A stretch of DNA of 64,000 bases from Planctomycetales bacterium (GTDB lineage Bacteria > 4484-113). The notes beneath the pieces were generated by a model. That model had not been told where the DNA came from. It saw only the letters and a program-made list of their open reading frames with translations, and did not search any database. The translations under genes were made by a program, and so were the position numbers. Location of the stretch: contig JAUWGS010000009.1 of NCBI GenBank assembly GCA_030606285.1, positions 1-64,000 of the forward strand, read 5' to 3'. Positions 1-64,000 of this stretch are shown here, piece after piece (position 1 is the stretch's first letter; every line of letters starts with the position of its first letter).

Positions 1-43
1 GCTCAAAATCTCTCAGTTCAAAGTGTTCTGGTATACTTCCCAT
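1..43 (-). CDS. 5' end of an unidentified small protein gene (cut by window edge)
   Basis: An ATG at position 43 on the minus strand is preceded by a strong ribosome binding site (AAAGGAGGT, about 6 nt away). The frame stays open for 14 codons to the window edge, reading MGSIPEHFELRDFE. The I-P-E-H-F opening vaguely recalls CopG-type antitoxins, but the fragment is too short to assign. It follows a small helix-turn-helix frame on the same strand. Confidence 0.4.
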   Translation of the reverse strand, partial: MGSIPEHFELRDFE

Positions 44-149
44 CGGGGACCTCCTTTGTTGTTTTCACAACTTCATCTTAGGAGATCCCCTCCTCTTTTT
101 CACCTCTACACTCAGGACTCCACCCTGAAGAGTGAAGAGCCGGCGCAAG

Positions 150-287
150 CTAGCGTAATCGGTGGGGGGCCTGCCGGCTGATCCCGTGCAACTTAGCTGC
201 TCTCCTCACACTCAATCCGTACTTCAACACTCCCTGAACCGTCGCCAACCGCAACTCCTCCCCAATCGCTCTGCCTTTTTGTCCCAT
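150..287 (-). CDS. Small helix-turn-helix protein, 45 aa
   Basis: The ATG at 287 has a good ribosome binding site (GGGAGGTG, about 7 nt upstream), and the frame ends with TAG at 150-152. The product is basic. Its C-terminal half (YGLSVRRAAKLHGISRQA) looks like a pipsqueak/transposase-type helix-turn-helix, in which an R-A-A-K-L-x-G-I-S segment is typical. It could be an intact small DNA-binding protein, the N-terminal stub of a decayed transposase, or one half of a two-gene module with the frame starting at 43. No terminal repeats were seen. Function unknown. Confidence 0.4.
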   Translation of the reverse strand: MGQKGRAIGEELRLATVQGVLKYGLSVRRAAKLHGISRQAPHRLR

Positions 288-399
288 CGATGAACACCTC
301 CCGATGCCCTACGATGTTACAACTGTCCCCGAATAGCACATCTACCGAGCAGTACTTGTATGGTATATTATCGGGTGCGAGGCCGCTGGGCCCAGTCTT

Positions 400-1455
400 A
401 TGGAAAGCGATACTCCATCAAGAAGGCGTGGTTTGACCTATGAACAGGCGGGCGTGTCGATTGCGGCACAGGACACAGCCATTGAGCTAATTAAGCCGCT
501 GGCGGAAGCCACTCATACGCCCCAGGTGCTCGCCGGGATTGGCGCATTCGGGGGCGCCTTCAAGGCGGATTTCGAGCACTTCGAAGACCCGGTGCTGGTG
601 GCCTCGACCGATAGCGTAGGCACCAAAGTGAAGCTCGCTGCACGTTTCGATGCGTGGGATAGCGTCGGACGGGACCTGGTCGCGGTAAGCGTCAACGACG
701 TCATTACGACAGGGGCGAAGCCGCTGTTCTTCCTTGACTACATCGCATGCAACAAGCTCGCGCCGAGGATTGTCGAGCGCGTGATAACCGGTGTGCGCGA
801 CGGGTGTCTCGAGTGCGGCTGCGCACTGCTGGGTGGTGAGCTTGCGGAGATGGGCGACGTCTACGGTGAAGGCGAGTTCGATCTGGTCGGCTTCGCCGTG
901 GGTGTCGTGGACTCCCGTCGCCGCATAGATGGAAGCAACGTGACCGCAGGTGATGTCGTGATTGGCATTTCATCTAGCGGAGTGCACTCGAACGGGTATT
1001 CGCTCGTGCGCAAGGCGTTCGAGTCGCTTTCCGACCGCGAGTGGCAGAGGCACGACGCTATACTGGGCTGCTCACTGGCCGAGGAATTGCTGAAGCCCAC
1101 GACGATATACTGCCGGCATATCCAGACGCTTCTCGACGCCGGGATTGAGATCAAGGCAATCGCTCACATCAGCGGTGGCGGTATACCCGGTAACGCTGCC
1201 AGAATGCTGCCGCCGGGACTGGGCTTGCGCATACTGCGTTCGGAGGTTCCCGTGCTTCCCGTTTTCCATCGCATTGCTGAGGCGGGCGGCGTTGAGGATT
1301 CCGAAATGTGGAATACTTTCAATATGGGTATAGGCTGCACATTTATAGCCGCTTCCGAGCAGGCGGAAGCCGCGCTCTCGCTGGGTAGTAATGGCATCAG
1401 CCTGCTCAGGCTTGGCGAGGTCGTGCCCGGAAGCGTGAATGTGTTGATAGAGTAA
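400..1455 (+). CDS. purM: Phosphoribosylformylglycinamidine cyclo-ligase (AIR synthetase)
   Basis: PurM closes the imidazole ring of FGAM with ATP to give AIR, the fifth step of de novo purine synthesis, in the cytoplasm. The 351-residue length fits the family. Family motifs are visible: STDSVGTK at residues 69-76 (substrate/ATP binding), the glycine-rich LLGGELAEM segment at about 143-151, and the later SGGG and NMGIG segments. The usual N-terminal LTYEQAGVSI block is present. No clear ribosome binding site precedes the ATG at 400. A TATATT -10-like box lies near 363-368. No other purine gene is adjacent; a small lipoprotein gene follows after 24 nt. Confidence 0.95.
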   Translation: MESDTPSRRRGLTYEQAGVSIAAQDTAIELIKPLAEATHTPQVLAGIGAFGGAFKADFEHFEDPVLVASTDSVGTKVKLAARFDAWDSVGRDLVAVSVNDVITTGAKPLFFLDYIACNKLAPRIVERVITGVRDGCLECGCALLGGELAEMGDVYGEGEFDLVGFAVGVVDSRRRIDGSNVTAGDVVIGISSSGVHSNGYSLVRKAFESLSDREWQRHDAILGCSLAEELLKPTTIYCRHIQTLLDAGIEIKAIAHISGGGIPGNAARMLPPGLGLRILRSEVPVLPVFHRIAEAGGVEDSEMWNTFNMGIGCTFIAASEQAEAALSLGSNGISLLRLGEVVPGSVNVLIE

Positions 1456-1479
1456 CTCTGGGTTCCAGGAGGACGCTAA

Positions 1480-1857
1480 ATGAGAAGTCTTATAATCATA
1501 ACGCTGACCGCGCTGCTTCTGCTGGCGGCGACGGGCTGCGCGCAAATCAGGGCGAACATCAAGAGTATCGTCAAGGTGACGGTGTACGATGAAACCGGAG
1601 CGACATACGGCTATGTCTCCGTCAAGCTGCTTGATGAGAATGGCGCAATGAAATACCAGCAGAATGTGAACGAGCGGGGTGTTACGATTTTCGAGGGCGT
1701 GACGGCCGGGACATACTCGTTTGACGTGGTAAACGTGAACGGGGTTAGCATACCGGTCGTGTCACCCGAAAGTGTGACGGTCAGGCTGGGCAAGACGGAG
1801 CGCGTGGACCTGAAAGTGTTGCGGGGCACGCCGGAAGAGCAGACCTATGACTACTGA
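1480..1857 (+). CDS. Small lipoprotein with a carboxypeptidase-regulatory-like fold
   Basis: The N-terminus is a lipoprotein signal peptide, with a hydrophobic stretch ending in the lipobox LAATGC, so the mature protein should be membrane anchored at Cys20. The remaining 105 residues read as a single beta-sandwich: VTVYDETGATYGYVSVKLLD, then a GVTIFEGVTAGTYSFDV segment, as in carboxypeptidase-regulatory/PEGA-like domains. The ribosome binding site (CCAGGAGGACG) is good. It probably follows purM in the same transcript (24-nt gap). No specific function can be given. Confidence 0.7.
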   Translation: MRSLIIITLTALLLLAATGCAQIRANIKSIVKVTVYDETGATYGYVSVKLLDENGAMKYQQNVNERGVTIFEGVTAGTYSFDVVNVNGVSIPVVSPESVTVRLGKTERVDLKVLRGTPEEQTYDY

Positions 1858-1976
1858 TGGCGGCTGAGCGGGCAACGTTGCGGTTTGGTCCAACCGGGTG
1901 CTGGTGCTAAACAGTGCTTGCTTGCAGGATGCAAGCGGCAGCAGTGGCCAGCATACCGAATTGTTAACTATTTCAC

Positions 1977-2005
1977 TTGACAAAGGCAGATGCCTTGTGT
2001 AACTT
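1977..2005 (+). promoter_or_regulatory. Sigma-70-type promoter of the threonine cassette
   Basis: A consensus -35 box TTGACA (1977-1982) is separated by 17 nt from TAACTT (2000-2005). It lies in the 239-nt gap after the small lipoprotein gene and would give a leader of about 85 nt before the SDR gene at 2097. No known riboswitch was recognised in the leader. Confidence 0.55.
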
Positions 2006-2096
2006 TGGTAATCGGGCCTGTAACCGGGAAATCGCGTGTGATAGGCGTGGTTGCTGTGGTTAGTCGATTCGAATAATCCCTGACTCGGAGGTAGGT

Positions 2097-3083
2097 ATGC
2101 GGGAAATCAAGCGCATCCTTGTTGTCGGCGCGGTGGGCCAGATTGGCAGTGAGCTCACGCTGGCGCTGCGCGAGAAATACGGAGCGGACAACGTTGTTGC
2201 CGCGGGGCGCAAGACGAAACCCTCACCTGCATTGCGCGATTCGGGGCCTTTTACCTGGTGCGATGTGGTCGATCGAGAGAAGCTGGATGAGACTATTAAG
2301 AGCTTCAGCATTGACACCATCATCAACATGGCCGCCATCCTTTCCGCCAAGGGCGAGAAGAACCCGCAGGCATGCTGGGACGTGAACGTAACCGGCCTTA
2401 TCAACACACTGGAAGCGGCATACGACCACAACCTGACGCAGGTGCTTTGCCCTTCCAGCATCGCGGTGTTCGGGCCCGAGACCCCGCGCGACAATACGCC
2501 GCAGGAAACCGTCCTGAAGCCCACGACAATGTACGGTGTCACGAAGGTGACGGGCGAGCTGCTGTGCGATTACTACGTGCGGCGGTTCGAGGTTGACGCG
2601 CGCGGACTGCGCTATCCGGGCATCATTTCGGCGGAGACGCTGCCGGGCGGCGGCACCACGGACTACGCGGTGGAGATTTATTATAAGGCGATAGAAGAAG
2701 GGCGGTACACGTGCTTTGTGAGAGAGGACACTTCGCTGCCCATGATGTACATGCCCGATTGCATAAAGGCGACTATGGATCTTATGGCTGCCCCATTCGA
2801 CGGACTGAAGCACCACGGCGACTTCAACGTCGGCGCGATGAGCTTCACTGCGGGGGAGCTGGCCGCGGAGATCAAAAAGCACATCCCCGGATTCGAAGTC
2901 GCATATGAGCCTGACTTCCGCCAGGACATTGCGGACAGCTGGCCCAGCAGTATTGACGACACTTCCGCGCGGGCGGAGTGGGGCTGGGAGCCGGCGTACG
3001 ACCTGGCGAAGATGACCGAGGATATGCTGAAGCGCCTGAAGGAGCGCCACGAACGCGGCGAGCTATACCAGGCGGGAGCGTAG
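2097..3083 (+). CDS. L-threonine 3-dehydrogenase, short-chain (SDR) type
   Basis: The enzyme oxidises L-threonine to 2-amino-3-ketobutyrate with NAD+. The 328-residue protein has the nucleotide-binding motif GAVGQIG (residues 11-17) and the catalytic pair Y146-x3-K150 (YGVTK). The stretches RYPGIISAE, PGGGTTDYAV and LPMMYM match the SDR-type threonine dehydrogenases (the vertebrate TDH/Flavobacterium type), not the zinc-dependent Tdh of E. coli. The ribosome binding site is CGGAGGT. It is the first gene of a four-gene same-strand run that ends in kbl, which removes the unstable product; this context strongly supports the substrate. A related sugar epimerase is the only alternative and is unlikely. 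Confidence 0.9.
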   Translation: MREIKRILVVGAVGQIGSELTLALREKYGADNVVAAGRKTKPSPALRDSGPFTWCDVVDREKLDETIKSFSIDTIINMAAILSAKGEKNPQACWDVNVTGLINTLEAAYDHNLTQVLCPSSIAVFGPETPRDNTPQETVLKPTTMYGVTKVTGELLCDYYVRRFEVDARGLRYPGIISAETLPGGGTTDYAVEIYYKAIEEGRYTCFVREDTSLPMMYMPDCIKATMDLMAAPFDGLKHHGDFNVGAMSFTAGELAAEIKKHIPGFEVAYEPDFRQDIADSWPSSIDDTSARAEWGWEPAYDLAKMTEDMLKRLKERHERGELYQAGA

Positions 3084-3167
3084 CTGAGCTGAGCCCCGAC
3101 GAAGGCGTGGACAACGCGAGGGCTCTGGCTGGGTAGGAATCCCGTGACAACTGAGAGGAATACACCT

Positions 3168-4886
3168 ATGAATTCGCCAAACAAGGGGACGAACATCGGC
3201 TCGTACGAGGAGCGGGTGAAAGACTTCGCGTGGGAAATGATTTCCCAGGAGCTGGAGTACGAGGAGGGAGCTCCCCTTAACATCGGCTGGTACTGTACCG
3301 ATCGCATCTGCGGGCAAGGATTGGGCGCCAAGACCGCGCTCATCTGGGAAAGTACCCAGGGAGAGGTGCGCAAGTACACGTTTGACCAGATGCGCCTGTA
3401 CAGCAACGCTTTTGCGAAACTTCTCCAGGAGCTGGGCGTTAAGGATAGCGAGCGTGTTGCCATCTACCTCGACCGTGTTCCCTCGCTGTATTTCTCCCTG
3501 CTCGGCATCCTGAAACTCGGTGCTATTGCCGTCCCAATGTTCTCCGCGTTTGGACACGAGGCGCTGCAGGTCCGTCTGGGTAACTGCGACGCGGTCGCGT
3601 GCATTACAGGCCCGCGTCTCGTGCGCAAGCTGCGCAAGGCAATGCCCGAGTTGCCTGCGCTCAAGCACGTCATTGTTGTGGATGTCGATAACGAGGGCAA
3701 GCTCAAGGGGGACGAGATGGCGTATTCGGTGGAGGATGCGCCGCCGGTCGAGGACTTCACCGCTTTTCCAGCCACCAAAGAGACTCCATCACTCCTGCAC
3801 TACACGTCCGGCACTACCGGTCAGCCGAAAGGCGCGCTGCACGTTCACGGCTCCATCTTCTCGCAGTACATCACGACCAAGTGGGTGATGGACCTCAAGC
3901 CGGATGACGTTTACTGGTGCACTGCGGATCCCGGCTGGGTAACCGGCATCTCATACGGCGTCATCGGCCCCTGGAGCCTGGGGGCGACGCAGCTCGTTCT
4001 AGAAGTCGGTTTCATTCCGGCTCGCTGGTACGCCGCCATAGAGAAACACCGGGTGACAGTCTGGTACTCCGCACCCACCGCTATTCGGCTGTTGATGCGC
4101 GAGGGAGAAGAAATCGTTAAGCAGTACGACCTGTCATCGCTGCGCCACCTGTGCAGCGTGGGTGAGCCCCTCAATCCGGAGGCCGTGATCTGGTCGGAGA
4201 AGGTGTACGGGCTACCGTTCCACGATACGTGGTGGCAGACCGAGACCGGGGCGATAATGATCACAAACTACCCGGGGATGGAAGTGCGGCCCGGCTCAAT
4301 GGGCAAGCCTTTTCCCGGGACGGCGGCCGCCGTGCTCGACGACAGGTTCGAGCCCATCACCGAACCCAACAAGCCGGGCAAACTGGCTCTCAAGCCACCG
4401 TGGGCCTCGATGTTCCGGGAGTATTGGGGGAATCGCGCGATATACGAGAGCAAGTTTAAGAACGGATGGTACATCACCGGCGACCGCGCGCGCATTGATG
4501 AAGACGGCTACTACTGGTTCGAGGGGCGCGATGACGATGTCATCAACACCGGTGGCCACTTAGTCGCGCCATTCGAGGTTGAGTCCGCCCTGCTGGAGCA
4601 CGAAGCTGTGGCTGAATCAGCCGCCATCGGCACTCCCGACCAGGTCAACATGGAAGTAGTAAAGGTTTATGTGGCACTAAAATCCGGTTTCGAGCCGAGC
4701 AAAGACCTCGAATTGAGTATAATGAATTTCGTCCGGAAGAGGCTGTCTCCCCTGGCTATGCCGCAAATCATCGAGTTCGTGGACAAGCTGCCCAAGACTC
4801 GAAGCGGCAAGATTATGCGGCGCGTGCTTCGCGCGATGGACCGGGGAGAGCCCATAGGCGACATATCGACTCTTGAAGACGACTAA
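3168..4886 (+). CDS. AMP-forming acetyl/acyl-CoA synthetase
   Basis: The protein belongs to the ANL adenylating family and is closest in pattern to AcsA-type acetyl-CoA synthetases. It activates a carboxylate as acyl-AMP and transfers it to a thiol. Seen motifs are the P-loop YTSGTTGQPKG from residue 212, WWQTETG, the hinge region GRDDDVINTGGH and the C-terminal catalytic lysine at about 548 (KTRSGK). I chose ATG 3168 (572 aa), with GAGAGG 9 nt upstream, over the in-frame GTG at 3144. An acyl carrier protein follows after only 15 nt, so the acceptor could be that protein's phosphopantetheine instead of CoA. The acyl substrate is not determined. Confidence 0.85.
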   Translation: MNSPNKGTNIGSYEERVKDFAWEMISQELEYEEGAPLNIGWYCTDRICGQGLGAKTALIWESTQGEVRKYTFDQMRLYSNAFAKLLQELGVKDSERVAIYLDRVPSLYFSLLGILKLGAIAVPMFSAFGHEALQVRLGNCDAVACITGPRLVRKLRKAMPELPALKHVIVVDVDNEGKLKGDEMAYSVEDAPPVEDFTAFPATKETPSLLHYTSGTTGQPKGALHVHGSIFSQYITTKWVMDLKPDDVYWCTADPGWVTGISYGVIGPWSLGATQLVLEVGFIPARWYAAIEKHRVTVWYSAPTAIRLLMREGEEIVKQYDLSSLRHLCSVGEPLNPEAVIWSEKVYGLPFHDTWWQTETGAIMITNYPGMEVRPGSMGKPFPGTAAAVLDDRFEPITEPNKPGKLALKPPWASMFREYWGNRAIYESKFKNGWYITGDRARIDEDGYYWFEGRDDDVINTGGHLVAPFEVESALLEHEAVAESAAIGTPDQVNMEVVKVYVALKSGFEPSKDLELSIMNFVRKRLSPLAMPQIIEFVDKLPKTRSGKIMRRVLRAMDRGEPIGDISTLEDD

Positions 4887-4901
4887 AAGGAGATGAAAAC
4901 C

Positions 4902-5150
4902 ATGGCGATGCAGGACCTCATCATTGAGTACATCAAGGATGAATACCTGGAGGAAGATGACGAAGTGGGCCTCGACACGTCGCTGATCACGAGCGGGATA
5001 GTCGACTCCTTCTCGATGGTATCCCTTAAAACCTTTATTGAGAACAAATACGACATCAGCATTCCGGACGAGAAGGCCGCTCCCGAGGCTTTCGATACGG
5101 TGCGCAAGATAATCGATCTGGTTCATGAGTTCAATCCCGATGCGACATAG
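4902..5150 (+). CDS. Dedicated acyl carrier protein
   Basis: This is an acidic 82-residue protein of the phosphopantetheine-carrier fold. Ser36 in GIVDSFSM is the expected attachment site. Of three in-frame ATGs (4893, 4902, 4908), the one at 4902 sits best behind AAAAGGAG (4885-4892). It lies between the acyl-CoA synthetase and kbl and is unlikely to be the general fatty-acid ACP, which normally shows the DSLD motif. It may carry an acyl or aminoacyl group made by the upstream ligase and donate it to the KBL-like synthase. That role is inferred from position only. Confidence 0.85.
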   Translation: MAMQDLIIEYIKDEYLEEDDEVGLDTSLITSGIVDSFSMVSLKTFIENKYDISIPDEKAAPEAFDTVRKIIDLVHEFNPDAT

Positions 5151-5228
5151 CCTGCAAGGCGTGGGGCGCCAGGGGCTGCACTCACACAGCCGGACTCGTT
5201 CACAATTCAAACTGCCAGGAGGATAATT

Positions 5229-6476
5229 ATGGCTTATTCGGAAAAGGCAAGAGCTGCCTATAAAGAGCTGATCGATGGTATCCGGAACGATGGCCTGTTC
5301 AAGGAGGAGCGCTACATCCATTCGGAGCAGGGCATTGAGATCAAGGTCGAGTTTCCCGCCGGCAGCGAGCCCAGGGAAGTGCTCAACTTCTGCGCCAACA
5401 ACTACCTGGGGCTTTCCAGCCATCCTGAAGTGGTCAAGGCCGCCCACGAGGGGCTGGACACCCGTGGTTATGGAATGTCCTCGGTGCGCTTCATCTGCGG
5501 TACGCAGGACATCCACCGCGAGCTGGAAAGCAAGCTGACCGCGTTCCTCGAGACTGAGGACACAATACTTTTTTCATCCTGCCTGGACGCCAACGCAGGC
5601 TTGTTCGAAGCGGTGCTGAACGCTGACGACGTGATGATTGCGGATCGGCTCGTACACGCGTCGGTTGTTGATGGAATGCGCCTGTGCCCGGCGAAGCACG
5701 ACACTTATAAGCACTCCAATATGGAGCATCTGGAGAAGAAACTGCAAGAGCATCAGGATGCCCGTTACAGGATGATCATCACTGACGGCGTCTTCTCCAT
5801 GGACGGCGACATGGCCAAACTCGACGTGATGTGCGACCTGGCCGATAAGTACGACGCGATGGTTGTTTTGGACGATTCCCATGCAACCGGTTTCATCGGC
5901 AAGCGCGGGAAGGGCACGCACGAGCACTGCGGTGTTCTGGGCCGCATCGATGCGATAACCACGACGCTGGGCAAGGCGCTCGGCGGTGCTTCGGGCGGCT
6001 GCGTCAGCGGGCGCGCCGAGCTCGTTGAGATGTGCCGCCAGCGTGCGCGTCCGTACCTGTTCTCCAACACTATGGCGCCGGTGGTCGTCGCGGCCGCGAA
6101 CAAGGTCCTGGACATAATCACCGTGACTACCGAGCGGCGCGACAAGCTGGAGGAGAGCACCAAGTACTGGCGCGAGGGTCTTGAGAGCGTCGGCTTCGAC
6201 CTCAAAGCGGGCGATACTCCTATCGTGCCCGTTATGCTCTATAACGCCAAGCTGGCTCAGGATATGTCGCGCGACCTGTTCGACGAGGGTATCTACGTCA
6301 TCGGCTTCTTCTTCCCCGTGGTGGCGAAGGGCCAGGCGAGAATCCGCACTCAGATCTCCGCCGCGCACGAAAGAGAGCACCTCGATAAGGCTCTTGAGGC
6401 GTTCACCAAGATCGGCGCCAAGTACGACATCCTGGGCAAGGGGAAGCAAGAGATTATCGACACGTACGGGCTGTAG
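5229..6476 (+). CDS. kbl: 2-amino-3-ketobutyrate CoA ligase (glycine C-acetyltransferase)
   Basis: This PLP enzyme of the alpha-oxoamine synthase family cleaves 2-amino-3-ketobutyrate with CoA to glycine and acetyl-CoA. The 415-residue sequence closely follows E. coli Kbl over its length: INFCANNYLGL-like N-terminus, SVRFICGTQD, DGVFSMDG, the DDSHATGF PLP-contact motif and the Schiff-base Lys249 in TTLGKALGG. The start is supported by AGGAGG 7 nt upstream. It completes the threonine-to-glycine pathway with the SDR dehydrogenase at 2097. An ACP gene just upstream is unusual for kbl and recalls serine palmitoyltransferase loci, but the sequence itself is Kbl-like. Confidence 0.92.
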   Translation: MAYSEKARAAYKELIDGIRNDGLFKEERYIHSEQGIEIKVEFPAGSEPREVLNFCANNYLGLSSHPEVVKAAHEGLDTRGYGMSSVRFICGTQDIHRELESKLTAFLETEDTILFSSCLDANAGLFEAVLNADDVMIADRLVHASVVDGMRLCPAKHDTYKHSNMEHLEKKLQEHQDARYRMIITDGVFSMDGDMAKLDVMCDLADKYDAMVVLDDSHATGFIGKRGKGTHEHCGVLGRIDAITTTLGKALGGASGGCVSGRAELVEMCRQRARPYLFSNTMAPVVVAAANKVLDIITVTTERRDKLEESTKYWREGLESVGFDLKAGDTPIVPVMLYNAKLAQDMSRDLFDEGIYVIGFFFPVVAKGQARIRTQISAAHEREHLDKALEAFTKIGAKYDILGKGKQEIIDTYGL

Positions 6477-6485
6477 GAAGTTGCA

Positions 6486-6515
6486 GCGCAGCCCGCCCCT
6501 AGGAGCGGGCTGCGC
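6486..6515. terminator. Strong hairpin between convergent genes
   Basis: A perfect 11-bp inverted repeat (GCGCAGCCCGC and its complement, 8-nt loop) lies just after kbl and before the end of the convergent lipoprotein gene. There is no T-run, so it may be a bidirectional transcript-end hairpin instead of a classic intrinsic terminator. Confidence 0.6.
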
Positions 6516-6548
6516 GTCTGAGTCCAACATCCTGCCCGAACTACGATT

Positions 6549-9500
6549 CTACCTATCGTAGAAATCGATCACCGCGCAGTAGATTCCATCGTCGTGGCTG
6601 TAGGCTATGAAGATGTATCCATCATGGATGTCGAGATCCAGATGAGAGACTTCGCCTTGGTTTAGCTGGTCAACCTCAACAGGATCCTGCCAGCTACCGC
6701 TATAGTATACGAGCAGATAGATAACCTCATCTTCCTCGTACGCAACACAAGGGATTTCGAGAGTCGGTTCATAGTCGAAATCGCACCAATCCCCCACGGT
6801 CGCCTGCAGTTCGGTCGCCGAACTCCAGCTCGTAGCAGTGTACTTCGCCCACTTCAGGTCGCCGTCGTCGTCCACCCAGATGGCGCCAATCTCAGAATCC
6901 CCAAGATAGTCGAGCGCCACATGTCTGCTCGTTCCTGTGTCCACGTTTTCAGTGTTAAGCGCTGGCGAGGAGCCGGTCCACGCTGAGCCTGTCCACACTT
7001 CGTACTGCACATCATCTGCGCTGCTATCAACTGTGTACAGCGAAGCCCGTGTATCTGCATCCCCCGAATAGTCATCTTGATACTGCTTCAGGTCGTGGGA
7101 CATCCCGACGTGGGTCGCGGCGCCTTTGCTCTGAACCTGCACATAGCTGTTTTTCGTGAAGCTCGATTCCCCTTCAAAGGCGATTTCGTTCAGGGCGATA
7201 TCCTCGGAAGCGTCCCGACCTTTGAACTGAACGAAACTGCCCATATTGTTCACAACCAGACGGACTGGGGAGTTGAAGTACACTGTGCCGTCGTCCACCA
7301 GGATGTTGCAGTCCCAGGAGTCATTCATCTTGGCGTACAGCTTGAGTCCGGGTCCTCCTTCAAAGCCGGGGTCCGGACTCAGGTTATAGAAGTACTGGAC
7401 GACATGAGGAACCTGGTCATCGCCGGAATACACCGTTGGATGGTACTCCAGGTCGCACTGGTAACCGAGATGTTCGCCGACTTCACTGCCGGTCCAAACC
7501 ATCTCTGGAGTAGTCCATCCGCCGGACTCTGCGGTCTTCTCCGAGAATTTGGCGACATCCGCCGGCAGACCCGGGTTAATCGTGGGGTTGGCCGAATACA
7601 CAACTCCCGGCCAGCCGGTGTCCGGGTTGACAGCTACTGAGATGCACGGAATGCCCACCCAGTCGCTACCGGTGCCGTCGTCCACCACCTCATTTCGCTC
7701 GACCACCGGGTCCCACCAGATCCTGACCTTACCGTCCTCGTCCTCATCTTCTGACCAATCGTACGTGTGGGTATGGCTTGAAGGCGAGTCGCAGGATCCG
7801 TTCATGACCGTGTGGTCGTTGTCGTAACAGGTTACAGTGATCTGATACACACCGGGATCGTTGTACGGGTGTGTGGTTATGCCGTCGAATCCTTGATCAC
7901 CGTAGGATTCCGTGTGGTTCGCTGAACCGTCACCGAACGAGAAGACAAACCTCGTTGGAAACTGATTCGTTCCGTCCGCATCTGATGAGTCAGAAGCATC
8001 AATAGTCACCGTCACAGGGTCTAATGGGTTGTTCGGCTCTGACCTCCCTACTTCGTTGGTAAGTGAAACACTGTTGATGACGGGACTCGCGTGCGTGAGC
8101 GACAGCGGGGTTATGTTAATGGTGTATTCATCGTTCTCGTCATCATCGGCGACCTTGGTCCTGCACGTGATATCCGTCGTATGGTGATCATCGTCAATGA
8201 ACTCATCCGACCTGTTAAACGTGACATCATACTCCGCCTTATAGACCTTCTCGTAATCGGGTGCACCGGGATTCTCTACAGTGAATTCCTCGTCCTCGTC
8301 ATCGAACGTGTAGTCCCAGTCAGGAGCCTGCGATTCACAGCGGTCAAACGCGATGGTCTCGATGATGTCGCCGTCCCTGTCCTGTGCCCTGGTCATAAAC
8401 TTGATGGTCGCAGGTAGTGTTGCGCTTGTAGGATTCACCGTAAACTCGATGACAGTGGGCGGTTCGGTCGCAGGGACATACTCTACTTCAACTTCCACTG
8501 TATCGGTGCTCCAGTCGCCTACTTGGTCTGTCACCCACACCGTCGCAGTGTAGGTTCGCGGTAAGGAGTAGGCCCAGTCGGTCGTGTCCGTAGTGCCTGT
8601 ATCACGCCATAGCCAGCTGTCCCAATTGTCAAAGTCCCACTCGTAATAGAGCGTGTCGCCTTCGTTCTCGTCGGTGCTCCCGCTTGCGTCGAAGGTCACG
8701 GTCTCGCCGCAGTCGGCCACCGTCGGATCAGCCGTGATGTCAGCCACCGGTGCGGTGTTTGAGCCTGCGTGGTCGAACGTGTCGGTTTCGCTGGGGATGT
8801 CCTGTTCCCCGATACTAAACACCGGCTTCACCCGAATCAGGTCACTGCCGCTTGACGTTTCAATGGTGACCGGGGGTGAAGTATCACGATAGATGCTCTT
8901 TTTGGTGAAAATGAAGGACCAATCGTCCGGTGCGTTCTGACTAGAGTTGTGCACACCGTCAGACCGATCAGCAATGAGCTTCCAGTCACCTCCGGTGCTA
9001 TCCTGCCAGTAAACATTGTATCCGTCAAGGTGACCATCCATACTATATCCAAAGTTGATGGCCAAAGGCGTAATGTCCGCGATGCTGATTTCGCCATCCT
9101 CATTGGCTAGCCGGTCGATGCGAGCATCTAGGTCATACCACTCATCGCCTTTCTTGTGCCCGAAGTTGGCACCAATCGGGTAGATGTCGTCGAGGGTTAC
9201 TACGTTATCGAAATCATAGTCTCCAGAGAGCCTTTGGTAGAACGAAAGCGTCCACTTCCACTTGTTGCTTGGACTGGTAGTCTGCACAAGGTCAAACTCC
9301 TCCTTGTTGTCCACCCCGCTGGTCTTGCACACCTTATGGAATGGGTCAACCAGTGAAGCTCCCTTGAGCGTACTAACGCTCTCGTCAATGACGATTCCGT
9401 ACCGTTCGAGCATCATGTCCTTGAACTTCTGCTCCAGATACTCTATGCGGTCTTCCAAAGACATCGCCATCAGCATGTAATCTTCTTCCGTGAAGACGTC

Positions 9501-9656
9501 TTCCGCGGGCTGCCGGGCGTCGTTTTGCCCCACAGCCACCTCTGGAATGGGTGGCCCGGTCACCGTCCTTGCCGGGCTGCTTCGCTTTCCGCAAGCCCCT
9601 GTAAGCAATAGCAGCGTGAGAATCGCTGCAATCCCAATGTAAATGTAGTTTTTCAC
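6549..9656 (-). CDS. Large lipoprotein: dockerin-like pair, PKD domains and C-terminal propeller-like region
   Basis: The 1035-residue protein starts with a lipoprotein signal (lipobox LTGAC). A coiled segment near 60-85 is followed by two Ca-binding, dockerin/EF-hand-like loops at about 142-210 (GDYDFDNVVTLDDI and ITPLAINFG). PKD-type domains sit at about 300-390 (YYEWDFDNWDS) and about 525-620 (FVFSFGDGSANHT), with a less clear Ig-like block between them. The last 390 residues carry repeated W/Y-rich beta segments with no family I recognise. The start is GTG with GGAGG about 10 nt upstream. It shares the double Ca-loop domain with the lipoproteins at 9911 and 29388. Likely a cell-surface protein; its binding partner is unknown. 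Confidence 0.75.
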   Translation of the reverse strand: MKNYIYIGIAAILTLLLLTGACGKRSSPARTVTGPPIPEVAVGQNDARQPAEDVFTEEDYMLMAMSLEDRIEYLEQKFKDMMLERYGIVIDESVSTLKGASLVDPFHKVCKTSGVDNKEEFDLVQTTSPSNKWKWTLSFYQRLSGDYDFDNVVTLDDIYPIGANFGHKKGDEWYDLDARIDRLANEDGEISIADITPLAINFGYSMDGHLDGYNVYWQDSTGGDWKLIADRSDGVHNSSQNAPDDWSFIFTKKSIYRDTSPPVTIETSSGSDLIRVKPVFSIGEQDIPSETDTFDHAGSNTAPVADITADPTVADCGETVTFDASGSTDENEGDTLYYEWDFDNWDSWLWRDTGTTDTTDWAYSLPRTYTATVWVTDQVGDWSTDTVEVEVEYVPATEPPTVIEFTVNPTSATLPATIKFMTRAQDRDGDIIETIAFDRCESQAPDWDYTFDDEDEEFTVENPGAPDYEKVYKAEYDVTFNRSDEFIDDDHHTTDITCRTKVADDDENDEYTINITPLSLTHASPVINSVSLTNEVGRSEPNNPLDPVTVTIDASDSSDADGTNQFPTRFVFSFGDGSANHTESYGDQGFDGITTHPYNDPGVYQITVTCYDNDHTVMNGSCDSPSSHTHTYDWSEDEDEDGKVRIWWDPVVERNEVVDDGTGSDWVGIPCISVAVNPDTGWPGVVYSANPTINPGLPADVAKFSEKTAESGGWTTPEMVWTGSEVGEHLGYQCDLEYHPTVYSGDDQVPHVVQYFYNLSPDPGFEGGPGLKLYAKMNDSWDCNILVDDGTVYFNSPVRLVVNNMGSFVQFKGRDASEDIALNEIAFEGESSFTKNSYVQVQSKGAATHVGMSHDLKQYQDDYSGDADTRASLYTVDSSADDVQYEVWTGSAWTGSSPALNTENVDTGTSRHVALDYLGDSEIGAIWVDDDGDLKWAKYTATSWSSATELQATVGDWCDFDYEPTLEIPCVAYEEDEVIYLLVYYSGSWQDPVEVDQLNQGEVSHLDLDIHDGYIFIAYSHDDGIYCAVIDFYDR

Positions 9657-9811
9657 TTTCTACACCTCCTCCAAATACTACGAATTGATGCTAGGCAATC
9701 TGATAGCAGCTCCAAATTCCAACAAGTGCGCCTTCGCGAAACGTCAAAAGCCAATGTCTATCTGAGTCGAGATATGAATTTATGTATCCAACGATGCCTT
9801 AGCATGGTATT

Positions 9812-9839
9812 ATTATACAACATCAGCCAGCGATTTCAA
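9812..9839 (-). promoter_or_regulatory. Promoter of the 1035-residue lipoprotein gene
   Basis: On the minus strand, TTGAAA (9834-9839) and TATAAT (9812-9817) are separated by 16 nt. The start codon is at 9656, so the leader would be about 150 nt. This is the main content of the 254-nt gap between the two lipoprotein genes; nothing else was recognised there. Confidence 0.55.
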
Positions 9840-9910
9840 CCCCTGAGCAGCTCCGAATCCGATTTTCTCGGCCTTTCTACGCACAATGGTGCTCAAGGCC
9901 CACTTAACTC

Positions 9911-12226
9911 CTATTTCGGATAGTACTTTATTATTAATAAGTCTTCGCTGCCAGTTGCGGTGTCAAGCAATCCCTCCGGCGCGGTCACAGTGCCCTCCGG
10001 TGTGTGCGCCACTCCTTCGAGATCCCAGACATCTCCTTCCACTGCGGTCTCTACACCTTCAGGAAAGAAGTCGTCAGGAGCTACTTGCGACCAGTTGCCA
10101 ACGGGGTTCCTCGATTCGCCAGCAATGTATAGGTACCCTTCGGCATCAAATCCGCACGAACGTCCCTCGGAACGGATATAGCTTCCACGCCATTCCCTGC
10201 AGATCATAACGTTCAAGTCCGGATTGAATACAATAAGAGCGATGTTTCCTTCGGCTTTGCCAATTACTACTAGATTTCCTTCGGGGTCGAAGCACACGTC
10301 TCTGAAATTGTCCCACGGTGAAACCTCACGGCTTCTTGCAGAAAGGAAATCGCCGTCGGCATCATACTTCAGGATAAAGCCTGCTGATTCCTCCGGATCA
10401 ACGCTCTTTGACCGTCCCACAAGATAGATGCAGCCATCCGGACCGATTGTCATCTCATAGGCGCTGTCCTCTCTTTCCGTACCCCAGGTTCTTGCCCAGA
10501 GAACTTCTCCGTCCTCGCTCATCTTCATAAGGAACGCGTCGCCGTCGTGTGCCTCGAAGCTAGCGGTCCTCCCGCACACATAGACCGCGCCGCCGTAGGC
10601 CAGCACGTCAGACGCTGGGTCTTCCCATGTGCCGCCCCACAGCTTCGCCCAAAGCACATTCCATTCAGGATCCAGCTTCACTATCAATGCCAGTGGGTCC
10701 CCGCCATACACAACCCACTTGCCGCAGATGTAGGCGTTGCCTTCCCCATCAACGGCAATGTCTAGCCCGCTTTCATAATGACTGGTTCCCCAAGTCAGAG
10801 CTCGTATCAGCTCTCCTTGAGGGCTGTATTCCATTAGAAGGATGTCGTCTCTCCCCTCACCGTACCCTTCCGTGTATCCCGAGAGCAACAAGGTTCCTTC
10901 ATTGCTCATCGTTGCCGCGATCGGCGACTCAGCGCCCTCTCCGCCCCAGGTTCTTGCCCAGCTCACATTGCCACCCGCGTCGAACTTGACCAGAAGAACA
11001 TCTGTATGCCCCTGTCCGAAGCTCGATGTAAATCCGAAGACATAGGCATTACCATCCTCGTCCACGACCATGTCCTTAGTCCATTCCGCCTCTTCTCCGC
11101 CCCAGGTATGGGCCCAGATGTCGCGCTCGGAGACGGTGAGGGCGAAGGGGAAGGAGGCTTCGCCGTAGGCGTTGGTGACGGTCAGCGAGGCTTCGTATTC
11201 GCCTGCGTCTGCGAGGGTGACTGTCGGCGAGGGATCGCTGGAAGTGTCAGGCTCCGCGCCGCCGCCAAAGTCCCACGCGTAGGTTAGCGGCTCTACACCT
11301 GAAAATGTGGCGCTAAATGTGTATTCCTCGTGCTGGTAGCCCTCGGTGGGGCTTACCTGGTAGATTATCGGCTCGCGGCTGGGGCGCAGCACGGCATTTG
11401 ACGGCTCGCCCGGTGCGCCTTCACTGTCTACGGGCACAACCCGATGCCACAGCGCCGCAGGCGATTCGATAACAGCGCTGTATTCCAGCCGCCCTTCGCC
11501 GATTCCCGCATCCTGCGCAATTTCGCTGACTAGCTCATACGAGCCTGCTTCGTCAGGCGCACCCTCCACAGCGTAATGATCCACGCTGGCCGCAAAATTC
11601 ATCGCAATCGGCGTGATTTCCTCAATGCCAATGCGCCCGTTGCCGCTGCCGTCAATTACGGCAAGTAAGCAGTTTTCGTCGATAAGTTCGTAGGTTTCGC
11701 TATAGTGCATCGCCAATGGCGTGATATCCTCGATGCCGACCGCGCCGTTCTGGTCGTAATCGCCAAGATTGCGGTAATGCCACGAGAGCGTGTAAGTCCC
11801 GTCGCCGTTGTCGGAAATGGTAAGGTCATTCACCCGGTTGGCTTCACCGGTGGGGGGCGTGCAAACGAAGCGGGTTTCCCCCTGTAGGGCGGGGACCTGT
11901 GCCCCGCCGTCCACCATCTTTGCGTAATCCCCCAGCGGCGCGCCACAGGTGCGCGCCCTACAGAAGAGCGCATCCGCGAGCGCATCCTTCAGCTCCGCCC
12001 ACAACGCCGCGTCCACGCCCTCCGGACATTCCATCCCCTCAAGCTCCACCAGCGCTTCGTCGAGCGTTTGGTGTAGCATTATTGTGGGAGGGGCAGCCTC
12101 CAGGCTGCCCACGCCTTCGGCGGCTTGGAAGCCGCCGCTCCGGATGGATGGGGGATTTGCCGCGTGTTTGTGACCGCCGCAGGTCGTGAGCAGGATGCAG
12201 GCGCAAATGGCACCGCACACCAACAT
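9911..12226 (-). CDS. Lipoprotein: dockerin-like pair, PKD domain and SBBP-type beta-propeller
   Basis: The 771-residue protein has a lipoprotein signal (LLTTC) and then a linker. A helical segment holds ALWAELKDALADALF. Two Ca-binding loops each end in an ITP[LI]AM motif (GDYDQNGAVGIEDITPLAMH and GSGNGRIGIEEITPIAMNF). A PKD domain follows (YAWDFGGG), then about six repeats of roughly 50 residues of the type WARTWGG...D..GN.YV.G, as in SBBP beta-propellers. The last blade carries a low-complexity loop rich in P-E-G. It is a paralogue of the protein at 29388. Two linkers are built from palindromic repeat DNA (11884-11964 and 12091-12136). Likely surface exposed; function unknown. Confidence 0.8.
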   Translation of the reverse strand: MLVCGAICACILLTTCGGHKHAANPPSIRSGGFQAAEGVGSLEAAPPTIMLHQTLDEALVELEGMECPEGVDAALWAELKDALADALFCRARTCGAPLGDYAKMVDGGAQVPALQGETRFVCTPPTGEANRVNDLTISDNGDGTYTLSWHYRNLGDYDQNGAVGIEDITPLAMHYSETYELIDENCLLAVIDGSGNGRIGIEEITPIAMNFAASVDHYAVEGAPDEAGSYELVSEIAQDAGIGEGRLEYSAVIESPAALWHRVVPVDSEGAPGEPSNAVLRPSREPIIYQVSPTEGYQHEEYTFSATFSGVEPLTYAWDFGGGAEPDTSSDPSPTVTLADAGEYEASLTVTNAYGEASFPFALTVSERDIWAHTWGGEEAEWTKDMVVDEDGNAYVFGFTSSFGQGHTDVLLVKFDAGGNVSWARTWGGEGAESPIAATMSNEGTLLLSGYTEGYGEGRDDILLMEYSPQGELIRALTWGTSHYESGLDIAVDGEGNAYICGKWVVYGGDPLALIVKLDPEWNVLWAKLWGGTWEDPASDVLAYGGAVYVCGRTASFEAHDGDAFLMKMSEDGEVLWARTWGTEREDSAYEMTIGPDGCIYLVGRSKSVDPEESAGFILKYDADGDFLSARSREVSPWDNFRDVCFDPEGNLVVIGKAEGNIALIVFNPDLNVMICREWRGSYIRSEGRSCGFDAEGYLYIAGESRNPVGNWSQVAPDDFFPEGVETAVEGDVWDLEGVAHTPEGTVTAPEGLLDTATGSEDLLIIKYYPK
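11884..11964. repeat. Palindromic modules inside a lipoprotein gene
   Basis: Two hairpins lie inside the coding frame of the 771-residue lipoprotein: GGCGGGG/CCCCGCC (11888-11908), headed by GTAGG, and GGCGCGC/GCGCGCC (about 11936-11958), ending in CTACAG. The same CTGTAGGG-headed modules are found in intergenic DNA at 51689, 52575, 52763 and 56699. Here they encode the linker between the helical segment and the conserved TRFVCTPPTGE block. Confidence 0.7.
12091..12136. repeat. Two TCCA-loop palindromes inside a lipoprotein gene
   Basis: GGGCAGCC-TCCA-GGCTGCCC (12091-12110) and GGCGGCT-TGGA-AGCCGCC (12119-12136) are perfect hairpins 8 nt apart. They encode part of the linker just after the lipidated cysteine. 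The loops are TCCA and its complement, as in other members of the family. Confidence 0.7.
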
Positions 12227-12291
12227 TATGCTCTGCGCTTGTATAACGAACCTCCCCTACCGGCCATCGCCGGCCTTCGCTTAGATTATAC

Positions 12292-12314
12292 CCCCGCCTG
12301 AGGCTTCGGCGGGG
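12292..12314 (-). terminator. GC hairpin between the CLC gene and the lipoprotein gene
   Basis: CCCCGCC and GGCGGGG form a 7-bp stem with a 9-nt loop, 15 nt after the CLC stop codon on the minus strand. It has no T-run. It directly precedes a TATAAT box (12285-12290, minus strand) that probably serves the lipoprotein gene starting at 12226. Confidence 0.4.
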
Positions 12315-12329
12315 CGGGAAGCCGGCTGG

Positions 12330-14144
12330 CTAAATCTCGAATTCGGTCTCGTGGCGCTTGAGGGCTTCGGGGTAGGCGTGCACGATGTCACTTCGCGTCA
12401 CGATGCCAACTATCTCGCGGGGGTTTTCCCGGCTGACCACCGGGAAGCGTCCGAGTTTTAGCGTGTCGAACAGCTTGTGCACTTCCCATACCAGCGTGTC
12501 CGCGTACACGGTCTTTACTTGCGTGCACATAATCTCCTTAAGCCTGACCTCATGGGCGCGCTGCGTGTCGGTGATTATGTGGCGGCCGAAGTCGCCCTCG
12601 GTGATGATGCCGGTAAGAAGCCCTTCGCGGTCCACCACCGGGAAGCCGTTGTGGTGGCTGGTGAAGACGATGCGGTATGCCTCGTCGTACGGCGTATCCT
12701 CGTTGATGCCCTCAACGTCCCGGTGCATTATCTCGCCGACCTTGATCTCCTCCAGCACGTTGACGTGGTGCAGCGTGCGGCGGTGCACGCCCAGCTGGTG
12801 CAGCTTCAGCGTGAATGCGCTGTAACGGAGAAAGTGGTTGTAGACCAGCGTGGCGACGGTGACTGCCAGCATCAGCGGCATGACCAGCGAGTAGTCGTTG
12901 GTCATCTCGACGATCATTATGATCGCGGTGAAAGGAGCCTGGATGGTTGCGCCGAGGACGGCGGCCATGCCAACCAGCGCATAGGCTCCGGGATTCTGAA
13001 AGGGCGTGTCCAATACCCGGTTCGCCAGATTCCCGATGGCTGCGCCAAGCGTCCCCCCGATGAACACCGATGGCGCGAACACACCGCCGGAGCCGCCACT
13101 GCCCACTGTCAGCGAAGTTGCCACAATCTTGAGCACTAACAGGACGGCGAGCGCGGTCACCAGATTGCTCACAAGGAACTCCTGCTTGAGCATCTGGTTC
13201 ATGAACTCGTAGCCGGTATCCATAATCTGGGGTGCCCACAGCGCAATGACGCCGACTCCCAGTCCGCCCATTGCCGGCTTCAACCATGCCGGAAAACGCA
13301 CCCGCGTAAATACCGACTCCGTTGCGTAAAGCAGTTTGACAAACAGCAGGCTGGCGACAGCCGCAAGCAGCCCCAGGGCGAGGAAGAAGCCGTATTCGTG
13401 CCACACGAAGGGTTTGTAGCTGGGAATGAGAAACGATGGGCTTGGCCCTAGCACGTAATAGCCGACTACCGACCCCGCGACCGAGGCGAATATGATTGAG
13501 GCGAAGCTCCGTATGGCGTAATCTCCTACGATAACTTCCATCGCGAAGATAGCTCCCGCTATGGGCGTGTCGAACAGTACCGCAATACCTGCGGCGCATC
13601 CGCTAGCGATGAGCTACCGGGTGCGCCCAGGCGTTATCGCAAAGAGCCTGGCGATAAAAGCCCCGATGCTGCCGCCGATCTGGATGATGGGGCCTTCCCG
13701 GCCGGCGCTGCCACCGGATGAAAGCGTCAGGACGGTGGCTACGATTTTAGAGAAGATGACGCGCGCGCGAACCCTACCCTTGATGCGGTCAATGGCCATC
13801 ATCAGTTGCGGCACCCCGCTGCCGCGCGCTTCCGGGGAGAGGTACGTCACGATGGGGCCCATCAACAGTCCGCCGAGAACGGGGATGAAGATAATAGATG
13901 CGTTCCCCAGGAGCGGTACCAGTTCCGGCTGAACCACGTCAAAGAAGAAGTAGCGGCACCAGCGCATCATCAGGATGAAGAGGGCTGTGCCGAAGGCGGT
14001 GGCAATGCCCACAGTGATTGCCAGCAGGTTTATTGTGAGATTCTGCGGGAACCCGGGGAGTAACCGGCGTCGCGCCGTGCCGCTTGCGACAGGCGAGTCT
14101 TCTCCCACTGGTGCAGTCTCATCGTCCACGGTCGATCGCGGCAC
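12330..14144 (-). pseudogene. CLC-type chloride channel with CBS pair, interrupted by an in-frame amber codon
   Basis: Reading from 14144 to 12330 gives one CLC channel/antiporter with a C-terminal pair of CBS domains, in one frame except for a TAG at 13614-13616. The family motifs GSGGSAGREGP-like (SGGSAGREGPIIQIGG), GAAAGIA-like (SGCAAGIAVLFDTPIAG) and GSGGSGGVFAPS are all there. The TAG falls between TPGRTR and LIASGCAAG, a normal helix position. No frameshift is seen. It could be a recent nonsense mutation, a base error or, less likely, amber readthrough. A TATAAT at 14147-14152 suggests the true start is the GTG at 14129. Without readthrough only 176 residues are made from the natural start. 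Confidence 0.8.
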
Positions 14145-14198
14145 GTATTATACAACTCGCAAAGGCGGTGTTAGGGAGTCAGGGGAGTGGCCGAACGG

Positions 14199-15026
14199 TT
14201 ACTGGCGCTTCACGAAGTCGTCAAGGGCTTTTATTTCCTGAAGCAGATGAGTCATCTCGCCCAGCGGTATCATGTTCGGGCCGTCGCTCAGAGCCTCTTC
14301 CGGGTGCGGGTGTACTTCCCAGAACACCGCGGCAATTTTCTGTGCCAGCGCGCTGCGGGTGAGCGGGACAACGAACTCCCGCTGGCCTGCGCTCTTGTCC
14401 CCGCCGCCGCCGGGAAGCTGCACCGAATGCGTCGCGTCAAAGCAGACCGGCACGTCAAACGCCTTGAGCTGCGAGAATCCGCGCATGTCCACGACCAGGT
14501 TGTTGTAGCCGAATGTGGTGCCCCGCTCGGTGATGATGAGCTGCTCGCCTCCGCTTTCGGCGAACTTCGTGATGATGTTGCCGACCTCGGCAGGCGAGAT
14601 GAACTGCCCCTTTTTGATATTCGCCGGCCGGCCCGTCTCCGCTACAGCCGTAATGAGATCTGTCTGGCGGCAGAGGAAAGCAGGCACCTGTAGAACGTCG
14701 ATAACCTTCGCCGCCCGGCGCGCTTCTTCCGGCGAATGAACGTCGGTCAGCACCGGCACCTTGAACCGCTCGCGCACTCCAGCCAGCGCTTCCACACCGC
14801 GCTCAAGCCCAAATCCCCGATAGCTGTGAATGGAACTTCTGTTGGCTTTGTCGTAACTGGCTTTGAAGATGTACGGAACGCCCAGTTCGCGGGTAAGCTC
14901 CGATAGTTGCTCTGCGACTTCAAGGTAGCTGCCGGTATCTTCCAGCACACATGGCCCGGCGATGAGGGTGAAGGGACGGTCGTTGCCGATTGTAATGCCG
15001 AACTCCTGGAGGACGACCTCGCGCAC
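14199..15026 (-). CDS. kdsA: 3-deoxy-D-manno-octulosonate 8-phosphate synthase
   Basis: KdsA condenses phosphoenolpyruvate with arabinose 5-phosphate to make Kdo-8-phosphate for the LPS inner core. The 275-residue protein shows AGPCVLED near the N-terminus, FKASYDKANRSS, TDVHSPEEA, FLCRQTDL and DATHSVQLPGG. The cysteine in GPCV is the position that distinguishes metal-dependent enzymes (Cys) from the E. coli type (Asn), so this one is predicted to be metal dependent. The start is GTG with GGGAGG 5 nt upstream. Only 1 nt separates it from the DUF1844 gene, suggesting coupled translation. It is strong evidence for an outer membrane with LPS. Confidence 0.93.
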   Translation of the reverse strand: MREVVLQEFGITIGNDRPFTLIAGPCVLEDTGSYLEVAEQLSELTRELGVPYIFKASYDKANRSSIHSYRGFGLERGVEALAGVRERFKVPVLTDVHSPEEARRAAKVIDVLQVPAFLCRQTDLITAVAETGRPANIKKGQFISPAEVGNIITKFAESGGEQLIITERGTTFGYNNLVVDMRGFSQLKAFDVPVCFDATHSVQLPGGGGDKSAGQREFVVPLTRSALAQKIAAVFWEVHPHPEEALSDGPNMIPLGEMTHLLQEIKALDDFVKRQ

Positions 15027-15027
15027 G

Positions 15028-15561
15028 CTAACCTCCCTGATTCCCCGGCGGTGGAGGTGAGCTGGCGGAATTGATGAAGTTTAGTTTCAGGTCCTTTACA
15101 GCCCGGATGAACTCGTCGCGGTCGCGCACGGGAAGCTTGTCTTTGATCTTATCCACAAGCATCTCGAACACGTCGACCGACAGTTTGGCCCGCTCCAGCT
15201 CCTTGGTTACCAGGCCGGTGGACGGATTCGCCACCAGTCCCATGTAGACGTACGCGAACTGGAGCACAACGCCGAGGTTGTACTGAATGAAGCCTTCTAT
15301 GCCGATATCGAAGACTGTCTGCGCCACCTTCTCGGCAGTCTGCTCACCAGCATCCTTCATTGCCTCCTCGGGCTCTTCTTCCGCTGATGGTTTCTCGGGC
15401 GGTTCTTCCGGCTTATCAGCTTCAGGCGGAGGTTCAGCGGGTGCCGCCTCCGGTTCCGTGGCGGGCGACTCCTCGTCAGTCTCGTACGAGACTCGTTTGT
15501 CCTCGATGATTATCTTGGGACGTTTCTTGGGGTCTTTGTCCCCGAACTCGTTCTCGTTCAT
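15028..15561 (-). CDS. DUF1844 family protein with acidic, proline-rich N-terminus
   Basis: The C-terminal 100 residues match the DUF1844 pattern, with a helix (QYNLGVVLQFAYVYMGLVANP), then ELERAKLSVDVFEMLVDKIKDKL and a final helix. The first 75 residues are a low-complexity stretch of E, P and A, probably disordered. Function is unknown for the family. The gene sits directly upstream of kdsA. A TAGAAT box (15571-15576) only 9 nt before the ATG suggests a very short leader or leaderless transcript. Confidence 0.75.
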   Translation of the reverse strand: MNENEFGDKDPKKRPKIIIEDKRVSYETDEESPATEPEAAPAEPPPEADKPEEPPEKPSAEEEPEEAMKDAGEQTAEKVAQTVFDIGIEGFIQYNLGVVLQFAYVYMGLVANPSTGLVTKELERAKLSVDVFEMLVDKIKDKLPVRDRDEFIRAVKDLKLNFINSASSPPPPGNQGG

Positions 15562-15620
15562 AGCGCTTCCATTCTATCAGAAATAGTGAGCCAGTCAGCC
15601 CGGCGTTTAGTGTGTTCCGG

Positions 15621-16661
15621 TCAAACGATGGTTACGAGATGCTCACCGCGTTCGGTGATGTGGCCGATTACGGTAGGCTGCTCGCCCTTCTCGCTCATGG
15701 TGGTCAACAGTTCATCAAGCTCATCTTTCGGACATGTAATCAGGAGTCCGCCTGAAGTCTGGGCATCGCAGAGGAGCATCTTCTGGGCGAAATCCGCGGG
15801 TCCGAAATCAGTAAACCGGCTGGCGAACTCATAGTTCATTGCAGTTCCGCCGGGCACAAAGTCCACAGCCAGCTCTTTTGCCCCCTTCATCAGCGGCACC
15901 GAGGCCAGTTCGATGCGAGCGCCGACCTGCGAGGCTTCGAGAATGTGCAGCAGGTGCCCGAGCATACCGAAGCCCGTCACGTCCGTTGCTGAAGTGCGCG
16001 AGAGCGTCAGCATTGCCTCGCAGGCGGAACGGTTGAGGTGTGACATGATTGCGATCGCGGCGTCGAGTACGTCTGCCGGTGCTTTTTCGTTCATCCCGGC
16101 TGTCGTGATGATGCCGCTCCCCAGTGGTTTAGTGAGCAGGATGGCGTCGCCGGGCTGCGCAGCATCGGCCCCGATTATCTTATCCGGGTGTGCGATTCCA
16201 GTGACCGCTAAGCCGAAAGCCGGTTCAGGCAGCTTAAGTGAGTGCCCGCCGATGATTGGTGCGTCTGCAATCGCGGCAACTTCGTTTGCGCCGATAAGCA
16301 TCTCGCTGGCTACCCATTGCGGGAAGTCCTTGGCTGGAATCGCCATGATGGCCAAGCATGTCACCGGACGCCCGCCCATAGCGTAAACGTCCGAGAGGGA
16401 GTTCGCAGCAGCAATGCGCCCATACTGGCGCGGATCGTCCACGACCGCTGTGAAGATATCCACCGTCTGGATGAGCGCCAGATCGTCGCTTATTCGGATG
16501 ACGCCCGCGTCATCGCCGTTAGCGATGCTCGTGACGATTTCCGGCTTCGTGAAGAAGTTGACTTCCTTCAGGATGGCCTGCAGGTCTGCCTGACCCACCT
16601 TGGAGGCTCATCCGGCGCAGGACGCGTAGGAGGTCAACCGGATTTTGCGTGATTCATTCAC
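15621..16661 (-). CDS. selD: Selenophosphate synthetase with selenocysteine at the active site (TGA readthrough)
   Basis: SelD makes selenophosphate from selenide and ATP, the selenium donor for tRNA-Sec and selenouridine. A frame opening at GTG 16661 reads VNESRKIRLTSYASCAG, then TGA (16608-16610), then ASKVGQADL. This is the expected SelD N-terminus, with the catalytic Cys/Sec at residue 18. Downstream, NGDDAGVI, TVDIFTAVVDD, ATDVTGFG and CDAQTSGGLL are all intact, giving 346 residues in all. Starting after the TGA (GTG 16598) would delete the catalytic residue. A short hairpin follows the TGA. A TATGAT box lies 8 nt before the GTG. Sec insertion is inferred from sequence, and is common in SelD proteins. 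Confidence 0.9.
16582..16596 (-). promoter_or_regulatory. Candidate SECIS hairpin in selD
   Basis: On the minus strand, GGGTC-AGGCA-GACCT forms a 5-bp stem (one G-T pair). Its loop begins 17 nt after the TGA and has G as second base. This fits the known geometry of bacterial SECIS elements. The stem is short, so confidence is limited; folding of the whole 45 nt after the TGA would settle it. Confidence 0.45.
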
Positions 16662-16693
16662 AAAAGCTAATCATACCATAGGAATGGTCGATA

Positions 16694-18766
16694 CTACGCG
16701 AACCAGGCAACGAAGATGAGAGCGACAATGCTCATCAGCTTAAGGAGTATATTCAGGCTGGGTCCGGCGGTGTCCTTGAACGGGTCGCCCACGGTATCGC
16801 CCACGACAGCGGCTTTGTGCGCGTCGCTGCCCTTACCGCCGTAGTTGCCCACCTCGATGAACTTCTTGGCATTGTCCCAGGCGCCACCTGCGTTCGCCAT
16901 GAAGAGCGCCAGCATCACGCCGGAGCCCAGTGCTCCCGCCAGCATCCCGCCGACAGCTTCGGCACCCGCAGGCGCGTCCGTGCCGGGGTAAAACCAGAGC
17001 TTCAACAGCTTAAATAGAAGCCCGACGGCGATTGGCGCCAGCACCGCGAGAAGCCCCGGCGCAACCATCCGGCGGAGTGCTCCTTTGGTGGCAATGTCCA
17101 CACACCGGGCGTGGTTGCCCTGAGCTTCGCCCTGCAGCAATCCGGGGATCTCTCGGAACTGGCGGCGCACCTCGTCGATCATGTCCTGCGCAGCCAGGCC
17201 TACAGCCCGGATAGACAATGAGCAGAATAAAAACGGCAACGTGGCGCCTATAAACACGCCGATGATGACCACAGGCTGCGCCAGGTCGAGCACGGTGATG
17301 TTAGCTTTGGCAGTGAACGCGGCGAAGAACGCTAGCGCGGTGAGCGCGGCTGAACCGATGGCAAAGCCCTTGCCCATGGCCGCGGTTGTGTTACCCACGG
17401 AATCAAGCTTGTCCGTCACTTCCCGTACCGAGGGTGGCAACTTGCTCATCTCCGCAATGCCACCGGCGTTGTCCGCAATTGGCCCGTAGGCGTCCACGGC
17501 GAGCGTGACGCCGAGAGTGGACAGCATCCCCACTGCGGCCATGGCGATGCCGAAAAGCCCCTTCGTCATCTCGGTAAACCCTCCGCTGACGGCGAAGGCA
17601 ACGAAGATGGCAACGCAGATTGTCAGCATCGCCGGCACGGCGGAGAACATCCCGAGGCCCAGCCCCGCCAAGATGTTCGTTGCAGTGCCCGTTTCCGAGG
17701 ACTGCGACACCCGGCGCGTCGGCGTGTACTGGTAGCTCGTGTAGTATTCAGTGAGCAGGCCGATGATTGTGCCTGCGGTCAATCCGGCGATGATGGCGAA
17801 GAGCACGCCGGTGGGAATCGCGTCGAGCGCCAGCGTGGCCCACACGGCCCCCAGTATCATCAGTGCAGCGGCGACGAAAGTGCCGTTGCGAAGGGCGGCA
17901 TGAGGTCGGTTGCCGGTGTAAGTTATCGTGTAGACAATGCCGACTACGGAAGCAATGATGCCGATGCCGGCAATGACCAGCGGGAAGATCGCCACGTCTG
18001 CGATGTGGTACGCAATGAAGCCCAGCAGCATCGCGCTGATTATGGAGCCCACGTAGCTCTCGAAGAGGTCTGCCCCCATCCCTGCAACATCGCCCACATT
18101 GTCCCCTACGAGGTCGGCAATGACAGCCGGATTTCGCGGATCGTCCTCCGGGAGGCCAGCTTCAACCTTGCCCACGAGGTCCGCGCCTACGTCGGCCGCC
18201 TTGGTGTAGATGCCGCCACCCACGCGAGCGAAAAGGGCGATTGACGAGGCTCCCAGGGAAAATCCCAGTATGTCGCCGCCCAGCACGTCATTGAAATAGG
18301 CGGCATTGCCCCCTTTCGTGTAGATGAGGAACAACGCTGCGATTCCGAGGAGACCCAGGCCCACGACCATCAGGCCGGTTACAGCCCCTGCGGAAAATGC
18401 GATTCGCAGCGCGGGTGCGATGCCCCGCGTGGCGGCGTGCGCCGTTCTCACATTGCTCTTGGTTGCGGTGCGCATCCCCAGGTATCCCGCCGTGCCGGAG
18501 CACAGGGCGCCCACGACGAACGCAATAGCTGTGCGGATGGAAAGGTTGGGAGCTATGACGATGACCAGGAAGATCACTATCGCAAAGACCAGCAGATACG
18601 AGTACTCGCGGCGCAGAAAGGTGATAGCGCCTTCCTGGATGGAAAGGCTTATGCTGCGCATATTCTCGCTCCCGTAAGGGGCGTTGATGTTGCGCAGTGC
18701 CAGGATGCCTGCCGTAAGAAGGGCGACTAATGCAACGATTATCGCGGCATAGACTAAGACCATGAA
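16694..18766 (-). CDS. hppA: Membrane-bound proton/sodium-translocating pyrophosphatase, K+-dependent type
   Basis: HppA hydrolyses pyrophosphate and pumps H+ or Na+ across the inner membrane. About 16 hydrophobic segments are present. The substrate site [11 protein letters not shown] and the acidic block [19 protein letters not shown] lie near residues 180-240. The second acidic block [15 protein letters not shown] is near the C-terminus. In [11 protein letters not shown] the residue at the K+ site is Ala, not Lys, which marks the K+-dependent subfamily. I prefer ATG 18766 (690 aa, GGAG 8 nt upstream) over the in-frame GTG at 18793. It follows no evident operon; selD lies downstream on the same strand. 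Confidence 0.95.
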
Positions 18767-18872
18767 TGCGACTCCGATCGCGGTTGAAACCACATTTTAG
18801 GTAGGTATGCAGGCAGAGTCAATCGACAGTATGAACTCAAGGAGCGCTCATGCCGTCTGATATACTACGCCC

Positions 18873-19256
18873 GTGTTTAGAAAGCTGCGCCAGGTGGTTG
18901 TGCCCGTCATTCTTCTTCTGGGAGCGCTGGGCGCGGTGCACTACACCGTGTTCTGGATGGCCGGTTGGCAATTCACGCCGGCGCTGTACTGGCTGACAGT
19001 ACTCCTCTGCGGGCTATTCCTGTTTGTTCCGCTCGCGTGCTGGTACTACTTCGGGCGCAGCCGCGCAGCCGTGCTCGCAGCCGTAATCGCAGTTATTCTC
19101 ATTGACGCCCTGAGCATCCTGTCAGCGCGGGGGATGGACCTCAGCCGTGTGTCCTTCGCTAAAGGTTTCGACCTCGAAATAGCGGCTCTCACGCTGCCGT
19201 TAGGAGCGTATGTGGTGGCGCACTTCGTCAGCCGGCTGGCCCGAGGACGGGACTAG
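18873..19256 (+). CDS. Small membrane protein, four predicted helices
   Basis: The 127-residue protein has four hydrophobic segments (around residues 8-28, 36-58, 65-83 and 102-120) and charged ends. No family was recognised. The GTG start is only 6 nt behind a TATACT box (18861-18866), so the message may be leaderless. Its 3' end overlaps the convergent cytidylyltransferase-like gene by 57 nt, and no terminator hairpin is seen between them. Confidence 0.6.
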   Translation: MFRKLRQVVVPVILLLGALGAVHYTVFWMAGWQFTPALYWLTVLLCGLFLFVPLACWYYFGRSRAAVLAAVIAVILIDALSILSARGMDLSRVSFAKGFDLEIAALTLPLGAYVVAHFVSRLARGRD

Positions 19257-19982
19257 TCGCGGAAGGGTTTGCACCACGTGCTCGTTGACCTCTGCCAGTT
19301 CCGGTCGTGAGGTCATTAGCTCAATCGCCGCCCGCGTGCTCACGATGCCACCCTCGGCATACAGCTCGCCGTAGATAGCTTCAAAGAGCGCCAGGTCTTC
19401 CTCGGTACCCAGAGTCAGCCTGAACTCCGGGTGAGCCAGGTCTGGCGGGGGCTCGAGGAGCACGATGTTGAAGGGCGCCGGATTCTCCACAAGGTAGTAC
19501 GTAACGTGCTTCCGCATCAGCGGTGTGCGTGCCAGAAAGTCCAGCTTGTCCAGCGTCTTCTGGGTGAAGGTCTCCGTCGAGACACCCAGTGGCAGGTCCT
19601 TTGTGTGCACGTAGTCCGTCTCCGGATGCTCCACGATGTACCGGAGCTGCTCGTCCATCACTTCAGCATCCACCAGCGGGTTGTCCGCAGCGGCCCGTAC
19701 GATAATGTCCGCCCGGCTCTCGTGCGCGGCGATAATGAAGCGTGTCAGAACGTTGGCTTCAGGGCCGCGTGTGAGATGGATGTCGCGTCCCGCGAGAGAC
19801 TGCGCAAGTTCATCATCGCTCTCGCTTTCAGGGATGGCAACGCAGATCTCATCTAGCTCCCGGGAAGTCTCAAGTCGGTCAAGGATATGATGGATAACAG
19901 GTCTACCGGCTAGCTCAGCCAGCACTCTCCGTGGCAGGCGCGAGGAATTAAGTCGCGCTTGCAGGATGACGACTTTCTTCAT
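19200..19982 (-). CDS. SpsF/CMP-Kdo-synthetase-like cytidylyltransferase
   Basis: The N-terminus (VVILQARLNSSRLPRRVL) is the nucleotide-binding signature of the cytidylyltransferase family that includes SpsF, NeuA and KdsB. The R-A-A-A-D-N-P-L-V-D segment near residue 95-105 is the conserved metal/sugar site. The 260-residue length matches the SpsF subgroup, thought to activate or transfer sugars for surface polysaccharides. The start has CAGGAG 8 nt upstream. The neighbours do not point to a specific sugar, so the substrate stays open. Confidence 0.75.
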   Translation of the reverse strand: MKKVVILQARLNSSRLPRRVLAELAGRPVIHHILDRLETSRELDEICVAIPESESDDELAQSLAGRDIHLTRGPEANVLTRFIIAAHESRADIIVRAAADNPLVDAEVMDEQLRYIVEHPETDYVHTKDLPLGVSTETFTQKTLDKLDFLARTPLMRKHVTYYLVENPAPFNIVLLEPPPDLAHPEFRLTLGTEEDLALFEAIYGELYAEGGIVSTRAAIELMTSRPELAEVNEHVVQTLPRLVPSSGQPADEVRHHIRS

Positions 19983-20147
19983 CCAGCAACTCCTGTGGGA
20001 TAAAAAAATAGGCCCGGCGCGATCTCGTTATCGCTAGCCTGATGCCTTCGTTGATGAACACCATAGGAAGCAAATCCAGTATAGCCTATGGCGGGCGGAA
20101 TAGCAAGATGGCCTGTGGGTGTTTCTGGCTGGGATATAATGCCCCTG

Positions 20148-20843
20148 ATGAAGGTCAAGGCACGCCGCTACCTGCCTTCAAAGGGCTGTTACGAGCTTCG
20201 GCTGGAGGATGGTTCCCGCCTCTGGGCGTCGTCGGAACTGGATGACCGGCTCTCAGATACGCTGAACCGGGATGAACTCGCACGGCTACTGGAGGAATCC
20301 GAGTATCTCCACGCGCGGGATTACGCTGTACGTGCCATTGGCCGGCGCGAGCACTTCGTCAAAGAGATATGGCAGCGTCTGCAGAAGCGCCAGATGAGCG
20401 GAGCCGTAATCGGCAGGGTGCTGAGGGAGTTAACGGACGGCGGGCTGCTGGATGACGAGCGTGCTGCACGGGCTTTCACGGAAGAAAAGCTGGCCCGAGG
20501 CCTGATGGGGCCGTTCAGAATCATCGCAGACCTGGTGAAGCGCGGCCTGAGCAAGGATCAGGCGCGCAGGATAGTCACAGAGGTTGCACCGCCGAATTAC
20601 GAGGAGGACGCCCTGACCCGCTTCGTTCAACGGCGGGCGACAGCATATCAACGCCAGCTCGCTAGCGAACTTGAGCGCGTGCTCGACGACAGTGAGCGCA
20701 CGAGAAAACTCGGCGGCAGGCCCGGCGTAATCCGGCATCTGCGCTTAAAGCACCTGGGGAAGATACGCTCGAAGCTGCTTGGCGCAGGCTTCACCGGCGA
20801 ACTCGCCTTCCGGATTGCGCAGCGCATCGTCTTCGAAGAGTGA
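20148..20843 (+). CDS. recX: RecX regulatory protein
   Basis: RecX binds RecA filaments and limits their activity. The 231 residues show the tandem three-helix repeats of the family (ARDYAVRAIGRREHFVKEIWQRL, then LLDDERAARAFTEEKLARGL) and a basic C-terminus. Longer in-frame starts exist upstream, but a TATAAT at 20135-20140 ends 7 nt before ATG 20148, so that ATG is the likely start and the message may be leaderless. recA is at 58.5 kb, not adjacent as is common. The gene is convergent with lysS (9-nt gap). Confidence 0.85.
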   Translation: MKVKARRYLPSKGCYELRLEDGSRLWASSELDDRLSDTLNRDELARLLEESEYLHARDYAVRAIGRREHFVKEIWQRLQKRQMSGAVIGRVLRELTDGGLLDDERAARAFTEEKLARGLMGPFRIIADLVKRGLSKDQARRIVTEVAPPNYEEDALTRFVQRRATAYQRQLASELERVLDDSERTRKLGGRPGVIRHLRLKHLGKIRSKLLGAGFTGELAFRIAQRIVFEE

Positions 20844-20852
20844 AGCGGAGCG

Positions 20853-22352
20853 TCACTGCTTCCTGAGCTGCGGGAAGAGAATCACTTCGCGGATGCTTTG
20901 CTCCCCCAGCAGCGCCATCAGCAGCCTTTCAATGCCCATTCCAAGGCCGCCAGTGGGCGGCATCCCGTACTCCAGGGCGCGCAGGAAGTCCTCGTCCAGT
21001 TCGCGGTAGCCTTCGGTGGCTCGAGCTATCTGCTCTTCCATCCGTACGCGCTGCTCCACCGGGTCGTTGAGTTCCGAGAAGGCGTTTGCCAGCTCGACGG
21101 CGTTGGCGAACAGCTCAAACCGGTATGCCAGATGCGGCCTGTCGGGTATCCGCTTTGCGAGCGGCGAAACAGCCACGGGATAGTCCAGGACGAACGTCGG
21201 CTGGATGAGATGCGGCTCAATCCGCTCCGACCAGATACGGTCGAGGATTTTTTCGTATCCGGCGTCCTTGTCGAACTCAACGTCGAGCTTCTTCGCCCTG
21301 GCAACCGCGGCCTTTCGGTCGGGCAGGTCCAGGACTGAAACGCCTGCGTGTTCCTGCATCAGGTCATCGAATTGTACCCGCGCGAACGGCGGCTCAAAGG
21401 ACAAAGGCCCCTTGCCTCCTTCCATCTTGCGCGTGGCCAGGCACGAGTCGCATATATGGACGACGAGATCCTCCGTGAGCTGCATAATGTCGTTGTAGTC
21501 CACATAAGCCCAGTAGAGTTCGAGCATCGTAAACTCGGGGTTGTGCTGCGTGTCCACGCCCTCGTTGCGGAAGATTCGCCCGATCTCGTAGACCTTTTCG
21601 AAGCCGCCCACAATCAGGCGTTTCAGGCGAAGCTCAATCGCGATGCGGAGGTAGAAGTCATCATCCAGCGCCTCCCATCGGGTGACGAAAGGCTCGGCGG
21701 TGGCACCGCCGCACACCGGTTCCAGCACCGGCGTCTCAAACTCCATGAAGCCGCGCTCGTCTTCGAGGAATCGCCGCATCTGGGCCACTATCTTGGAACG
21801 CAGCCTGAACCGTTCGCGCGTTTCGGGACTCACGATGAGGTCGACGTAGCGTCGCCGGTATCTCAGCTCGATATCCGTCAGGCCGTGCCACTTCTCCGGC
21901 AGCGGCTCAAGCGACTTGACCAGCATTGTGCACTCTGTGGCCTTCACCGACTGCTGACCCGTCCGAGTTTTGAACACTTCGCCTTCTACGCCCAGAATGT
22001 CGCCGATGTCCACCGCTTTCAACTGCTCGAACCGCTCGTCGCCGAGCGTATCCACATTCGCGTAGACCTGAATGCGCCCGTCCTGGTCGGCGAGATCAAG
22101 GAATATCGCCTTGCCGTGTCCGCGCTTGGCCATAATCCTTCCGGCAATGCGCGCCTTCTTGCCGGCGAGATCGTCGAACTTCGAAAGAAGCTCGGCGATG
22201 GTGTGTGTCCGGTCGTAGCGGACTTCGCGGTACGGGTCGCGCTCCGCTTCTTTAAGCTGGCGCAGCTTCCAGCGGCGCATCCCGCTCTGGTCGTCGGGGG
22301 ATGGCTGCTCGGCAGGCAGGTTGTCTTCTTCAAATGGCGTAAGTTTGGTCAT
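20853..22352 (-). CDS. lysS: Lysyl-tRNA synthetase, class II
   Basis: LysS charges tRNA-Lys with lysine. An OB-fold anticodon domain (KKARIAGRIMAKRGHGKAIF, around residues 65-150) precedes the class II core. Motif 1 (FMEFETPVLEP), motif 2 (FRNEGVDTQHNPEFTMLE) and motif 3 (GGLGMGIERLLMAL, near residue 470) are present, and the length of 499 residues is normal. I chose ATG 22352 because GGGAG lies 7 nt upstream; an in-frame ATG 18 nt earlier is less likely. mfd is upstream on the same strand (77 nt). Confidence 0.95.
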   Translation of the reverse strand: MTKLTPFEEDNLPAEQPSPDDQSGMRRWKLRQLKEAERDPYREVRYDRTHTIAELLSKFDDLAGKKARIAGRIMAKRGHGKAIFLDLADQDGRIQVYANVDTLGDERFEQLKAVDIGDILGVEGEVFKTRTGQQSVKATECTMLVKSLEPLPEKWHGLTDIELRYRRRYVDLIVSPETRERFRLRSKIVAQMRRFLEDERGFMEFETPVLEPVCGGATAEPFVTRWEALDDDFYLRIAIELRLKRLIVGGFEKVYEIGRIFRNEGVDTQHNPEFTMLELYWAYVDYNDIMQLTEDLVVHICDSCLATRKMEGGKGPLSFEPPFARVQFDDLMQEHAGVSVLDLPDRKAAVARAKKLDVEFDKDAGYEKILDRIWSERIEPHLIQPTFVLDYPVAVSPLAKRIPDRPHLAYRFELFANAVELANAFSELNDPVEQRVRMEEQIARATEGYRELDEDFLRALEYGMPPTGGLGMGIERLLMALLGEQSIREVILFPQLRKQ

Positions 22353-22429
22353 CGGGTGACTCCCGCGCACGGCAAAGCCTGATTATACCGTGAAGCGGGA
22401 AGCGGCAAACGGTAGCGGCGTGAGCGCGG

Positions 22430-25400
22430 TCAATCTTCGCCGTTCGCGTCCGCCTCAGCCGCCAATCGCACAACGCGTTCCATAAGGTCGCTCACCTGAT
22501 CGGCGAACTGCGCGTCCAGCGGGATACGGATCTCTATGTGCTCTCCCGGTGGAAGGTTCGCAGTTGAGCTGAAGGCTGCATCGCTCACACTGTAGCGCCC
22601 GGGACCACGGGAAGTCGCGGCGGGGCGCGTGGCATTTCCCTGCACGATCCGCACCCGGGAGTCGAGCATTATGAGCTCCTGCAGCCAGGGCCTCACATCA
22701 GGTGTGGCGAAGACGAGTGACAGCTTCCGCTGAGCGGGGATATAGCTAATCTGATGGATGCCCGCGCTGCGGCAGGCCAGTTTGACGTGTTGTACATAAA
22801 ACAGGTTCTCCACCGATTGCGGCAGCTCGCCGAAGCGGTCGCGCATCTCCTCGCGCAGTGCCGCGATTTCATCAGTATCCTTACAGTCAGCGATCCGCCG
22901 GTAGATGCGCATCCTCAGCGCGGTGTCGAAGATGTATTCTTCCGGAATAAAGCAGGCCAGCGGCAGGTCGACCTGCACCGCCTGGCGTTCGCGCTCCCAG
23001 GCAATCTCGCCGGTGTCAACGAAATCCTCTGGCAGTTCCTTTATCTTCTCGACGGCTTCGCATAGCAGCTCGAAGTAGTAGTCCATACCCACCAGCTCGA
23101 TGGCGCCGCTCTGGTCGGTGCCCAGAATGGTTCCCGCTCCCCGGATGAGGAGGTCCTGCTGCGCGATATCGTAACCCGCGCCGAGATACGCATAGTTGTA
23201 GATGGCGCGCAGCCTCTCGCGAGCCTCGTCGGTCAGTATAGCCTGCGGCGAATGGAACAGGTATGCGAAGGCTTTAACATGGCTGCGTCCCACGCGGCCG
23301 CGCAACTGGTGCATCTGTGCCAGCCCCAGCAGTTCGGCGCGATCCACGATGAGCGTGTTGACTGTGGGTATGTCCAGCCCGTTTTCGATGATGGTCGTTG
23401 CTAGCAGGACTTTGAATACTCCCATACCGAACGCGTCCATCATTTCTTCCAGGCGCCGCTCCGGCAGCTTCCCGTGGGCCACGCCAATTGACGCTTCGGG
23501 GACAATCTCCTTGAGCCGCTTCTCCACCAGATGCAAATCCTGCACCCGGTTGTGCAGGAAATAAACCTGGCCGCCGCGCCCCAGCTCCTTAAGGATTGCG
23601 TCGCGCACGAGGTTCTCGTTGTACTCCCCCACGTAAGTTTTCACAGCCTTGCGCTGAGGCGGCGGAGTTCCCAGAAGCGACACGTCCATCAATCCCAGAA
23701 GCGACAGGCGAAGCGTGCGCGGTATGGGAGTCGCAGTGAGCGTGAGCACATCGAGGTGGGGGAATCGCATCTTGAGGGTTTCCTTCTGCTTGACCCCGAA
23801 GCGTTGCTCCTCGTCCACGATGAGCAGTCCGAGCTGGGCGGGTTCCACGTCTTTTCCCAGCGCGCGATGCGTTGCGATAACCACGTCGACGCGCCCCGCC
23901 GCCAGGTCCTGCAGAACGTGCTTTTGCTCGGCGGGAGTCTTGAAGCGGGAGAGGAGTTCAACGCGGAAGGGGAAGGGCTTGAAGCGCCGGGAGAACGTGT
24001 TGTAGTGCTGGTCGGCGAGAATTGTCGTCGGGCAGAGCATCAGCGTCTGCTTGCCCGACAGGCAGGCTTTGAACGCCGCGCGAAGTGCTATCTCGGTCTT
24101 GCCGAATCCGACTTCGCCGCAGACCAGCCGGTCCATAACCTTCGGGCTTTCCATGTCGCGGCGCACTCCTTCCCAGGCCTCGGATTGGTCGCGCGTCAGC
24201 TCGTAGGGGAATCCCTCCTCGAATTCCGCCATCCACTCGTTGCGCGTAAAGGCGAAGCCGGCGTGCATCCGGCGCTGGCGGTAGAGCTTGAAGAGCTTCT
24301 TGGCGTAGCGCAGCACGTCCTGTCGCACGCGCTCCTTAGTCTTATGCCAGGTTTCACGCCCCAAATTCGAGAGTTTCGCTACGCCCGCGGCGCGATATGG
24401 CTTAAGGCGGTCGAGCTGGTCAGCGGGCACAAACAGCTTGTCGCCGCCGGCATATCCCAGCTCCACATAGGTGCGCGTGATGCCCTTGACTTCCAGGTCT
24501 TTGAGTGCGGAAAACCGCCCGATGCCGTAATCAATGTGAACGACGTAATCGCCCGGCTTAAGGTCGGTCTCGCTCTCGACGAAACCGCGCTGGTAAGTCC
24601 GCGCCGGAGAGCGGGACACTTCGGTGAGTTCACCGAATATTTCAAGGTCGGTCACGACTGCTGCGCCGGATGAGCCCGGCACGGCGAATCCCCTCGGCAG
24701 CAATCCTGGATGAACCGAAGCCTCCACATTCGCTTCGTTCAGCAGTTCCGATATTCGCCGCGCAAACTGGCTGACGACAAGGTGTGGTTGCCGGGCCGAG
24801 CGGATTGCAGCGGCGATGCCCGTAGTGGTGTAGGCACTGGTGGAAAGGGATTCCAGGCCGGCTGAGACGTGCTTGCCGCGAGTGGTTTCTTCCGGTGCCT
24901 GAAAGGCGTACAACAGCGCGCGAGGTATCTTATTCAGCTCGAAGCCAAGTTCTTCAGCCAGCCTGCCTGGGCGATCCAGCCATCCCGGCAGCGGCTCTTC
25001 CGGGAAAGCGTAGTAATCGGAGAAGTACGTAAAAGCCAGCCCGTTCTCCCGCCAGTCGGAGAACCGGCTCTCCCAGAACCGGCGGTAACTCCGCGTTTCG
25101 TTTTCAATCAGCGCGTCTTCCAGAAAGGCCAGGACGGGCGGCGGATCTGCGAAGTGCATAATCGTCTCGTTGCGGGCGCCCGCAAGCTCCACGTAGAAGC
25201 CCTGGCGCGGGAAAGTGCGCCCTTCGCGGATGCAGCCTAGATCGTTCTCCACGGCTTCTTCCAGCGCACGCCGCGCGTTCTCGCTCAGTGCGCGGCCCAT
25301 CTCGCGGTGGAACCGCTCCAGGTGTCCCTCAATGACGTCAAGGGCGTAAGGCTGCGCTAGAACGCGCTTGGCCGGGTCAGCCGGAAGTATGGTGACGCCG

Positions 25401-26128
25401 CTCACGGGCTGAACGCTGCGCTGGGTTGCGGGATCAAACGACTTGACGCTCTCGATCTCGTCACCGAAGAAGTCTAAGCGGATCGGGTAGTAGCTCGTGA
25501 ACGGGAAGACGTCAACGATTCCGCCGCGCCGGGCAAACTGCCCCTTAGCGACCACGGTGTTGCTGTGCTCGTAGCCGAATTCGGCAAGCAGTCTTGCCAG
25601 CTCGGCAGGATCTATGGCGCTCGCAGCCTGCGGAAATCGCTCGTCCATTTCTTCGCCTGTTTGCTTTAGCTGAAGGCGCGCGGCCTTGGTGAGTTCGCGC
25701 CCCAGAGTGCGGCGGAAGAGCGCGCGGTAGGGCAGGAAGACTATCCGCGCACGACCAGCGAGAAGGGCCTGCTGTGTCCGCTGGATTTCCTCAGTTTGAG
25801 TCTCTGTAAGCGGTGTGTAATCGAAAAGCGACGAGCATTCATAGTCCGGATAGACCAGCGCGCTGTCTTCTGAAAGCTCCAGGCTCAAGATGCGGGCTGC
25901 CGACAGGAAGTACACGTGGCTCTGCTCCGCCTGTTCGTTGTTCTCGGTGATGAAAAAAAGCGTGCGCCCGTCAAGGCGTTCTAGAACCGCGGCGGCCCAG
26001 AAGTACGGTGCCGAGCCGCTGAGCTCCTCCACCGCAACCGTCGCTCCCGGTTCCGGGAGCGAAAGCCCGGCGAGCTGGCGGAAAAACCCGCTGACACGTG
26101 ACTGCGGCATATCGTAATAGTTTATCAC
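22430..26128 (-). CDS. mfd: Transcription-repair coupling factor
   Basis: Mfd removes RNA polymerase stalled at DNA damage and recruits UvrA. The 1232-residue protein has the UvrB-like N-terminal modules and the CarD-like RNA-polymerase-interaction domain (YVVHIDYGIGRF, around 525-580). The RecG-like translocase follows, with Walker A GEVGFGKTE near 665, DEEQRFG near 770 and QLRGRVGRS, and then a TRCF C-terminal domain. GTG 26128 and ATG 26110 are both possible starts; a TAAACT box 8 nt before the ATG favours the latter. It is divergent from rpsP. Confidence 0.96.
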   Translation of the reverse strand: MINYYDMPQSRVSGFFRQLAGLSLPEPGATVAVEELSGSAPYFWAAAVLERLDGRTLFFITENNEQAEQSHVYFLSAARILSLELSEDSALVYPDYECSSLFDYTPLTETQTEEIQRTQQALLAGRARIVFLPYRALFRRTLGRELTKAARLQLKQTGEEMDERFPQAASAIDPAELARLLAEFGYEHSNTVVAKGQFARRGGIVDVFPFTSYYPIRLDFFGDEIESVKSFDPATQRSVQPVSGVTILPADPAKRVLAQPYALDVIEGHLERFHREMGRALSENARRALEEAVENDLGCIREGRTFPRQGFYVELAGARNETIMHFADPPPVLAFLEDALIENETRSYRRFWESRFSDWRENGLAFTYFSDYYAFPEEPLPGWLDRPGRLAEELGFELNKIPRALLYAFQAPEETTRGKHVSAGLESLSTSAYTTTGIAAAIRSARQPHLVVSQFARRISELLNEANVEASVHPGLLPRGFAVPGSSGAAVVTDLEIFGELTEVSRSPARTYQRGFVESETDLKPGDYVVHIDYGIGRFSALKDLEVKGITRTYVELGYAGGDKLFVPADQLDRLKPYRAAGVAKLSNLGRETWHKTKERVRQDVLRYAKKLFKLYRQRRMHAGFAFTRNEWMAEFEEGFPYELTRDQSEAWEGVRRDMESPKVMDRLVCGEVGFGKTEIALRAAFKACLSGKQTLMLCPTTILADQHYNTFSRRFKPFPFRVELLSRFKTPAEQKHVLQDLAAGRVDVVIATHRALGKDVEPAQLGLLIVDEEQRFGVKQKETLKMRFPHLDVLTLTATPIPRTLRLSLLGLMDVSLLGTPPPQRKAVKTYVGEYNENLVRDAILKELGRGGQVYFLHNRVQDLHLVEKRLKEIVPEASIGVAHGKLPERRLEEMMDAFGMGVFKVLLATTIIENGLDIPTVNTLIVDRAELLGLAQMHQLRGRVGRSHVKAFAYLFHSPQAILTDEARERLRAIYNYAYLGAGYDIAQQDLLIRGAGTILGTDQSGAIELVGMDYYFELLCEAVEKIKELPEDFVDTGEIAWERERQAVQVDLPLACFIPEEYIFDTALRMRIYRRIADCKDTDEIAALREEMRDRFGELPQSVENLFYVQHVKLACRSAGIHQISYIPAQRKLSLVFATPDVRPWLQELIMLDSRVRIVQGNATRPAATSRGPGRYSVSDAAFSSTANLPPGEHIEIRIPLDAQFADQVSDLMERVVRLAAEADANGED

Positions 26129-26156
26129 CTATTGACGCGGCTTTTTCAGCAAATGC

Positions 26157-26184
26157 TTTACATACCGGCATCATTGCGTATAAT
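26157..26184 (+). promoter_or_regulatory. Promoter of the rpsP operon
   Basis: TTTACA (26157-26162) and TATAAT (26179-26184), 16 nt apart, lie in the 105-nt divergent region between mfd and rpsP. The resulting leader is about 43 nt. Confidence 0.7.
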
Positions 26185-26233
26185 ATTCATTCGCGCACAA
26201 TCTCAACCTTTGCTGTTACGGGAACTGTAGTAC

Positions 26234-26527
26234 ATGGGACTAAGAATCAGGTTAATGCGAATGGGCAAGCCCAAGCAGCCCAGCTACCGCGTTGTGGTGA
26301 AGGAAGCACGCAGCCCGCGTCAGGGCAAGTATCTCGAGTGGGTTGGCAATTACAATCCCCGCACGGACCCCGAGACGGTCGAGCTGAATGAGGAACGAAT
26401 CCGCCATTGGCTCTCAGTCGGCGCTCAGCCCACAGACACGGTGCGGCGGCTCATCAACAAGTACACAAGCGTGGAACTCAAAACACGTACCTACGCCAGG
26501 CCAACTAAACCAAAGGAAGGAGAGTAG
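26234..26527 (+). CDS. rpsP: Small ribosomal subunit protein bS16
   Basis: S16 binds the 5' domain of 16S rRNA in the small subunit. The 97-residue sequence opens with LRIRLMRMGKPKQPSYRVVV, followed by YLEWVGNYNP and the RIRHWLSVGAQPTDTV segment, all typical of S16. It is the first gene of a three-gene run with khpA (6 nt later) and rimM. The usual partners trmD and rplS are missing from this locus. Confidence 0.96.
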   Translation: MGLRIRLMRMGKPKQPSYRVVVKEARSPRQGKYLEWVGNYNPRTDPETVELNEERIRHWLSVGAQPTDTVRRLINKYTSVELKTRTYARPTKPKEGE

Positions 26528-26533
26528 TCAACC

Positions 26534-26764
26534 ATGATAGATCTCGTTCGTGACATTCTCAAAGCTATTGTGGACAATCCGGATGCGGTTGAAGTAAAAG
26601 AAGTCGAAGGCGAGCGCGCGTCGATTATCGAGATCAAGGTTGCCCCGGACGATGTCGGTAAGGTTATCGGTCGCGAGGGGCGCATCATCAACTCCCTGCG
26701 GCAGATCGTTCGCGCAGCCGCTGGTAAGGACAACAAGCGCATCACCATCGAGCTCCTCTCGTAG
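26534..26764 (+). CDS. khpA: KH-domain RNA-binding protein
   Basis: The 76-residue protein is a single KH domain with the GxxG loop in KVIGREGRIINSLRQIV (the I-G-R-E-G-R-I-I signature). It matches KhpA/YlqC, an RNA chaperone commonly encoded between rpsP and rimM, which often pairs with KhpB. The ribosome binding site is the AAGGAGAG at the end of rpsP. Confidence is high from both sequence and position. Confidence 0.93.
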   Translation: MIDLVRDILKAIVDNPDAVEVKEVEGERASIIEIKVAPDDVGKVIGREGRIINSLRQIVRAAAGKDNKRITIELLS

Positions 26765-26780
26765 GAGCGCCGCGAAAGAA

Positions 26781-27284
26781 GTGGCCACAGTTACAGTTGG
26801 AAGAGTATTAGGAGCCCACGGGCTGCGTGGGGACTTTCGTATCGAATACCGCACGGATTTCCCGGAGCGCATCAGCGGGCGCCCGCACTACATCCTGCGT
26901 GATCCCCGCTCCAACGAGACAGTCCAGGTCACCCTCAGCCGCGTCGTGCTGCAGGAAAAGAGCTTCATCGCAAGCTTCCGCGAGTTCACTGTGCGCGAGG
27001 AAGTCAGTGCACATCGCGGGTGGTTGCTGGAGATTGCCGAGGACAGCGTGCCCGGCGACACGGAAGAAGGCGAGTTCTACTACTTCCAGCTTGAAGGCCT
27101 GGCCGTACTGAGTGCCGACGGAAGAGTTCTGGGCCGCGTTGTGAACGTAATACCCGGCGCTGCGCATGAGCTTCTGGAATACGAAGACGACTCGGGTGCT
27201 CTGATACTTTTGGCCTTCACCCGCCGTACGGTCTCCGAAGTAGACCTGCAAGGACGCCGCATTGTCCTTCAGTCCGAGGATTGA
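26781..27284 (+). CDS. rimM: Ribosome maturation factor RimM
   Basis: RimM binds S19 and aids 30S head assembly. The 167-residue product starts at GTG 26781 (VATVTVGRVLGAHGLRGDFRI), which has the family's G-x-x-x-G-x-x-G start. The PRC-barrel half follows (FYYFQLEGLAVLSADGRVLGRV and VIPGAAHELLEYE). The frame is open further upstream, but that part overlaps khpA and is not RimM-like. It is the last gene of the run. A mutase gene follows on the opposite strand, so trmD does not follow. Confidence 0.92.
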   Translation: MATVTVGRVLGAHGLRGDFRIEYRTDFPERISGRPHYILRDPRSNETVQVTLSRVVLQEKSFIASFREFTVREEVSAHRGWLLEIAEDSVPGDTEEGEFYYFQLEGLAVLSADGRVLGRVVNVIPGAAHELLEYEDDSGALILLAFTRRTVSEVDLQGRRIVLQSED

Positions 27285-27314
27285 AGCTGATTCTTACAGG
27301 GAGAGCAGGCTCGC

Positions 27315-29015
27315 TCAGTAAAGCGCGGGATCCCGGTAGAGGCCCCATACGTCGCGGAACACGTCGCAGATCTCCTGTAATGTGCATTCAGCGCGCACGC
27401 ACTCCACGATTTTCTCCATCGTATTCTCACGCTCGGTCTGGCAGGTCTTGTGGAGCGCGTCCAGTGTTACGGCAACCTTGCCCTGATCACGGCGCTTCTT
27501 CATTCCCTGGTGCTTCTCCACCTGGCGCAGTTCGATCTCCGGTGGGATCTTGAGGATTTCGACGCTGAGTTCCTCATCGGTTATGAAGTTGTTGAGTCCT
27601 ACAACAACCCGCTCGCCTGTCTCAATCCGCTGCTGGTCGGCATAGGCCGCCTGGGCTATCTCCTGCTGGAAGAAGCCCTTTTCAATCCCCGCGATAACGC
27701 CACCGAGCGCTTCGATCTTGTCGAAATACTCCTGAGTCTGTTCCTCCATCTGGTTGGTCAGCGCCTCCACGAAGTAGGAACCTGCAAGCGGGTCAATGGT
27801 ATTGGCGATACCCATTTCGTAGGCGCAGACCTGCTGCGTGCGGAGCGAGATCTCCACAGCCTTCTCAGTAGGCAGCGCCAGCACCTCGTCCATCGAGTTT
27901 ACGTGCAGCGATTGGGTTCCGCCCAGAACCGCGGCCATTGCCTGGCTGGTGGCGCGGATGATGTTGTTGTAAGGCTGCTGCGCCGTCAGGCTGCAGCCTG
28001 CGGTCTGCGTGTGGAAGCGCAGCAGCAGCGAGCGCGGATCTTCGGCGCCGTACTTTTCCTTCATTGCGCGTGCCCAGATGCGGCGGGCGGCACGGTACTT
28101 GGCGACTTCCTCGAAGAAGTCAATGTGGCTGTTGAAGAAATGCGAGAATCGGCGGGCGAAGCTATCCACCGCCATTCCCCGCTCTATGCAGGCTTCCACG
28201 TAGGCGAACCCATTGGCGAGAGTGAACGCCAGCTCCTGGACGGCGGTAGAGCCGGCTTCACGAATGTGATAGCCGCTGATGGAGATTGTGTTCCAGCGTG
28301 GCACGCGCTTCGTGCAGTACTCAACCGTGTCCACGATGAGCCGTACCGACGGCGCGGGAGGCACGATCCAGGTTTTCTGTGCCTGGAACTCCTTGAGCAT
28401 GTCGTTCTGGATGGTGCCGGTGAGTTTTTCCGGCGGGATGCCCTTGCGCTCGGCCGCGACAATGTAGAAGGCGAGCAGCACGTTAGCCGGCGGGTTAATG
28501 GTCATTGAGGTTGAGATGGCGCCCTGGTCGATGCCGTCCATCAACGCTTCCATGTCCTGCAACGAGCAGATAGCCACGCCTGCTCTGCCGACTTCGCCTA
28601 AAGCTCTGGAGCTGTCGCTGTCGTAGCCGTAGAGACTCGGGAAATCAAACGCGACCGACAGGCCGGTCTGCCCCTGGGCGATGAGGTACTTGTAACGCTG
28701 GTTGGTCTCCTCAGGCCCACCAAAGCCTGAGAACTGCCGGAAGGTCCACAGCTTCCCGCGGTACATGTTGTCTCGCACGCCTCGGGTGAAGGGGAAGGCG
28801 CCGGGATCTCCCAGGTCCTGTTCGTAGTCCAGGCCGCTGATGCTGTCCGGGCCGTAGAGCATCTTGATGGGCACACCGGAGACGGTCTGCGGGTACTTCA
28901 CAAAAGGCTGCGCGCTCTTGGTGTCTCGTATGCGCTCATAGCCGCTTCCTTTGGCGCATGTCTGCGACACCGTGGTTTTGTCGTTGGCGGGGCTTTTGGT
29001 CATCCTTTTCACCAT
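27315..29015 (-). CDS. Methylmalonyl-CoA mutase, large (catalytic) subunit without B12 domain
   Basis: The enzyme interconverts methylmalonyl-CoA and succinyl-CoA. The roughly 566-residue sequence holds the TIM-barrel part, with FTRGVRDNMYRGKLWTFRQF, YKYLIAQGQTGLSVAFDFP, SGYHIREAGSTAVQELAF, RFHTQTAGCSLTAQQPYNN and QSLHVNSMDEVLALPTE. It ends near residue 566 without the cobalamin-binding DxHxxG domain, which must be encoded elsewhere, as in archaeal-type two-subunit mutases. The start is uncertain among ATGs at 29036, 29015 and 29003; a TAAAAT lies ahead of 29015. No epimerase or meaB gene is nearby. Confidence 0.9.
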   Translation of the reverse strand: MVKRMTKSPANDKTTVSQTCAKGSGYERIRDTKSAQPFVKYPQTVSGVPIKMLYGPDSISGLDYEQDLGDPGAFPFTRGVRDNMYRGKLWTFRQFSGFGGPEETNQRYKYLIAQGQTGLSVAFDFPSLYGYDSDSSRALGEVGRAGVAICSLQDMEALMDGIDQGAISTSMTINPPANVLLAFYIVAAERKGIPPEKLTGTIQNDMLKEFQAQKTWIVPPAPSVRLIVDTVEYCTKRVPRWNTISISGYHIREAGSTAVQELAFTLANGFAYVEACIERGMAVDSFARRFSHFFNSHIDFFEEVAKYRAARRIWARAMKEKYGAEDPRSLLLRFHTQTAGCSLTAQQPYNNIIRATSQAMAAVLGGTQSLHVNSMDEVLALPTEKAVEISLRTQQVCAYEMGIANTIDPLAGSYFVEALTNQMEEQTQEYFDKIEALGGVIAGIEKGFFQQEIAQAAYADQQRIETGERVVVGLNNFITDEELSVEILKIPPEIELRQVEKHQGMKKRRDQGKVAVTLDALHKTCQTERENTMEKIVECVRAECTLQEICDVFRDVWGLYRDPALY

Positions 29016-29089
29016 CCAGCTGCGTTCTCGTAGCATTTTATCACTTTCTGCAGGGCGGGTACCTGTCGCAGACGCTGAACGAGGCCGAT

Positions 29090-29387
29090 GCGTGCCGCAC
29101 CTCCTGTAGGTCTGGGACAATCGTCGGTGGCGCGGGCGTCTCGCCCGTGATTCCCCCCAATTCACCGGTGAGACGCCGGTGTCAGCCGGATTTTCTCATG
29201 TAGGGCGGCCACCCGTGGGCCGCCGTCTACCTCAGCCTAGGCGTGATTGCAGTGTCCCGCGCTTCGCGGGATAGGGCGGGGGCTTGTGCGCCTGGGCGCG
29301 TTTATCTCCCGCTACTTTCCCCCTCCGAGTACGCGGTGCTTGCCCGCCACCACGCGCGGCCCATGGCCGCCGGGCTCACCAGCCCGG
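29090..29387. repeat. Intergenic block of palindromic modules
   Basis: This gap between the mutase gene and the end of the propeller lipoprotein gene has no credible gene. It holds several hairpins: GGGCGTCTCGCCC (about 29128), a TGTAGGGCGGCC module with its complement (29201-29222), CCCGCGCTTCGCGGG (about 29257-29271) and a TAGGGCGGGGGC module (29273 on). The module GGGCGTCYCGCCCGTGATTC recurs at 52801. The segment around 29345-29385 resembles 56808-56852 and 52688-52722. Confidence 0.65.
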
Positions 29388-31157
29388 CTAATCCAACCAT
29401 CCTGACAGGTCAATCTTCATCACGAGGACGTCAGAATAGCCCCCGCCTTCGTCCTCCACGCCATCAGGCTCTGTCTCGGTGCCGGTGGGATTACTCTCCG
29501 TTCCACTGGGGTCGCTTGCTAAGCCTGAGGGTGAAGTTTCAGTGCCCGCTGGTGAGGTCTCAGTCCCGCTAGGGGTGCCCCAGTAGCCGGAGATATTGGA
29601 TGCAACTCCGCCAATGTAAGCTTTCCCACTAGAATCTAATGATAGGCCTTCGGCATGACCCGAACTACTTCCGGCCCAGATCTTCTGCCATAGAAGTGTC
29701 CCACCAGAAGAGTACTTCAGGAGGATGGCGTCAGAAGAGCCTGCGCCGAAGCTCAAGGTAAATCCTCCCACGTAGACGTCTCCACTTGAATCTACTGAGA
29801 GGGTGTAGGCATAATCATTTTCACTTCCGCCCCAGGTTTTCTGCCATAGAAGCGTCCCAGTGGATGAGTACTTGAGAAGGAGGGCGTCCTGAAGCGCGGG
29901 CTGGGTAAGGCGCTTGCTGGCTTGCGTCCCAGTGGATGAGTACTTGAGAAGGAGGGCGTCAGAAGAACCTGCGCCGAAACCCGAGGTCTTTCCCGCCACG
30001 TATACCTGCCCACTTGAATCTACTGCGAGGGCGTTGGCTTTTTCCCAAGAACTTCCGCCCCAGGTTTTCTGCCATAGAAGTGTCCCGTCTGAGGAATACT
30101 TGAGAAGAAGAACATCATGGCTCCCTGCGCCGAAGTTCCAGGTATGTCCCGCCACATAGACATCTCCGCCTGAATCCACTGAGAGGGCGAAGGCATTATC
30201 ATGATTACTTCCGCCCCAAGTGTGTATCCAGCCTGAGCTCGGTATACTGACGATATTCGAAAATATCCCACTGCGTTCCTCACTATCGTAGGGAACCACC
30301 CGCAAATAGAGGTGAGTTGCTGAGCTAAACTCAACCGAGAAGGACAGGCGCCCCTCACCGGTTGCCGTCTCCATTGAGATGTTCCTGAAAGAGGTGAATG
30401 TGCCCTCGGGAGTATTCCCTCCCTGTATCCGATAGCCCGCGCAGTCCACGCCGAAATTCATGGCAATGGGAGTGATGTCCGCGATATCCACGGCGTAATT
30501 GCAGCTTCCGTCAACTACCGCCTGAATGCAGTTCTCATCGGTGGGATCGTAAGTTTCACCATAGTGCATCGCAATCGGCGTGATGTCGCTGATGCCGACG
30601 GTGCCGTTCTGGTCGTAGTCGCCGGAGTTTCTGTACGACCAGGTGAGGGTGTAGGTGCCGCCATCATCGATGAGTTCGAGGTCGTCCACGAGGTTGGATT
30701 CACCCGTTGGCGGCGTGGAGACAAAGCGCGCAGTTGTTGACACAACGCTGGACGCGCAGTCTCCAGGCTGCGCGATTAAAGGTGTGGTGGCCTGGAGACC
30801 CCCACTCCGGTCTTTAGAATCGCGACTGGAAAGTCGCGACTCCACCTGGGTGAGAAGAGCCTCCTCCAGGGCGTCCTTTAATTCTGCGAATAGCTCCGCA
30901 TCCACGCCATCGGGCGTTGGATACGCGTCAATTTCCGCGAGGGCGTCGTCGAGCGATATAGATTCCCGGTAGTCCAGCCCCGCCTGGGCGGGTAAACCTT
31001 CAGGGCTGGTCTTGCTTTCTTGTGAAGAGCCAGGGCTAAATGACGCCTCAGGCGCACGTAGGCCCTGGACTACCGCACGTTTATTCCCACCGCCGCAGGT
31101 GGTGAGCAGCATTGCGGCTGCAAGGCAGATGACAGCAACTAGAAAGCCCTGACGCAT
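29388..31157 (-). CDS. Lipoprotein: dockerin-like pair and SBBP-type beta-propeller
   Basis: The start is ATG 31157, giving a lipoprotein signal MRQGFLVAVICLAAAMLLTTC and a 589-residue protein; longer in-frame starts would bury it. After a linker and a helical AELFAELKDALEEALL segment come two Ca-binding loops (GDYDQNGTVGISDITPIAMH and VDIADITPIAMNFG). Roughly five propeller repeats follow (LLWQKTWGGS...D.SG.VYV.G). A tail loop of repeated P-x-G-T-E-T lies in the final blade. It is a paralogue of the protein at 9911 but lacks a clear PKD domain. An internal 37-bp duplication adds 24 residues. Probably surface exposed; partner unknown. Confidence 0.8.
   Translation of the reverse strand: MRQGFLVAVICLAAAMLLTTCGGGNKRAVVQGLRAPEASFSPGSSQESKTSPEGLPAQAGLDYRESISLDDALAEIDAYPTPDGVDAELFAELKDALEEALLTQVESRLSSRDSKDRSGGLQATTPLIAQPGDCASSVVSTTARFVSTPPTGESNLVDDLELIDDGGTYTLTWSYRNSGDYDQNGTVGISDITPIAMHYGETYDPTDENCIQAVVDGSCNYAVDIADITPIAMNFGVDCAGYRIQGGNTPEGTFTSFRNISMETATGEGRLSFSVEFSSATHLYLRVVPYDSEERSGIFSNIVSIPSSGWIHTWGGSNHDNAFALSVDSGGDVYVAGHTWNFGAGSHDVLLLKYSSDGTLLWQKTWGGSSWEKANALAVDSSGQVYVAGKTSGFGAGSSDALLLKYSSTGTQASKRLTQPALQDALLLKYSSTGTLLWQKTWGGSENDYAYTLSVDSSGDVYVGGFTLSFGAGSSDAILLKYSSGGTLLWQKIWAGSSSGHAEGLSLDSSGKAYIGGVASNISGYWGTPSGTETSPAGTETSPSGLASDPSGTESNPTGTETEPDGVEDEGGGYSDVLVMKIDLSGWLD
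29852..29960. repeat. 37-bp direct repeat inside the propeller gene
   Basis: The 37 bp at 29852-29888 recur exactly at 29924-29960, separated by 35 bp. The period of 72 bp keeps the frame and inserts 24 residues, giving DALLLKYSSTGT twice around a linker QASKRLTQPALQ that is unlike the other blades. It looks like a recent duplication or an aborted blade loss. Confidence 0.85.
30753..30839. repeat. Palindromic modules inside the propeller lipoprotein gene
   Basis: CGCGCAG/CTGCGCG around TCTCCAGG (30753-30774) and TCGCGACT-GGAA-AGTCGCGA (30820-30839) lie in the coding frame. They encode the linker between the helical segment and RFVSTPPTGE, the same linker that holds other modules in the paralogue at 9911. 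The unit from about 30755 to 30800 recurs in inverse orientation at about 52720-52760 outside genes. Confidence 0.75.
30967..31075. repeat. Long inverted repeat in the linker after the lipidation site
   Basis: CGGTAGTCCAG (30967-30977) is matched by CTGGACTACCG (31065-31075). Nested smaller inversions (CCAGCCC with GGGCTGG, GCC-TCA-GGC) lie between. The block encodes the first linker of the mature lipoprotein. Confidence 0.65.
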
Positions 31158-31310
31158 AGCCAATCCCCCGGACTGGGCTGGGTTCAGTCTACGGGCGACG
31201 GCAGGGGATGTCAAGCGGCTGTAAGCGGATAAATCCGGCATAGGTGGGTAAACACTGCCCGCATACAGGAAACTCCCCACCGGACACTATCTCTGAACTC
31301 CTATACCCAG

Positions 31311-31339
31311 TTGCACGAAGCCGTCCTTTTCTCTAGAAT
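31311..31339 (+). promoter_or_regulatory. Promoter of pepP-efp
   Basis: TTGCAC (31311-31316) and TAGAAT (31334-31339) are 17 nt apart. The predicted leader is about 20 nt and contains the ribosome binding site TAGGAGAT. Confidence 0.6.
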
Positions 31340-31366
31340 AGGTGGCTATTTCGCGATAGGAGATAT

Positions 31367-32473
31367 ATGAACTTCGCAGGAAGAATCCAGCGCATAAGAG
31401 ACTGCCTGGCCGGGCATCAGATTGACGCCATGCTCGTCAGCTATCTCAAGAACATCTTTTACCTCTCCGGCTTCAGCGGATCAACCGCAGAAGTCCTTAT
31501 TACGGGAGAGGATGCGCTGTTCCTGACCGATTCCCGCTATTACGAGCGCTTCAAAGAGGAGGTTTACCAGGACTACCAGCTTGTCCCGTTTTACCAGGAG
31601 AGCCTGGGGCGGAAGCTCAAGGAGCTGGCGGCAAAGCACGGATTCGCCCGCCTGGGGATTGAGGCGGAGCACCTGTCGCTTACCCAGGTCGAGGAGCTGA
31701 AGGAAAACTCCGGCGTGGACATCGTGCCGCTCAGCGGCGTCGTTGAAAAACTGCGCATCGTCAAGGATGACGAGGAGATAGCCGCTCTGGAACGCGCCAT
31801 CCGGTTGAAGGAAGAAGTGTTCACCGAGCTGGTCGGGCTCATACGGGGCGATGTCACTGAAGCCGATCTTGCCGCCGAGTTCGAATACCGCCTGCGCAAG
31901 AAGGGCGCGCAGATGGCGAGTTTCCCTTCCATTGTGGCCTTCGGCAAGAACTCGTCAAAACCACACGCAACGTTCACCGATCAGACCCTCGTGCCCACAA
32001 TGCCGCTGACCTTTGACTTAGGAGTGGAACTCGATGGGTATTGCAGCGATATGACCCGCACCGTATTCTTCGGCGGTGTGGCGCAAGGCTGGCGGGAAAT
32101 TTACTCCATCGTGCGCAAAGCTAAGGATGCGGCGGCTGACGGAGCGCGCGCCGGAATGCGTTGCGCAGACGTTGATCGCATCGCCCGGGATATCATCTGC
32201 CAGGGTGGATACGACTCCTACAAAGTTGACGGCGACGAGCGCAAATACTTCGGGCACGGCCTCGGGCACGGCGTGGGCGTGGAGGTCCACGAAGCGCCCC
32301 GTTTGAACAACCGAAGCGAGGAGACCCTCGAAGCCGGCACTGTCGTGACAATCGAGCCCGGCATCTATCTGCCGGATCAGGGCGGCATACGGATTGAGGA
32401 CATGTATGTGGTCAGAGAGGATCGCCTGGTAAACCTGAACGCTCTGCCAACGGACATTCTGGTCGTGGAGTAG
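31367..32473 (+). CDS. pepP: Xaa-Pro aminopeptidase, M24 family
   Basis: This cytoplasmic metallopeptidase removes N-terminal residues ahead of proline. The creatinase-like N-terminal half (residues 1-125) and the pita-bread M24 half are both present. Metal ligands are in FDLGVELDGYCSDMTRT, GHGLGHGVGVEVHE, TVVTIEPGIY and GGIRIEDM. The length of 368 residues fits the short YqhT/PepQ type. The start has TAGGAGAT 6 nt upstream. It is followed after 8 nt by efp, a pairing common in Firmicutes and some other phyla. Confidence 0.92.
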   Translation: MNFAGRIQRIRDCLAGHQIDAMLVSYLKNIFYLSGFSGSTAEVLITGEDALFLTDSRYYERFKEEVYQDYQLVPFYQESLGRKLKELAAKHGFARLGIEAEHLSLTQVEELKENSGVDIVPLSGVVEKLRIVKDDEEIAALERAIRLKEEVFTELVGLIRGDVTEADLAAEFEYRLRKKGAQMASFPSIVAFGKNSSKPHATFTDQTLVPTMPLTFDLGVELDGYCSDMTRTVFFGGVAQGWREIYSIVRKAKDAAADGARAGMRCADVDRIARDIICQGGYDSYKVDGDERKYFGHGLGHGVGVEVHEAPRLNNRSEETLEAGTVVTIEPGIYLPDQGGIRIEDMYVVREDRLVNLNALPTDILVVE

Positions 32474-32481
32474 GTTTCGAT

Positions 32482-33045
32482 ATGATAACGCCAAACGATT
32501 TTCGCACGGGGACTACCTTCAAGAGGGGCGCTAATCTAATGCGGGTCCTCGAATTCCAGCACGTCAAGCCCGGCAAAGGCCCGGCATTCGTGCGCGTCAA
32601 GCTGCTCAATGTACGCTCCGGCTCTATCAACGAAGTCACAATGCGCACTGAGGAGAAGCTGGAGGACGTGCGCATAGAAAAGCGGGAGATGGCGTTCCTC
32701 TACCGTGACGGCGAGAGCTATATCTTTATGGACAGCCAGGACTACGACCAGGTCCCGGTGCAGGCCGACATGCTCGGCGACAAGTTGCAGCTAATCAGGG
32801 AAAACGATGTTGTATTCATGGATCTGTACGGGGAGGAGATCCTGGGCGTAGATCTTCCCGCATCTGTCGTTTTGAAGGTTGTTCAGACCGAGCCTGGGGT
32901 GAAGGGCGATACTGCAACTGCAGCGACCAAGGCCGCCACTCTGGAAACAGGCGCAGTCATCCAGGTGCCGCTATTCGTAGAGGAAGGCGATCTGGTGAAA
33001 GTGGATACGCGCGCGATCAAGTACCTGGAGCGCGTCAAAGGGTAG
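32482..33045 (+). CDS. efp: Translation elongation factor P
   Basis: EF-P rescues ribosomes stalled at polyproline. The 187-residue protein has the three beta-barrel architecture. The tip loop KPGKGPAF places Lys32 where post-translational modification occurs in many bacteria. The C-terminal GDLVKVDTRAIKYLERVKG is typical, with a shorter variant of the usual signature. It is co-transcribed with pepP. Several polyproline stretches in this window, such as AEPPPEADKPEEPPEKP in the DUF1844 protein, would be natural clients. Confidence 0.95.
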   Translation: MITPNDFRTGTTFKRGANLMRVLEFQHVKPGKGPAFVRVKLLNVRSGSINEVTMRTEEKLEDVRIEKREMAFLYRDGESYIFMDSQDYDQVPVQADMLGDKLQLIRENDVVFMDLYGEEILGVDLPASVVLKVVQTEPGVKGDTATAATKAATLETGAVIQVPLFVEEGDLVKVDTRAIKYLERVKG

Positions 33046-33107
33046 CAGTTAGTGCGCATAATTAAGCATCGCACGCGCAAGGGTAGCTGTATCTGGGGCT
33101 AATTGGG

Positions 33108-33113
33108 TATAAT
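33108..33113 (+). promoter_or_regulatory. -10 box of the PKD/kelch gene
   Basis: TATAAT preceded by TTGGG, 35 nt before ATG 33148. No good -35 hexamer is visible; the start region carries GAGGTG as ribosome binding site. Confidence 0.5.
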
Positions 33114-33147
33114 AGACCGGTAAACTTCACCTATGAGGTGTGGGAAC

Positions 33148-36144
33148 ATGATGAGAAACACGATTTGGCTCTGGGTGGTCATCCTGATCGCCGCGTTCGC
33201 CGTTGCCTGCGGCGGCGGCAGTGGCGGTCCCACTCCGATCACGCCGTCTCAGGAGACCGGCGGAGGAGAACCACCCGCTGACGAGAGCCAACCGTTTTCG
33301 GTGGTGCTAACGGCGACCCCGGACCAGGGGCCGACCCCGTTGACGGTTAGCTTCTCGGCGTATGCGTTTGGGGGTTATCCTTCGTACTCGTACGAATGGG
33401 ACTTCGACGGAGACGGAGTAGCCGACTCGAACGCTGTCGACCCGTACTGGACATTCAATAACAGTGCGATTGTCGCTGTCAAGATAACCGACTCGCGTCA
33501 CCAGACGGTTACAGTTAGTAAATCAATTACGGTAACCGCTCCAACAGGTGAAACCGGTGGGACTGGAACCCAGCCGCTGGTGGTGCGATTCCAACCTTCA
33601 GTCAATTCCGGCCCCGCGCCCTTACGGGTGCAGTTCACGGCGCTGGTGACTGGTGGAAGCTCGCCATATGGATTCATCTGGGATTTCGAGGGCGACGGCG
33701 TCCCCGACAGCAACAGTGAGAATCCCGTGTTTGTCTACGAGCAGCCCGGTCCACGGATTGGCGATGCCTCCTATTTCTACTATCCGGTGCTGACTGTAGT
33801 GGACAACCGTGGCATTGAGGTTTCCACGGTGGATGACCTGGATGGCGATGGCGAGCCCGATTGGCCTGTCGCGATCAACGTGGTGCCGCCATCGGCTCTG
33901 TTGGCCTACGCCGCGGCGAATCCCGGCTCCGGTCAGGCTCCGCTGCCGGTGGTCTTCAGCGGTGGTGCTTCGGGCGGTGAGCCGCCCTATGAGTTCTACT
34001 GGGACTTTGGAGACGGCACTTCCCGTGAGTTCGACGCCTCGGTGGTGGCCCCGCACATCTACGTGGCTCGGGGCAACTACAATGCCCTGCTAACCGTCAA
34101 GGATAATCAGGGCGTGACGGGGACGAGTGGCATTGTCCCGGTCCGCGTAAGCCAGGAAGTCACCTTCAATGTTCGCATCGAGGCTGACGCAACAGAGGGT
34201 CCAGTGCCCTTCAACGTGCAGCTCACGAGCTACACCGAGGGTGGCAAGGAGCCGATTCACTACAACTGGGAGGTCTTTACTGACCTTGTTCCGACCGGAG
34301 AGGAGCCCATCATTGTGCTCCCGCCCGCGTACCCGATGCCGGTGAAAGACCCTCAGGCGATTGTGGTGCCGGATAAGACATCTGAGCCCAACCCGGTGAT
34401 AACGTTCGCGACTTTCGTTGGCCAGTACGTCGACATGAATGCCAACGAGGCTTACGATGCCGGTGAGGGAGCGGGCGCTCCTTACGTCGTCCGCCTTGTG
34501 GCGAAGGACGACAACGGTGTGGAATCGGTCAGTAATCTGATCCGCATCGAGCCGCGTCAGTCGGAGCCCGCCTCGCTTTACCGCGCTGAGCGTACGCCGA
34601 CAATCGGCTGGTCCATCTATGGCGGCAACACGGTTGGCGGCGCTCTGCCAGCATTCGGTGCGCGCGCTAATCCTGCAACGGCTTCTCACGCGTCCGGCTT
34701 AGTGTACCTGTTCGGTGGCGACATCTACAATGACTCCGGCGAGTTCACGGGAGTCGTGGACCTTATCAGGTCGTCGTACGTTCTGAACCTAACCGGCAAT
34801 GACCGTGCGCCTTCCGGCATGTTCGGTTCGGTATCGGGTGCTGGCGCAGCGGCGGGAGCCTACGAGGATGGCGGATTCACGATGCTTAACTCGCTGCAGG
34901 GCCTCCCGTACGCGTACATTGGTTTGATGCCTACGGTGAAACGCCCGCCTACTCAAGGCAACGGCGGTCCGCCGGACTGTGGCGGGGCATACATGAATCG
35001 TACACTTCAGAAGAGCGTGGCTTTTGAGCCGCGTGGTTCGGCAGCCGCAACAATGGTGCACGAGGACTGGGATGTCAACCCGGGCGGCTTCGGCGGATGC
35101 CCCGGATGACAGCCGCGTCCAGACTTAGGCCCAGGTTGGGCCTTGGGTATGGGAGGATTCGGCGTTCCAGTGTTCTACGTGTTCGGTGGCCGTGACGAGA
35201 ATGGGAATCCGCTGGACGTAGTCCAGAAGTACTTCCCGGAGACCTATGGTGTCGAGGATATGTTCCCGATTCTGTTCAATCCTGGCCCGGTAGCCCAGTT
35301 CGTCAATGCGCAGACCGACATCTGGTCGGATAGTTATATGTTCCACGACTTTGATTGGCTGCCGCAGATCGGTGAGTGCATCAACCTGCCTGTTGTGCCA
35401 GAACGTACACCGGGGAGCGAGACACTCTTGAATCCGCTTCCCGAGCCGCTTTACGGGCACGCTGCGGTGACTCTCGAGTCTACGGGTAACCTCTTCCCGC
35501 CGCCGGTATGGCCGGAAGGGCCGTACTGCTACGTGTTTATCCTCGGCGGTATCAACGACGGGGGCGTGCCGGTCAGCACGATGCGCTGGTTCAACGTTTG
35601 GGCAGCTCCGACCGAGCGCCAAGAGGACGAAGATCCTTCTGCGGGAGATTACTCCGTCGTTTCGCAGATGCCGATTGAGCGCGCCTATCACAGTGCGTTT
35701 GTAACACTGCCTGAAAAGCTCACTGACAAGCCTTGGCGGATCATTGTCGTTGGCGGTTTTGACCGGAACGGCAACTACATCTCGCAGGTGGACGAGTACA
35801 CCTTCACCAGCATCACAAACCCGGTAGCGGGTACGTGGAGAACAGTAGCCAACACTTCGGAGGCTGCTGCTGGTGTCGGAGCAGGCTGGCTGGAAGATGA
35901 TCGCGGTATGGTGTACACGCAGTTGGGCGGTCGCACGGTTGACGGCTACACCGGCTCGGTGTACAACGTGCTGTCGAACGGGTCGATGTCTCTGGCTCCC
36001 ACGGGACTGGTTCCGCGTGGATGGGCCGGAGCGACTGGTGTCACAGCGTACAACGACTTCTACGCACCTGGTGGAGATTTCTATATTGTTGGTGGCCTGA
36101 CCCAGATGGGTATGGACACTATTGTTGAGCATTACCGGCCGTAG
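33148..36144 (+). CDS. PKD/kelch lipoprotein with an in-frame TGA (candidate selenoprotein)
   Basis: One frame runs from 33148 to 36144 (998 residues), broken only by TGA at 35107-35109. The product has a lipobox (AFAVAC). PKD domains lie at about 50-130 (YEWDFDGDGV), 143-245 (FIWDFEGDGV) and 253-338 (FYWDFGDGT), with a fourth, weaker one after them. From about 485 come kelch-type blades (VYLFGG, VFYVFGGRDENG, YVFILGG, IIVVGG, YTQLGG, FYIVGG). The TGA is codon 654 and sits in the loop between the first two blades, making C-P-G-U. A SECIS-like hairpin follows. The downstream part has no ribosome binding site or signal peptide of its own. Alternatives are a nonsense mutation (for example from TGG) or a base error. 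The next gene is an uninterrupted paralogue. Confidence 0.75.
35124..35146 (+). promoter_or_regulatory. SECIS-like hairpin after the in-frame TGA
   Basis: AGGCCC (35127-35132), loop AGGTT (35133-35137) and GGGCCT (35138-35143) form a perfect 6-bp stem. It extends outward past a T-T mismatch by two more pairs. The loop begins 24 nt after the TGA and has G as second base followed by GT, as in bacterial SECIS apical loops such as that of E. coli fdhF. Confidence 0.55.
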
Positions 36145-36189
36145 AAAGCCGGACGTTCGTGATCCCGATGGTTGGGAGGACGTAACCTG

Positions 36190-38979
36190 ATGAAAGTGTT
36201 GAGAGCAATCGGTACTATGCTGATACTTCTCGCTGCCGTCGCCGCTTGCGGCGGCGGCGGCAGCAAGGGGAGCATTTCCCTGCCAAGCCAAACGGATGGC
36301 AACGGTGACGAGAGCGATCTACAGATCGTCACGTACACCGCGTCTCCCACCACCGGTGGGTCGCCTCTGGGTGTCAACTTCATTGTCACCATAACCGGCG
36401 GGGAACTCCCATTCACCTACATGTGGGACTTCGACAATGACGGGGCGTTCGACTTCTACGTCAACGAGGTCGCAAGACGCACTGAACAGTCGTACCACCT
36501 TTACTACTTGCGGAACGCTGACGTTCTTCAGGGGTCGTCCCTTTACCAAGCAGTGGTTAGGGTGAGGGATGACGCCGGTGTGGTTCGTACCAGTGAGCCG
36601 GTGTCAATCCTGATTACGGACGTGCCGCAGTTCGCGCTCGACTCTACACTGACGCGCATTATCAGTGACACTGTAGTCGGGTACGACCAGGAAGGGCAGC
36701 CGATCTACGCCTACCTTTCCGGTGAGCCGGTTTATTGCCGTGTGTTCCCTGATCCTTCGAACCCCGGGGCTCCCCCCTACCGTTTCCAGTGGGACTTCGA
36801 TGGTGACGGGCGGATCGACTCGACCCTGCAGAATCCTCAATACACCTTTACTGTGTTCGAGGGCGATTCTGAATCCTTCATCGTCAATCTGACCGTGACC
36901 GACTCCAACGACTACTCGATTACCCGCCAGTTCCCTCTGACGGTGATCAGGCAGTTGCCGGATGAACCCACAGGAGCTCCGGAGCTTATCGTGAATACCG
37001 CCCCGCCGATTCGGTCTGATGGAACGATCCTGATAGAGCTCGATTCCAGCAGCGACTTTCCTGCCGACCGGGAGCCCCAGATGAACGCCAGCGTTACGGT
37101 GTCCCCGGACCATCCGGGCGTGCTTCCGTACGCGTATTTCTGGGATTTCACCAACGACGGCATCTACGACGCGAACACCACCTCAGTGTCGGTGCCTTAT
37201 TATGATGCAGACCTGAATATCTCTATTAACCCGTACAAGACGTTTGGCCAGGCGACGCGGAACTTTACTCTGGCGCTGCATTTCGTCGATGGGATCGGTC
37301 AGATAGTGCATCTTGAGTGGCCAGTGCGCGTGGTGGATCGCGCCTATGAACCGGTGGTGGATCCTCTGCTCGCTGAGGCCACGGTTGACATCAACAATGA
37401 CGGCTCCTATGAAGTCCTTGATGACGGCACCTACGCCGAGCAGGCCAGCACTGTCGCGCTGGCCAGCAACTTGCTTGTACACTTCCGAGTTGCTGCGAGC
37501 GGCGTGACGGAGGAGTCAGGATTGTATCGCTTCCAGATTGACATCCTGGGCGACGGCGTGTACGCGGAGGATATCAACGAGGGCGATTCAGAAAACCCAA
37601 TTTATGACAATGTTCTGGAATGGGATCCAGACTATGACGGGATCTACGAAGACGTTGACCTAGATGGCGACTCGGAAACGCTCAACGAGGCTACGGTGAA
37701 CATCACCCCCCCGCAGCCCGGCGGCAAGGAGACTGCAATATTTGAGATCAACTACCCGTCTAATCTCCTTCCAGGATACAAGGCAGTCCGCACCAAGGTG
37801 ATAGCAACATCCAAGAGCGGGCTTGAGTTGGCGAGTCGCGTTAGCCACGTGCCTCTGTCGTTCGTAGTGTCGTCCGACAGTATCGAGTTCTCTGCCACCG
37901 GTGATGCGTTCAAGATGCGTCGCGACTTCGGGATGGCGGCGGTCACAGCCATTGATGACAATGATACCCCAGCAGACCAGACCGACGACCACCTGTCGCA
38001 GCGGCGCGTGTTCCTCATTGGCGGCCTGGACGGCAACGTTGCGCTGCGCAGCGTTCAGCTCCTGACCCAGGATTATCTCATGGCTAACGAGCAGTGGGTG
38101 GATCAGGTCAGCGTCAGTGACCGTCTGCCCTTGTCCACGCCACGAGGACAGATGGCTGCGGAGCCGCTTGGCGGCTTCACGAGAGGCGCGAACTCGGTCG
38201 GTATCTACGCGCTTGGCGGCATCAACAACGTCGACCAGACGCTTTCGGTGGTCGAGATGCTCCCAAGCTTCGACGGCGACAGCACCGACTATCCAACGGT
38301 GCCGTGGACGACAGTTGGCTCTATCGGTAACAGCAACACGCAGCTTAGGCTTATGTCCTCCGCCTACGGCGTGTCCTATGGTGGTGGGGCATCACTCATC
38401 CTGATGGGCGGACTGCAAGGCAATCCTCCGAGCGAACACGTGAGTGGTACCGGTTGGATATTCAGGCCCGTGGACAATGCTTGGTTTAGCTCGGCCATCA
38501 GTCCGATGCCGACACCCCGGTATGACTTCGCCATGGTGCTTGACTTCCCGTACCTGTATGCGATTGGCGGACGAAACAACGCCGGTGTGAGCACACGAGC
38601 TGTTGAGAGGGTCCGCCTCGATACCGGGGGCTGGGAGATCATGCCGGATATGAAGTTCGCGCGCGCCGGAGCTGCCGCAGAGATAATCAACGGTAAAATC
38701 TACGTCTACGGTGGCATCGACTATCCTCAGGACCAGAGCGCGCCAGAGTACATCGACACTTCAGAAGTATTCAATCCCGACACTTACGTTTGGTCTCGGA
38801 CGATCGGGTCGGCCCCGGGACGCGCAGGCGCCGGTTCCGTAGCGCTGTTCACGTACCTGAACGCGGACAGCGACCCGCTGCCCAACGACACGGTGTGGAT
38901 TGTGGGTGGCGAGACTGCCAACGGTCCCATAGGCACGCTGGTCCAGCTCTATGTTGAGGGTGTGGAAAACATAGACTAG
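36190..38979 (+). CDS. PKD/kelch lipoprotein, uninterrupted paralogue
   Basis: ATG 36190 (GGGAGG 10 nt upstream) gives a 929-residue lipoprotein with lipobox VAAC followed by a glycine run. Three PKD-type domains follow (YMWDFDNDGAFD, FQWDFDGDGRID, YFWDFTNDGIYD). After a spacer with acidic, Ca-loop-like DPDYDGIYEDVDLDGD come kelch blades from about residue 570 (VFLIGGLDGN, IYALGGINN, LILMGGLQGN, LYAIGGRNN, IYVYGGID, VWIVGGE). It lies 45 nt behind the preceding paralogue and probably shares its transcript. It lacks the cysteine and TGA motif. Likely surface exposed; ligand unknown. Confidence 0.8.
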   Translation: MKVLRAIGTMLILLAAVAACGGGGSKGSISLPSQTDGNGDESDLQIVTYTASPTTGGSPLGVNFIVTITGGELPFTYMWDFDNDGAFDFYVNEVARRTEQSYHLYYLRNADVLQGSSLYQAVVRVRDDAGVVRTSEPVSILITDVPQFALDSTLTRIISDTVVGYDQEGQPIYAYLSGEPVYCRVFPDPSNPGAPPYRFQWDFDGDGRIDSTLQNPQYTFTVFEGDSESFIVNLTVTDSNDYSITRQFPLTVIRQLPDEPTGAPELIVNTAPPIRSDGTILIELDSSSDFPADREPQMNASVTVSPDHPGVLPYAYFWDFTNDGIYDANTTSVSVPYYDADLNISINPYKTFGQATRNFTLALHFVDGIGQIVHLEWPVRVVDRAYEPVVDPLLAEATVDINNDGSYEVLDDGTYAEQASTVALASNLLVHFRVAASGVTEESGLYRFQIDILGDGVYAEDINEGDSENPIYDNVLEWDPDYDGIYEDVDLDGDSETLNEATVNITPPQPGGKETAIFEINYPSNLLPGYKAVRTKVIATSKSGLELASRVSHVPLSFVVSSDSIEFSATGDAFKMRRDFGMAAVTAIDDNDTPADQTDDHLSQRRVFLIGGLDGNVALRSVQLLTQDYLMANEQWVDQVSVSDRLPLSTPRGQMAAEPLGGFTRGANSVGIYALGGINNVDQTLSVVEMLPSFDGDSTDYPTVPWTTVGSIGNSNTQLRLMSSAYGVSYGGGASLILMGGLQGNPPSEHVSGTGWIFRPVDNAWFSSAISPMPTPRYDFAMVLDFPYLYAIGGRNNAGVSTRAVERVRLDTGGWEIMPDMKFARAGAAAEIINGKIYVYGGIDYPQDQSAPEYIDTSEVFNPDTYVWSRTIGSAPGRAGAGSVALFTYLNADSDPLPNDTVWIVGGETANGPIGTLVQLYVEGVENID

Positions 38980-38998
38980 AGACTGTATGAGGGAATCA

Positions 38999-39034
38999 AA
39001 AGAGGGGCGTGCCTATGGGCGCGCCCCTCTTGTT
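38999..39034 (+). terminator. Intrinsic-type terminator hairpin
   Basis: AGAGGGGCGTGCC (39001-39013) pairs with GGCGCGCCCCTCT (39018-39030) with one wobble and a 4-nt loop. It follows the second kelch gene by 20 nt, with a weak T-rich end (TTGTTAT). Confidence 0.75.
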
Positions 39035-39107
39035 ATAACGGCCTGAAGCCCGGCACGGTCCTCAACCGGACGGTAGTAGTGGTGGAGGCGGGAGCTGTGA
39101 TAAGCGT

Positions 39108-39725
39108 TCAGGGAGCGTTGCGGTTCAGCGCCAGCGAAGCCAGGTATGTCTCGTTGGGGAACATCTGTACGCCTTCTTCCAGATGCTGCTGCGCGATGTC
39201 GTATCGGCCGCGCTTGAGTTCTATTTTCACTGCAAGCCGCCACACCGGTGCGAGGTAGGGGATCAGCTCGATTGCCCGCTCGATGTGATACGAGGCGTCA
39301 GTGTGGTACTGGCGGCGTGCGGAAGTCAGCGCTAGATTGAAGTGCTGCTTGCCGGTCGTCTCGACTTCGTGTAATGAGACGATTTCGTGGAGCAGCCCCG
39401 GTTTCTCGCGCACCGCATCGGGCAGGCTTTGTGCCTGCTCCCAGGCGTCCGCGATGCGCCTTTCACTAAGTGCAATGCGGACTTGCAGCAGCGCAACCTG
39501 CTCTGCGACAAGAGGGGTCATTGCCTGAGCCTTGCTGCCCAGTTCGCGCGCACGCTCAATCTCGCCACGCGTTACAGCGTTGAAGGCTTCCGCGAGCAGC
39601 CTGTTAGCTTCGTCCAGCTGCTCATAGTAGGGCGCGAGCTGTGCGCCACAGCCGGGGCACTCCATTGCGCGACCTGAGAGTTCGCCGCGGCAGACCGGAC
39701 ATTCTTTCAACTGTGCCAACAGCAA
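39108..39725 (-). CDS. Zinc-ribbon plus TPR-like protein
   Basis: The 205-residue protein begins with a four-cysteine zinc ribbon (CPVCRGEL...CPGCGAQL, residues 9-28). The rest is all helical with TPR-like repeats (ANRLLAEAFNAVTRGEIERA, YHIERAIELIPYLAPVWRLA, YDIAQQHLEEGVQMFPNETY). The start appears to be TTG 39725. It is 21 nt behind the Hsp70 gene on the same strand and is probably the last gene of that operon. It may act as an adaptor for the chaperone, but this is inferred from position. Confidence 0.65.
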   Translation of the reverse strand: MLLAQLKECPVCRGELSGRAMECPGCGAQLAPYYEQLDEANRLLAEAFNAVTRGEIERARELGSKAQAMTPLVAEQVALLQVRIALSERRIADAWEQAQSLPDAVREKPGLLHEIVSLHEVETTGKQHFNLALTSARRQYHTDASYHIERAIELIPYLAPVWRLAVKIELKRGRYDIAQQHLEEGVQMFPNETYLASLALNRNAP

Positions 39726-39746
39726 TTCGCCACCAGTATGCCCGTA

Positions 39747-41495
39747 CTAGTACGAGTAGTCCGCAATCAGGCCGGTCGCTTTCTCAATGTGTTCTTCGAG
39801 CACAGCGAGTTCTTCGGACTTCAGGGCCTCTTTTATCTTGTTGGCCATTTCGCTCAGCCGGGCGATCTCGATACTGTCGATCTTCTTCTCGCCCTTTTCG
39901 CCCTCCCGGATAATCAGCGTGAGGTCTTTGAGTGTGTTCTCCGCCTCGTATAGAACCTTCGAGCGTTCACGCTGGACCAGCATCGAGCCGGTATGTCGGC
40001 TCACGTCGCGCTGGGCGTGGGCCACCTCGTCCGTGGTCAGACGCTTCTTGGAAGCCTTAATCGTGATTGACTTACCCTGGGTGGTTTTCCTGTCCTTCGC
40101 GGTGATCTTCACGATTCCATTGACGTCGTAGTCGAAGAAAACCTCAACCAGAGATTCGCCCCTTGCCGCCGGTGTGATTTCGGAGAGTATGAATTCGCCG
40201 AGGGATTCGTTTTGCGATGCCTTATCGCTCTCGCCCTGCAACACGTGAATGAGCGCTTCGGTTTGGGCGTCCACGGTGGTGCGATAAAGGCTCTTGCGCG
40301 AGCACGGGATGGCGGTGTTGCGGGGGACGATGCGGGAGAACTTGTCGCCCTCGGTTTCAATACCGAGCGTGAACGGGGCAACGTCGACCACGACGAGGTC
40401 TTCCAGTGAGCCGCGCTTGATTCCGGCCTGGATCGCCGCGCCCATGGCGACGCATTCCTCCGGATTAATGTCCTTGAGCGCATCCTTGCCCAGCTCGTCG
40501 CGGACGAGCCGCTGGACCAGGGGCGTTCTGGTCATGCCGCCGACCAGAATGATGGCGTCGATCTGCTCGGGCGTTAGATTGGCATCGGAGAGCGCGAGCT
40601 GCATCGGCTGCTGCGTTTGCTCGACGAGGTCGCGGACCAGTTCCTCGTACTTCGCCCGGGTCAGGGTCTCGTGCATGTGCAGCGGCTCCTCACCCTCGGT
40701 ATAGATGAACGGGAGGTTGACCTCAGTCTCCAGGAGCGACGAAAGGTCAATCTTCGCGGTCTCCGCAGCTTCCTTCAGGCGCTGGAGGATCGCGCGCTGT
40801 TGTGACACGTCGGGGATGTTCTTCAGATCGACCTTCTCTTTGTCCTTGAAGCGCTCGATAAGGTACTTAACGACGCGGTAGTCGAAGTCATCGCCACCCA
40901 GGTTATTATTGCCGGTTGTGGCGAGCACTTTGAAGGCGCCCTCGACGAGCCGGATCAGCGAGACGTCAAACGTGCCGCCGCCAAGGTCGTAAACGAGGAT
41001 GGTCCTTGCCTCTCCGCCTTTGTCGAATCCGTAGGCCAGCGCTGCGGCAGTGGGCTCGTTTATGATGCGTTCCACCTTGAAGCCCGCGATCTCGCCGCCG
41101 TCCTTCGTGGCCTGCCGCTGCGCGTCAGTGAAGTACGCGGGAACGGTGACAATAGCTTCGTTCACGACAGAGCCCAGATACGTTTCGGCGTCAAGCTTCA
41201 GCTTCTTGAGGATAACTGCGGAAATCTCCTGTGGCGAGTACTCCTTCTCTCCGATTACGATGCGGCGTTCAGTACCCATGAGGCGCTTGATGCTGGTCAC
41301 GGTGCGCTCGGGATTGGCCACCGCCTGGTTCTTCGCCGGCTCGCCGACAAGCAGCTCGCCGGTGTCAGTGAACCCTACAACCGAAGGAGTGATGAACTTC
41401 CCGCGCTCGTTCGGGATGAGCGTCGGCTTGCCGTCGATGACCGCAGCAACCAGGGAGTTTGTAGTTCCCAAGTCAATTCCAACAATCTGCGACAT
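39747..41495 (-). CDS. Hsp70 (DnaK-type) chaperone, short form
   Basis: The 582-residue protein has the Hsp70 ATPase domain (VGIDLGTTNSLVA, VPAYFTDAQRQATKDGGEIAG, NEPTAAALAYG, DLGGGTFDVS and the adenosine-contact VGGMTRTPLVQ). A substrate-binding domain follows (NTAIPCSRKSLYRTTVDAQT). The C-terminal lid is shorter than in housekeeping DnaK and ends without the usual acidic tail. The ribosome binding site is AGGAGA. It is flanked by a GrpE-like gene and a TPR/J-like giant, so it is probably a dedicated second Hsp70 and not the main heat-shock DnaK. No CIRCE-like operator was seen. Confidence 0.9.
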   Translation of the reverse strand: MSQIVGIDLGTTNSLVAAVIDGKPTLIPNERGKFITPSVVGFTDTGELLVGEPAKNQAVANPERTVTSIKRLMGTERRIVIGEKEYSPQEISAVILKKLKLDAETYLGSVVNEAIVTVPAYFTDAQRQATKDGGEIAGFKVERIINEPTAAALAYGFDKGGEARTILVYDLGGGTFDVSLIRLVEGAFKVLATTGNNNLGGDDFDYRVVKYLIERFKDKEKVDLKNIPDVSQQRAILQRLKEAAETAKIDLSSLLETEVNLPFIYTEGEEPLHMHETLTRAKYEELVRDLVEQTQQPMQLALSDANLTPEQIDAIILVGGMTRTPLVQRLVRDELGKDALKDINPEECVAMGAAIQAGIKRGSLEDLVVVDVAPFTLGIETEGDKFSRIVPRNTAIPCSRKSLYRTTVDAQTEALIHVLQGESDKASQNESLGEFILSEITPAARGESLVEVFFDYDVNGIVKITAKDRKTTQGKSITIKASKKRLTTDEVAHAQRDVSRHTGSMLVQRERSKVLYEAENTLKDLTLIIREGEKGEKKIDSIEIARLSEMANKIKEALKSEELAVLEEHIEKATGLIADYSY

Positions 41496-41503
41496 AATGT
41501 CTC

Positions 41504-42211
41504 CTATAAATGCGAATTAGCCTGGCTTCCCTCGGCGCTTCCGCCATGGCGGTTGCGCACTACAACTACCTGCGCGGCGCGCAGAACTCTACTGCCCAGC
41601 GTGTAACCGCTGAGCATAACCTGCGAGATAGCCCCGTCGGGCTTGGCGGGATCCTCCACCGTGGCCATTGCCATGTGCCGGTTCGGGTCAAACATCTCGC
41701 TTTCCGGTATCGGCTCCACGCCCAGCTTCTTAAGCCTGGCCAGCAGGAGCCGGTAGATGGCCTCCACGCCGGTCAGCACGCTTTCGGGAATCCCTTCCGT
41801 GCTCCGGGCCGATTCGAGAACCCGCTCGCAGGAATCTGCGACTTCGAGAAAGCCCTCAATGGCGGATCTGAGGGGATCCAGGTTGGCTACGTCCGCCACC
41901 TTACTCATAAGTCTCCTCAACTCCGCCCGCAAACCGTCAATGTCCTCGCCGACGCGGTTAAGCCCGACCACCTCCAGCGCCGGCAGCTGCAAGTTCTTCA
42001 CATTCCGCTGCAAGCGAAACAGCTCGATGCGAATCCGGTTTAGTTCGGTCTGGTACTCATACAGGCTGTGCCCGGACACATCCCCCTTTGATGCTATGGG
42101 CGCGCCGCTAACCCCCAGCCCGAAACCCACATTGTAATGTTGCTCCGAACCGAAGTCAACGCGGGCGGCGGCCTGCCGCAAGATCGAGATTTTTCTCCGC
42201 GTTACCTTCAC
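41504..42211 (-). CDS. GrpE-like nucleotide exchange factor
   Basis: The 235-residue protein has a long helical middle (residues 50-110, LNRIRIELFRLQRNVKNLQ) and a C-terminal GrpE head. The GrpE signature is clear: GVEPIPESEMFDPNRHMAMA followed by VMLSGYTLGSRVLRAAQVVV. The first 45 residues are atypical. Its GTG start overlaps the stop of the TPR/J-like gene (GTGA, 42208-42211), and the Hsp70 gene follows after 8 nt, so the three are translationally coupled. It should release ADP from the adjacent Hsp70. Confidence 0.85.
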   Translation of the reverse strand: MKVTRRKISILRQAAARVDFGSEQHYNVGFGLGVSGAPIASKGDVSGHSLYEYQTELNRIRIELFRLQRNVKNLQLPALEVVGLNRVGEDIDGLRAELRRLMSKVADVANLDPLRSAIEGFLEVADSCERVLESARSTEGIPESVLTGVEAIYRLLLARLKKLGVEPIPESEMFDPNRHMAMATVEDPAKPDGAISQVMLSGYTLGSRVLRAAQVVVVRNRHGGSAEGSQANSHL

Positions 42212-45200
42212 AGTACGGATATGTCCCCCAGTTTGAAGTAGATATGTATCGAGTCGGCCAGCTTCGCGATGATTGTCTCCGGCGGGGTGTCGTCAGGCTT
42301 CAGCTGTGAGCAGTCCGGCTCCGGCACCTTGACGTGCAGATTCAAGTTCTCAAACACGGAGTCCGCGCGCTGGTCGCCCAGGACAATCTTCCGCAGCCTG
42401 CCGGCGTCCACCGGATTGTAGGCGAATATGTCAATGCGCTCTCGCTTGCGCTGGTTGGTCAGATTCGCGTAGGCGTCTTCGAGCAGCATAAAGTCGGACG
42501 CGTGGCGTTCCGGGTCGAATATCTTGACCAGCCTGAAGTAGCCCTTCTCGATTTGCCCCTTCGTGGCGTTCTTGTTGAGCCCCAGTATCCAGTAGAGCTG
42601 GTTCGCCCGCCGGTAGTAATCCACCATCTCTTCCGTCTTGGCAACGTAGACTTCATCAGCTTCCTGCGTCTGAGCCACGAACACGTCTGACAGCAGCCGC
42701 TCCACCTCGCCAATCGCGACCGTAAGGTGGGCGTGGCTGTGTGGATCTCTGTCCACCATCACCTTCCAGCGGTTCATCAGCCTGCGCCAGTGCAGTGCGG
42801 AGAGGTCGAAATCCTCGACCGACATATGAGCGATGGCGACGTTCTGGATGATGGCGAGGTTGTCCGGGTCATACTCAGTGGCCTTCTCCCATTCGGCGAT
42901 TGCGAGCTTGATGTTGTCTTTCTGCGCGAGGGTGTAGGCGTTGAGGTTCAGGGTGTATGCCCAGAGTTTCGAAAGATACTGGAAGTTCTCGTCGAACTTC
43001 TTGAGATCTTCCCAGGTTTCCATCGCTTCCTGGGCGTATCCGGCCTGTAGGAACGCCATCCCGATTTCGAGGAGCTGGGCGAGTTTGGTCTCATCGTGGG
43101 TTGGCCGGGTTTGTGATGCTTCCAGCAGATGCTTCCAGTAAGCCACCGCGAGCTTGCGGTCGCCCTTCTTTGCAGCGGCCTTTCCCTGGAGCCACAGCCG
43201 CTGCATCCCCTGGTGTTCACTTTTGGCGTGCTTCGTCAGCAGCTCCAGCGCGCGTTCATACAGGCCGTCGTGGGTGTAAAACGCCGCAAAGGGGATGGGG
43301 CTCTTCACGTCTTCAGGGAACTCGAATTCCTTGAATGCCTGGCTCCCGTCCTGTTCATCGTCCGTGAGATAAGCGTCGAGCAATAGCGGGATATCTCTCG
43401 GTAGTAAAGTCCCCCGCCGTTTGAGGTCGAGGAAAACGCGCCACGCCTTTCGCGTCTGCTTGTTCTGCAGGTAGCAGTAGCCCTGCGACCGCTCCAACGT
43501 CGGCATGTCCGTCGTCCATGTGATGTCGCGGTAGTATATCAACGCCTGCGCGTACTTATTTAGTAGATGATACGAGTATGCGAGGTATATCTTGGCTTCG
43601 ATGCTCTTTGGCAGGATGCGGTGGGCGACTTCAAGAATCTGCACCGCCATCTCGTAATTGCTGTCGAAGAAGAACCGCTTGGCGTAGTCGAGGAGCAGGT
43701 CTACCGTGATGCTCCTGAGCATCCGGTCGTTACGGTTGACTTCGACGCTCTCAAGGAAGCTGTTCAGCGCATCCTCCCATTCCCCTTCCTGTATTTGCTC
43801 GTAGCCGTGAAGTACGAGGATATAAGAGTAGTTGCGCTGCTCCGCACGACCGTTCGGGTTGTAGCGATAGACTTCGCCAAGTTTGCGCCGCGCCTCCGCT
43901 ATCGCGCCCATGCGCCAGAGCGCCAGCCCGATTTCCAAGTCTACCCAGCGCCGGTACGGCAGGCTGCCCGGACTTTCTAGCAGCTCGTTGTAGAGCTCTA
44001 CAGCGTCGCCGTAGTCTCCCAGAAGCTCAGCGTTAAGGCCCTTGCGCAGCTTGACGAGGACTTCTGGAATGGTGTTCCCTTTGCGCTCAAGCTCCTTGAT
44101 CAGAGGGGTGGCTTTCTCAGGCTTGTTTTCCTGCTGATACGCCGCTGCTCGCCAGTAGAGGACATGAGGCGTTTTCTCCTCGGATTTTACCTTGTCCAGC
44201 AGTGCAAACGCCTGTTCCGTCTTCCCTTCGTACAGGCGGATCTTAGCGAGCTGATAATCGTTTTCCTCGGTGTGGTGGTATTCGTTGGCCACCGAATACG
44301 CGTGTGCGGCAAGCTCGTAGTTGTACCTTTCCAGGTAGAAGTGGCCGATGCGCTGGAGGACATCCAGCTCACCGGTTTTCTTAAGCTCATCGGCGAGTCG
44401 CGCGCTGTCAGCCTCAAGGCATCGAACGGCCAGGTGCAGGCGGTATTTGTACTTCTGGTTCTCGTTTAGGACATGGTCCAGCAGGTAAAAGGCGATGTTC
44501 GCAGGGCAGCTGAACTTCTCACTCTCAAAGCGCTCATAGAAGACCTGCCTTCTTAAGTCTTCCTCGATCGCCACGTCTTCCGGCTGCTCGATGAGGATGT
44601 CAGACAGGATTCCTATCAGCTTGACATCCTGAACTCGTTCTTCGCCCAGCTCTTCGTAGAGCTCTAGGTAGATCTCCACAGCCTCTTTGTCTCGCCTGTT
44701 CAGCGTCAGGAAGCACTTCGTGCGGGCCTCGTGAAGCTGTTCTTTGCGAGATCCGGTCGCGGACTGCAAAGCCAGCTCAATGTATTCGAGGGTCCGTTTG
44801 TCGTAGTTACCGTCCTCTATCCGGTGCTCGGCCAGCAGCAGCGCTATCCGGTTGCGTATCTCCTCTTCGCTGATGTAAGGGAAAGCGCGCTCGTAGACTG
44901 AGTAGGCCTTGGGCTGGCGGGTTTCGAACGTGAGGTAGCTTGCGGCAAGCAGAGGAAGAATGTCGATGTTGGTCGGGTCGTGCACGAGAGACTTCTCGTA
45001 AATAGCCTGTGCCTGCTCGTCAATCCGCTTCCTCTCCACGTAGGTTGCAGCGAGCAGGCTGTACAGCCTGGGCGTTCTCCGTTCCGGCCACGACCCCAGG
45101 TAGTGCTCGTATACTCTGCACGCGAACTCGTCCCGTCTGTCCTCACTAAGGAAGTGCTCGGTCAGCACGAGAGTGATGCGCTTCGTGAGCAGATTGTTCT

Positions 45201-46182
45201 TTAGCGCCTCCTCGTAGGCCATCAGGGCTTCGTTTGAGAAGTTGCCTTCTTCCGCGAACGCTTGGGCCAGGAAAGCCAGGACGTTCTTGTTGAAGTAACC
45301 CGCACGGAACACAAGGAGCAGGAGCCGCTTCTTATCGAGAAACTCCTTCCTCGTCTTCAGCAGGTACGCTGCAAGGCTCTCCAGTATGTCGTGGCGCGGC
45401 AACTTCTTTTCGAGCGCATGGTCGATATAGCCAACGGTGCCGGGAGTGATCTCGTGCTGCTCCACGTAGTATTCCGCCAGCAAACGCAGTGCATCGTCAT
45501 CCTCGCGTCCGGCTTCCAGCAGGTCGTGGTAGAGGACCGCCGCGAAATCGCTCCGTTCGTTGTTGGCGATCAGGTGTGCCAGCAGTATCCCCACCAGCTT
45601 CTCGTCGTGTTTGCGCGTTGGATACGCGATGCGGTAAATCTCGACGGCTTCTTCGTCCTCGCGCCCCTGGGTCAGGAACCTGTCAGCGATGAGGCTGCTT
45701 CCTCCTTTCCAGAGGGTGAAGGACTTGCTGGCCTCCACAACGAGTTCGAATTCAGTGTCGTTCAGCACAGCATCGCCGTCACCCACCAGCTTCTTCGCAT
45801 AGCTCAGCAGGAATCCTTTCTCGCCTTCAGTGTGCCTGGCCAGGTCCAGGATGTAGTCCGTCGCCTCCGGTGAAGCGAGGTCCAGCTCCTCGATGAGGAT
45901 TGCTCCCTCGCGCAGCAGTGATTCGTTGTGCTTGGTCTGGTGGGAGAGCAGGTAATGTTCCAGAGCCCCGTGATCTCTCAGTTTTGCGAGACAGCGTCCC
46001 CACTGGGCGTGAAGCTCGGTGTACTCGTCAATCTTGTCCTCGGGTGGAGAGGAGGGCATCTGCCCGGCAAGCTTCTCGATCATGTGCAGGGAGTCCTCGG
46101 CCTTGCCCTTGCGCAGCAGCTCGGCCGCCCTCTTCAGGGATGCGCCTCCAAAGAGCCCCGAAAGAACGCGTAGAATCCCCAT
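42208..46182 (-). CDS. Giant TPR protein with a C-terminal J-like domain
   Basis: The 1324-residue cytoplasmic protein consists almost entirely of TPR-type helical repeats (for example AYEEALKNN, AQAIYEKSLVHDPTNIDIL, AIAEWEKATEYDPDNLA). Near residues 1190-1255 it has a J-domain-like segment (LYWILGLNKNATKGQIEKGY... LLEDAYANLTNQRKRERID). The catalytic HPD of J-proteins is not conserved; the position reads FDPERH. It is followed with a 4-nt overlap by GrpE-like and Hsp70 genes, so a role in delivering clients or assemblies to that Hsp70 is likely. The start has AGGGAAG upstream, and TATAAT-like boxes are present. Confidence 0.8.
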   Translation of the reverse strand: MGILRVLSGLFGGASLKRAAELLRKGKAEDSLHMIEKLAGQMPSSPPEDKIDEYTELHAQWGRCLAKLRDHGALEHYLLSHQTKHNESLLREGAILIEELDLASPEATDYILDLARHTEGEKGFLLSYAKKLVGDGDAVLNDTEFELVVEASKSFTLWKGGSSLIADRFLTQGREDEEAVEIYRIAYPTRKHDEKLVGILLAHLIANNERSDFAAVLYHDLLEAGREDDDALRLLAEYYVEQHEITPGTVGYIDHALEKKLPRHDILESLAAYLLKTRKEFLDKKRLLLLVFRAGYFNKNVLAFLAQAFAEEGNFSNEALMAYEEALKNNLLTKRITLVLTEHFLSEDRRDEFACRVYEHYLGSWPERRTPRLYSLLAATYVERKRIDEQAQAIYEKSLVHDPTNIDILPLLAASYLTFETRQPKAYSVYERAFPYISEEEIRNRIALLLAEHRIEDGNYDKRTLEYIELALQSATGSRKEQLHEARTKCFLTLNRRDKEAVEIYLELYEELGEERVQDVKLIGILSDILIEQPEDVAIEEDLRRQVFYERFESEKFSCPANIAFYLLDHVLNENQKYKYRLHLAVRCLEADSARLADELKKTGELDVLQRIGHFYLERYNYELAAHAYSVANEYHHTEENDYQLAKIRLYEGKTEQAFALLDKVKSEEKTPHVLYWRAAAYQQENKPEKATPLIKELERKGNTIPEVLVKLRKGLNAELLGDYGDAVELYNELLESPGSLPYRRWVDLEIGLALWRMGAIAEARRKLGEVYRYNPNGRAEQRNYSYILVLHGYEQIQEGEWEDALNSFLESVEVNRNDRMLRSITVDLLLDYAKRFFFDSNYEMAVQILEVAHRILPKSIEAKIYLAYSYHLLNKYAQALIYYRDITWTTDMPTLERSQGYCYLQNKQTRKAWRVFLDLKRRGTLLPRDIPLLLDAYLTDDEQDGSQAFKEFEFPEDVKSPIPFAAFYTHDGLYERALELLTKHAKSEHQGMQRLWLQGKAAAKKGDRKLAVAYWKHLLEASQTRPTHDETKLAQLLEIGMAFLQAGYAQEAMETWEDLKKFDENFQYLSKLWAYTLNLNAYTLAQKDNIKLAIAEWEKATEYDPDNLAIIQNVAIAHMSVEDFDLSALHWRRLMNRWKVMVDRDPHSHAHLTVAIGEVERLLSDVFVAQTQEADEVYVAKTEEMVDYYRRANQLYWILGLNKNATKGQIEKGYFRLVKIFDPERHASDFMLLEDAYANLTNQRKRERIDIFAYNPVDAGRLRKIVLGDQRADSVFENLNLHVKVPEPDCSQLKPDDTPPETIIAKLADSIHIYFKLGDISVL

Positions 46183-46305
46183 TCAGTATACTTCCCTGGA
46201 AAGATCATTATATCAGATGCCCGTTCGCCAGCGGAAAGGGATTTGCGGAGATTCTCGCCTGTTTTCACAGGTTGGCTATGCAGGCTGAGTGTTCAGGCTG
46301 CAGAT

Positions 46306-47268
46306 CTAGTAGAAAGTCACGTCTATGCTGGCCACACCGGAGCTGATACTCAGATCCACAAACGGAGTCCCCGGTTCATAGGCTTCGCTGTACCAGTATC
46401 CGTCGGCTTTCTCGAGGCCGGCCTGTTTGAAATTAGTGGTGGAGAGAGCGCTGTCGGACTCTATCCGCAGTGGCGTGCCTTCAGGGAAGGCGAGGTCGAG
46501 GTCCGACGCCCCCAGATCGATGTTGACGGTATAGCCCTCAACGTCCGGTGCAGGCAGGGAAGCGTCGATGGCGGCTGCGCCTGCGTCGATGTCAAGATGG
46601 GAAAGCAGCATCTCTTCCAGGTCGAGTTCGCACGCGGACGCGCCGGCGTCCAGGTTAATGGCAAGGGGCACGTCCTTCGGGAGCTGGACACTCCATTCTT
46701 CCTTGATATTCCCCCAGAAGCCGCGCCGGTGCGGCGACGCGGCGTAGACGTTGAGCGTGTTGCCGTCCAGCTCGAAGTTCACAGTCGGCTCGCCCGTATT
46801 CGCTTTGACTTCCACGTTGACGAAGGCATCCTCGGGAGACGGTGTAATTGTGACACTTGCCGCTCCCAGATCAAGCTCCACACTCAGTTTGTGGACATCC
46901 TCGTTGCGCTCGTAGTCGTGTGTGCACTCGACGATGTCGCGGGATTCGGGCCCCGAAAGGCCGATGAACATCGGCAGATGCCAGCCTCCGCTCTCATCCT
47001 CCACCGGCGCCCACGTCGCGGCGTATATGAAAGCCAGTATGAGTATCACGGGCGAGAGGTAGGTGAGAAACTGGAGAGCCGTGTTGCGCAGGATGATGTT
47101 CAGTCCCCAGACGATGAGCAGCACCGGCCAGAGACGCAGCACATTCCCCCAGACGTCACTACTGAGATACCCCGTGTTTACGCCCAGTAGTGTCACTCCG
47201 ATGAGTAGAATCAGCGTGCCCCAGAAGAGGCTGTTTACGATGTCCCCTTTCTTATGTCGGTTGCTCAT
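46306..47268 (-). CDS. LiaF-like membrane protein with toastrack-type C-terminus
   Basis: The 320-residue protein has four hydrophobic N-terminal segments of the LiaF/DUF5668 type (SLFWGTLILLIGVTLLGVN, NVLRLWPVLLIVWGLNIIL). A beta-rich extracytoplasmic half follows, with repeated short strands (LSVELDLGAASVTITPS, LAINLDAGASACELDLEE, VNIDLGASDLDLAFPE) as in DUF4097/toastrack domains. It is the last gene of the ECF sigma operon. Such proteins sense or damp envelope stress in Firmicutes; the role here is inferred from that. Confidence 0.8.
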   Translation of the reverse strand: MSNRHKKGDIVNSLFWGTLILLIGVTLLGVNTGYLSSDVWGNVLRLWPVLLIVWGLNIILRNTALQFLTYLSPVILILAFIYAATWAPVEDESGGWHLPMFIGLSGPESRDIVECTHDYERNEDVHKLSVELDLGAASVTITPSPEDAFVNVEVKANTGEPTVNFELDGNTLNVYAASPHRRGFWGNIKEEWSVQLPKDVPLAINLDAGASACELDLEEMLLSHLDIDAGAAAIDASLPAPDVEGYTVNIDLGASDLDLAFPEGTPLRIESDSALSTTNFKQAGLEKADGYWYSEAYEPGTPFVDLSISSGVASIDVTFY

Positions 47269-47272
47269 TGCG

Positions 47273-47707
47273 TTACCTCCCGTTTCCCGCGTTGAAGCCG
47301 TTTTTAAAAACTCCGGTTATCGCCAGGAATCCGAGTAGAAGCAGCCCCAATGCTACTGCCAACTGCATAACGAGTGAAGCGGTCGTGGATCCCACGAGCG
47401 CGAAAACGCCAACGACCAGAAGCACCACGCCTACGAAAAGACCCCGGTGCTGCGGCGTGATTTCCCGCTTCGCCCGTGACCGGCGTTCGCTGTCCCATGT
47501 TAGTTCGGATCGCTCGGCTGGCACCAGTATCCACGCCAGAACGTAGATGAGCAGTGCGGCCCAGAACGTTATAAAGACGAGCAGTATCCATACGGCGCGC
47601 ACAATCAGCGAGTCCATGTTGAAGTATTCTGCCAGTCCACCGCATACACCGCCGAGGATCTTATCGCTCCTCGAACGGTAAACCTTCCTTTTGGTACCTG
47701 TTGCCAT
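47273..47707 (-). CDS. PspC-domain membrane protein
   Basis: ATG 47707 gives 144 residues with the PspC signature (KVYRSRSDKILGGVCGGLAEYFNMDSLIVRAVWILL). A second and third hydrophobic segment near the C-terminus follow. PspC proteins respond to inner-membrane stress. It overlaps none of its neighbours but lies 4 nt from both, within the ECF operon. A longer in-frame start would reach into the previous gene and is not PspC-like. Confidence 0.9.
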   Translation of the reverse strand: MATGTKRKVYRSRSDKILGGVCGGLAEYFNMDSLIVRAVWILLVFITFWAALLIYVLAWILVPAERSELTWDSERRSRAKREITPQHRGLFVGVVLLVVGVFALVGSTTASLVMQLAVALGLLLLGFLAITGVFKNGFNAGNGR

Positions 47708-47711
47708 TTCC

Positions 47712-48866
47712 CTATTGCCTTCGGATGTTGAGTTTCGCAGCGTTGTTCTCCAGCTGCATTCTGACCTTCCGAGGATTGTCGTCAAAGTCCTCGCTGTAAT
47801 AATGGTCATTCACGCGCCTGGGCAGCAGTTCGGTAACGTTGTGCTTGCCTACATTGCTGTCCACCGTGGCTTCGTAGGCGAAGTCCGAGGGGAGAACCAG
47901 GTCGAGCTTCGCGGCGTTGTTGTCGATGCGCAGCTTGGTTTCGTCCTCGCGGGAGCCGATGCGGACCTCGCTGGCAGCGGCATTGTTGTCCATCACAAGT
48001 GATGTCAAGCGCAGCTTGCTGAAATCCAGGTGCGCCTTCGCCGCGTTCACGTCGCAGTTCATTGTCAGGGGCAGCTCGCTGTTGAGCTTAAGGGCCCACA
48101 CGGTGCGCACTCCGAACATGCGGACGGAGCTCTTGAAATGGGCCTGCTCAATCTTGAGCCGCACGACCTTCACCCCGTCGGCTTCTTCCAGTGAGACATC
48201 CACCTGCGGCTCCACGTCGGAGTTCGGGTCGGTCTCAATCTCGAACAATTTATCGGTGTCCCCGGCGAGTTCCAGCTTTCCCGCGTTGAAGTCCAGGTCG
48301 CAGATCAGGTGCTCTGCTCCTTCCGGCACGTCCGCGAAGAAGTGGGCACTCCGGTCGCGGTAGTCTCCTTCAACAGCGGTCGCGCCTTCCTTCCGTGTTT
48401 CGGTTTCAGGTTGTTTCGTTTCGTCAGTCATTTCAATACCTCCTGGCTCAGTTGATGCCGAGTCAGCCTCCGAAGTTCCATTTGCGGTTTCATCGCGGAC
48501 CGCGAACTTCACGTTCTTTACTTCCGGAGAAGGCGCGTCCACTCTGACCTCGACCCTCTTTTTCCGGGGGCCGTGCTCCGTTGCGCTGAATATAATCAGC
48601 AAACCGACAACAATCAGCACCGGCGCCCAGAACGCCGTGTGGCTCAGGCCGAGGATGCTGGGTGACAGCGCGTCCGCTAGTAGCACGAGGGCGACGATTA
48701 TCAGCCCGCCGCGATACGCCGGGCTGAGCCCGTGGCCGAGGATGGCGTAGACAACTATCAGCAAGGGCCAGAAGCGCAGCACGAGTGAGATATCCTGCAC
48801 AAAGACGCCGAGCAGCAAAACGATACCGAGCATAAGCAGTATGGCGCCAAAGGTTGTGTGTCTCAC
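47712..48866 (-). CDS. Second LiaF-like membrane protein with toastrack-type C-terminus
   Basis: The 384-residue protein has four N-terminal hydrophobic segments (FGAILLMLGIVLLLGVFVQ, LRFWPLLIVVYAILGHGLS and two more). An acidic, disordered linker spans about 110-165. The beta-strand-rich C-terminal half has repeated NNAA motifs (LVMDNNAAASEVRIGS, LRIDNNAAKLDLVLPS, VRMQLENNAAKLNIRR), typical of DUF4097-like adhesin/toastrack folds. The GTG start overlaps the preceding stop (GTGA, 48863-48866). Probably envelope-stress related. Confidence 0.75.
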   Translation of the reverse strand: MRHTTFGAILLMLGIVLLLGVFVQDISLVLRFWPLLIVVYAILGHGLSPAYRGGLIIVALVLLADALSPSILGLSHTAFWAPVLIVVGLLIIFSATEHGPRKKRVEVRVDAPSPEVKNVKFAVRDETANGTSEADSASTEPGGIEMTDETKQPETETRKEGATAVEGDYRDRSAHFFADVPEGAEHLICDLDFNAGKLELAGDTDKLFEIETDPNSDVEPQVDVSLEEADGVKVVRLKIEQAHFKSSVRMFGVRTVWALKLNSELPLTMNCDVNAAKAHLDFSKLRLTSLVMDNNAAASEVRIGSREDETKLRIDNNAAKLDLVLPSDFAYEATVDSNVGKHNVTELLPRRVNDHYYSEDFDDNPRKVRMQLENNAAKLNIRRQ

Positions 48867-49750
48867 TTTGCACCTCCTTCATTCTCATCCGGCGTGAAGT
48901 CGAACTCGACTTCGCCCCTCTTGTTGGCTTCGACCCGCCCGAGCATCTCGCCGTCAAGGTTCACGAGCGCCAGCGGTTGCGAGATCCCGGTGATTGTGAG
49001 CTGCCAGTCTGTGTGTTTAACGGTAAGCACCTTCTTAGACCTTGCGACCTTTAGCGAACCTACGCCCGCCGCGTCCAGCTTCATCAGGAGCACGTTTTCC
49101 GAAAGCGCGAGCTTGAGCTGCGGCTCTTCGAATCTCACGTAGGGGATGTTCAGGGGAAGCTCCAGCGTAAGCCCGCTTGGTGTCTCGCCGAGAAACATGA
49201 GCGCGATGGTCTCGCTGTCAACGGATGAAATCCCTGGTGACTGCATCTCGCCGCTTCCGGCCGCTGTGATGCCCAGCGTGCTCTTTCTGGCCCGCCCGAA
49301 GTCAAGCGTGGTCTCGTCGCATATAGCGGGCACGTCTAGCGCCAGGTCAATCTCGATTGGATTTGCCAGTTCGCTGGTGAAGCTGAGTTCCACCATTTCG
49401 GATTTCCGTCCGTCCTCGTTGTCGTCGTCCGGGCTTGCCGTAATATCTTCAAGTTCTTCATCTATATCCTCGAAACTCTCGCCAATCCTTTCCCCGACCT
49501 CTCCCATCTGTTCGCCGAACTCCTCGCCGGCCTTCCCCATGCGCTCACCGAACTCGTCCATCCGTTCGCCGAACTTCTCCATGCTTTCTTCCATGTCCGA
49601 TGCGATGCGCTCGGCGTGCCTGGCTGCCTTGTCCGCAGCATGTTCGCCTGGCCTTACATCAAATGCATCGCCCTTAAACGCGCAGCGGTTGAATAACAGG
49701 CCTATTACCAGCAGGAGCGCGAGCATGGTTATATCCTTAAATGTCATCAA
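48863..49750 (-). CDS. Anchored protein with heptad-repeat segment, unknown function
   Basis: The 295-residue protein has an N-terminal hydrophobic anchor (ITMLALLLVIGLLFNRC; the cysteine could be a weak lipobox). A helical segment at about 50-100 follows, with near-exact seven-residue repeats (FGERMDE, FGERMGK, then AGEEFGE and relatives). The rest is a beta-rich toastrack-like domain. Both ends overlap neighbouring genes by 4 nt. I do not recognise a named family. Its position points to an envelope-stress role. Confidence 0.65.
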   Translation of the reverse strand: MMTFKDITMLALLLVIGLLFNRCAFKGDAFDVRPGEHAADKAARHAERIASDMEESMEKFGERMDEFGERMGKAGEEFGEQMGEVGERIGESFEDIDEELEDITASPDDDNEDGRKSEMVELSFTSELANPIEIDLALDVPAICDETTLDFGRARKSTLGITAAGSGEMQSPGISSVDSETIALMFLGETPSGLTLELPLNIPYVRFEEPQLKLALSENVLLMKLDAAGVGSLKVARSKKVLTVKHTDWQLTITGISQPLALVNLDGEMLGRVEANKRGEVEFDFTPDENEGGAK

Positions 49751-50319
49751 TGCACCTCCTTGCGGTGTTCACCGGTGTGATACCAGATGATGAAAAGACC
49801 GAGCGCGATGGTGACTACCGCCGCCAGGCCGGATGCCAGCTCGCGGGAGACTATGCTGAGAGCCCAGATGATGTTCCAGGCGAGGAAGACGATGCCGACA
49901 AATAAAATCACCAGCCCCGCGAACTGCCGGAAGTTGATGATGGCGTGGCCCTTGCTCTCCTCCTCAACCAGCGGAGAGAAGTAGTCCCAAATGCTCACGC
50001 CGTACGCCAGGAGCACGAAAATCCCCTCGCCCGAGAATGCGGCGAGGAAGAAGTACATCAGCAGCAACGAGCCTTTGTAGATTTCGCCTTTCAGCAACTG
50101 CGCCACACCGGGGAGTATCAGGCCGACCCATGTGGGCGAGTCATCGTGTTTGGCTGCCTTTCGCGCACTCTTCACCCGGGTATGCTCTTCCCGATGCTGG
50201 CAGCGCGGGCAGACGACCTTACCTTCACGGGTAGTCCGGCAGTGCTCACAGATGGGCTTGCCGCAGATCTCGCAGCGAACGTCCGTCTCGATTTCAGGAT
50301 GGTAGAAGCAGCGGCTCAT
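49747..50319 (-). CDS. B-box-type zinc-finger membrane protein
   Basis: The 190-residue protein starts with a B-box-like zinc finger (CFYHPEIETDVRCEICGKPI, CEHCRTTREGKVVCPRC). Four hydrophobic segments follow (WVGLILPGVAQLLKGEIYKG, LLLMYFFLAAF, LVILFVGIVFLAWNIIWAL, LAAVVTIALGLFIIWY). Such fusions are frequent in ECF operons of little-studied phyla. Its ATG overlaps the next gene's start (ATGA, 49747-49750) and its 5' end overlaps the anti-sigma gene. The zinc finger probably faces the cytoplasm. Function unknown. Confidence 0.7.
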   Translation of the reverse strand: MSRCFYHPEIETDVRCEICGKPICEHCRTTREGKVVCPRCQHREEHTRVKSARKAAKHDDSPTWVGLILPGVAQLLKGEIYKGSLLLMYFFLAAFSGEGIFVLLAYGVSIWDYFSPLVEEESKGHAIINFRQFAGLVILFVGIVFLAWNIIWALSIVSRELASGLAAVVTIALGLFIIWYHTGEHRKEVH

Positions 50320-50861
50320 GCTATAGACACCTCCTGCTCGGTTGTGTTACTGGTGCGCTTTCCTTCCTCTTCATCCGATCTCGGCGGGCTAAGCAGTTCG
50401 CCCAGGCTCTCCGTGAGTTCGTGTTGGCGCTCGCTCAGTCCGGTCTGGGCCTCATCACCCAGCTGTTCGACCCTGGCGCGTGTATCGGAGATGAAGCGGG
50501 TGACGGGAGCCTGGAAATAGGAGAAGAGGAACAGTACGATGACGAGCACCACGAACGCCACCGCCGTTGCCGTTCGCGGAGACAGGACGCGGGATGCGAA
50601 AACACGCTCCCACCATGTCTGCTCGTAACTTCTGAGCCGGAGCGCGTTCATCATCCTCAGTTCAAGCGTCGGGTCCTCGATTTTATCGCCCAGGTGCTCG
50701 GTGGTCAGCCGCCGCAGCGACTGCAGCTTGTGGAAGTACTCCTCGGCTTCGCGGTTTTTGGCGATGAATTCGCTTACCTGTTGGGTCGTTTCCAGGTCGA
50801 GTTCATCGTCGGCGTACTCCGAGATCAGTGTCTTGAGGTAATCGTTAAGCAACCCCGTCAC
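50316..50861 (-). CDS. Putative anti-sigma factor
   Basis: The roughly 180-residue protein has an N-terminal cytoplasmic helical domain (YLKTLISEYADDELDLETTQQVSEFI, similar to anti-sigma domains but without the HxxxCxxC zinc motif). A single membrane span follows (TATAVAFVVLVIVLFLFSYF, around residue 100), then an extracytoplasmic helical tail. Its start (GTG 50861 or TTG 50852, GGAGG upstream) overlaps the end of the sigma factor gene, the usual arrangement for an ECF sigma/anti-sigma pair. Confidence 0.75.
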   Translation of the reverse strand: MTGLLNDYLKTLISEYADDELDLETTQQVSEFIAKNREAEEYFHKLQSLRRLTTEHLGDKIEDPTLELRMMNALRLRSYEQTWWERVFASRVLSPRTATAVAFVVLVIVLFLFSYFQAPVTRFISDTRARVEQLGDEAQTGLSERQHELTESLGELLSPPRSDEEEGKRTSNTTEQEVSIA

Positions 50862-51447
50862 CTCCGTCCAGGCAGAGGTCGAGAAGTCCGCCGGCTTTGA
50901 CGATTTCCCCTGCCAGATCAACCCACATCGTGCGGGCCCGGGCCAGCCGAGAACGCACGGTTCCAATCGGCACCTTCAAAGCGGTGGCAATCTCCTCGTA
51001 GTCCAGGCCTTCGATTTCACGTAGCACCAGGATTTCCCGGTAGTGTTCCGGCAACTGGCGCAGCAGCCTGCCGAGGATCTCTCGCGTCTCAGCGCTGCCC
51101 GTACCGTTCTTGGTGGAAGCGAGCTGGTAGGAGAGGCTCTCTTCGCTCTCGTTTTGCGCCTCGCGTTTCAGCTTCCGGTTCATCATTCGGCACTCATTAA
51201 TCAGGATCTGAACCATCCAGGGCATAGCCCTCGAACGGTCCCGCAGTTTATGCAGGTTACGGAAGACCTTGAAATACGTCTCCTGCAACACGTCGTCCGC
51301 CAGGCCGGGATCCCGCAGGTTCACCCGGGCGATGCGTTGGAAATGGCCGCCGGTCAGGCGGATGAGTTCCTGCCAGCAGGTGTCGTCCCCACTGACACAT
51401 CCGATTAGCAACGACGACGGTATTTCCACCATTCCCGCACCGCGCAC
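50845..51447 (-). CDS. ECF-family RNA polymerase sigma factor
   Basis: The 200-residue protein has region 2 (RDPGLADDVLQETYFKVFRNL, then RAMPWMVQILINECR) and region 4 (LPEHYREILVLREIEGLDYE followed by IATALKVPIGTVRSRLARAR), as in extracytoplasmic-function sigma factors. The GTG start at 51447 has AAGGTG 7 nt upstream. It leads a seven-gene minus-strand operon (anti-sigma, B-box protein, anchored protein, LiaF-like, PspC, LiaF-like) with 4-nt overlaps, so it probably autoregulates an envelope-stress response. Confidence 0.92.
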   Translation of the reverse strand: MRGAGMVEIPSSLLIGCVSGDDTCWQELIRLTGGHFQRIARVNLRDPGLADDVLQETYFKVFRNLHKLRDRSRAMPWMVQILINECRMMNRKLKREAQNESEESLSYQLASTKNGTGSAETREILGRLLRQLPEHYREILVLREIEGLDYEEIATALKVPIGTVRSRLARARTMWVDLAGEIVKAGGLLDLCLDGGDGVA

Positions 51448-51639
51448 TCAGGTTCACCTTGGCCGGATTTCCCATGCCATATCACCTCCACTGCATAAAC
51501 CGGACTCACAACATACGATGCAGCTTCCGGCTCCAGAGTTCCACAGGCCTGGAATCGCGGCCTCCCGGCTGACGCACGAAGGCTTTAGGATTATAGGCGA
51601 TGTAGTGATGAGCGTAGGAGTCCATGCCGAAGCCGGGTG

Positions 51640-51790
51640 CGGACGCCTATCCAGGCGTCCGACCTTCGTTCGCGCCACGCGTCTGGGCTGTAGGGCGGGG
51701 ACTTGTGCGCCAGGGCGCATTTATCCCCGCCGTTCTACAACCAACGTGAATCGCGGCGGCCATAAATGGCCGCCCTACAGCGATCCCTCT
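51640..51790. repeat. Palindromic modules in the gap before the sigma factor gene
   Basis: The 373-nt gap (51448-51820) has no credible gene. It holds CGGACGCC-TATCCA-GGCGTCCG (51640-51661), a CTGTAGGGCGGGG module (51689 on) and GGCGGCCAT with its complement, ending in CTACAG (about 51754-51780). The sigma-gene promoter must lie between about 51448 and 51640, but no clear -35/-10 pair was seen. Confidence 0.7.
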
Positions 51791-51820
51791 TGCTGACGAC
51801 TGAATACCGCCCCGCCTTTT

Positions 51821-52492
51821 CTACAGGATATCGCGCCACAAGTTCAATCTAGCCAGCCGCGCCGCCCCAACCGCCTTCCGCAAACGCTCTACATACTTCA
51901 CATTCGGCGGGATGGTCAAGAGCTGCGCATAGCCCCAGCGCGCAAGCTGCGCATTCACGAGAATGGGAGCCGGGTCGCCGTCGCCCTGCGCCCAGACGTA
52001 GGCCAGCAGTCTGCCGTACCTGTCGCGCTGCCCTACGTCAAACTCTATAAGCACCATCCTGTCCGCAAGCAATGCTTCCAGAAATGCCCCGGCCTGCGCG
52101 CCGAACGGCTCATTCTTCCCGCGCGTGATCTCTGGCGTGTCAATGCCGATCAGCCTCACCGACTCCGGCTTTCCTGTGTAAAGCACCTTGATTGTGTCCC
52201 CGTCAATGACGCGGACGACAGACACTTCTATGGTCTCAGTTGGAGCGGTCGCAGCCCCTACGGGCTCATCCAGCGCTGGAGGCTTGCAGAGCTTGCACGG
52301 GCGGTATCCGCGCTCAATCGCATCGGTGAGTGTAAGCGGTATCGCGGAGCTGTGCAGGCAGGAACACTGCGCGGTGTGGTAGCAGCTGCCCGTGCGCGTG
52401 ATGTAGACAGTGACGTTAGAAGACAGCGCGCTGCCGGCACTGGTGAGCGCCAGAAGTGCCAGCACTGCTGCGGCAACGATAATTCTACGCAT
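51821..52492 (-). CDS. Secreted thermonuclease-like (SNase) protein
   Basis: The 223-residue protein has a signal peptide (IIVAAAVLALLALTSAGSAL). A cysteine-rich segment follows at about 28-70 (YITRTGSCYHTAQCSCLHSS then YRPCKLCKPP), possibly metal binding. The SNase domain comes next (VSVVRVIDGDTIKVLYTG, VRLIGIDTPE, FGAQAGAFLEALL, DRYGRLLAYVW). The catalytic Arg/Glu/Arg set appears complete (R in VRLIGIDTPE, E in DTPE, R in QRDRYGRLL). It probably degrades extracellular or periplasmic nucleic acid. No operon partners. Confidence 0.88.
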   Translation of the reverse strand: MRRIIVAAAVLALLALTSAGSALSSNVTVYITRTGSCYHTAQCSCLHSSAIPLTLTDAIERGYRPCKLCKPPALDEPVGAATAPTETIEVSVVRVIDGDTIKVLYTGKPESVRLIGIDTPEITRGKNEPFGAQAGAFLEALLADRMVLIEFDVGQRDRYGRLLAYVWAQGDGDPAPILVNAQLARWGYAQLLTIPPNVKYVERLRKAVGAARLARLNLWRDIL

Positions 52493-52569
52493 AGCGCGCC
52501 TCCCTTTTGTGGAGCTTCCGCCCCCTCAACTACCGCCCCTCCTGGCTCTCGTGTTAAGTATACCGGAAA

Positions 52570-52825
52570 TACCCGCCTGTAGGGCGGGGTCTCCGCGCCC
52601 CGCCTTCTTTTTCTCTGATTGAAACGGGAGTGGGGACCAGCCATTTGGCTGGCAAGCCATCCACGGGCTGGTAAACCTCCAGGTTTACCCGCCATCACGC
52701 GTCGCACGTGACCGGCGGGTCACCACACCTTAATCGCGCGGCCTGGAGACTGCGCGTCCGGACTGTAGGGCGGGGTCTCCGCGCCCCGCCTTTGGTGGCA
52801 TGGGCGTCCCGCCCGTGATTCGCCG
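52570..52825. repeat. Block of palindromic modules in the gap after the nuclease gene
   Basis: The 398-nt gap 52493-52890 has no gene. It holds two CTGTAGGGCGGGGTCTCCG modules (52574 and 52762) and CCAGCC-ATTT-GGCTGG (52637-52652). GGTAAACC-TCCA-GGTTTACC lies at 52670-52689, and a unit at 52720-52760 matches the inverse of 30755-30800 inside a gene. The GGGCGTCCCGCCCGTGATTC module starts near 52802. Confidence 0.75.
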
Positions 52826-52890
52826 CAGAGATGACTTCTATGCAAACCTCTGCTATCTTGGTGGCTGTCTTATCTCAAAGGGGAGGAAAG

Positions 52891-53760
52891 ATGATGAGTG
52901 GATATTTCTGGAGAATCTGGGCAGTTCTTCTGGTGCTCTCAATCGTCTGGCTCGGCTGGGCCATCAGAACTTCGCCGCCCGCAGAAGCGCAGCTGGATGT
53001 CCTTGAGACGATTAGCGCAAGAGAGTTTCGCCTCGTGGACGACGAGGGCGCGACACGCGGCATATTCGTCACGCTCGATGACGGCTCACCAGGTCTTGGC
53101 CTCTATGACGCCCAGGGCAGAACACGCGCCTCCTATGGCGTTGGTTCTGACGGCTCACCGCATCTTTACTACTATGACCCTCAGGGCAAGCCACGAGCCA
53201 TGCTTGGCGTGTCCCCTGACGGCACAACGCGTCTTAGTTTATATGACGCTCAGAGCAAGCCACGTGCTGTGCTCTGCGTGTCCCCTGACGGCACACCGGG
53301 TCTTGCCCTCTATGACGTTCAGGGCAACGCTGGCGCCATGCTCGCCATGCTCCATGACAGCACACCCTCTCTTAGTCTCTTTGACGCTCAGGGTGAAACA
53401 AGGGCCTCGCTCAGTGTGTTTGCTGACGGTACGCCAGCTCTAGCCTTCTATAACGCTCGCGGAATGCCAGGCGTCTTGCTAAACGTCTGCCCTAACGGCA
53501 AAACGTATTTTGACCTCTATGGCGCTCAGGGCAACCTGCGCGCTCGGCTCGCCGTGCTCCCTGACGCCACAGTTCTTGGTCTCAATGACGCTCGGGGCAA
53601 AACACGTGCCGGGCTCGGTTTAACTGCTGACGGAGCACCGGGGCTTTTCCTCCATGACGCTCAGGACAACCTACGCACCGGGCTCGGCGTGCTCGGTGAC
53701 GGCTCACCGTGGCTTACCCTCCGAGACGCTCAGGGCGAAGTCCTCTTCTCCGCCCCGTAA
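52891..53760 (+). CDS. Membrane-anchored protein of ten 23-residue repeats
   Basis: ATG 52891/52894 (GGGAGG upstream) gives about 288 residues: a single N-terminal membrane span or signal (WRIWAVLLVLSIVWLGWAI), a short helix, then ten tandem repeats. Nearly all are exactly 23 residues of the form DGTPGL-LYDAQGK-RA-LGV-. The pattern suggests a beta-solenoid on the outside of the membrane. No name is known to me; similar repeats occur in other uncultured bacteria by my recollection. A small, partly overlapping frame lies antisense at the 3' end. Function unknown. Confidence 0.75.
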   Translation: MMSGYFWRIWAVLLVLSIVWLGWAIRTSPPAEAQLDVLETISAREFRLVDDEGATRGIFVTLDDGSPGLGLYDAQGRTRASYGVGSDGSPHLYYYDPQGKPRAMLGVSPDGTTRLSLYDAQSKPRAVLCVSPDGTPGLALYDVQGNAGAMLAMLHDSTPSLSLFDAQGETRASLSVFADGTPALAFYNARGMPGVLLNVCPNGKTYFDLYGAQGNLRARLAVLPDATVLGLNDARGKTRAGLGLTADGAPGLFLHDAQDNLRTGLGVLGDGSPWLTLRDAQGEVLFSAP

Positions 53761-53899
53761 AGGGCCAGCTCACACACGACGCCCTGGCTACGCGCCCGGG
53801 CAGTAAGGACGGGTAGCAAGCCGCTTCCAGCGCGCGGCATCGCGCCAACACCACCAATAACAGCAGACCTAGCCCAATTACTGCACGTGAAGCCCTCAT
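53714..53899 (-). CDS. Possible small lipoprotein-like frame (doubtful)
   Basis: A 61-residue frame starts with a signal-like stretch (MRASRAVIGLGLLLLVVLARC) and continues with arginine-rich sequence of no family. It overlaps the end of the 23-residue-repeat gene by 47 nt on the other strand and lies 27 nt behind the coiled-coil protein gene. The ribosome binding site is weak. It may be a degenerate remnant or not a gene. Confidence 0.25.
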   Translation of the reverse strand: MRASRAVIGLGLLLLVVLARCRALEAACYPSLLPGRVARASCVSWPFTGRRRGLRPERLGG

Positions 53900-53926
53900 T
53901 ATTCTGCTCTATTCCGCTGGATATCC

Positions 53927-54343
53927 TTAGTAGCCCAGTCTATCAGCGATGTCCCAGAAAAGGCATTCCATGTCGTCGACACGACGTTCAAGAGTCTCCA
54001 AATCCCGTTCAAGAGTCTCCAAATCCCACTCTAAACTGCCAAGCGGTTCCAGCTCCTGAAGCGCTACATACGCTCCCATGGCGGAATACACGGTAAACGG
54101 CTTACCCTCAACTGGGTCGAAGAAGCACAGTGAATACACTATGTGTCCAGGTTGCTTCCCCAGTTCGGCTACGACCCGACCGTCAGGCTCGACGATTAGG
54201 ATTCTTTCTGCCCTCATAGTGCTCAAATCCGCGCTGCCGCTGAACGGTGGTGACCCAAGGAATACCCAGCTTGAGAGCATCCCGCCAACGAATGCGATGA
54301 GAAGCGCTCCGCCTGCAATCATTAGATAATATTTCTTGCCCAT
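53927..54343 (-). CDS. Membrane-anchored protein with C-terminal heptad repeat
   Basis: ATG 54343 (AGGAGG 8 nt upstream) gives 138 residues. It has an N-terminal membrane anchor (YYLMIAGGALLIAFVGGMLSS) and a small domain with RILIVEPDGRVVAELGKQPG, similar in style to one repeat of the neighbouring 23-residue-repeat protein. A C-terminal coiled coil follows (LEWDLETLERDLETLERRV). A 21-bp tandem duplication at 53986-54027 makes one extra heptad. Function unknown; it may partner the repeat protein. Confidence 0.65.
   Translation of the reverse strand: MGKKYYLMIAGGALLIAFVGGMLSSWVFLGSPPFSGSADLSTMRAERILIVEPDGRVVAELGKQPGHIVYSLCFFDPVEGKPFTVYSAMGAYVALQELEPLGSLEWDLETLERDLETLERRVDDMECLFWDIADRLGY
53986..54027. 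repeat. 21-bp tandem duplication (one coiled-coil heptad)
   Basis: Two exact 21-bp copies (53986-54006 and 54007-54027) encode consecutive D-L-E-T-L-E-R heptads in the coiled coil. The exact DNA identity suggests a recent slippage event that lengthens the coil by one turn unit. Confidence 0.85.
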
Positions 54344-54450
54344 TGCCGTATCCTCCTGTCGGGTCAGCATCAGCCCCCTTCGTATCCACGTGTAAGACCC
54401 GCAATACCCTCTGATTATATCGCTCTCACCCTAAATGCCTGCCCGCCAAC

Positions 54451-54479
54451 TTCCCGAATAGGCGTATAACCGCTATAAT
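54451..54479 (+). promoter_or_regulatory. Candidate promoter of panBCD
   Basis: TTCCCG (54451-54456) and TATAAT (54474-54479) are 17 nt apart, giving a leader of about 130 nt before panB. The -35 box is weak. Confidence 0.4.
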
Positions 54480-54615
54480 CTCCCCGAGCCGCTTGGAGCC
54501 TGCGGGACCGAGACGGTGCGGAAGACGCCTATACGCGCTGTCTGCACATTGCGGCAGCGCTGTCTGCATTATCGACCGCTGAGCTTCCCTGCGAGTTCCA
54601 TCGAGTGTAACGCTT

Positions 54616-55476
54616 ATGGCTGAATTCAAAATACCGGAGCTTCGGCGGAAGAAGGAGCGGGGCGAGCCCATCGTCTCCCTCACCGCCTACGACCTCTTCA
54701 CCGCGCATCTCGCGCGCGACGCCGGCGTGGACTTTGTGCTGGTCGGCGATTCCATGGCCAACGTGATTCAGGGGCATTCCACGACCGTCCCTGTCAGCCT
54801 GGAAGAAGTCATCTACCACACGCGCATCGTCGTGCGCGCGCTGCCGGACATGCTGGTCATCGGCGATATGCCGTTCGGCACGTTCAAGGTCAGCGCGGAC
54901 GAAACCGTCCACAACGCGCTGGCGCTATTTAAGGAAACGGGCTGCGGCGCGGTGAAGATGGAAGGCGCGGACGAATCCAACCTGGATGCCATCGCGCGCC
55001 TAAAGCGCATCGGCGTGCCGGTGATGGGGCATCTGGGGCTGCTTCCGCAGCGGGTGCACGCGACCGGCGGCTACCGCATCCAGGGGCGCACCGAAAAATC
55101 CCGCCAGCGGCTGCTCGCCGAGGCGCTAGCGCTGCAGGATGCTGGCGCGTTCGCCGTGGTGCTGGAGTGCGTGGAGAGCCGGTGCGCGGAAGCGATTACC
55201 CGCGCGCTCAAAGTGCCGACCATCGGCATCGGCAGCGGGCCGCACACCGACGGTCAGATTCTCGTGATCCACGACGCACTGGGAATGCACGCGGAGTACC
55301 TGCCCAGTTTCGCGCGCCACTTCGCGCAGCTATACACGGAAGGACTTAAGGGTGTGCGCGAATACGCCGATGCAGTACGCGCGCACACGTTCCCCGGTCC
55401 CGGCGAATACACGATGGTGCCGCAAAAAGCCGGCGCCGACGGTGAATCCGACAATGAAGGAGCGCAAACCGCGTGA
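54616..55476 (+). CDS. panB: 3-methyl-2-oxobutanoate hydroxymethyltransferase
   Basis: PanB adds a one-carbon unit from methylene-THF to ketoisovalerate, the first step to pantoate. The 286-residue TIM-barrel protein shows VSLTAYDLFTAHLARDAGVD, LVGDSMANVIQGHSTT, VIGDMPFGTF, AVKMEGADES, VMGHLGLLPQ and IGIGSGPHTDGQILV. No strong ribosome binding site precedes ATG 54616. It overlaps panC by 4 nt (GTGA) in a complete panBCD operon for coenzyme A synthesis, which also supplies the phosphopantetheine of the ACP at 4902. Confidence 0.96.
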   Translation: MAEFKIPELRRKKERGEPIVSLTAYDLFTAHLARDAGVDFVLVGDSMANVIQGHSTTVPVSLEEVIYHTRIVVRALPDMLVIGDMPFGTFKVSADETVHNALALFKETGCGAVKMEGADESNLDAIARLKRIGVPVMGHLGLLPQRVHATGGYRIQGRTEKSRQRLLAEALALQDAGAFAVVLECVESRCAEAITRALKVPTIGIGSGPHTDGQILVIHDALGMHAEYLPSFARHFAQLYTEGLKGVREYADAVRAHTFPGPGEYTMVPQKAGADGESDNEGAQTA

Positions 55477-56357
55477 GTATGGAAGTGATCCAGACAATTG
55501 ATGGGTTGTGGCGCGCGAAGCACCATCTCTGTCGCGAATTCGCTACTAAGAACCAGAAACGCCCCTACGTGGGATTAGTCCCGACAATGGGCAATCTGCA
55601 CCATGGCCATTTGTCCCTCGTCAGGCGGATGGTGGACGAGTGCGACGTGAGCGTCGGGTCCATCTTCGTGAATCCGGCCCAGTTCGCACCGGGCGAGGAT
55701 TTCAGCGAGTATCCGCGCACGCCGGAAGCGGACCTCATGCAGTGCGAGGATGCGGGCGTGGACATAGTCTTCATGCCCGAAAGCGACGCGCTGTACACAC
55801 AAGACCACAGCACGGAGGTCATCGTCCGGAAGCTCACGGAACGCTACTGCGGCGCGGAGCGGCCGGGGCATTTTGCGGGCGTCACGCTGGTGGTGGCCAA
55901 GCTGCTGAACATCGTCCATCCGGACATCGCTTACTTTGGCCAGAAGGACTACCAGCAGTTCCGCGTCATCGAGCGGATGGTGCGCGACCTTGATTTCCCA
56001 CTGGATCTAGCAATGTGCCCTACTGTGCGTGAGCCTGACGGGCTGGCGATGTCCTCGCGCAACGCCTATTTAGCCGAAGACGAGCGCAAAGCTGCTGCGA
56101 CCATCTACAGCGGCCTGCAAGAACTGGCGGACGCTTTCGCCACCGGCCAGGACGGAGCAGAGGCGTTGAAGGAAGTCGCGCGCACCGAGCTTGCCGAAGC
56201 GGTGCAGCTTGAGTATCTGGAGATTGCGAACGCCTGGTCGCTCGACCCGAAAGAGAGCGCTGCAAGCGGTGACGTTGTACTGATTGCGGCGAAGGTCGGC
56301 GGCATCAGGCTCATCGACAACATTGTTCTCGCTGCGGGAGACGAAAATGCTCATTAG
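55473..56357 (+). CDS. panC: Pantothenate synthetase
   Basis: PanC joins pantoate and beta-alanine with ATP via pantoyl-adenylate. The 294-residue protein has PTMGNLHHGHLSLVRR (HxGH nucleotide motif), SIFVNPAQFAPGEDFSEYPR, VVAKLLNIVHPDIAYFGQKD and LAMSSRNAYL (the KMSKS-like loop). The GTG at 55473 overlaps the panB stop; an ATG 6 nt later is an alternative. Its 3' end overlaps panD by 11 nt. Confidence 0.96.
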   Translation: MSMEVIQTIDGLWRAKHHLCREFATKNQKRPYVGLVPTMGNLHHGHLSLVRRMVDECDVSVGSIFVNPAQFAPGEDFSEYPRTPEADLMQCEDAGVDIVFMPESDALYTQDHSTEVIVRKLTERYCGAERPGHFAGVTLVVAKLLNIVHPDIAYFGQKDYQQFRVIERMVRDLDFPLDLAMCPTVREPDGLAMSSRNAYLAEDERKAAATIYSGLQELADAFATGQDGAEALKEVARTELAEAVQLEYLEIANAWSLDPKESAASGDVVLIAAKVGGIRLIDNIVLAAGDENAH

Positions 56358-56694
56358 GATGCTCAAGGCCAAACTTCACGGCGTGCACATCACCGAATCC
56401 GAGCTGGAATACATGGGGAGCATCACCATCTCGCGCGACATACTGGAAGCTGCGGGAATGCTGCCCTACGAAGAGGTGCTCTGCGCGAACTTCGCCAACG
56501 GCGAGCGCTGGATAACCTACATCATCCTCACCGACCGCCCAGGCGTCATCGGGCTGAACGGGCCCGCTGCGCTCAAGGGCAAAGTGGGCGATAAGCTCAT
56601 CGTTATGAGCTACTGCCTGATGACCGAAGACGAAGCCCAGATGCACCAGCCGACCGTCCTGCTCTTCAACGAGGACAACACCATTAAGGAATAA
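56347..56694 (+). CDS. panD: Aspartate 1-decarboxylase, pyruvoyl type
   Basis: PanD makes beta-alanine from aspartate. The protein is 115 residues. Self-cleavage should occur between Gly24 and Ser25 in EYMGSITIS, turning Ser25 into the pyruvoyl cofactor. GERWITYII and RPGVIGLNGPAA are also typical. A longer in-frame start at 56284 lies inside panC and is not PanD-like, so ATG 56347 was chosen. It is the last gene of panBCD. Confidence 0.95.
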   Translation: MLIRMLKAKLHGVHITESELEYMGSITISRDILEAAGMLPYEEVLCANFANGERWITYIILTDRPGVIGLNGPAALKGKVGDKLIVMSYCLMTEDEAQMHQPTVLLFNEDNTIKE

Positions 56695-56696
56695 TC

Positions 56697-56872
56697 CCGC
56701 TGTAGGGCGCGTCCCTAGTGGCGCGCCATCCGAATCGTGCAATAATCCTCGCTTTGGCGCGGGACTAGCCCTGCGCCAGCAGTGCTCCCCGATGAGTAGG
56801 CCGGGCTAGTCCGCCACCACGCGCCACGCTTGGCCGGCGGGCTCACCGGCGCGGCACCGGCCATCCGAATGC
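56697..56872. repeat. Palindromic modules between panD and rny
   Basis: This 180-nt convergent gap holds a CTGTAGGGCGCG module closing with CGCGCC (56700-56727). A segment at about 56808-56852 resembles 29345-29385 and 52688-52722 (CCGCCACCACGCG ... GGCGGGCTCACC). No conventional terminator was seen. Confidence 0.65.
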
Positions 56873-56875
56873 TCC

Positions 56876-58414
56876 CTACTTCGCAAACTGCGTTTCGCGC
56901 AGCTCGCGGATGAGGGTCACGCGGATCATGCCGGGGTATTCCAGCTCCTCTTCGATGCGCTTGGCGATTTTACGGCAGAGGCTGTACGCGACCACGTCGT
57001 CCACCATCTCCGGCTTCACCAGCACGCGCAGCTCGCGGCCGGCCTGGATGGCGTAGCACTTCTCCACGCCGCTAAACGACCTGCCGATATCCTCCAGCTT
57101 CTCCAGCCGGTGCAAGTAGCTTGTCATGGCCTCCCCCCGCGCGCCGGGCCTGGAAGCGGACACCGCGTCGGCGACCTGGACGATAACCGCTTCCACCGTC
57201 TGCTCGATGTCGCCGTGATGGCCTCCGATAACGTTGCACACGACCGGGTTCTCGCCGTGTTTCTTGGCGAACTCCATCCCGATTTGCGGGTGCGTGCCTT
57301 CAAGTTCGGCGTCCATTGCCTTGCCAATGTCGTGTAGCAGCCCGCCGCGCTTTGCGTTCTTCGGGTCGATGCCTAGTTCGGCGGCCATAACCGAGGCCAG
57401 ATTGGAGACCTCGATGGAGTGTTTAAGCGCGTTCTGGCCGAAGCTCGTGCGGAATTTTAGCCTGCCGAGCAGCTTGATAAGTTCGGGGTGCAGACCGGTG
57501 ATTCCGGTGCGGAAAGCGGCTTCCTGGCCCGCCTCCCAGACCACGTCCTCCATCTCCTCGGAGGCTTTGGCGACAACCTCCTCGATCTTCGTCGGATGGA
57601 TCCTGCCGTCGGCGACCAGCCGCTCCATCGACAACCGCGCCACTTCACGCCGCACGGGGTCGAAGCTTGAGAGCACAACGACGTTGGGAGTGTCGTCAAT
57701 GATGATGTCCACGCCGGTCAGCTGTTCGATGGTGCGGATGTTGCGGCCTTCGCGCCCGATGATGCGGCCCTTCATGTCGTCTTTCTTGAGCTCCACTGTG
57801 GTGATAATAGCGTCGGAGTAGTGGTCTACCGTGCAGCGGTGGATGGCCTTCACCACCAGGTTGCGCGCCTCCTGCACCGCGTCGCGCTCGGCCTGCTGGT
57901 CGAGTTCGCGCCGGCGCTTGTCGAGTTCGTACGCCATTTCATCCTCCACCCGCTTGAGGAGGGCTTCGCGCGCCTCATCGCGCGTTAGCTGGGCGACACG
58001 CGCCAGTTCCTCATCTATGGCAGCGTGTTTCCCTTTGAGCTTCTGTTCTAGTTCCGCGGCGCGCAGCCGGGTCTTCTCGACCTCGCTCAATTTGTTGTCG
58101 AGCTTGTCCAAGCGGTGCGTGAGTTTCTCTTCCATCCGGTAGAAGTTCTTCTCGCGCCGCTCAAGCTCCTGCTTTCGACGCCATTGTTCTTTTTCCGCGC
58201 TTTCACGGAGCGCCTTTACCTCCTGCTTGGCCGAAGCGACAATCGCGCCGGCCTCCTTCTCCGCCGCCTCTTTCCTCTCTGAACGGTAGCGGTGGTATTC
58301 CTCCCGGGCGTCCTCCAGACGCCGGATGCCAGCCAGCATTAGAAGGTAGTAGCCACCCGCCACCCCCACAACAAAGCAAACGACTGCCAGTGCAATCCAC
58401 GCGAAAGTAACCAT
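56876..58414 (-). CDS. rny: Ribonuclease Y
   Basis: RNase Y is a membrane-bound endoribonuclease that starts mRNA decay. The 512 residues show an N-terminal anchor (VTFAWIALAVVCFVVGVAGG), a long charged coiled coil (about 30-195), a KH domain (MKGRIIGREGRNIRTIEQLTG, from about 213) and an HD domain (LLHDIGKAMD near 355, GGHHGD). The start at 58414 has AGGAG upstream; a longer in-frame start is not RNase Y-like. The recA gene lies directly upstream on the same strand, an arrangement common outside Proteobacteria. Confidence 0.95.
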   Translation of the reverse strand: MVTFAWIALAVVCFVVGVAGGYYLLMLAGIRRLEDAREEYHRYRSERKEAAEKEAGAIVASAKQEVKALRESAEKEQWRRKQELERREKNFYRMEEKLTHRLDKLDNKLSEVEKTRLRAAELEQKLKGKHAAIDEELARVAQLTRDEAREALLKRVEDEMAYELDKRRRELDQQAERDAVQEARNLVVKAIHRCTVDHYSDAIITTVELKKDDMKGRIIGREGRNIRTIEQLTGVDIIIDDTPNVVVLSSFDPVRREVARLSMERLVADGRIHPTKIEEVVAKASEEMEDVVWEAGQEAAFRTGITGLHPELIKLLGRLKFRTSFGQNALKHSIEVSNLASVMAAELGIDPKNAKRGGLLHDIGKAMDAELEGTHPQIGMEFAKKHGENPVVCNVIGGHHGDIEQTVEAVIVQVADAVSASRPGARGEAMTSYLHRLEKLEDIGRSFSGVEKCYAIQAGRELRVLVKPEMVDDVVAYSLCRKIAKRIEEELEYPGMIRVTLIRELRETQFAK

Positions 58415-58526
58415 GGGGATCTCCTTGGGTTCAGGCGGTAGGGATTCGAACGCAAACGATTGTGAAAACCGGCGAACCGGCAGCCGCATACCAGAAGCAC
58501 GATCCTGCCGGCAAGGGGCGGACGGG

Positions 58527-59600
58527 CTAGTTCGTATCCTCCGTTTCGACCTCGTCGTCTCCCCCGTTTCCTTCGGGGGCTGGTTCGAGGTCGGCAGTTA
58601 GCCCACTGCTCTCACGGATCTTGGATTCCAACTCGCCGCAAATATCGGGATTGCTTTCTAAGAAGAGCTTGGCGCTCTCCCGTCCATGGCCCAGCTTGGT
58701 GTTTCCGTACGAATACCAGGAACCGGACTTCGCCGCAAGTCCCAGATCCACGCCCAGATCAAGAATCTCGCCAGTTTTACTGATCCCTTTGCCAAAGATA
58801 ATGTCAAAGACCGCTCTCTTAAAGGGAGGCGCAACCTTGTTCTTCACGACTTTCGCCAATGTGCGGTTGCCAATGATGTTTGTGCCTTCCTTTAGAGAAT
58901 CTCTCCGCCGCACTTCGATACGCACGGTGGAGTAGAACTTCAACGCACGGCCGCCGGTCGTCGTCTCCGGATTGCCGAAGAGTACGCCGATCTTCTCTCG
59001 AATCTGGTTGACGAACACGAAAGCCGTACGCGATTTAGCGATGATGGCTGTAAGTTTGCGCAGAGCCTGGCTCATCAGGCGGGCCTGCAGGCCGACATGG
59101 GCGTCTCCCATCTCGCCCTCCAGCTCGGCCTTGGGCACCAGGGCCGCGACGGAGTCGATGACTACAACGTCAACTGCGCTGGAGCGGACCAGCGTGTCCG
59201 CAATTGCCAGTGCCTGTTCGCCCGTATCGGGCTGGCTGATGAGCAGATCGTTGATACTCACACCGAGGTTGGCAGCGTATTCAGGATCGATGGCATGCTC
59301 GGTATCGATAATGGCTGCCGGCCCGCCGGCTTTCTGAGCCTCGGCGATGATGTGAAGTGCAAGAGTTGTCTTCCCGGATGCCTCCGGGCCGTAGACCTCG
59401 GTGACCCGGCCTCGCGGGATTCCTCCAACACCCAGCGCGATGTCCAGGCCGAGCGAGCCGGTGGAGATAACGCCAGTGGTTATGCGACGGGGAGAATCGC
59501 CAAGCTTCATTATGGCTCCCTGGCCAAACTGGCGCTCAATTTGCTTGGTCGCCAGATCCAGCGCCTTCTCCCTGTCCGTCTTTTCTGCTTGTTCAGCCAT
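58527..59600 (-). CDS. recA: Recombinase RecA
   Basis: RecA forms filaments on single-stranded DNA for recombination and SOS induction. The 357-residue protein has the Walker A box [10 protein letters not shown] (71-80), the [20 protein letters not shown] segment, the MSQALRKLT and NQIREKIGV regions and an acidic C-terminal tail. The start is ATG 59600; a clear LexA box was not found upstream. rny follows after 112 nt on the same strand. recX, its usual partner, lies 38 kb away. Confidence 0.97.
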
Positions 59601-59680
59601 AGCGCCTGAATATCCTCACATCAGACTTACGCAGTATGATATCTTATCATATACGCCATTGCTTTGGTAGAATGCGAGCT

Positions 59681-60865
59681 GTGAGCAAACTTACTTGCGT
59701 TGGCGTATTACTCGCCATCTGTGTGGTCGTTATAAGCCTTACGCTGGCGATGGATGCGCCCGCCTCCGCCTGGGAACTGGAGCAGCAGTGGATGAAGCCG
59801 GTCGGCAAGGGCGTGACTTTCTACCACTTCCGCCTGCGCTTTGAGCAAGGGCCGGCCCACCTGTACATGCTGGAGGTGAGCCCGGAGAGCGGGTACACGA
59901 TCCGCCCGGTGCTGGCAAACGATCGTATCGGCTCGCTTGCGCCGGTGGAGAATCTTGCCAGGCAGGTAAGCGCCGTGGCGGCCATAAACGGCGGTTTCTT
60001 TGACACCGGCGCGTCGCGATTGCCGGTTGGCCTCATCAAGATTGACCACCGGACTGTCTTCGAGCAGTTCCTGCCGCGCCCCGTGTTGGGGATTGACGCC
60101 ACAGGCGGGGTCCATTTCGCCGCTTTTGAACTCCACTCAACGCTGTACTCTCCGGAGCAGGGCGCCGAACTGCCGCTGTTCGGATACAACAGGCCCCGCA
60201 AATACGGTGAAATCGTGGCCTACAGCTCCGAGTACGGCCGGGCGACGGGCACAAATGTGTGGGGGCGCGAGTTCATACTCAAGCGGGTGTCGCCCCGCAG
60301 CGCGAAGGAAGGCGAGGAGAATTTCGTAGGCGAGAAATACTTGATCATTGGTGAGAACAGCCACAACACGGCCATTGCCGGAGACGAGCTCATTGTCAGC
60401 CTTCATAGCAACGCGATCCGGCGCTACGGCGATCTGTTGAAGGGAATCTACCTCGGAGCTGAAGTGGAGGTGCGAACGAATCTGCCGGAAGGCTGGGAGA
60501 GATACCCCCACCTGCTGGGGGGCGGCCCGATGCTGGTTGAAGATGGGCAATACGTGCTTGACTACAAGCGTGAACGCTTTTCGGGAGCGTTGAGCACCGC
60601 CACCGCTCGCACAGCGGTAGGGCTGACCAGGAACGGGAAGATTGCCCTCATAGTCATTGATTCCGGTTCGCCGGACTATTCCGTGGGGGCGACATGGCAC
60701 CAGTTGGCGATAGTAGGGCGGGACTTCCTCAATGCGAAGCACCTGATGGGATTCGACGGCGGCGGCAGCTCGACCATGTACGTCAGCGGCCGCGTTGCCA
60801 ACCGCCCTCTGGGCGGCGCGCCCCGCAGTGTCGCCAACATTCTGGCAGTAGTGCCCCGGAACTGA
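59681..60865 (+). CDS. Secreted phosphodiester glycosidase family protein (NAGPA/DUF2233)
   Basis: The 394-residue protein has a signal peptide (VGVLLAICVVVISLTLAMDAP) and the NAGPA domain: AAINGGFFD, VGLIKID, GGGPMLVEDG, ARTAVGLTRNGKIALIVID and FDGGGSSTMYVSGR with GGAPRSVANILAVV at the end. Proteins of this family act on phosphodiester-linked sugars, often in the cell envelope. GTG 59681 is preferred because the TAGAAT box at 59668-59673 ends 7 nt before it, implying a leaderless message. An ATG at 59672 lies inside that box. The substrate is not known. Confidence 0.85.
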   Translation: MSKLTCVGVLLAICVVVISLTLAMDAPASAWELEQQWMKPVGKGVTFYHFRLRFEQGPAHLYMLEVSPESGYTIRPVLANDRIGSLAPVENLARQVSAVAAINGGFFDTGASRLPVGLIKIDHRTVFEQFLPRPVLGIDATGGVHFAAFELHSTLYSPEQGAELPLFGYNRPRKYGEIVAYSSEYGRATGTNVWGREFILKRVSPRSAKEGEENFVGEKYLIIGENSHNTAIAGDELIVSLHSNAIRRYGDLLKGIYLGAEVEVRTNLPEGWERYPHLLGGGPMLVEDGQYVLDYKRERFSGALSTATARTAVGLTRNGKIALIVIDSGSPDYSVGATWHQLAIVGRDFLNAKHLMGFDGGGSSTMYVSGRVANRPLGGAPRSVANILAVVPRN

Positions 60866-60886
60866 AGGCGTGTTAGAATCGGTGCT

Positions 60887-61222
60887 GTGGAGCGCGTTAA
60901 CCTGTTCGGGGAGAACGAGACCCCGACCAATGACACAACGGAAGCCAGGAAAAAGGAGCGCCGCATCGTGGGCAAATCCGCCAAAAAACCTGCGTCCTTT
61001 GAAAAGAAGTACGAGAGGCTGGAACGTATCCTTGACGAAATAGAGAGCGAGGACATTCCCCTGGAGAAGCTCACCAGACTCTTCGAAGAGGGCGTGGGAC
61101 TTATAAAGGAGTGCTCGGCCTACCTGCAGGATGCCAGGCTGACGATCGAGAGTCACCTTGAAGAGCATGATGGTTCTTATACGATCAAGGGCCTGGAGCG
61201 GTCAGGCGGGAATGAGGGCTAA
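60887..61222 (+). CDS. xseB: Exodeoxyribonuclease VII small subunit
   Basis: XseB is the small subunit of the ExoVII nuclease. The C-terminal 70 residues carry the family helix pair (FEKKYERLERILDEIESEDI, PLEKLTRLFEEGVGLIKECS), and the full length is 111 residues, with a charged N-terminal extension. The GTG start is exactly 7 nt behind a TAGAAT box (60874-60879), so the message is probably leaderless. The large subunit gene xseA is not in the window. Confidence 0.85.
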   Translation: MERVNLFGENETPTNDTTEARKKERRIVGKSAKKPASFEKKYERLERILDEIESEDIPLEKLTRLFEEGVGLIKECSAYLQDARLTIESHLEEHDGSYTIKGLERSGGNEG

Positions 61223-61289
61223 GCGGATGTGGGATTGTAGCCTGCGCTCCGTTACTGTATAATCCCGCCCTTCGCACGGCGAGGCTGTT

Positions 61290-61688
61290 ATGTTGCCGGA
61301 AGACCAAAAAGCCCGACGAAGAAAGATGGTGGCTGCGGTGATCCAGCAGGAGATATGCGCAATCATTCTTGGTGAGGTCAAGGATCCCGCCTGCGAGGGA
61401 ACCGTGGTCACCGGCGTGGAGATGAACAAGGACCTTACCTGCGCCGTGATAGGAGTGCGGGGCCGGGAAGGCCAGCTTGACGTAACCGAGCGCACGGTTG
61501 CCGCGCTCAACCACGCATCGTCATTCATCCGGCACGAGCTGCGCGGACGAGTTGGACTTAAAAAAATACCTGTACTGAAGTTCGTTGAAGACCGTGGCCT
61601 GGTGGAGAGCATCCGCATCGCCCAGCTTCTCAGCGGACTCGGTACAGGCAGTGCTGACCCAGAGGAGGGATGCGGCGGCAAAACCTGA
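61290..61688 (+). CDS. rbfA: Ribosome-binding factor A
   Basis: RbfA assists 16S rRNA 5' end maturation. The 132-residue protein shows RRRKMVAAVIQQEICAIILG, VVTGVEMNKDLTCAVIGV, TVAALNHASSFIRHELRGRV and the VPVLKFVEDRGLVE-like end. It has a GAGG ribosome binding site, with a TATAAT at 61258-61263 as possible promoter. It overlaps nrnA by 19 nt, a common rbfA-nrnA arrangement. Confidence 0.92.
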   Translation: MLPEDQKARRRKMVAAVIQQEICAIILGEVKDPACEGTVVTGVEMNKDLTCAVIGVRGREGQLDVTERTVAALNHASSFIRHELRGRVGLKKIPVLKFVEDRGLVESIRIAQLLSGLGTGSADPEEGCGGKT

Positions 61689-62746
61689 CGCGTGACATGT
61701 TTAAACAATACACCACAACCATTCGCAAGATAGCGCGGCTTACAATCAACTCGCGGACGATCTGGAATCTGCCGCACGAGAATCCCGACGGCGACACCAT
61801 CGGCTGCGCCCTGGCCATCCATCACGCATTGAAGTCAGTACGGCGGGATGTCCAGACGTTTTTCAGCGAGCCGGTGCCGCGCATGTACTCCTTTTTGCCA
61901 GGCGCAGACGAGATACAGGTAACCCAGAAGCTGCCCGACAAGCTGCCGGACCTCATATTCGTCAGTGACAACGCGACCTTCGAGCGCGTGGGGGAGCCGT
62001 ACGTTGACGAGCTGAATCGTCTCGGCGTCTTTTCGGTGCACGATCCGCGCCACCAGCCGGGAAGAACTACGCTGATTAACATAGACCACCACAGGGGCAA
62101 TGAGCTGTATGGGGATGTGAATCTCATTGTGCCGGAGGCGGCCGCCGCCGGCGAGATTGTTTTCGCCATTTTCCGCAGGCTTCGGCTTCCGCTGCCGTCG
62201 GGGGCAGCAACCTGCCTCTATGCAGCGATTCTCACGGACACGGGAAAGTTCTCCTACAGCAACACGACACTGACAACGCTGGAGATTGCTGCGGAGCTGG
62301 TGCGTCGGGGCGTAGTGCCCCACACGGTCGTTGAGTCTATCTATAACACCCAGACCAGCGGTCAGCTTAAGCTTCTCGGCCGCGCACTGGAAGCGCTGAT
62401 AATCAACGAGGACATCGGGTACTACTACTCCTACGTAACTCCGGAAATGCTGGCGGAGTTTAACTGCGACCTGTCTGATTCCGAGTATATCATTGACACG
62501 CTGAAGACTCTTGAGGAGCCGAAGATCTGCTTCCTATTCAAGGTGGTGGATGACGGGCTGGTGAAAGTCAGCGTGCGGTCCCGGAACGACTTCGATTCCA
62601 CTAAAGTAGCGGAAGTGTTCGGCGGCGGCGGGCATTACGCGGCGTCGGGCTTCCGTTTCCGGGGAACACTCGACGAGGTTATTGCGGCGGTGGAAAAGGC
62701 AATGCAGGAACTCTGCAAGGACTCGCGGGAGCGTAAAGCGGGTTAG
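61670..62746 (+). CDS. nrnA: DHH-family nanoRNase/pAp phosphatase
   Basis: NrnA degrades 2-5 nt RNAs and 3'-phosphoadenosine 5'-phosphate. The 358-residue protein shows the DHH motifs HENPDGDTIG, VSDNATFERVG, INIDHHRGN and YAAILTDTGKFSYSN, and the DHHA1 GGGGHYAASGF near the C-terminus. The ATG 61670 overlaps rbfA; ATG 61697 is an alternative. A Gfo/Idh oxidoreductase gene follows after 2 nt, so the gene probably sits in one operon from rbfA to lpxB. Confidence 0.93.
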   Translation: MRRQNLTRDMFKQYTTTIRKIARLTINSRTIWNLPHENPDGDTIGCALAIHHALKSVRRDVQTFFSEPVPRMYSFLPGADEIQVTQKLPDKLPDLIFVSDNATFERVGEPYVDELNRLGVFSVHDPRHQPGRTTLINIDHHRGNELYGDVNLIVPEAAAAGEIVFAIFRRLRLPLPSGAATCLYAAILTDTGKFSYSNTTLTTLEIAAELVRRGVVPHTVVESIYNTQTSGQLKLLGRALEALIINEDIGYYYSYVTPEMLAEFNCDLSDSEYIIDTLKTLEEPKICFLFKVVDDGLVKVSVRSRNDFDSTKVAEVFGGGGHYAASGFRFRGTLDEVIAAVEKAMQELCKDSRERKAG

Positions 62747-62748
62747 TC

Positions 62749-63738
62749 ATGGCCCTCAGAGTCGGCGTCATAGGTGCGGGTTCGATGGGCAAGCACCACG
62801 TTCGCATCTACCACGAGATTCGCGAGGTCGAGCTTGTCGGAGTGGCCGACACCGACGAATCCGTCGCCGAAATTGCCGCAAGCCACAATACCCCCTACCA
62901 CAAGGACTACCAGGAACTCCTGAAGCAGGCTCCCGAACTGGTCAGCATCGCGGTTCCGACCTCGCTGCACCGGGAAGTCGCTCTTGCAGCGCTGGAAGCC
63001 GGATGCCACCTGCTAATCGAGAAGCCCATCAGCGATACGCTGGACTCGGCCGGAGCGATTATCGATTCGGCGAAGGAGCGCGGACGCAAGGTTTTTGTAG
63101 GCCACGTTGAGCGCTTCAATCCTGCGGTTATCGCGCTCAAGGAGGCCATTTCCTCCGGTAGGCTGGGCGAAGTGCACTCCATCAGCAACCTGAGGGTCGG
63201 CGCATACAACCGCCGTATATTCGACACCGGTATCATCCTGGATCTGGGGAGCCACGATATCGACCTCATCAGTTACCTGTACGGCCGCAAGGCGGAAGCC
63301 GTCTACGCCCTTGGCGCCGCGAAGGTACACGAGTACGAAGACCACGCCGCCATCTGCCTGAAGTTCGCGGAAAGCGCCGCTGGCTACATAGAGCTAAGCT
63401 GGCTTTCGCCGTACAAGGTGCGCAAGATGTTCGTTGTCGGAACGGAGCACTTCGGGCTGGTGGATCTCATCCAGCAGTCGCTCATCGTGTACGACGGGAA
63501 AGACTGGGTGGACACGGGCCTGGTCGAACGCGAAGAGCCGCTCAAACTGGAGCTCACGAGCCTGGTGGAAGCGGTGCTCAACGACCAGCCGCCGGCGGTG
63601 TCCGGCGAGGATTCACTCTACACGATTCAGGTGGCGCTGGCGGCCATCGAGTCCTACGGCAAGGGTGACGCAGTCCACTTCCCGGAGCACGCCAATGAGC
63701 CTTATCCTACGGCGCTGAACTCCAATGAGCGGAAGTAG
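62749..63738 (+). CDS. Gfo/Idh/MocA oxidoreductase, GnnA-like
   Basis: The 329-residue protein has a Rossmann fold (VGVIGAGSMGKHHVRIYHEI) and the EKPISDT catalytic lysine motif, and HVERFNPAV and IILDLGSHDIDLISYLYG lie further on. The pattern resembles GnnA-type UDP-GlcNAc 3-dehydrogenases, and it overlaps the start of lpxB. In Acidithiobacillus, gnnA works beside lipid A genes to make an amide-linked lipid A precursor. The partner aminotransferase gnnB is not in the window, so the assignment is tentative. Confidence 0.75.
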   Translation: MALRVGVIGAGSMGKHHVRIYHEIREVELVGVADTDESVAEIAASHNTPYHKDYQELLKQAPELVSIAVPTSLHREVALAALEAGCHLLIEKPISDTLDSAGAIIDSAKERGRKVFVGHVERFNPAVIALKEAISSGRLGEVHSISNLRVGAYNRRIFDTGIILDLGSHDIDLISYLYGRKAEAVYALGAAKVHEYEDHAAICLKFAESAAGYIELSWLSPYKVRKMFVVGTEHFGLVDLIQQSLIVYDGKDWVDTGLVEREEPLKLELTSLVEAVLNDQPPAVSGEDSLYTIQVALAAIESYGKGDAVHFPEHANEPYPTALNSNERK

Positions 63739-64000
63739 CGCAGCTTTGCGCGTCTTCATCTCCACGGGTGAGCTATCCGGCGACGTGCACGCCGCGCGGC
63801 TTCTGGCAGCACTGGCGAAACACCCGGCGGTGGACTCGCTGCAAGCCACCGCGCTCGGCTCGGTCAACCTCAAAGATGCAGGCGCCACGGTGCTATACGA
63901 CACAGCGGTAGGTTCCGCGATGGGGGTCATCAGCAACCTCATGCGCGCGCCGGGTCACGTGCGCCTGTTTCGCCAGACCGCGCGGCGCATTCTGCGCGAC
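63725..64000 (+). CDS. lpxB: Lipid-A-disaccharide synthase, 5' part (cut by window end)
   Basis: LpxB joins UDP-2,3-diacylglucosamine and lipid X in lipid A synthesis. The first 92 residues from ATG 63725 are visible: VFISTGELSGDVHAARLLAA is the family N-terminal signature, and AVGSAMGVISNLMRAPGHVR follows. The start overlaps the oxidoreductase gene by 14 nt. It supports an LPS-type outer membrane. Confidence 0.85.
   Translation, partial: MSGSSAALRVFISTGELSGDVHAARLLAALAKHPAVDSLQATALGSVNLKDAGATVLYDTAVGSAMGVISNLMRAPGHVRLFRQTARRILRD

Follow-up and report, generated by a model that had tools for sequence, protein, structure and literature searches.

The K1 gene of a Planctomycetales bacterium encodes an exported PKD-domain lipoprotein with a predicted kelch propeller, and very probably represents a genuine selenoprotein family in which an in-frame UGA is decoded as selenocysteine (Sec). 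The gene lies in a 64,000-nt stretch of contig JAUWGS010000009.1, referred to below as the window. Translation past the UGA, conservation of the hairpin that follows it, the presence of the Sec machinery and the shifting of UGA sites between orthologues are all evident from genome comparison.

The K1 frame and translation past its UGA

33148..36144, forward strand: K1, exported PKD/kelch lipoprotein; UGA readthrough would give 998 aa with Sec654
35107..35109, forward strand: in-frame UGA, proposed Sec codon (Sec654), after Cys651-Pro-Gly; conserved in genomes G002 and G001
35127..35143, forward strand: bacterial SECIS-type hairpin AGGCCC-AGGTT-GGGCCT (loop 35133-35137), loop 23 nt past the UGA

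The source genome (G000) comprises 2.30 Mb in 36 contigs and is 91% complete. The original prediction described K1 as a single frame broken only once, and the frame 33148-36144 indeed contains exactly one stop, the TGA at 35107-35109. The codons directly before it are TGC CCC GGA (Cys-Pro-Gly), as had also been claimed. The product begins with a lipobox (AVAC-GGG), followed by PKD-type domains and then by the kelch β-propeller. TGA ends 6 of the 28 genes in the window and is otherwise an ordinary stop.

The TGA site is common to G000, G002 and G001, the latter two being relatives at 82% and 54% protein identity, respectively, and its retention at such distances indicates more than chance. In the comparison of G000 with G002, dN and dS were 0.089 and 0.96 before the TGA, and 0.137 and 1.29 after it, dS values near or above 1 being rough estimates. 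The values after the TGA are thus much like those before it, the changes fall mostly at third positions, and the dN/dS ratio of ~0.1 past the TGA is that of purifying selection. The longest run of identical codons in K1 between these two genomes covers 16 codons, from Cys651 (codon -3) through the hairpin. Within this run, none of the 14 conserved residues with synonymous alternatives had changed codon, as compared with 44% elsewhere (P = 3e-4). Such freezing of synonymous codons around the TGA and hairpin should be expected of an RNA element inside a coding sequence.

It is extremely improbable that the TGA reflects a nonsense mutation, a sequencing error or a split gene, with a second piece that is functionless or separately started. 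TTG and ATG codons occur near the start of the downstream open frame and might serve a split gene, but the early ATG (35149) is not conserved in G002 and has no clear ribosome binding site near it, consistent with the earlier statement that the downstream part lacks one. A mutation or error would have to account for the same TGA in three assemblies from different species and genera, and a nonsense mutation also for the purifying selection past the TGA. Sequencing error and pseudogene formation were rejected because of this conservation.

Candidate SECIS hairpins and the Sec machinery

The bacterial SECIS model, as given in a 2026 review (PMC13188914), includes a loop of 3-9 nt, a G within the first two loop positions, a spacing of 16-37 nt and an MFE <= -7.5. 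The bacterial-type SECIS proposed for the window, AGGCCC-AGGTT-GGGCCT, was confirmed at 35127-35143 and fits these limits. G002 has the same hairpin with the same spacing of 23. The hairpin of G001 is CCCC-GGGTT-GGGG (spacing 26), for which RNAfold prefers a 6-nt loop one base earlier, and those of G008 (locus L032) and G004 are TGTGC-AGGTT-GCACA (spacing 16, MFE at the limit, -7.5) and GGCGC-AGGT-GCGCC (spacing 17), respectively. All five K1 hairpins are within the loop, stem, spacing and MFE limits set out in that review.

An equally good hairpin of the G000 type follows 0.1% of 14,003 TGAs in 464 kb of G000, and the background for all hairpin types is 0.1% to 0.5% of TGAs (rates of 0.001 to 0.005 each). 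The product of the rates over the three sites at distinct positions (G000, G008 and G004) is near 6e-9, a figure that overstates the case because the loop pattern was fixed after the hairpins had been viewed. Taken by themselves, the folding energies (z from -2.1 to +0.4) are unremarkable and do not discriminate. In the register that the stems of G000 and G001 share, a G-C pair has become C-G and the two outermost pairs are lost; the covariation is one compensatory change, no more. An Rfam scan of the window gave no match, and the spacers were too variable for the hairpin regions to be aligned by MAFFT. Other candidates with an in-frame TGA and a hairpin in 400 kb sampled from G000 were rejected as non-coding-looking or as ordinary gene ends.

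15621..16640, reverse strand: selD (selenide, water dikinase); its in-frame UGA, 16610-16608, has a GGTC-AGGCA-GACC hairpin after it

This gene bears out the claim that selD lies in the window and itself contains a TGA. In the genomes that carry a UGA in K1, the selD hairpin has the form GGTC-(5-nt loop)-GACC with a spacing of ~16 and loops AGGCN, CGTGN or CGGGT. An AIR-synthase-type open reading frame at 400-1455 is a gene distinct from selD and is probably purM.

The check for selA, selB and selC in the rest of the genome, advised with the prediction, found all three in addition to selD. In G000, selA is over the cut-off, SelB (679 aa) passes the NCBIfam selB cut-off and there is one tRNA-Sec, with anticodon TCA. 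Among 10 genomes of the phylum, 9 have selA, 8 have a TGA-containing selD and 7 have a tRNA-Sec over the cut-off. No tRNA-Sec was found in G001 or G002, both of which have the K1 TGA and selA, and both of which are incomplete drafts. Formate dehydrogenase is the commonest selenoprotein; no such gene with a TGA was found in G000. A formate dehydrogenase-like match with one in-frame TGA lies in a sister genome (G007:C1:41057-41800).

Given these components, SelB and Sec-tRNA(UCA) would recognise the hairpin just past the UGA, and insertion of Sec would yield one full-length exported lipoprotein comprising the PKD domains and the kelch propeller. Sec is thus the residue predicted at codon 654 in the living cell. 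It is very unlikely that a suppressor or near-cognate tRNA reads the UGA as Trp or Arg, independently of SelB. UGA followed by C is a leaky stop context, and the UGA in the window precedes C, but in other orthologues it is followed by A or G. Moreover, a SECIS-type hairpin is found after every UGA, the Sec machinery is present and TGA is an ordinary stop elsewhere. Points against Sec are the lack of an aligned Cys, the usual supporting sign, in any orthologue, the ordinary folding energies, and the failure to find a tRNA-Sec in G001 and G002.

Orthologues and shifting UGA sites

31367..32473, forward strand: M24 metallopeptidase, conserved syntenic neighbour
32482..33045, forward strand: elongation factor P (EF-P), conserved syntenic neighbour
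36172..38979, forward strand: K2, tandem paralogue of K1, PKD/kelch lipoprotein without UGA, conserved neighbour

The gene order M24 peptidase, EF-P, K1, K2 is kept as a block across the orthologous loci, and a small gene and DnaK follow the block in 4 of the 7 other genomes examined, as in the window. The conserved M24 metallopeptidase neighbour identifies the K1 genes as orthologues. K2 adjoins K1 in all 8 genomes with a full-length K1, a set outside which stands G009, where K1 is interrupted by contig ends around the Sec loop. Exactly one in-frame TGA is present in 5 of these 8 genes and none in the other 3. Since the syntenic orthologue has one in-frame TGA in 5/8, K1 is not a decayed gene.

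The shared site reads CPGU in G000 and G002, which belong to one genus, and PPGU in G001, from the nearest other genus. In G004 the UGA lies further on within the same blade-to-blade region (GCDAGGU), and in G008 it is in a later propeller loop (PDCGGU). G007, a family relative of G008, has neither Cys nor TGA at the G008 site. The proposal that CPGU is a conserved redox motif was therefore not upheld, as the motif is confined to one genus, is replaced by PPGU in the next, and the UGA of distant orthologues is elsewhere or absent. Nor was a conserved CxxU or UxxC found in the five K1 sequences (CPGU, CPGU, PPGU, CDAGGU and CGGU).

In the three TGA-less orthologues (L033, L034 and L035), no Cys aligns with Sec, the loops being hypervariable and exact column matching uncertain, and no orthologue has a Cys aligned with codon 654. 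The homologue search envisaged for that codon thus gave U in G002 and G001 and an aligned Cys nowhere. Homologues with other residues at this position, which had been named as evidence against Sec, do exist in part, and are outweighed by the conservation of the TGA and hairpin. TGA is absent from the K2 paralogues and from the matched parts of the other PKD matches of the phylum, two of which have TAG. Among 279 genomes from outside the phylum, none gave a K1 propeller at E <= 1e-25. In a scan of public genome contigs the matches fell on PKD repeats, with no orthologue outside the phylum, and a scan of viral sequences gave PKD matches only.

The TGA-hairpin unit probably arose more than once, by independent gains at different positions in the loops of the same orthologous gene. 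Several gains are probable because the TGAs located elsewhere have AGGT-loop hairpins of their own and the TGA-less relatives lack an aligned Cys; we infer gain here, as opposed to repeated loss. Likewise, the UGA sites probably did not arise by change of a Cys codon to UGA. The K1 protein exists without Sec in sister lineages, hence the K1 fold does not need Sec. On balance, this pattern favours repeated de novo origin of Sec and SECIS in one surface propeller, selected for Sec as such (in a Sec-Cys bridge or a redox/metal site) and without exchange of a catalytic Cys.

If Sec decoding is accepted, Sec could instead be a near-neutral passenger fixed by chance in permissive loops and having no role, which we regard as unlikely. 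The sister orthologues without Sec and the hypervariable loops agree with such an origin, and retention of the UGA alone could reflect dependence on readthrough. Against it, the UGA and hairpin have been kept in both G000 and G001, whose proteins are 54% identical, and the codons around them show no synonymous change between G000 and G002. Three places in one gene, with the phylum's other PKD matches free of TGA, are also hard to explain as chance.

According to a 2006 survey, most rare selenoproteins come from Cys ancestors and new Sec sites arise mostly from redox-active cysteines (PMC1794560). Such homologues are usual, not absolute, as no Cys homologue of glycine reductase selenoprotein A was known in that survey (PMC1794560). 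K1 differs from the usual view of selenoprotein origin in that Sec is never where a relative has Cys, and no Cys ancestor is seen in the available genomes, in which complete orthologues number only eight. The homology step of deep-Sep needs Sec or Cys homologues (PMC12013277). In K1, Sec has no Cys counterpart in homologues and changes place between lineages, so searches of this kind would probably miss K1. The shifting hairpins make the birth of SECIS elements in coding sequence directly testable.

Predicted propeller and possible role of Sec

Pfam identified PKD domains in K1, and the PKD domains of collagenases were remote matches in the PDB. The Pfam kelch models gave no match to K1 itself; K2 matches them. 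AlphaFold2 predicted a kelch propeller for the C-terminal 536 residues of K1 (pTM 0.66, mean pLDDT 56), and a Foldseek search with this model gave E ~5e-10. VIA-align matched it to plant epithiospecifier protein (Z 27.5; 293 residues, 3.0 A). The C-terminal part of K1 is thus predicted to have a kelch propeller fold. The full-length model was poor, and the Sec loop has pLDDT <50 in both AlphaFold models. The VIA-align match spans the Sec site, so that a product stopping at the UGA would be left with the first part of the propeller alone. The earlier view that the propeller continues across the UGA is in accordance with this model, which needs sequence from both sides.

The nearest Cys is 3, 3, 7, 3 and 5 residues from Sec in the five UGA orthologues. 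The chance of a Cys that close is 0.03 to 0.10 per protein and the feature was picked after looking; the proximity is only suggestive. Shortly before the Sec loop, residues 599-611 of the G001 protein (L031) form a CxxC...CxxC insertion (SCMSCPSEQPCPRC), and a CxxxCxC group occurs in G007 and G008. These groups suggest metal or disulfide sites in neighbouring loops.

Sec would lie in a long variable surface loop from one propeller blade to the next, with at least one cysteine close by. There, at the cell surface, it may pair with Cys as a selenenylsulfide or share a metal site with Cys, an arrangement that would be useful and dispensable for the fold. Such a redox or metal site is the role that we prefer, tentatively; a structural bridge is a further candidate. 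A decidedly unlikely alternative, again with Sec decoding accepted, is a selenium-dependent switch, in which a truncated PKD lipoprotein is released without selenium and the Sec side chain is minor. In favour of a switch, the place of Sec is not conserved, the models show little order in the loop that holds it, and the UGA is always inside the propeller, which stopping there would abolish. However, the UGA is found in only 5 of the 8 orthologues, and no nearby Cys would be needed for a switch, yet every site has one <=7 residues away. A switch and a role of the Sec side chain could occur together.

K1 resembles the CxxU/UxxC selenoproteins (SelD, SelW-like, AhpD-like) in its in-frame UGA, its hairpin of the bacterial SECIS model, the presence of SelA, SelB, SelD and tRNA-Sec, and a Cys near Sec. 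Most known families, however, have a fixed Sec site at which homologues carry Cys, whereas in K1 the site differs between lineages and a Cys form was not found. In predicted fold K1 is similar to kelch propellers such as YjhT/NanM mutarotase, Keap1 and plant specifier proteins (VIA-align Z 25-27 over ~255-300 residues), but identity is only 13-23% and function is not transferable. To our knowledge, none of these matches contains selenocysteine, and Selenium-binding protein 1 / methanethiol oxidase (SELENBP1) is not a UGA-encoded selenoprotein. SELENBP1 is like K1 by description, being a β-propeller tied to selenium and thiol chemistry (PMC10362175).

The 2026 review lists 119 families and subfamilies of prokaryotic selenoproteins, and none of kelch, PKD or propeller type was found in its text (PMC13188914). 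No selenocysteine paper that also concerns a PKD domain and a lipoprotein was found in the open-access literature. The family is undescribed within the open-access literature searched. Thus, of the new surface selenoprotein family originally proposed, the exported lipoprotein and its absence from the catalogue searched stand, and the conserved CPGU motif does not. With K1, the range of Sec would come to include an exported kelch propeller from an uncultured phylum.

12330-14144, reverse strand: CLC channel gene with CBS domains; a single in-frame TAG at 13616, frame otherwise continuous

The lone stop in this gene, earlier raised as a caution, is real, but being a TAG it has no Sec explanation and offers no parallel for the TGA of K1. 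G000 holds many PKD proteins, and two further large ones lie side by side in the window (6549-12226, reverse strand), one of them with SBBP propeller repeats.
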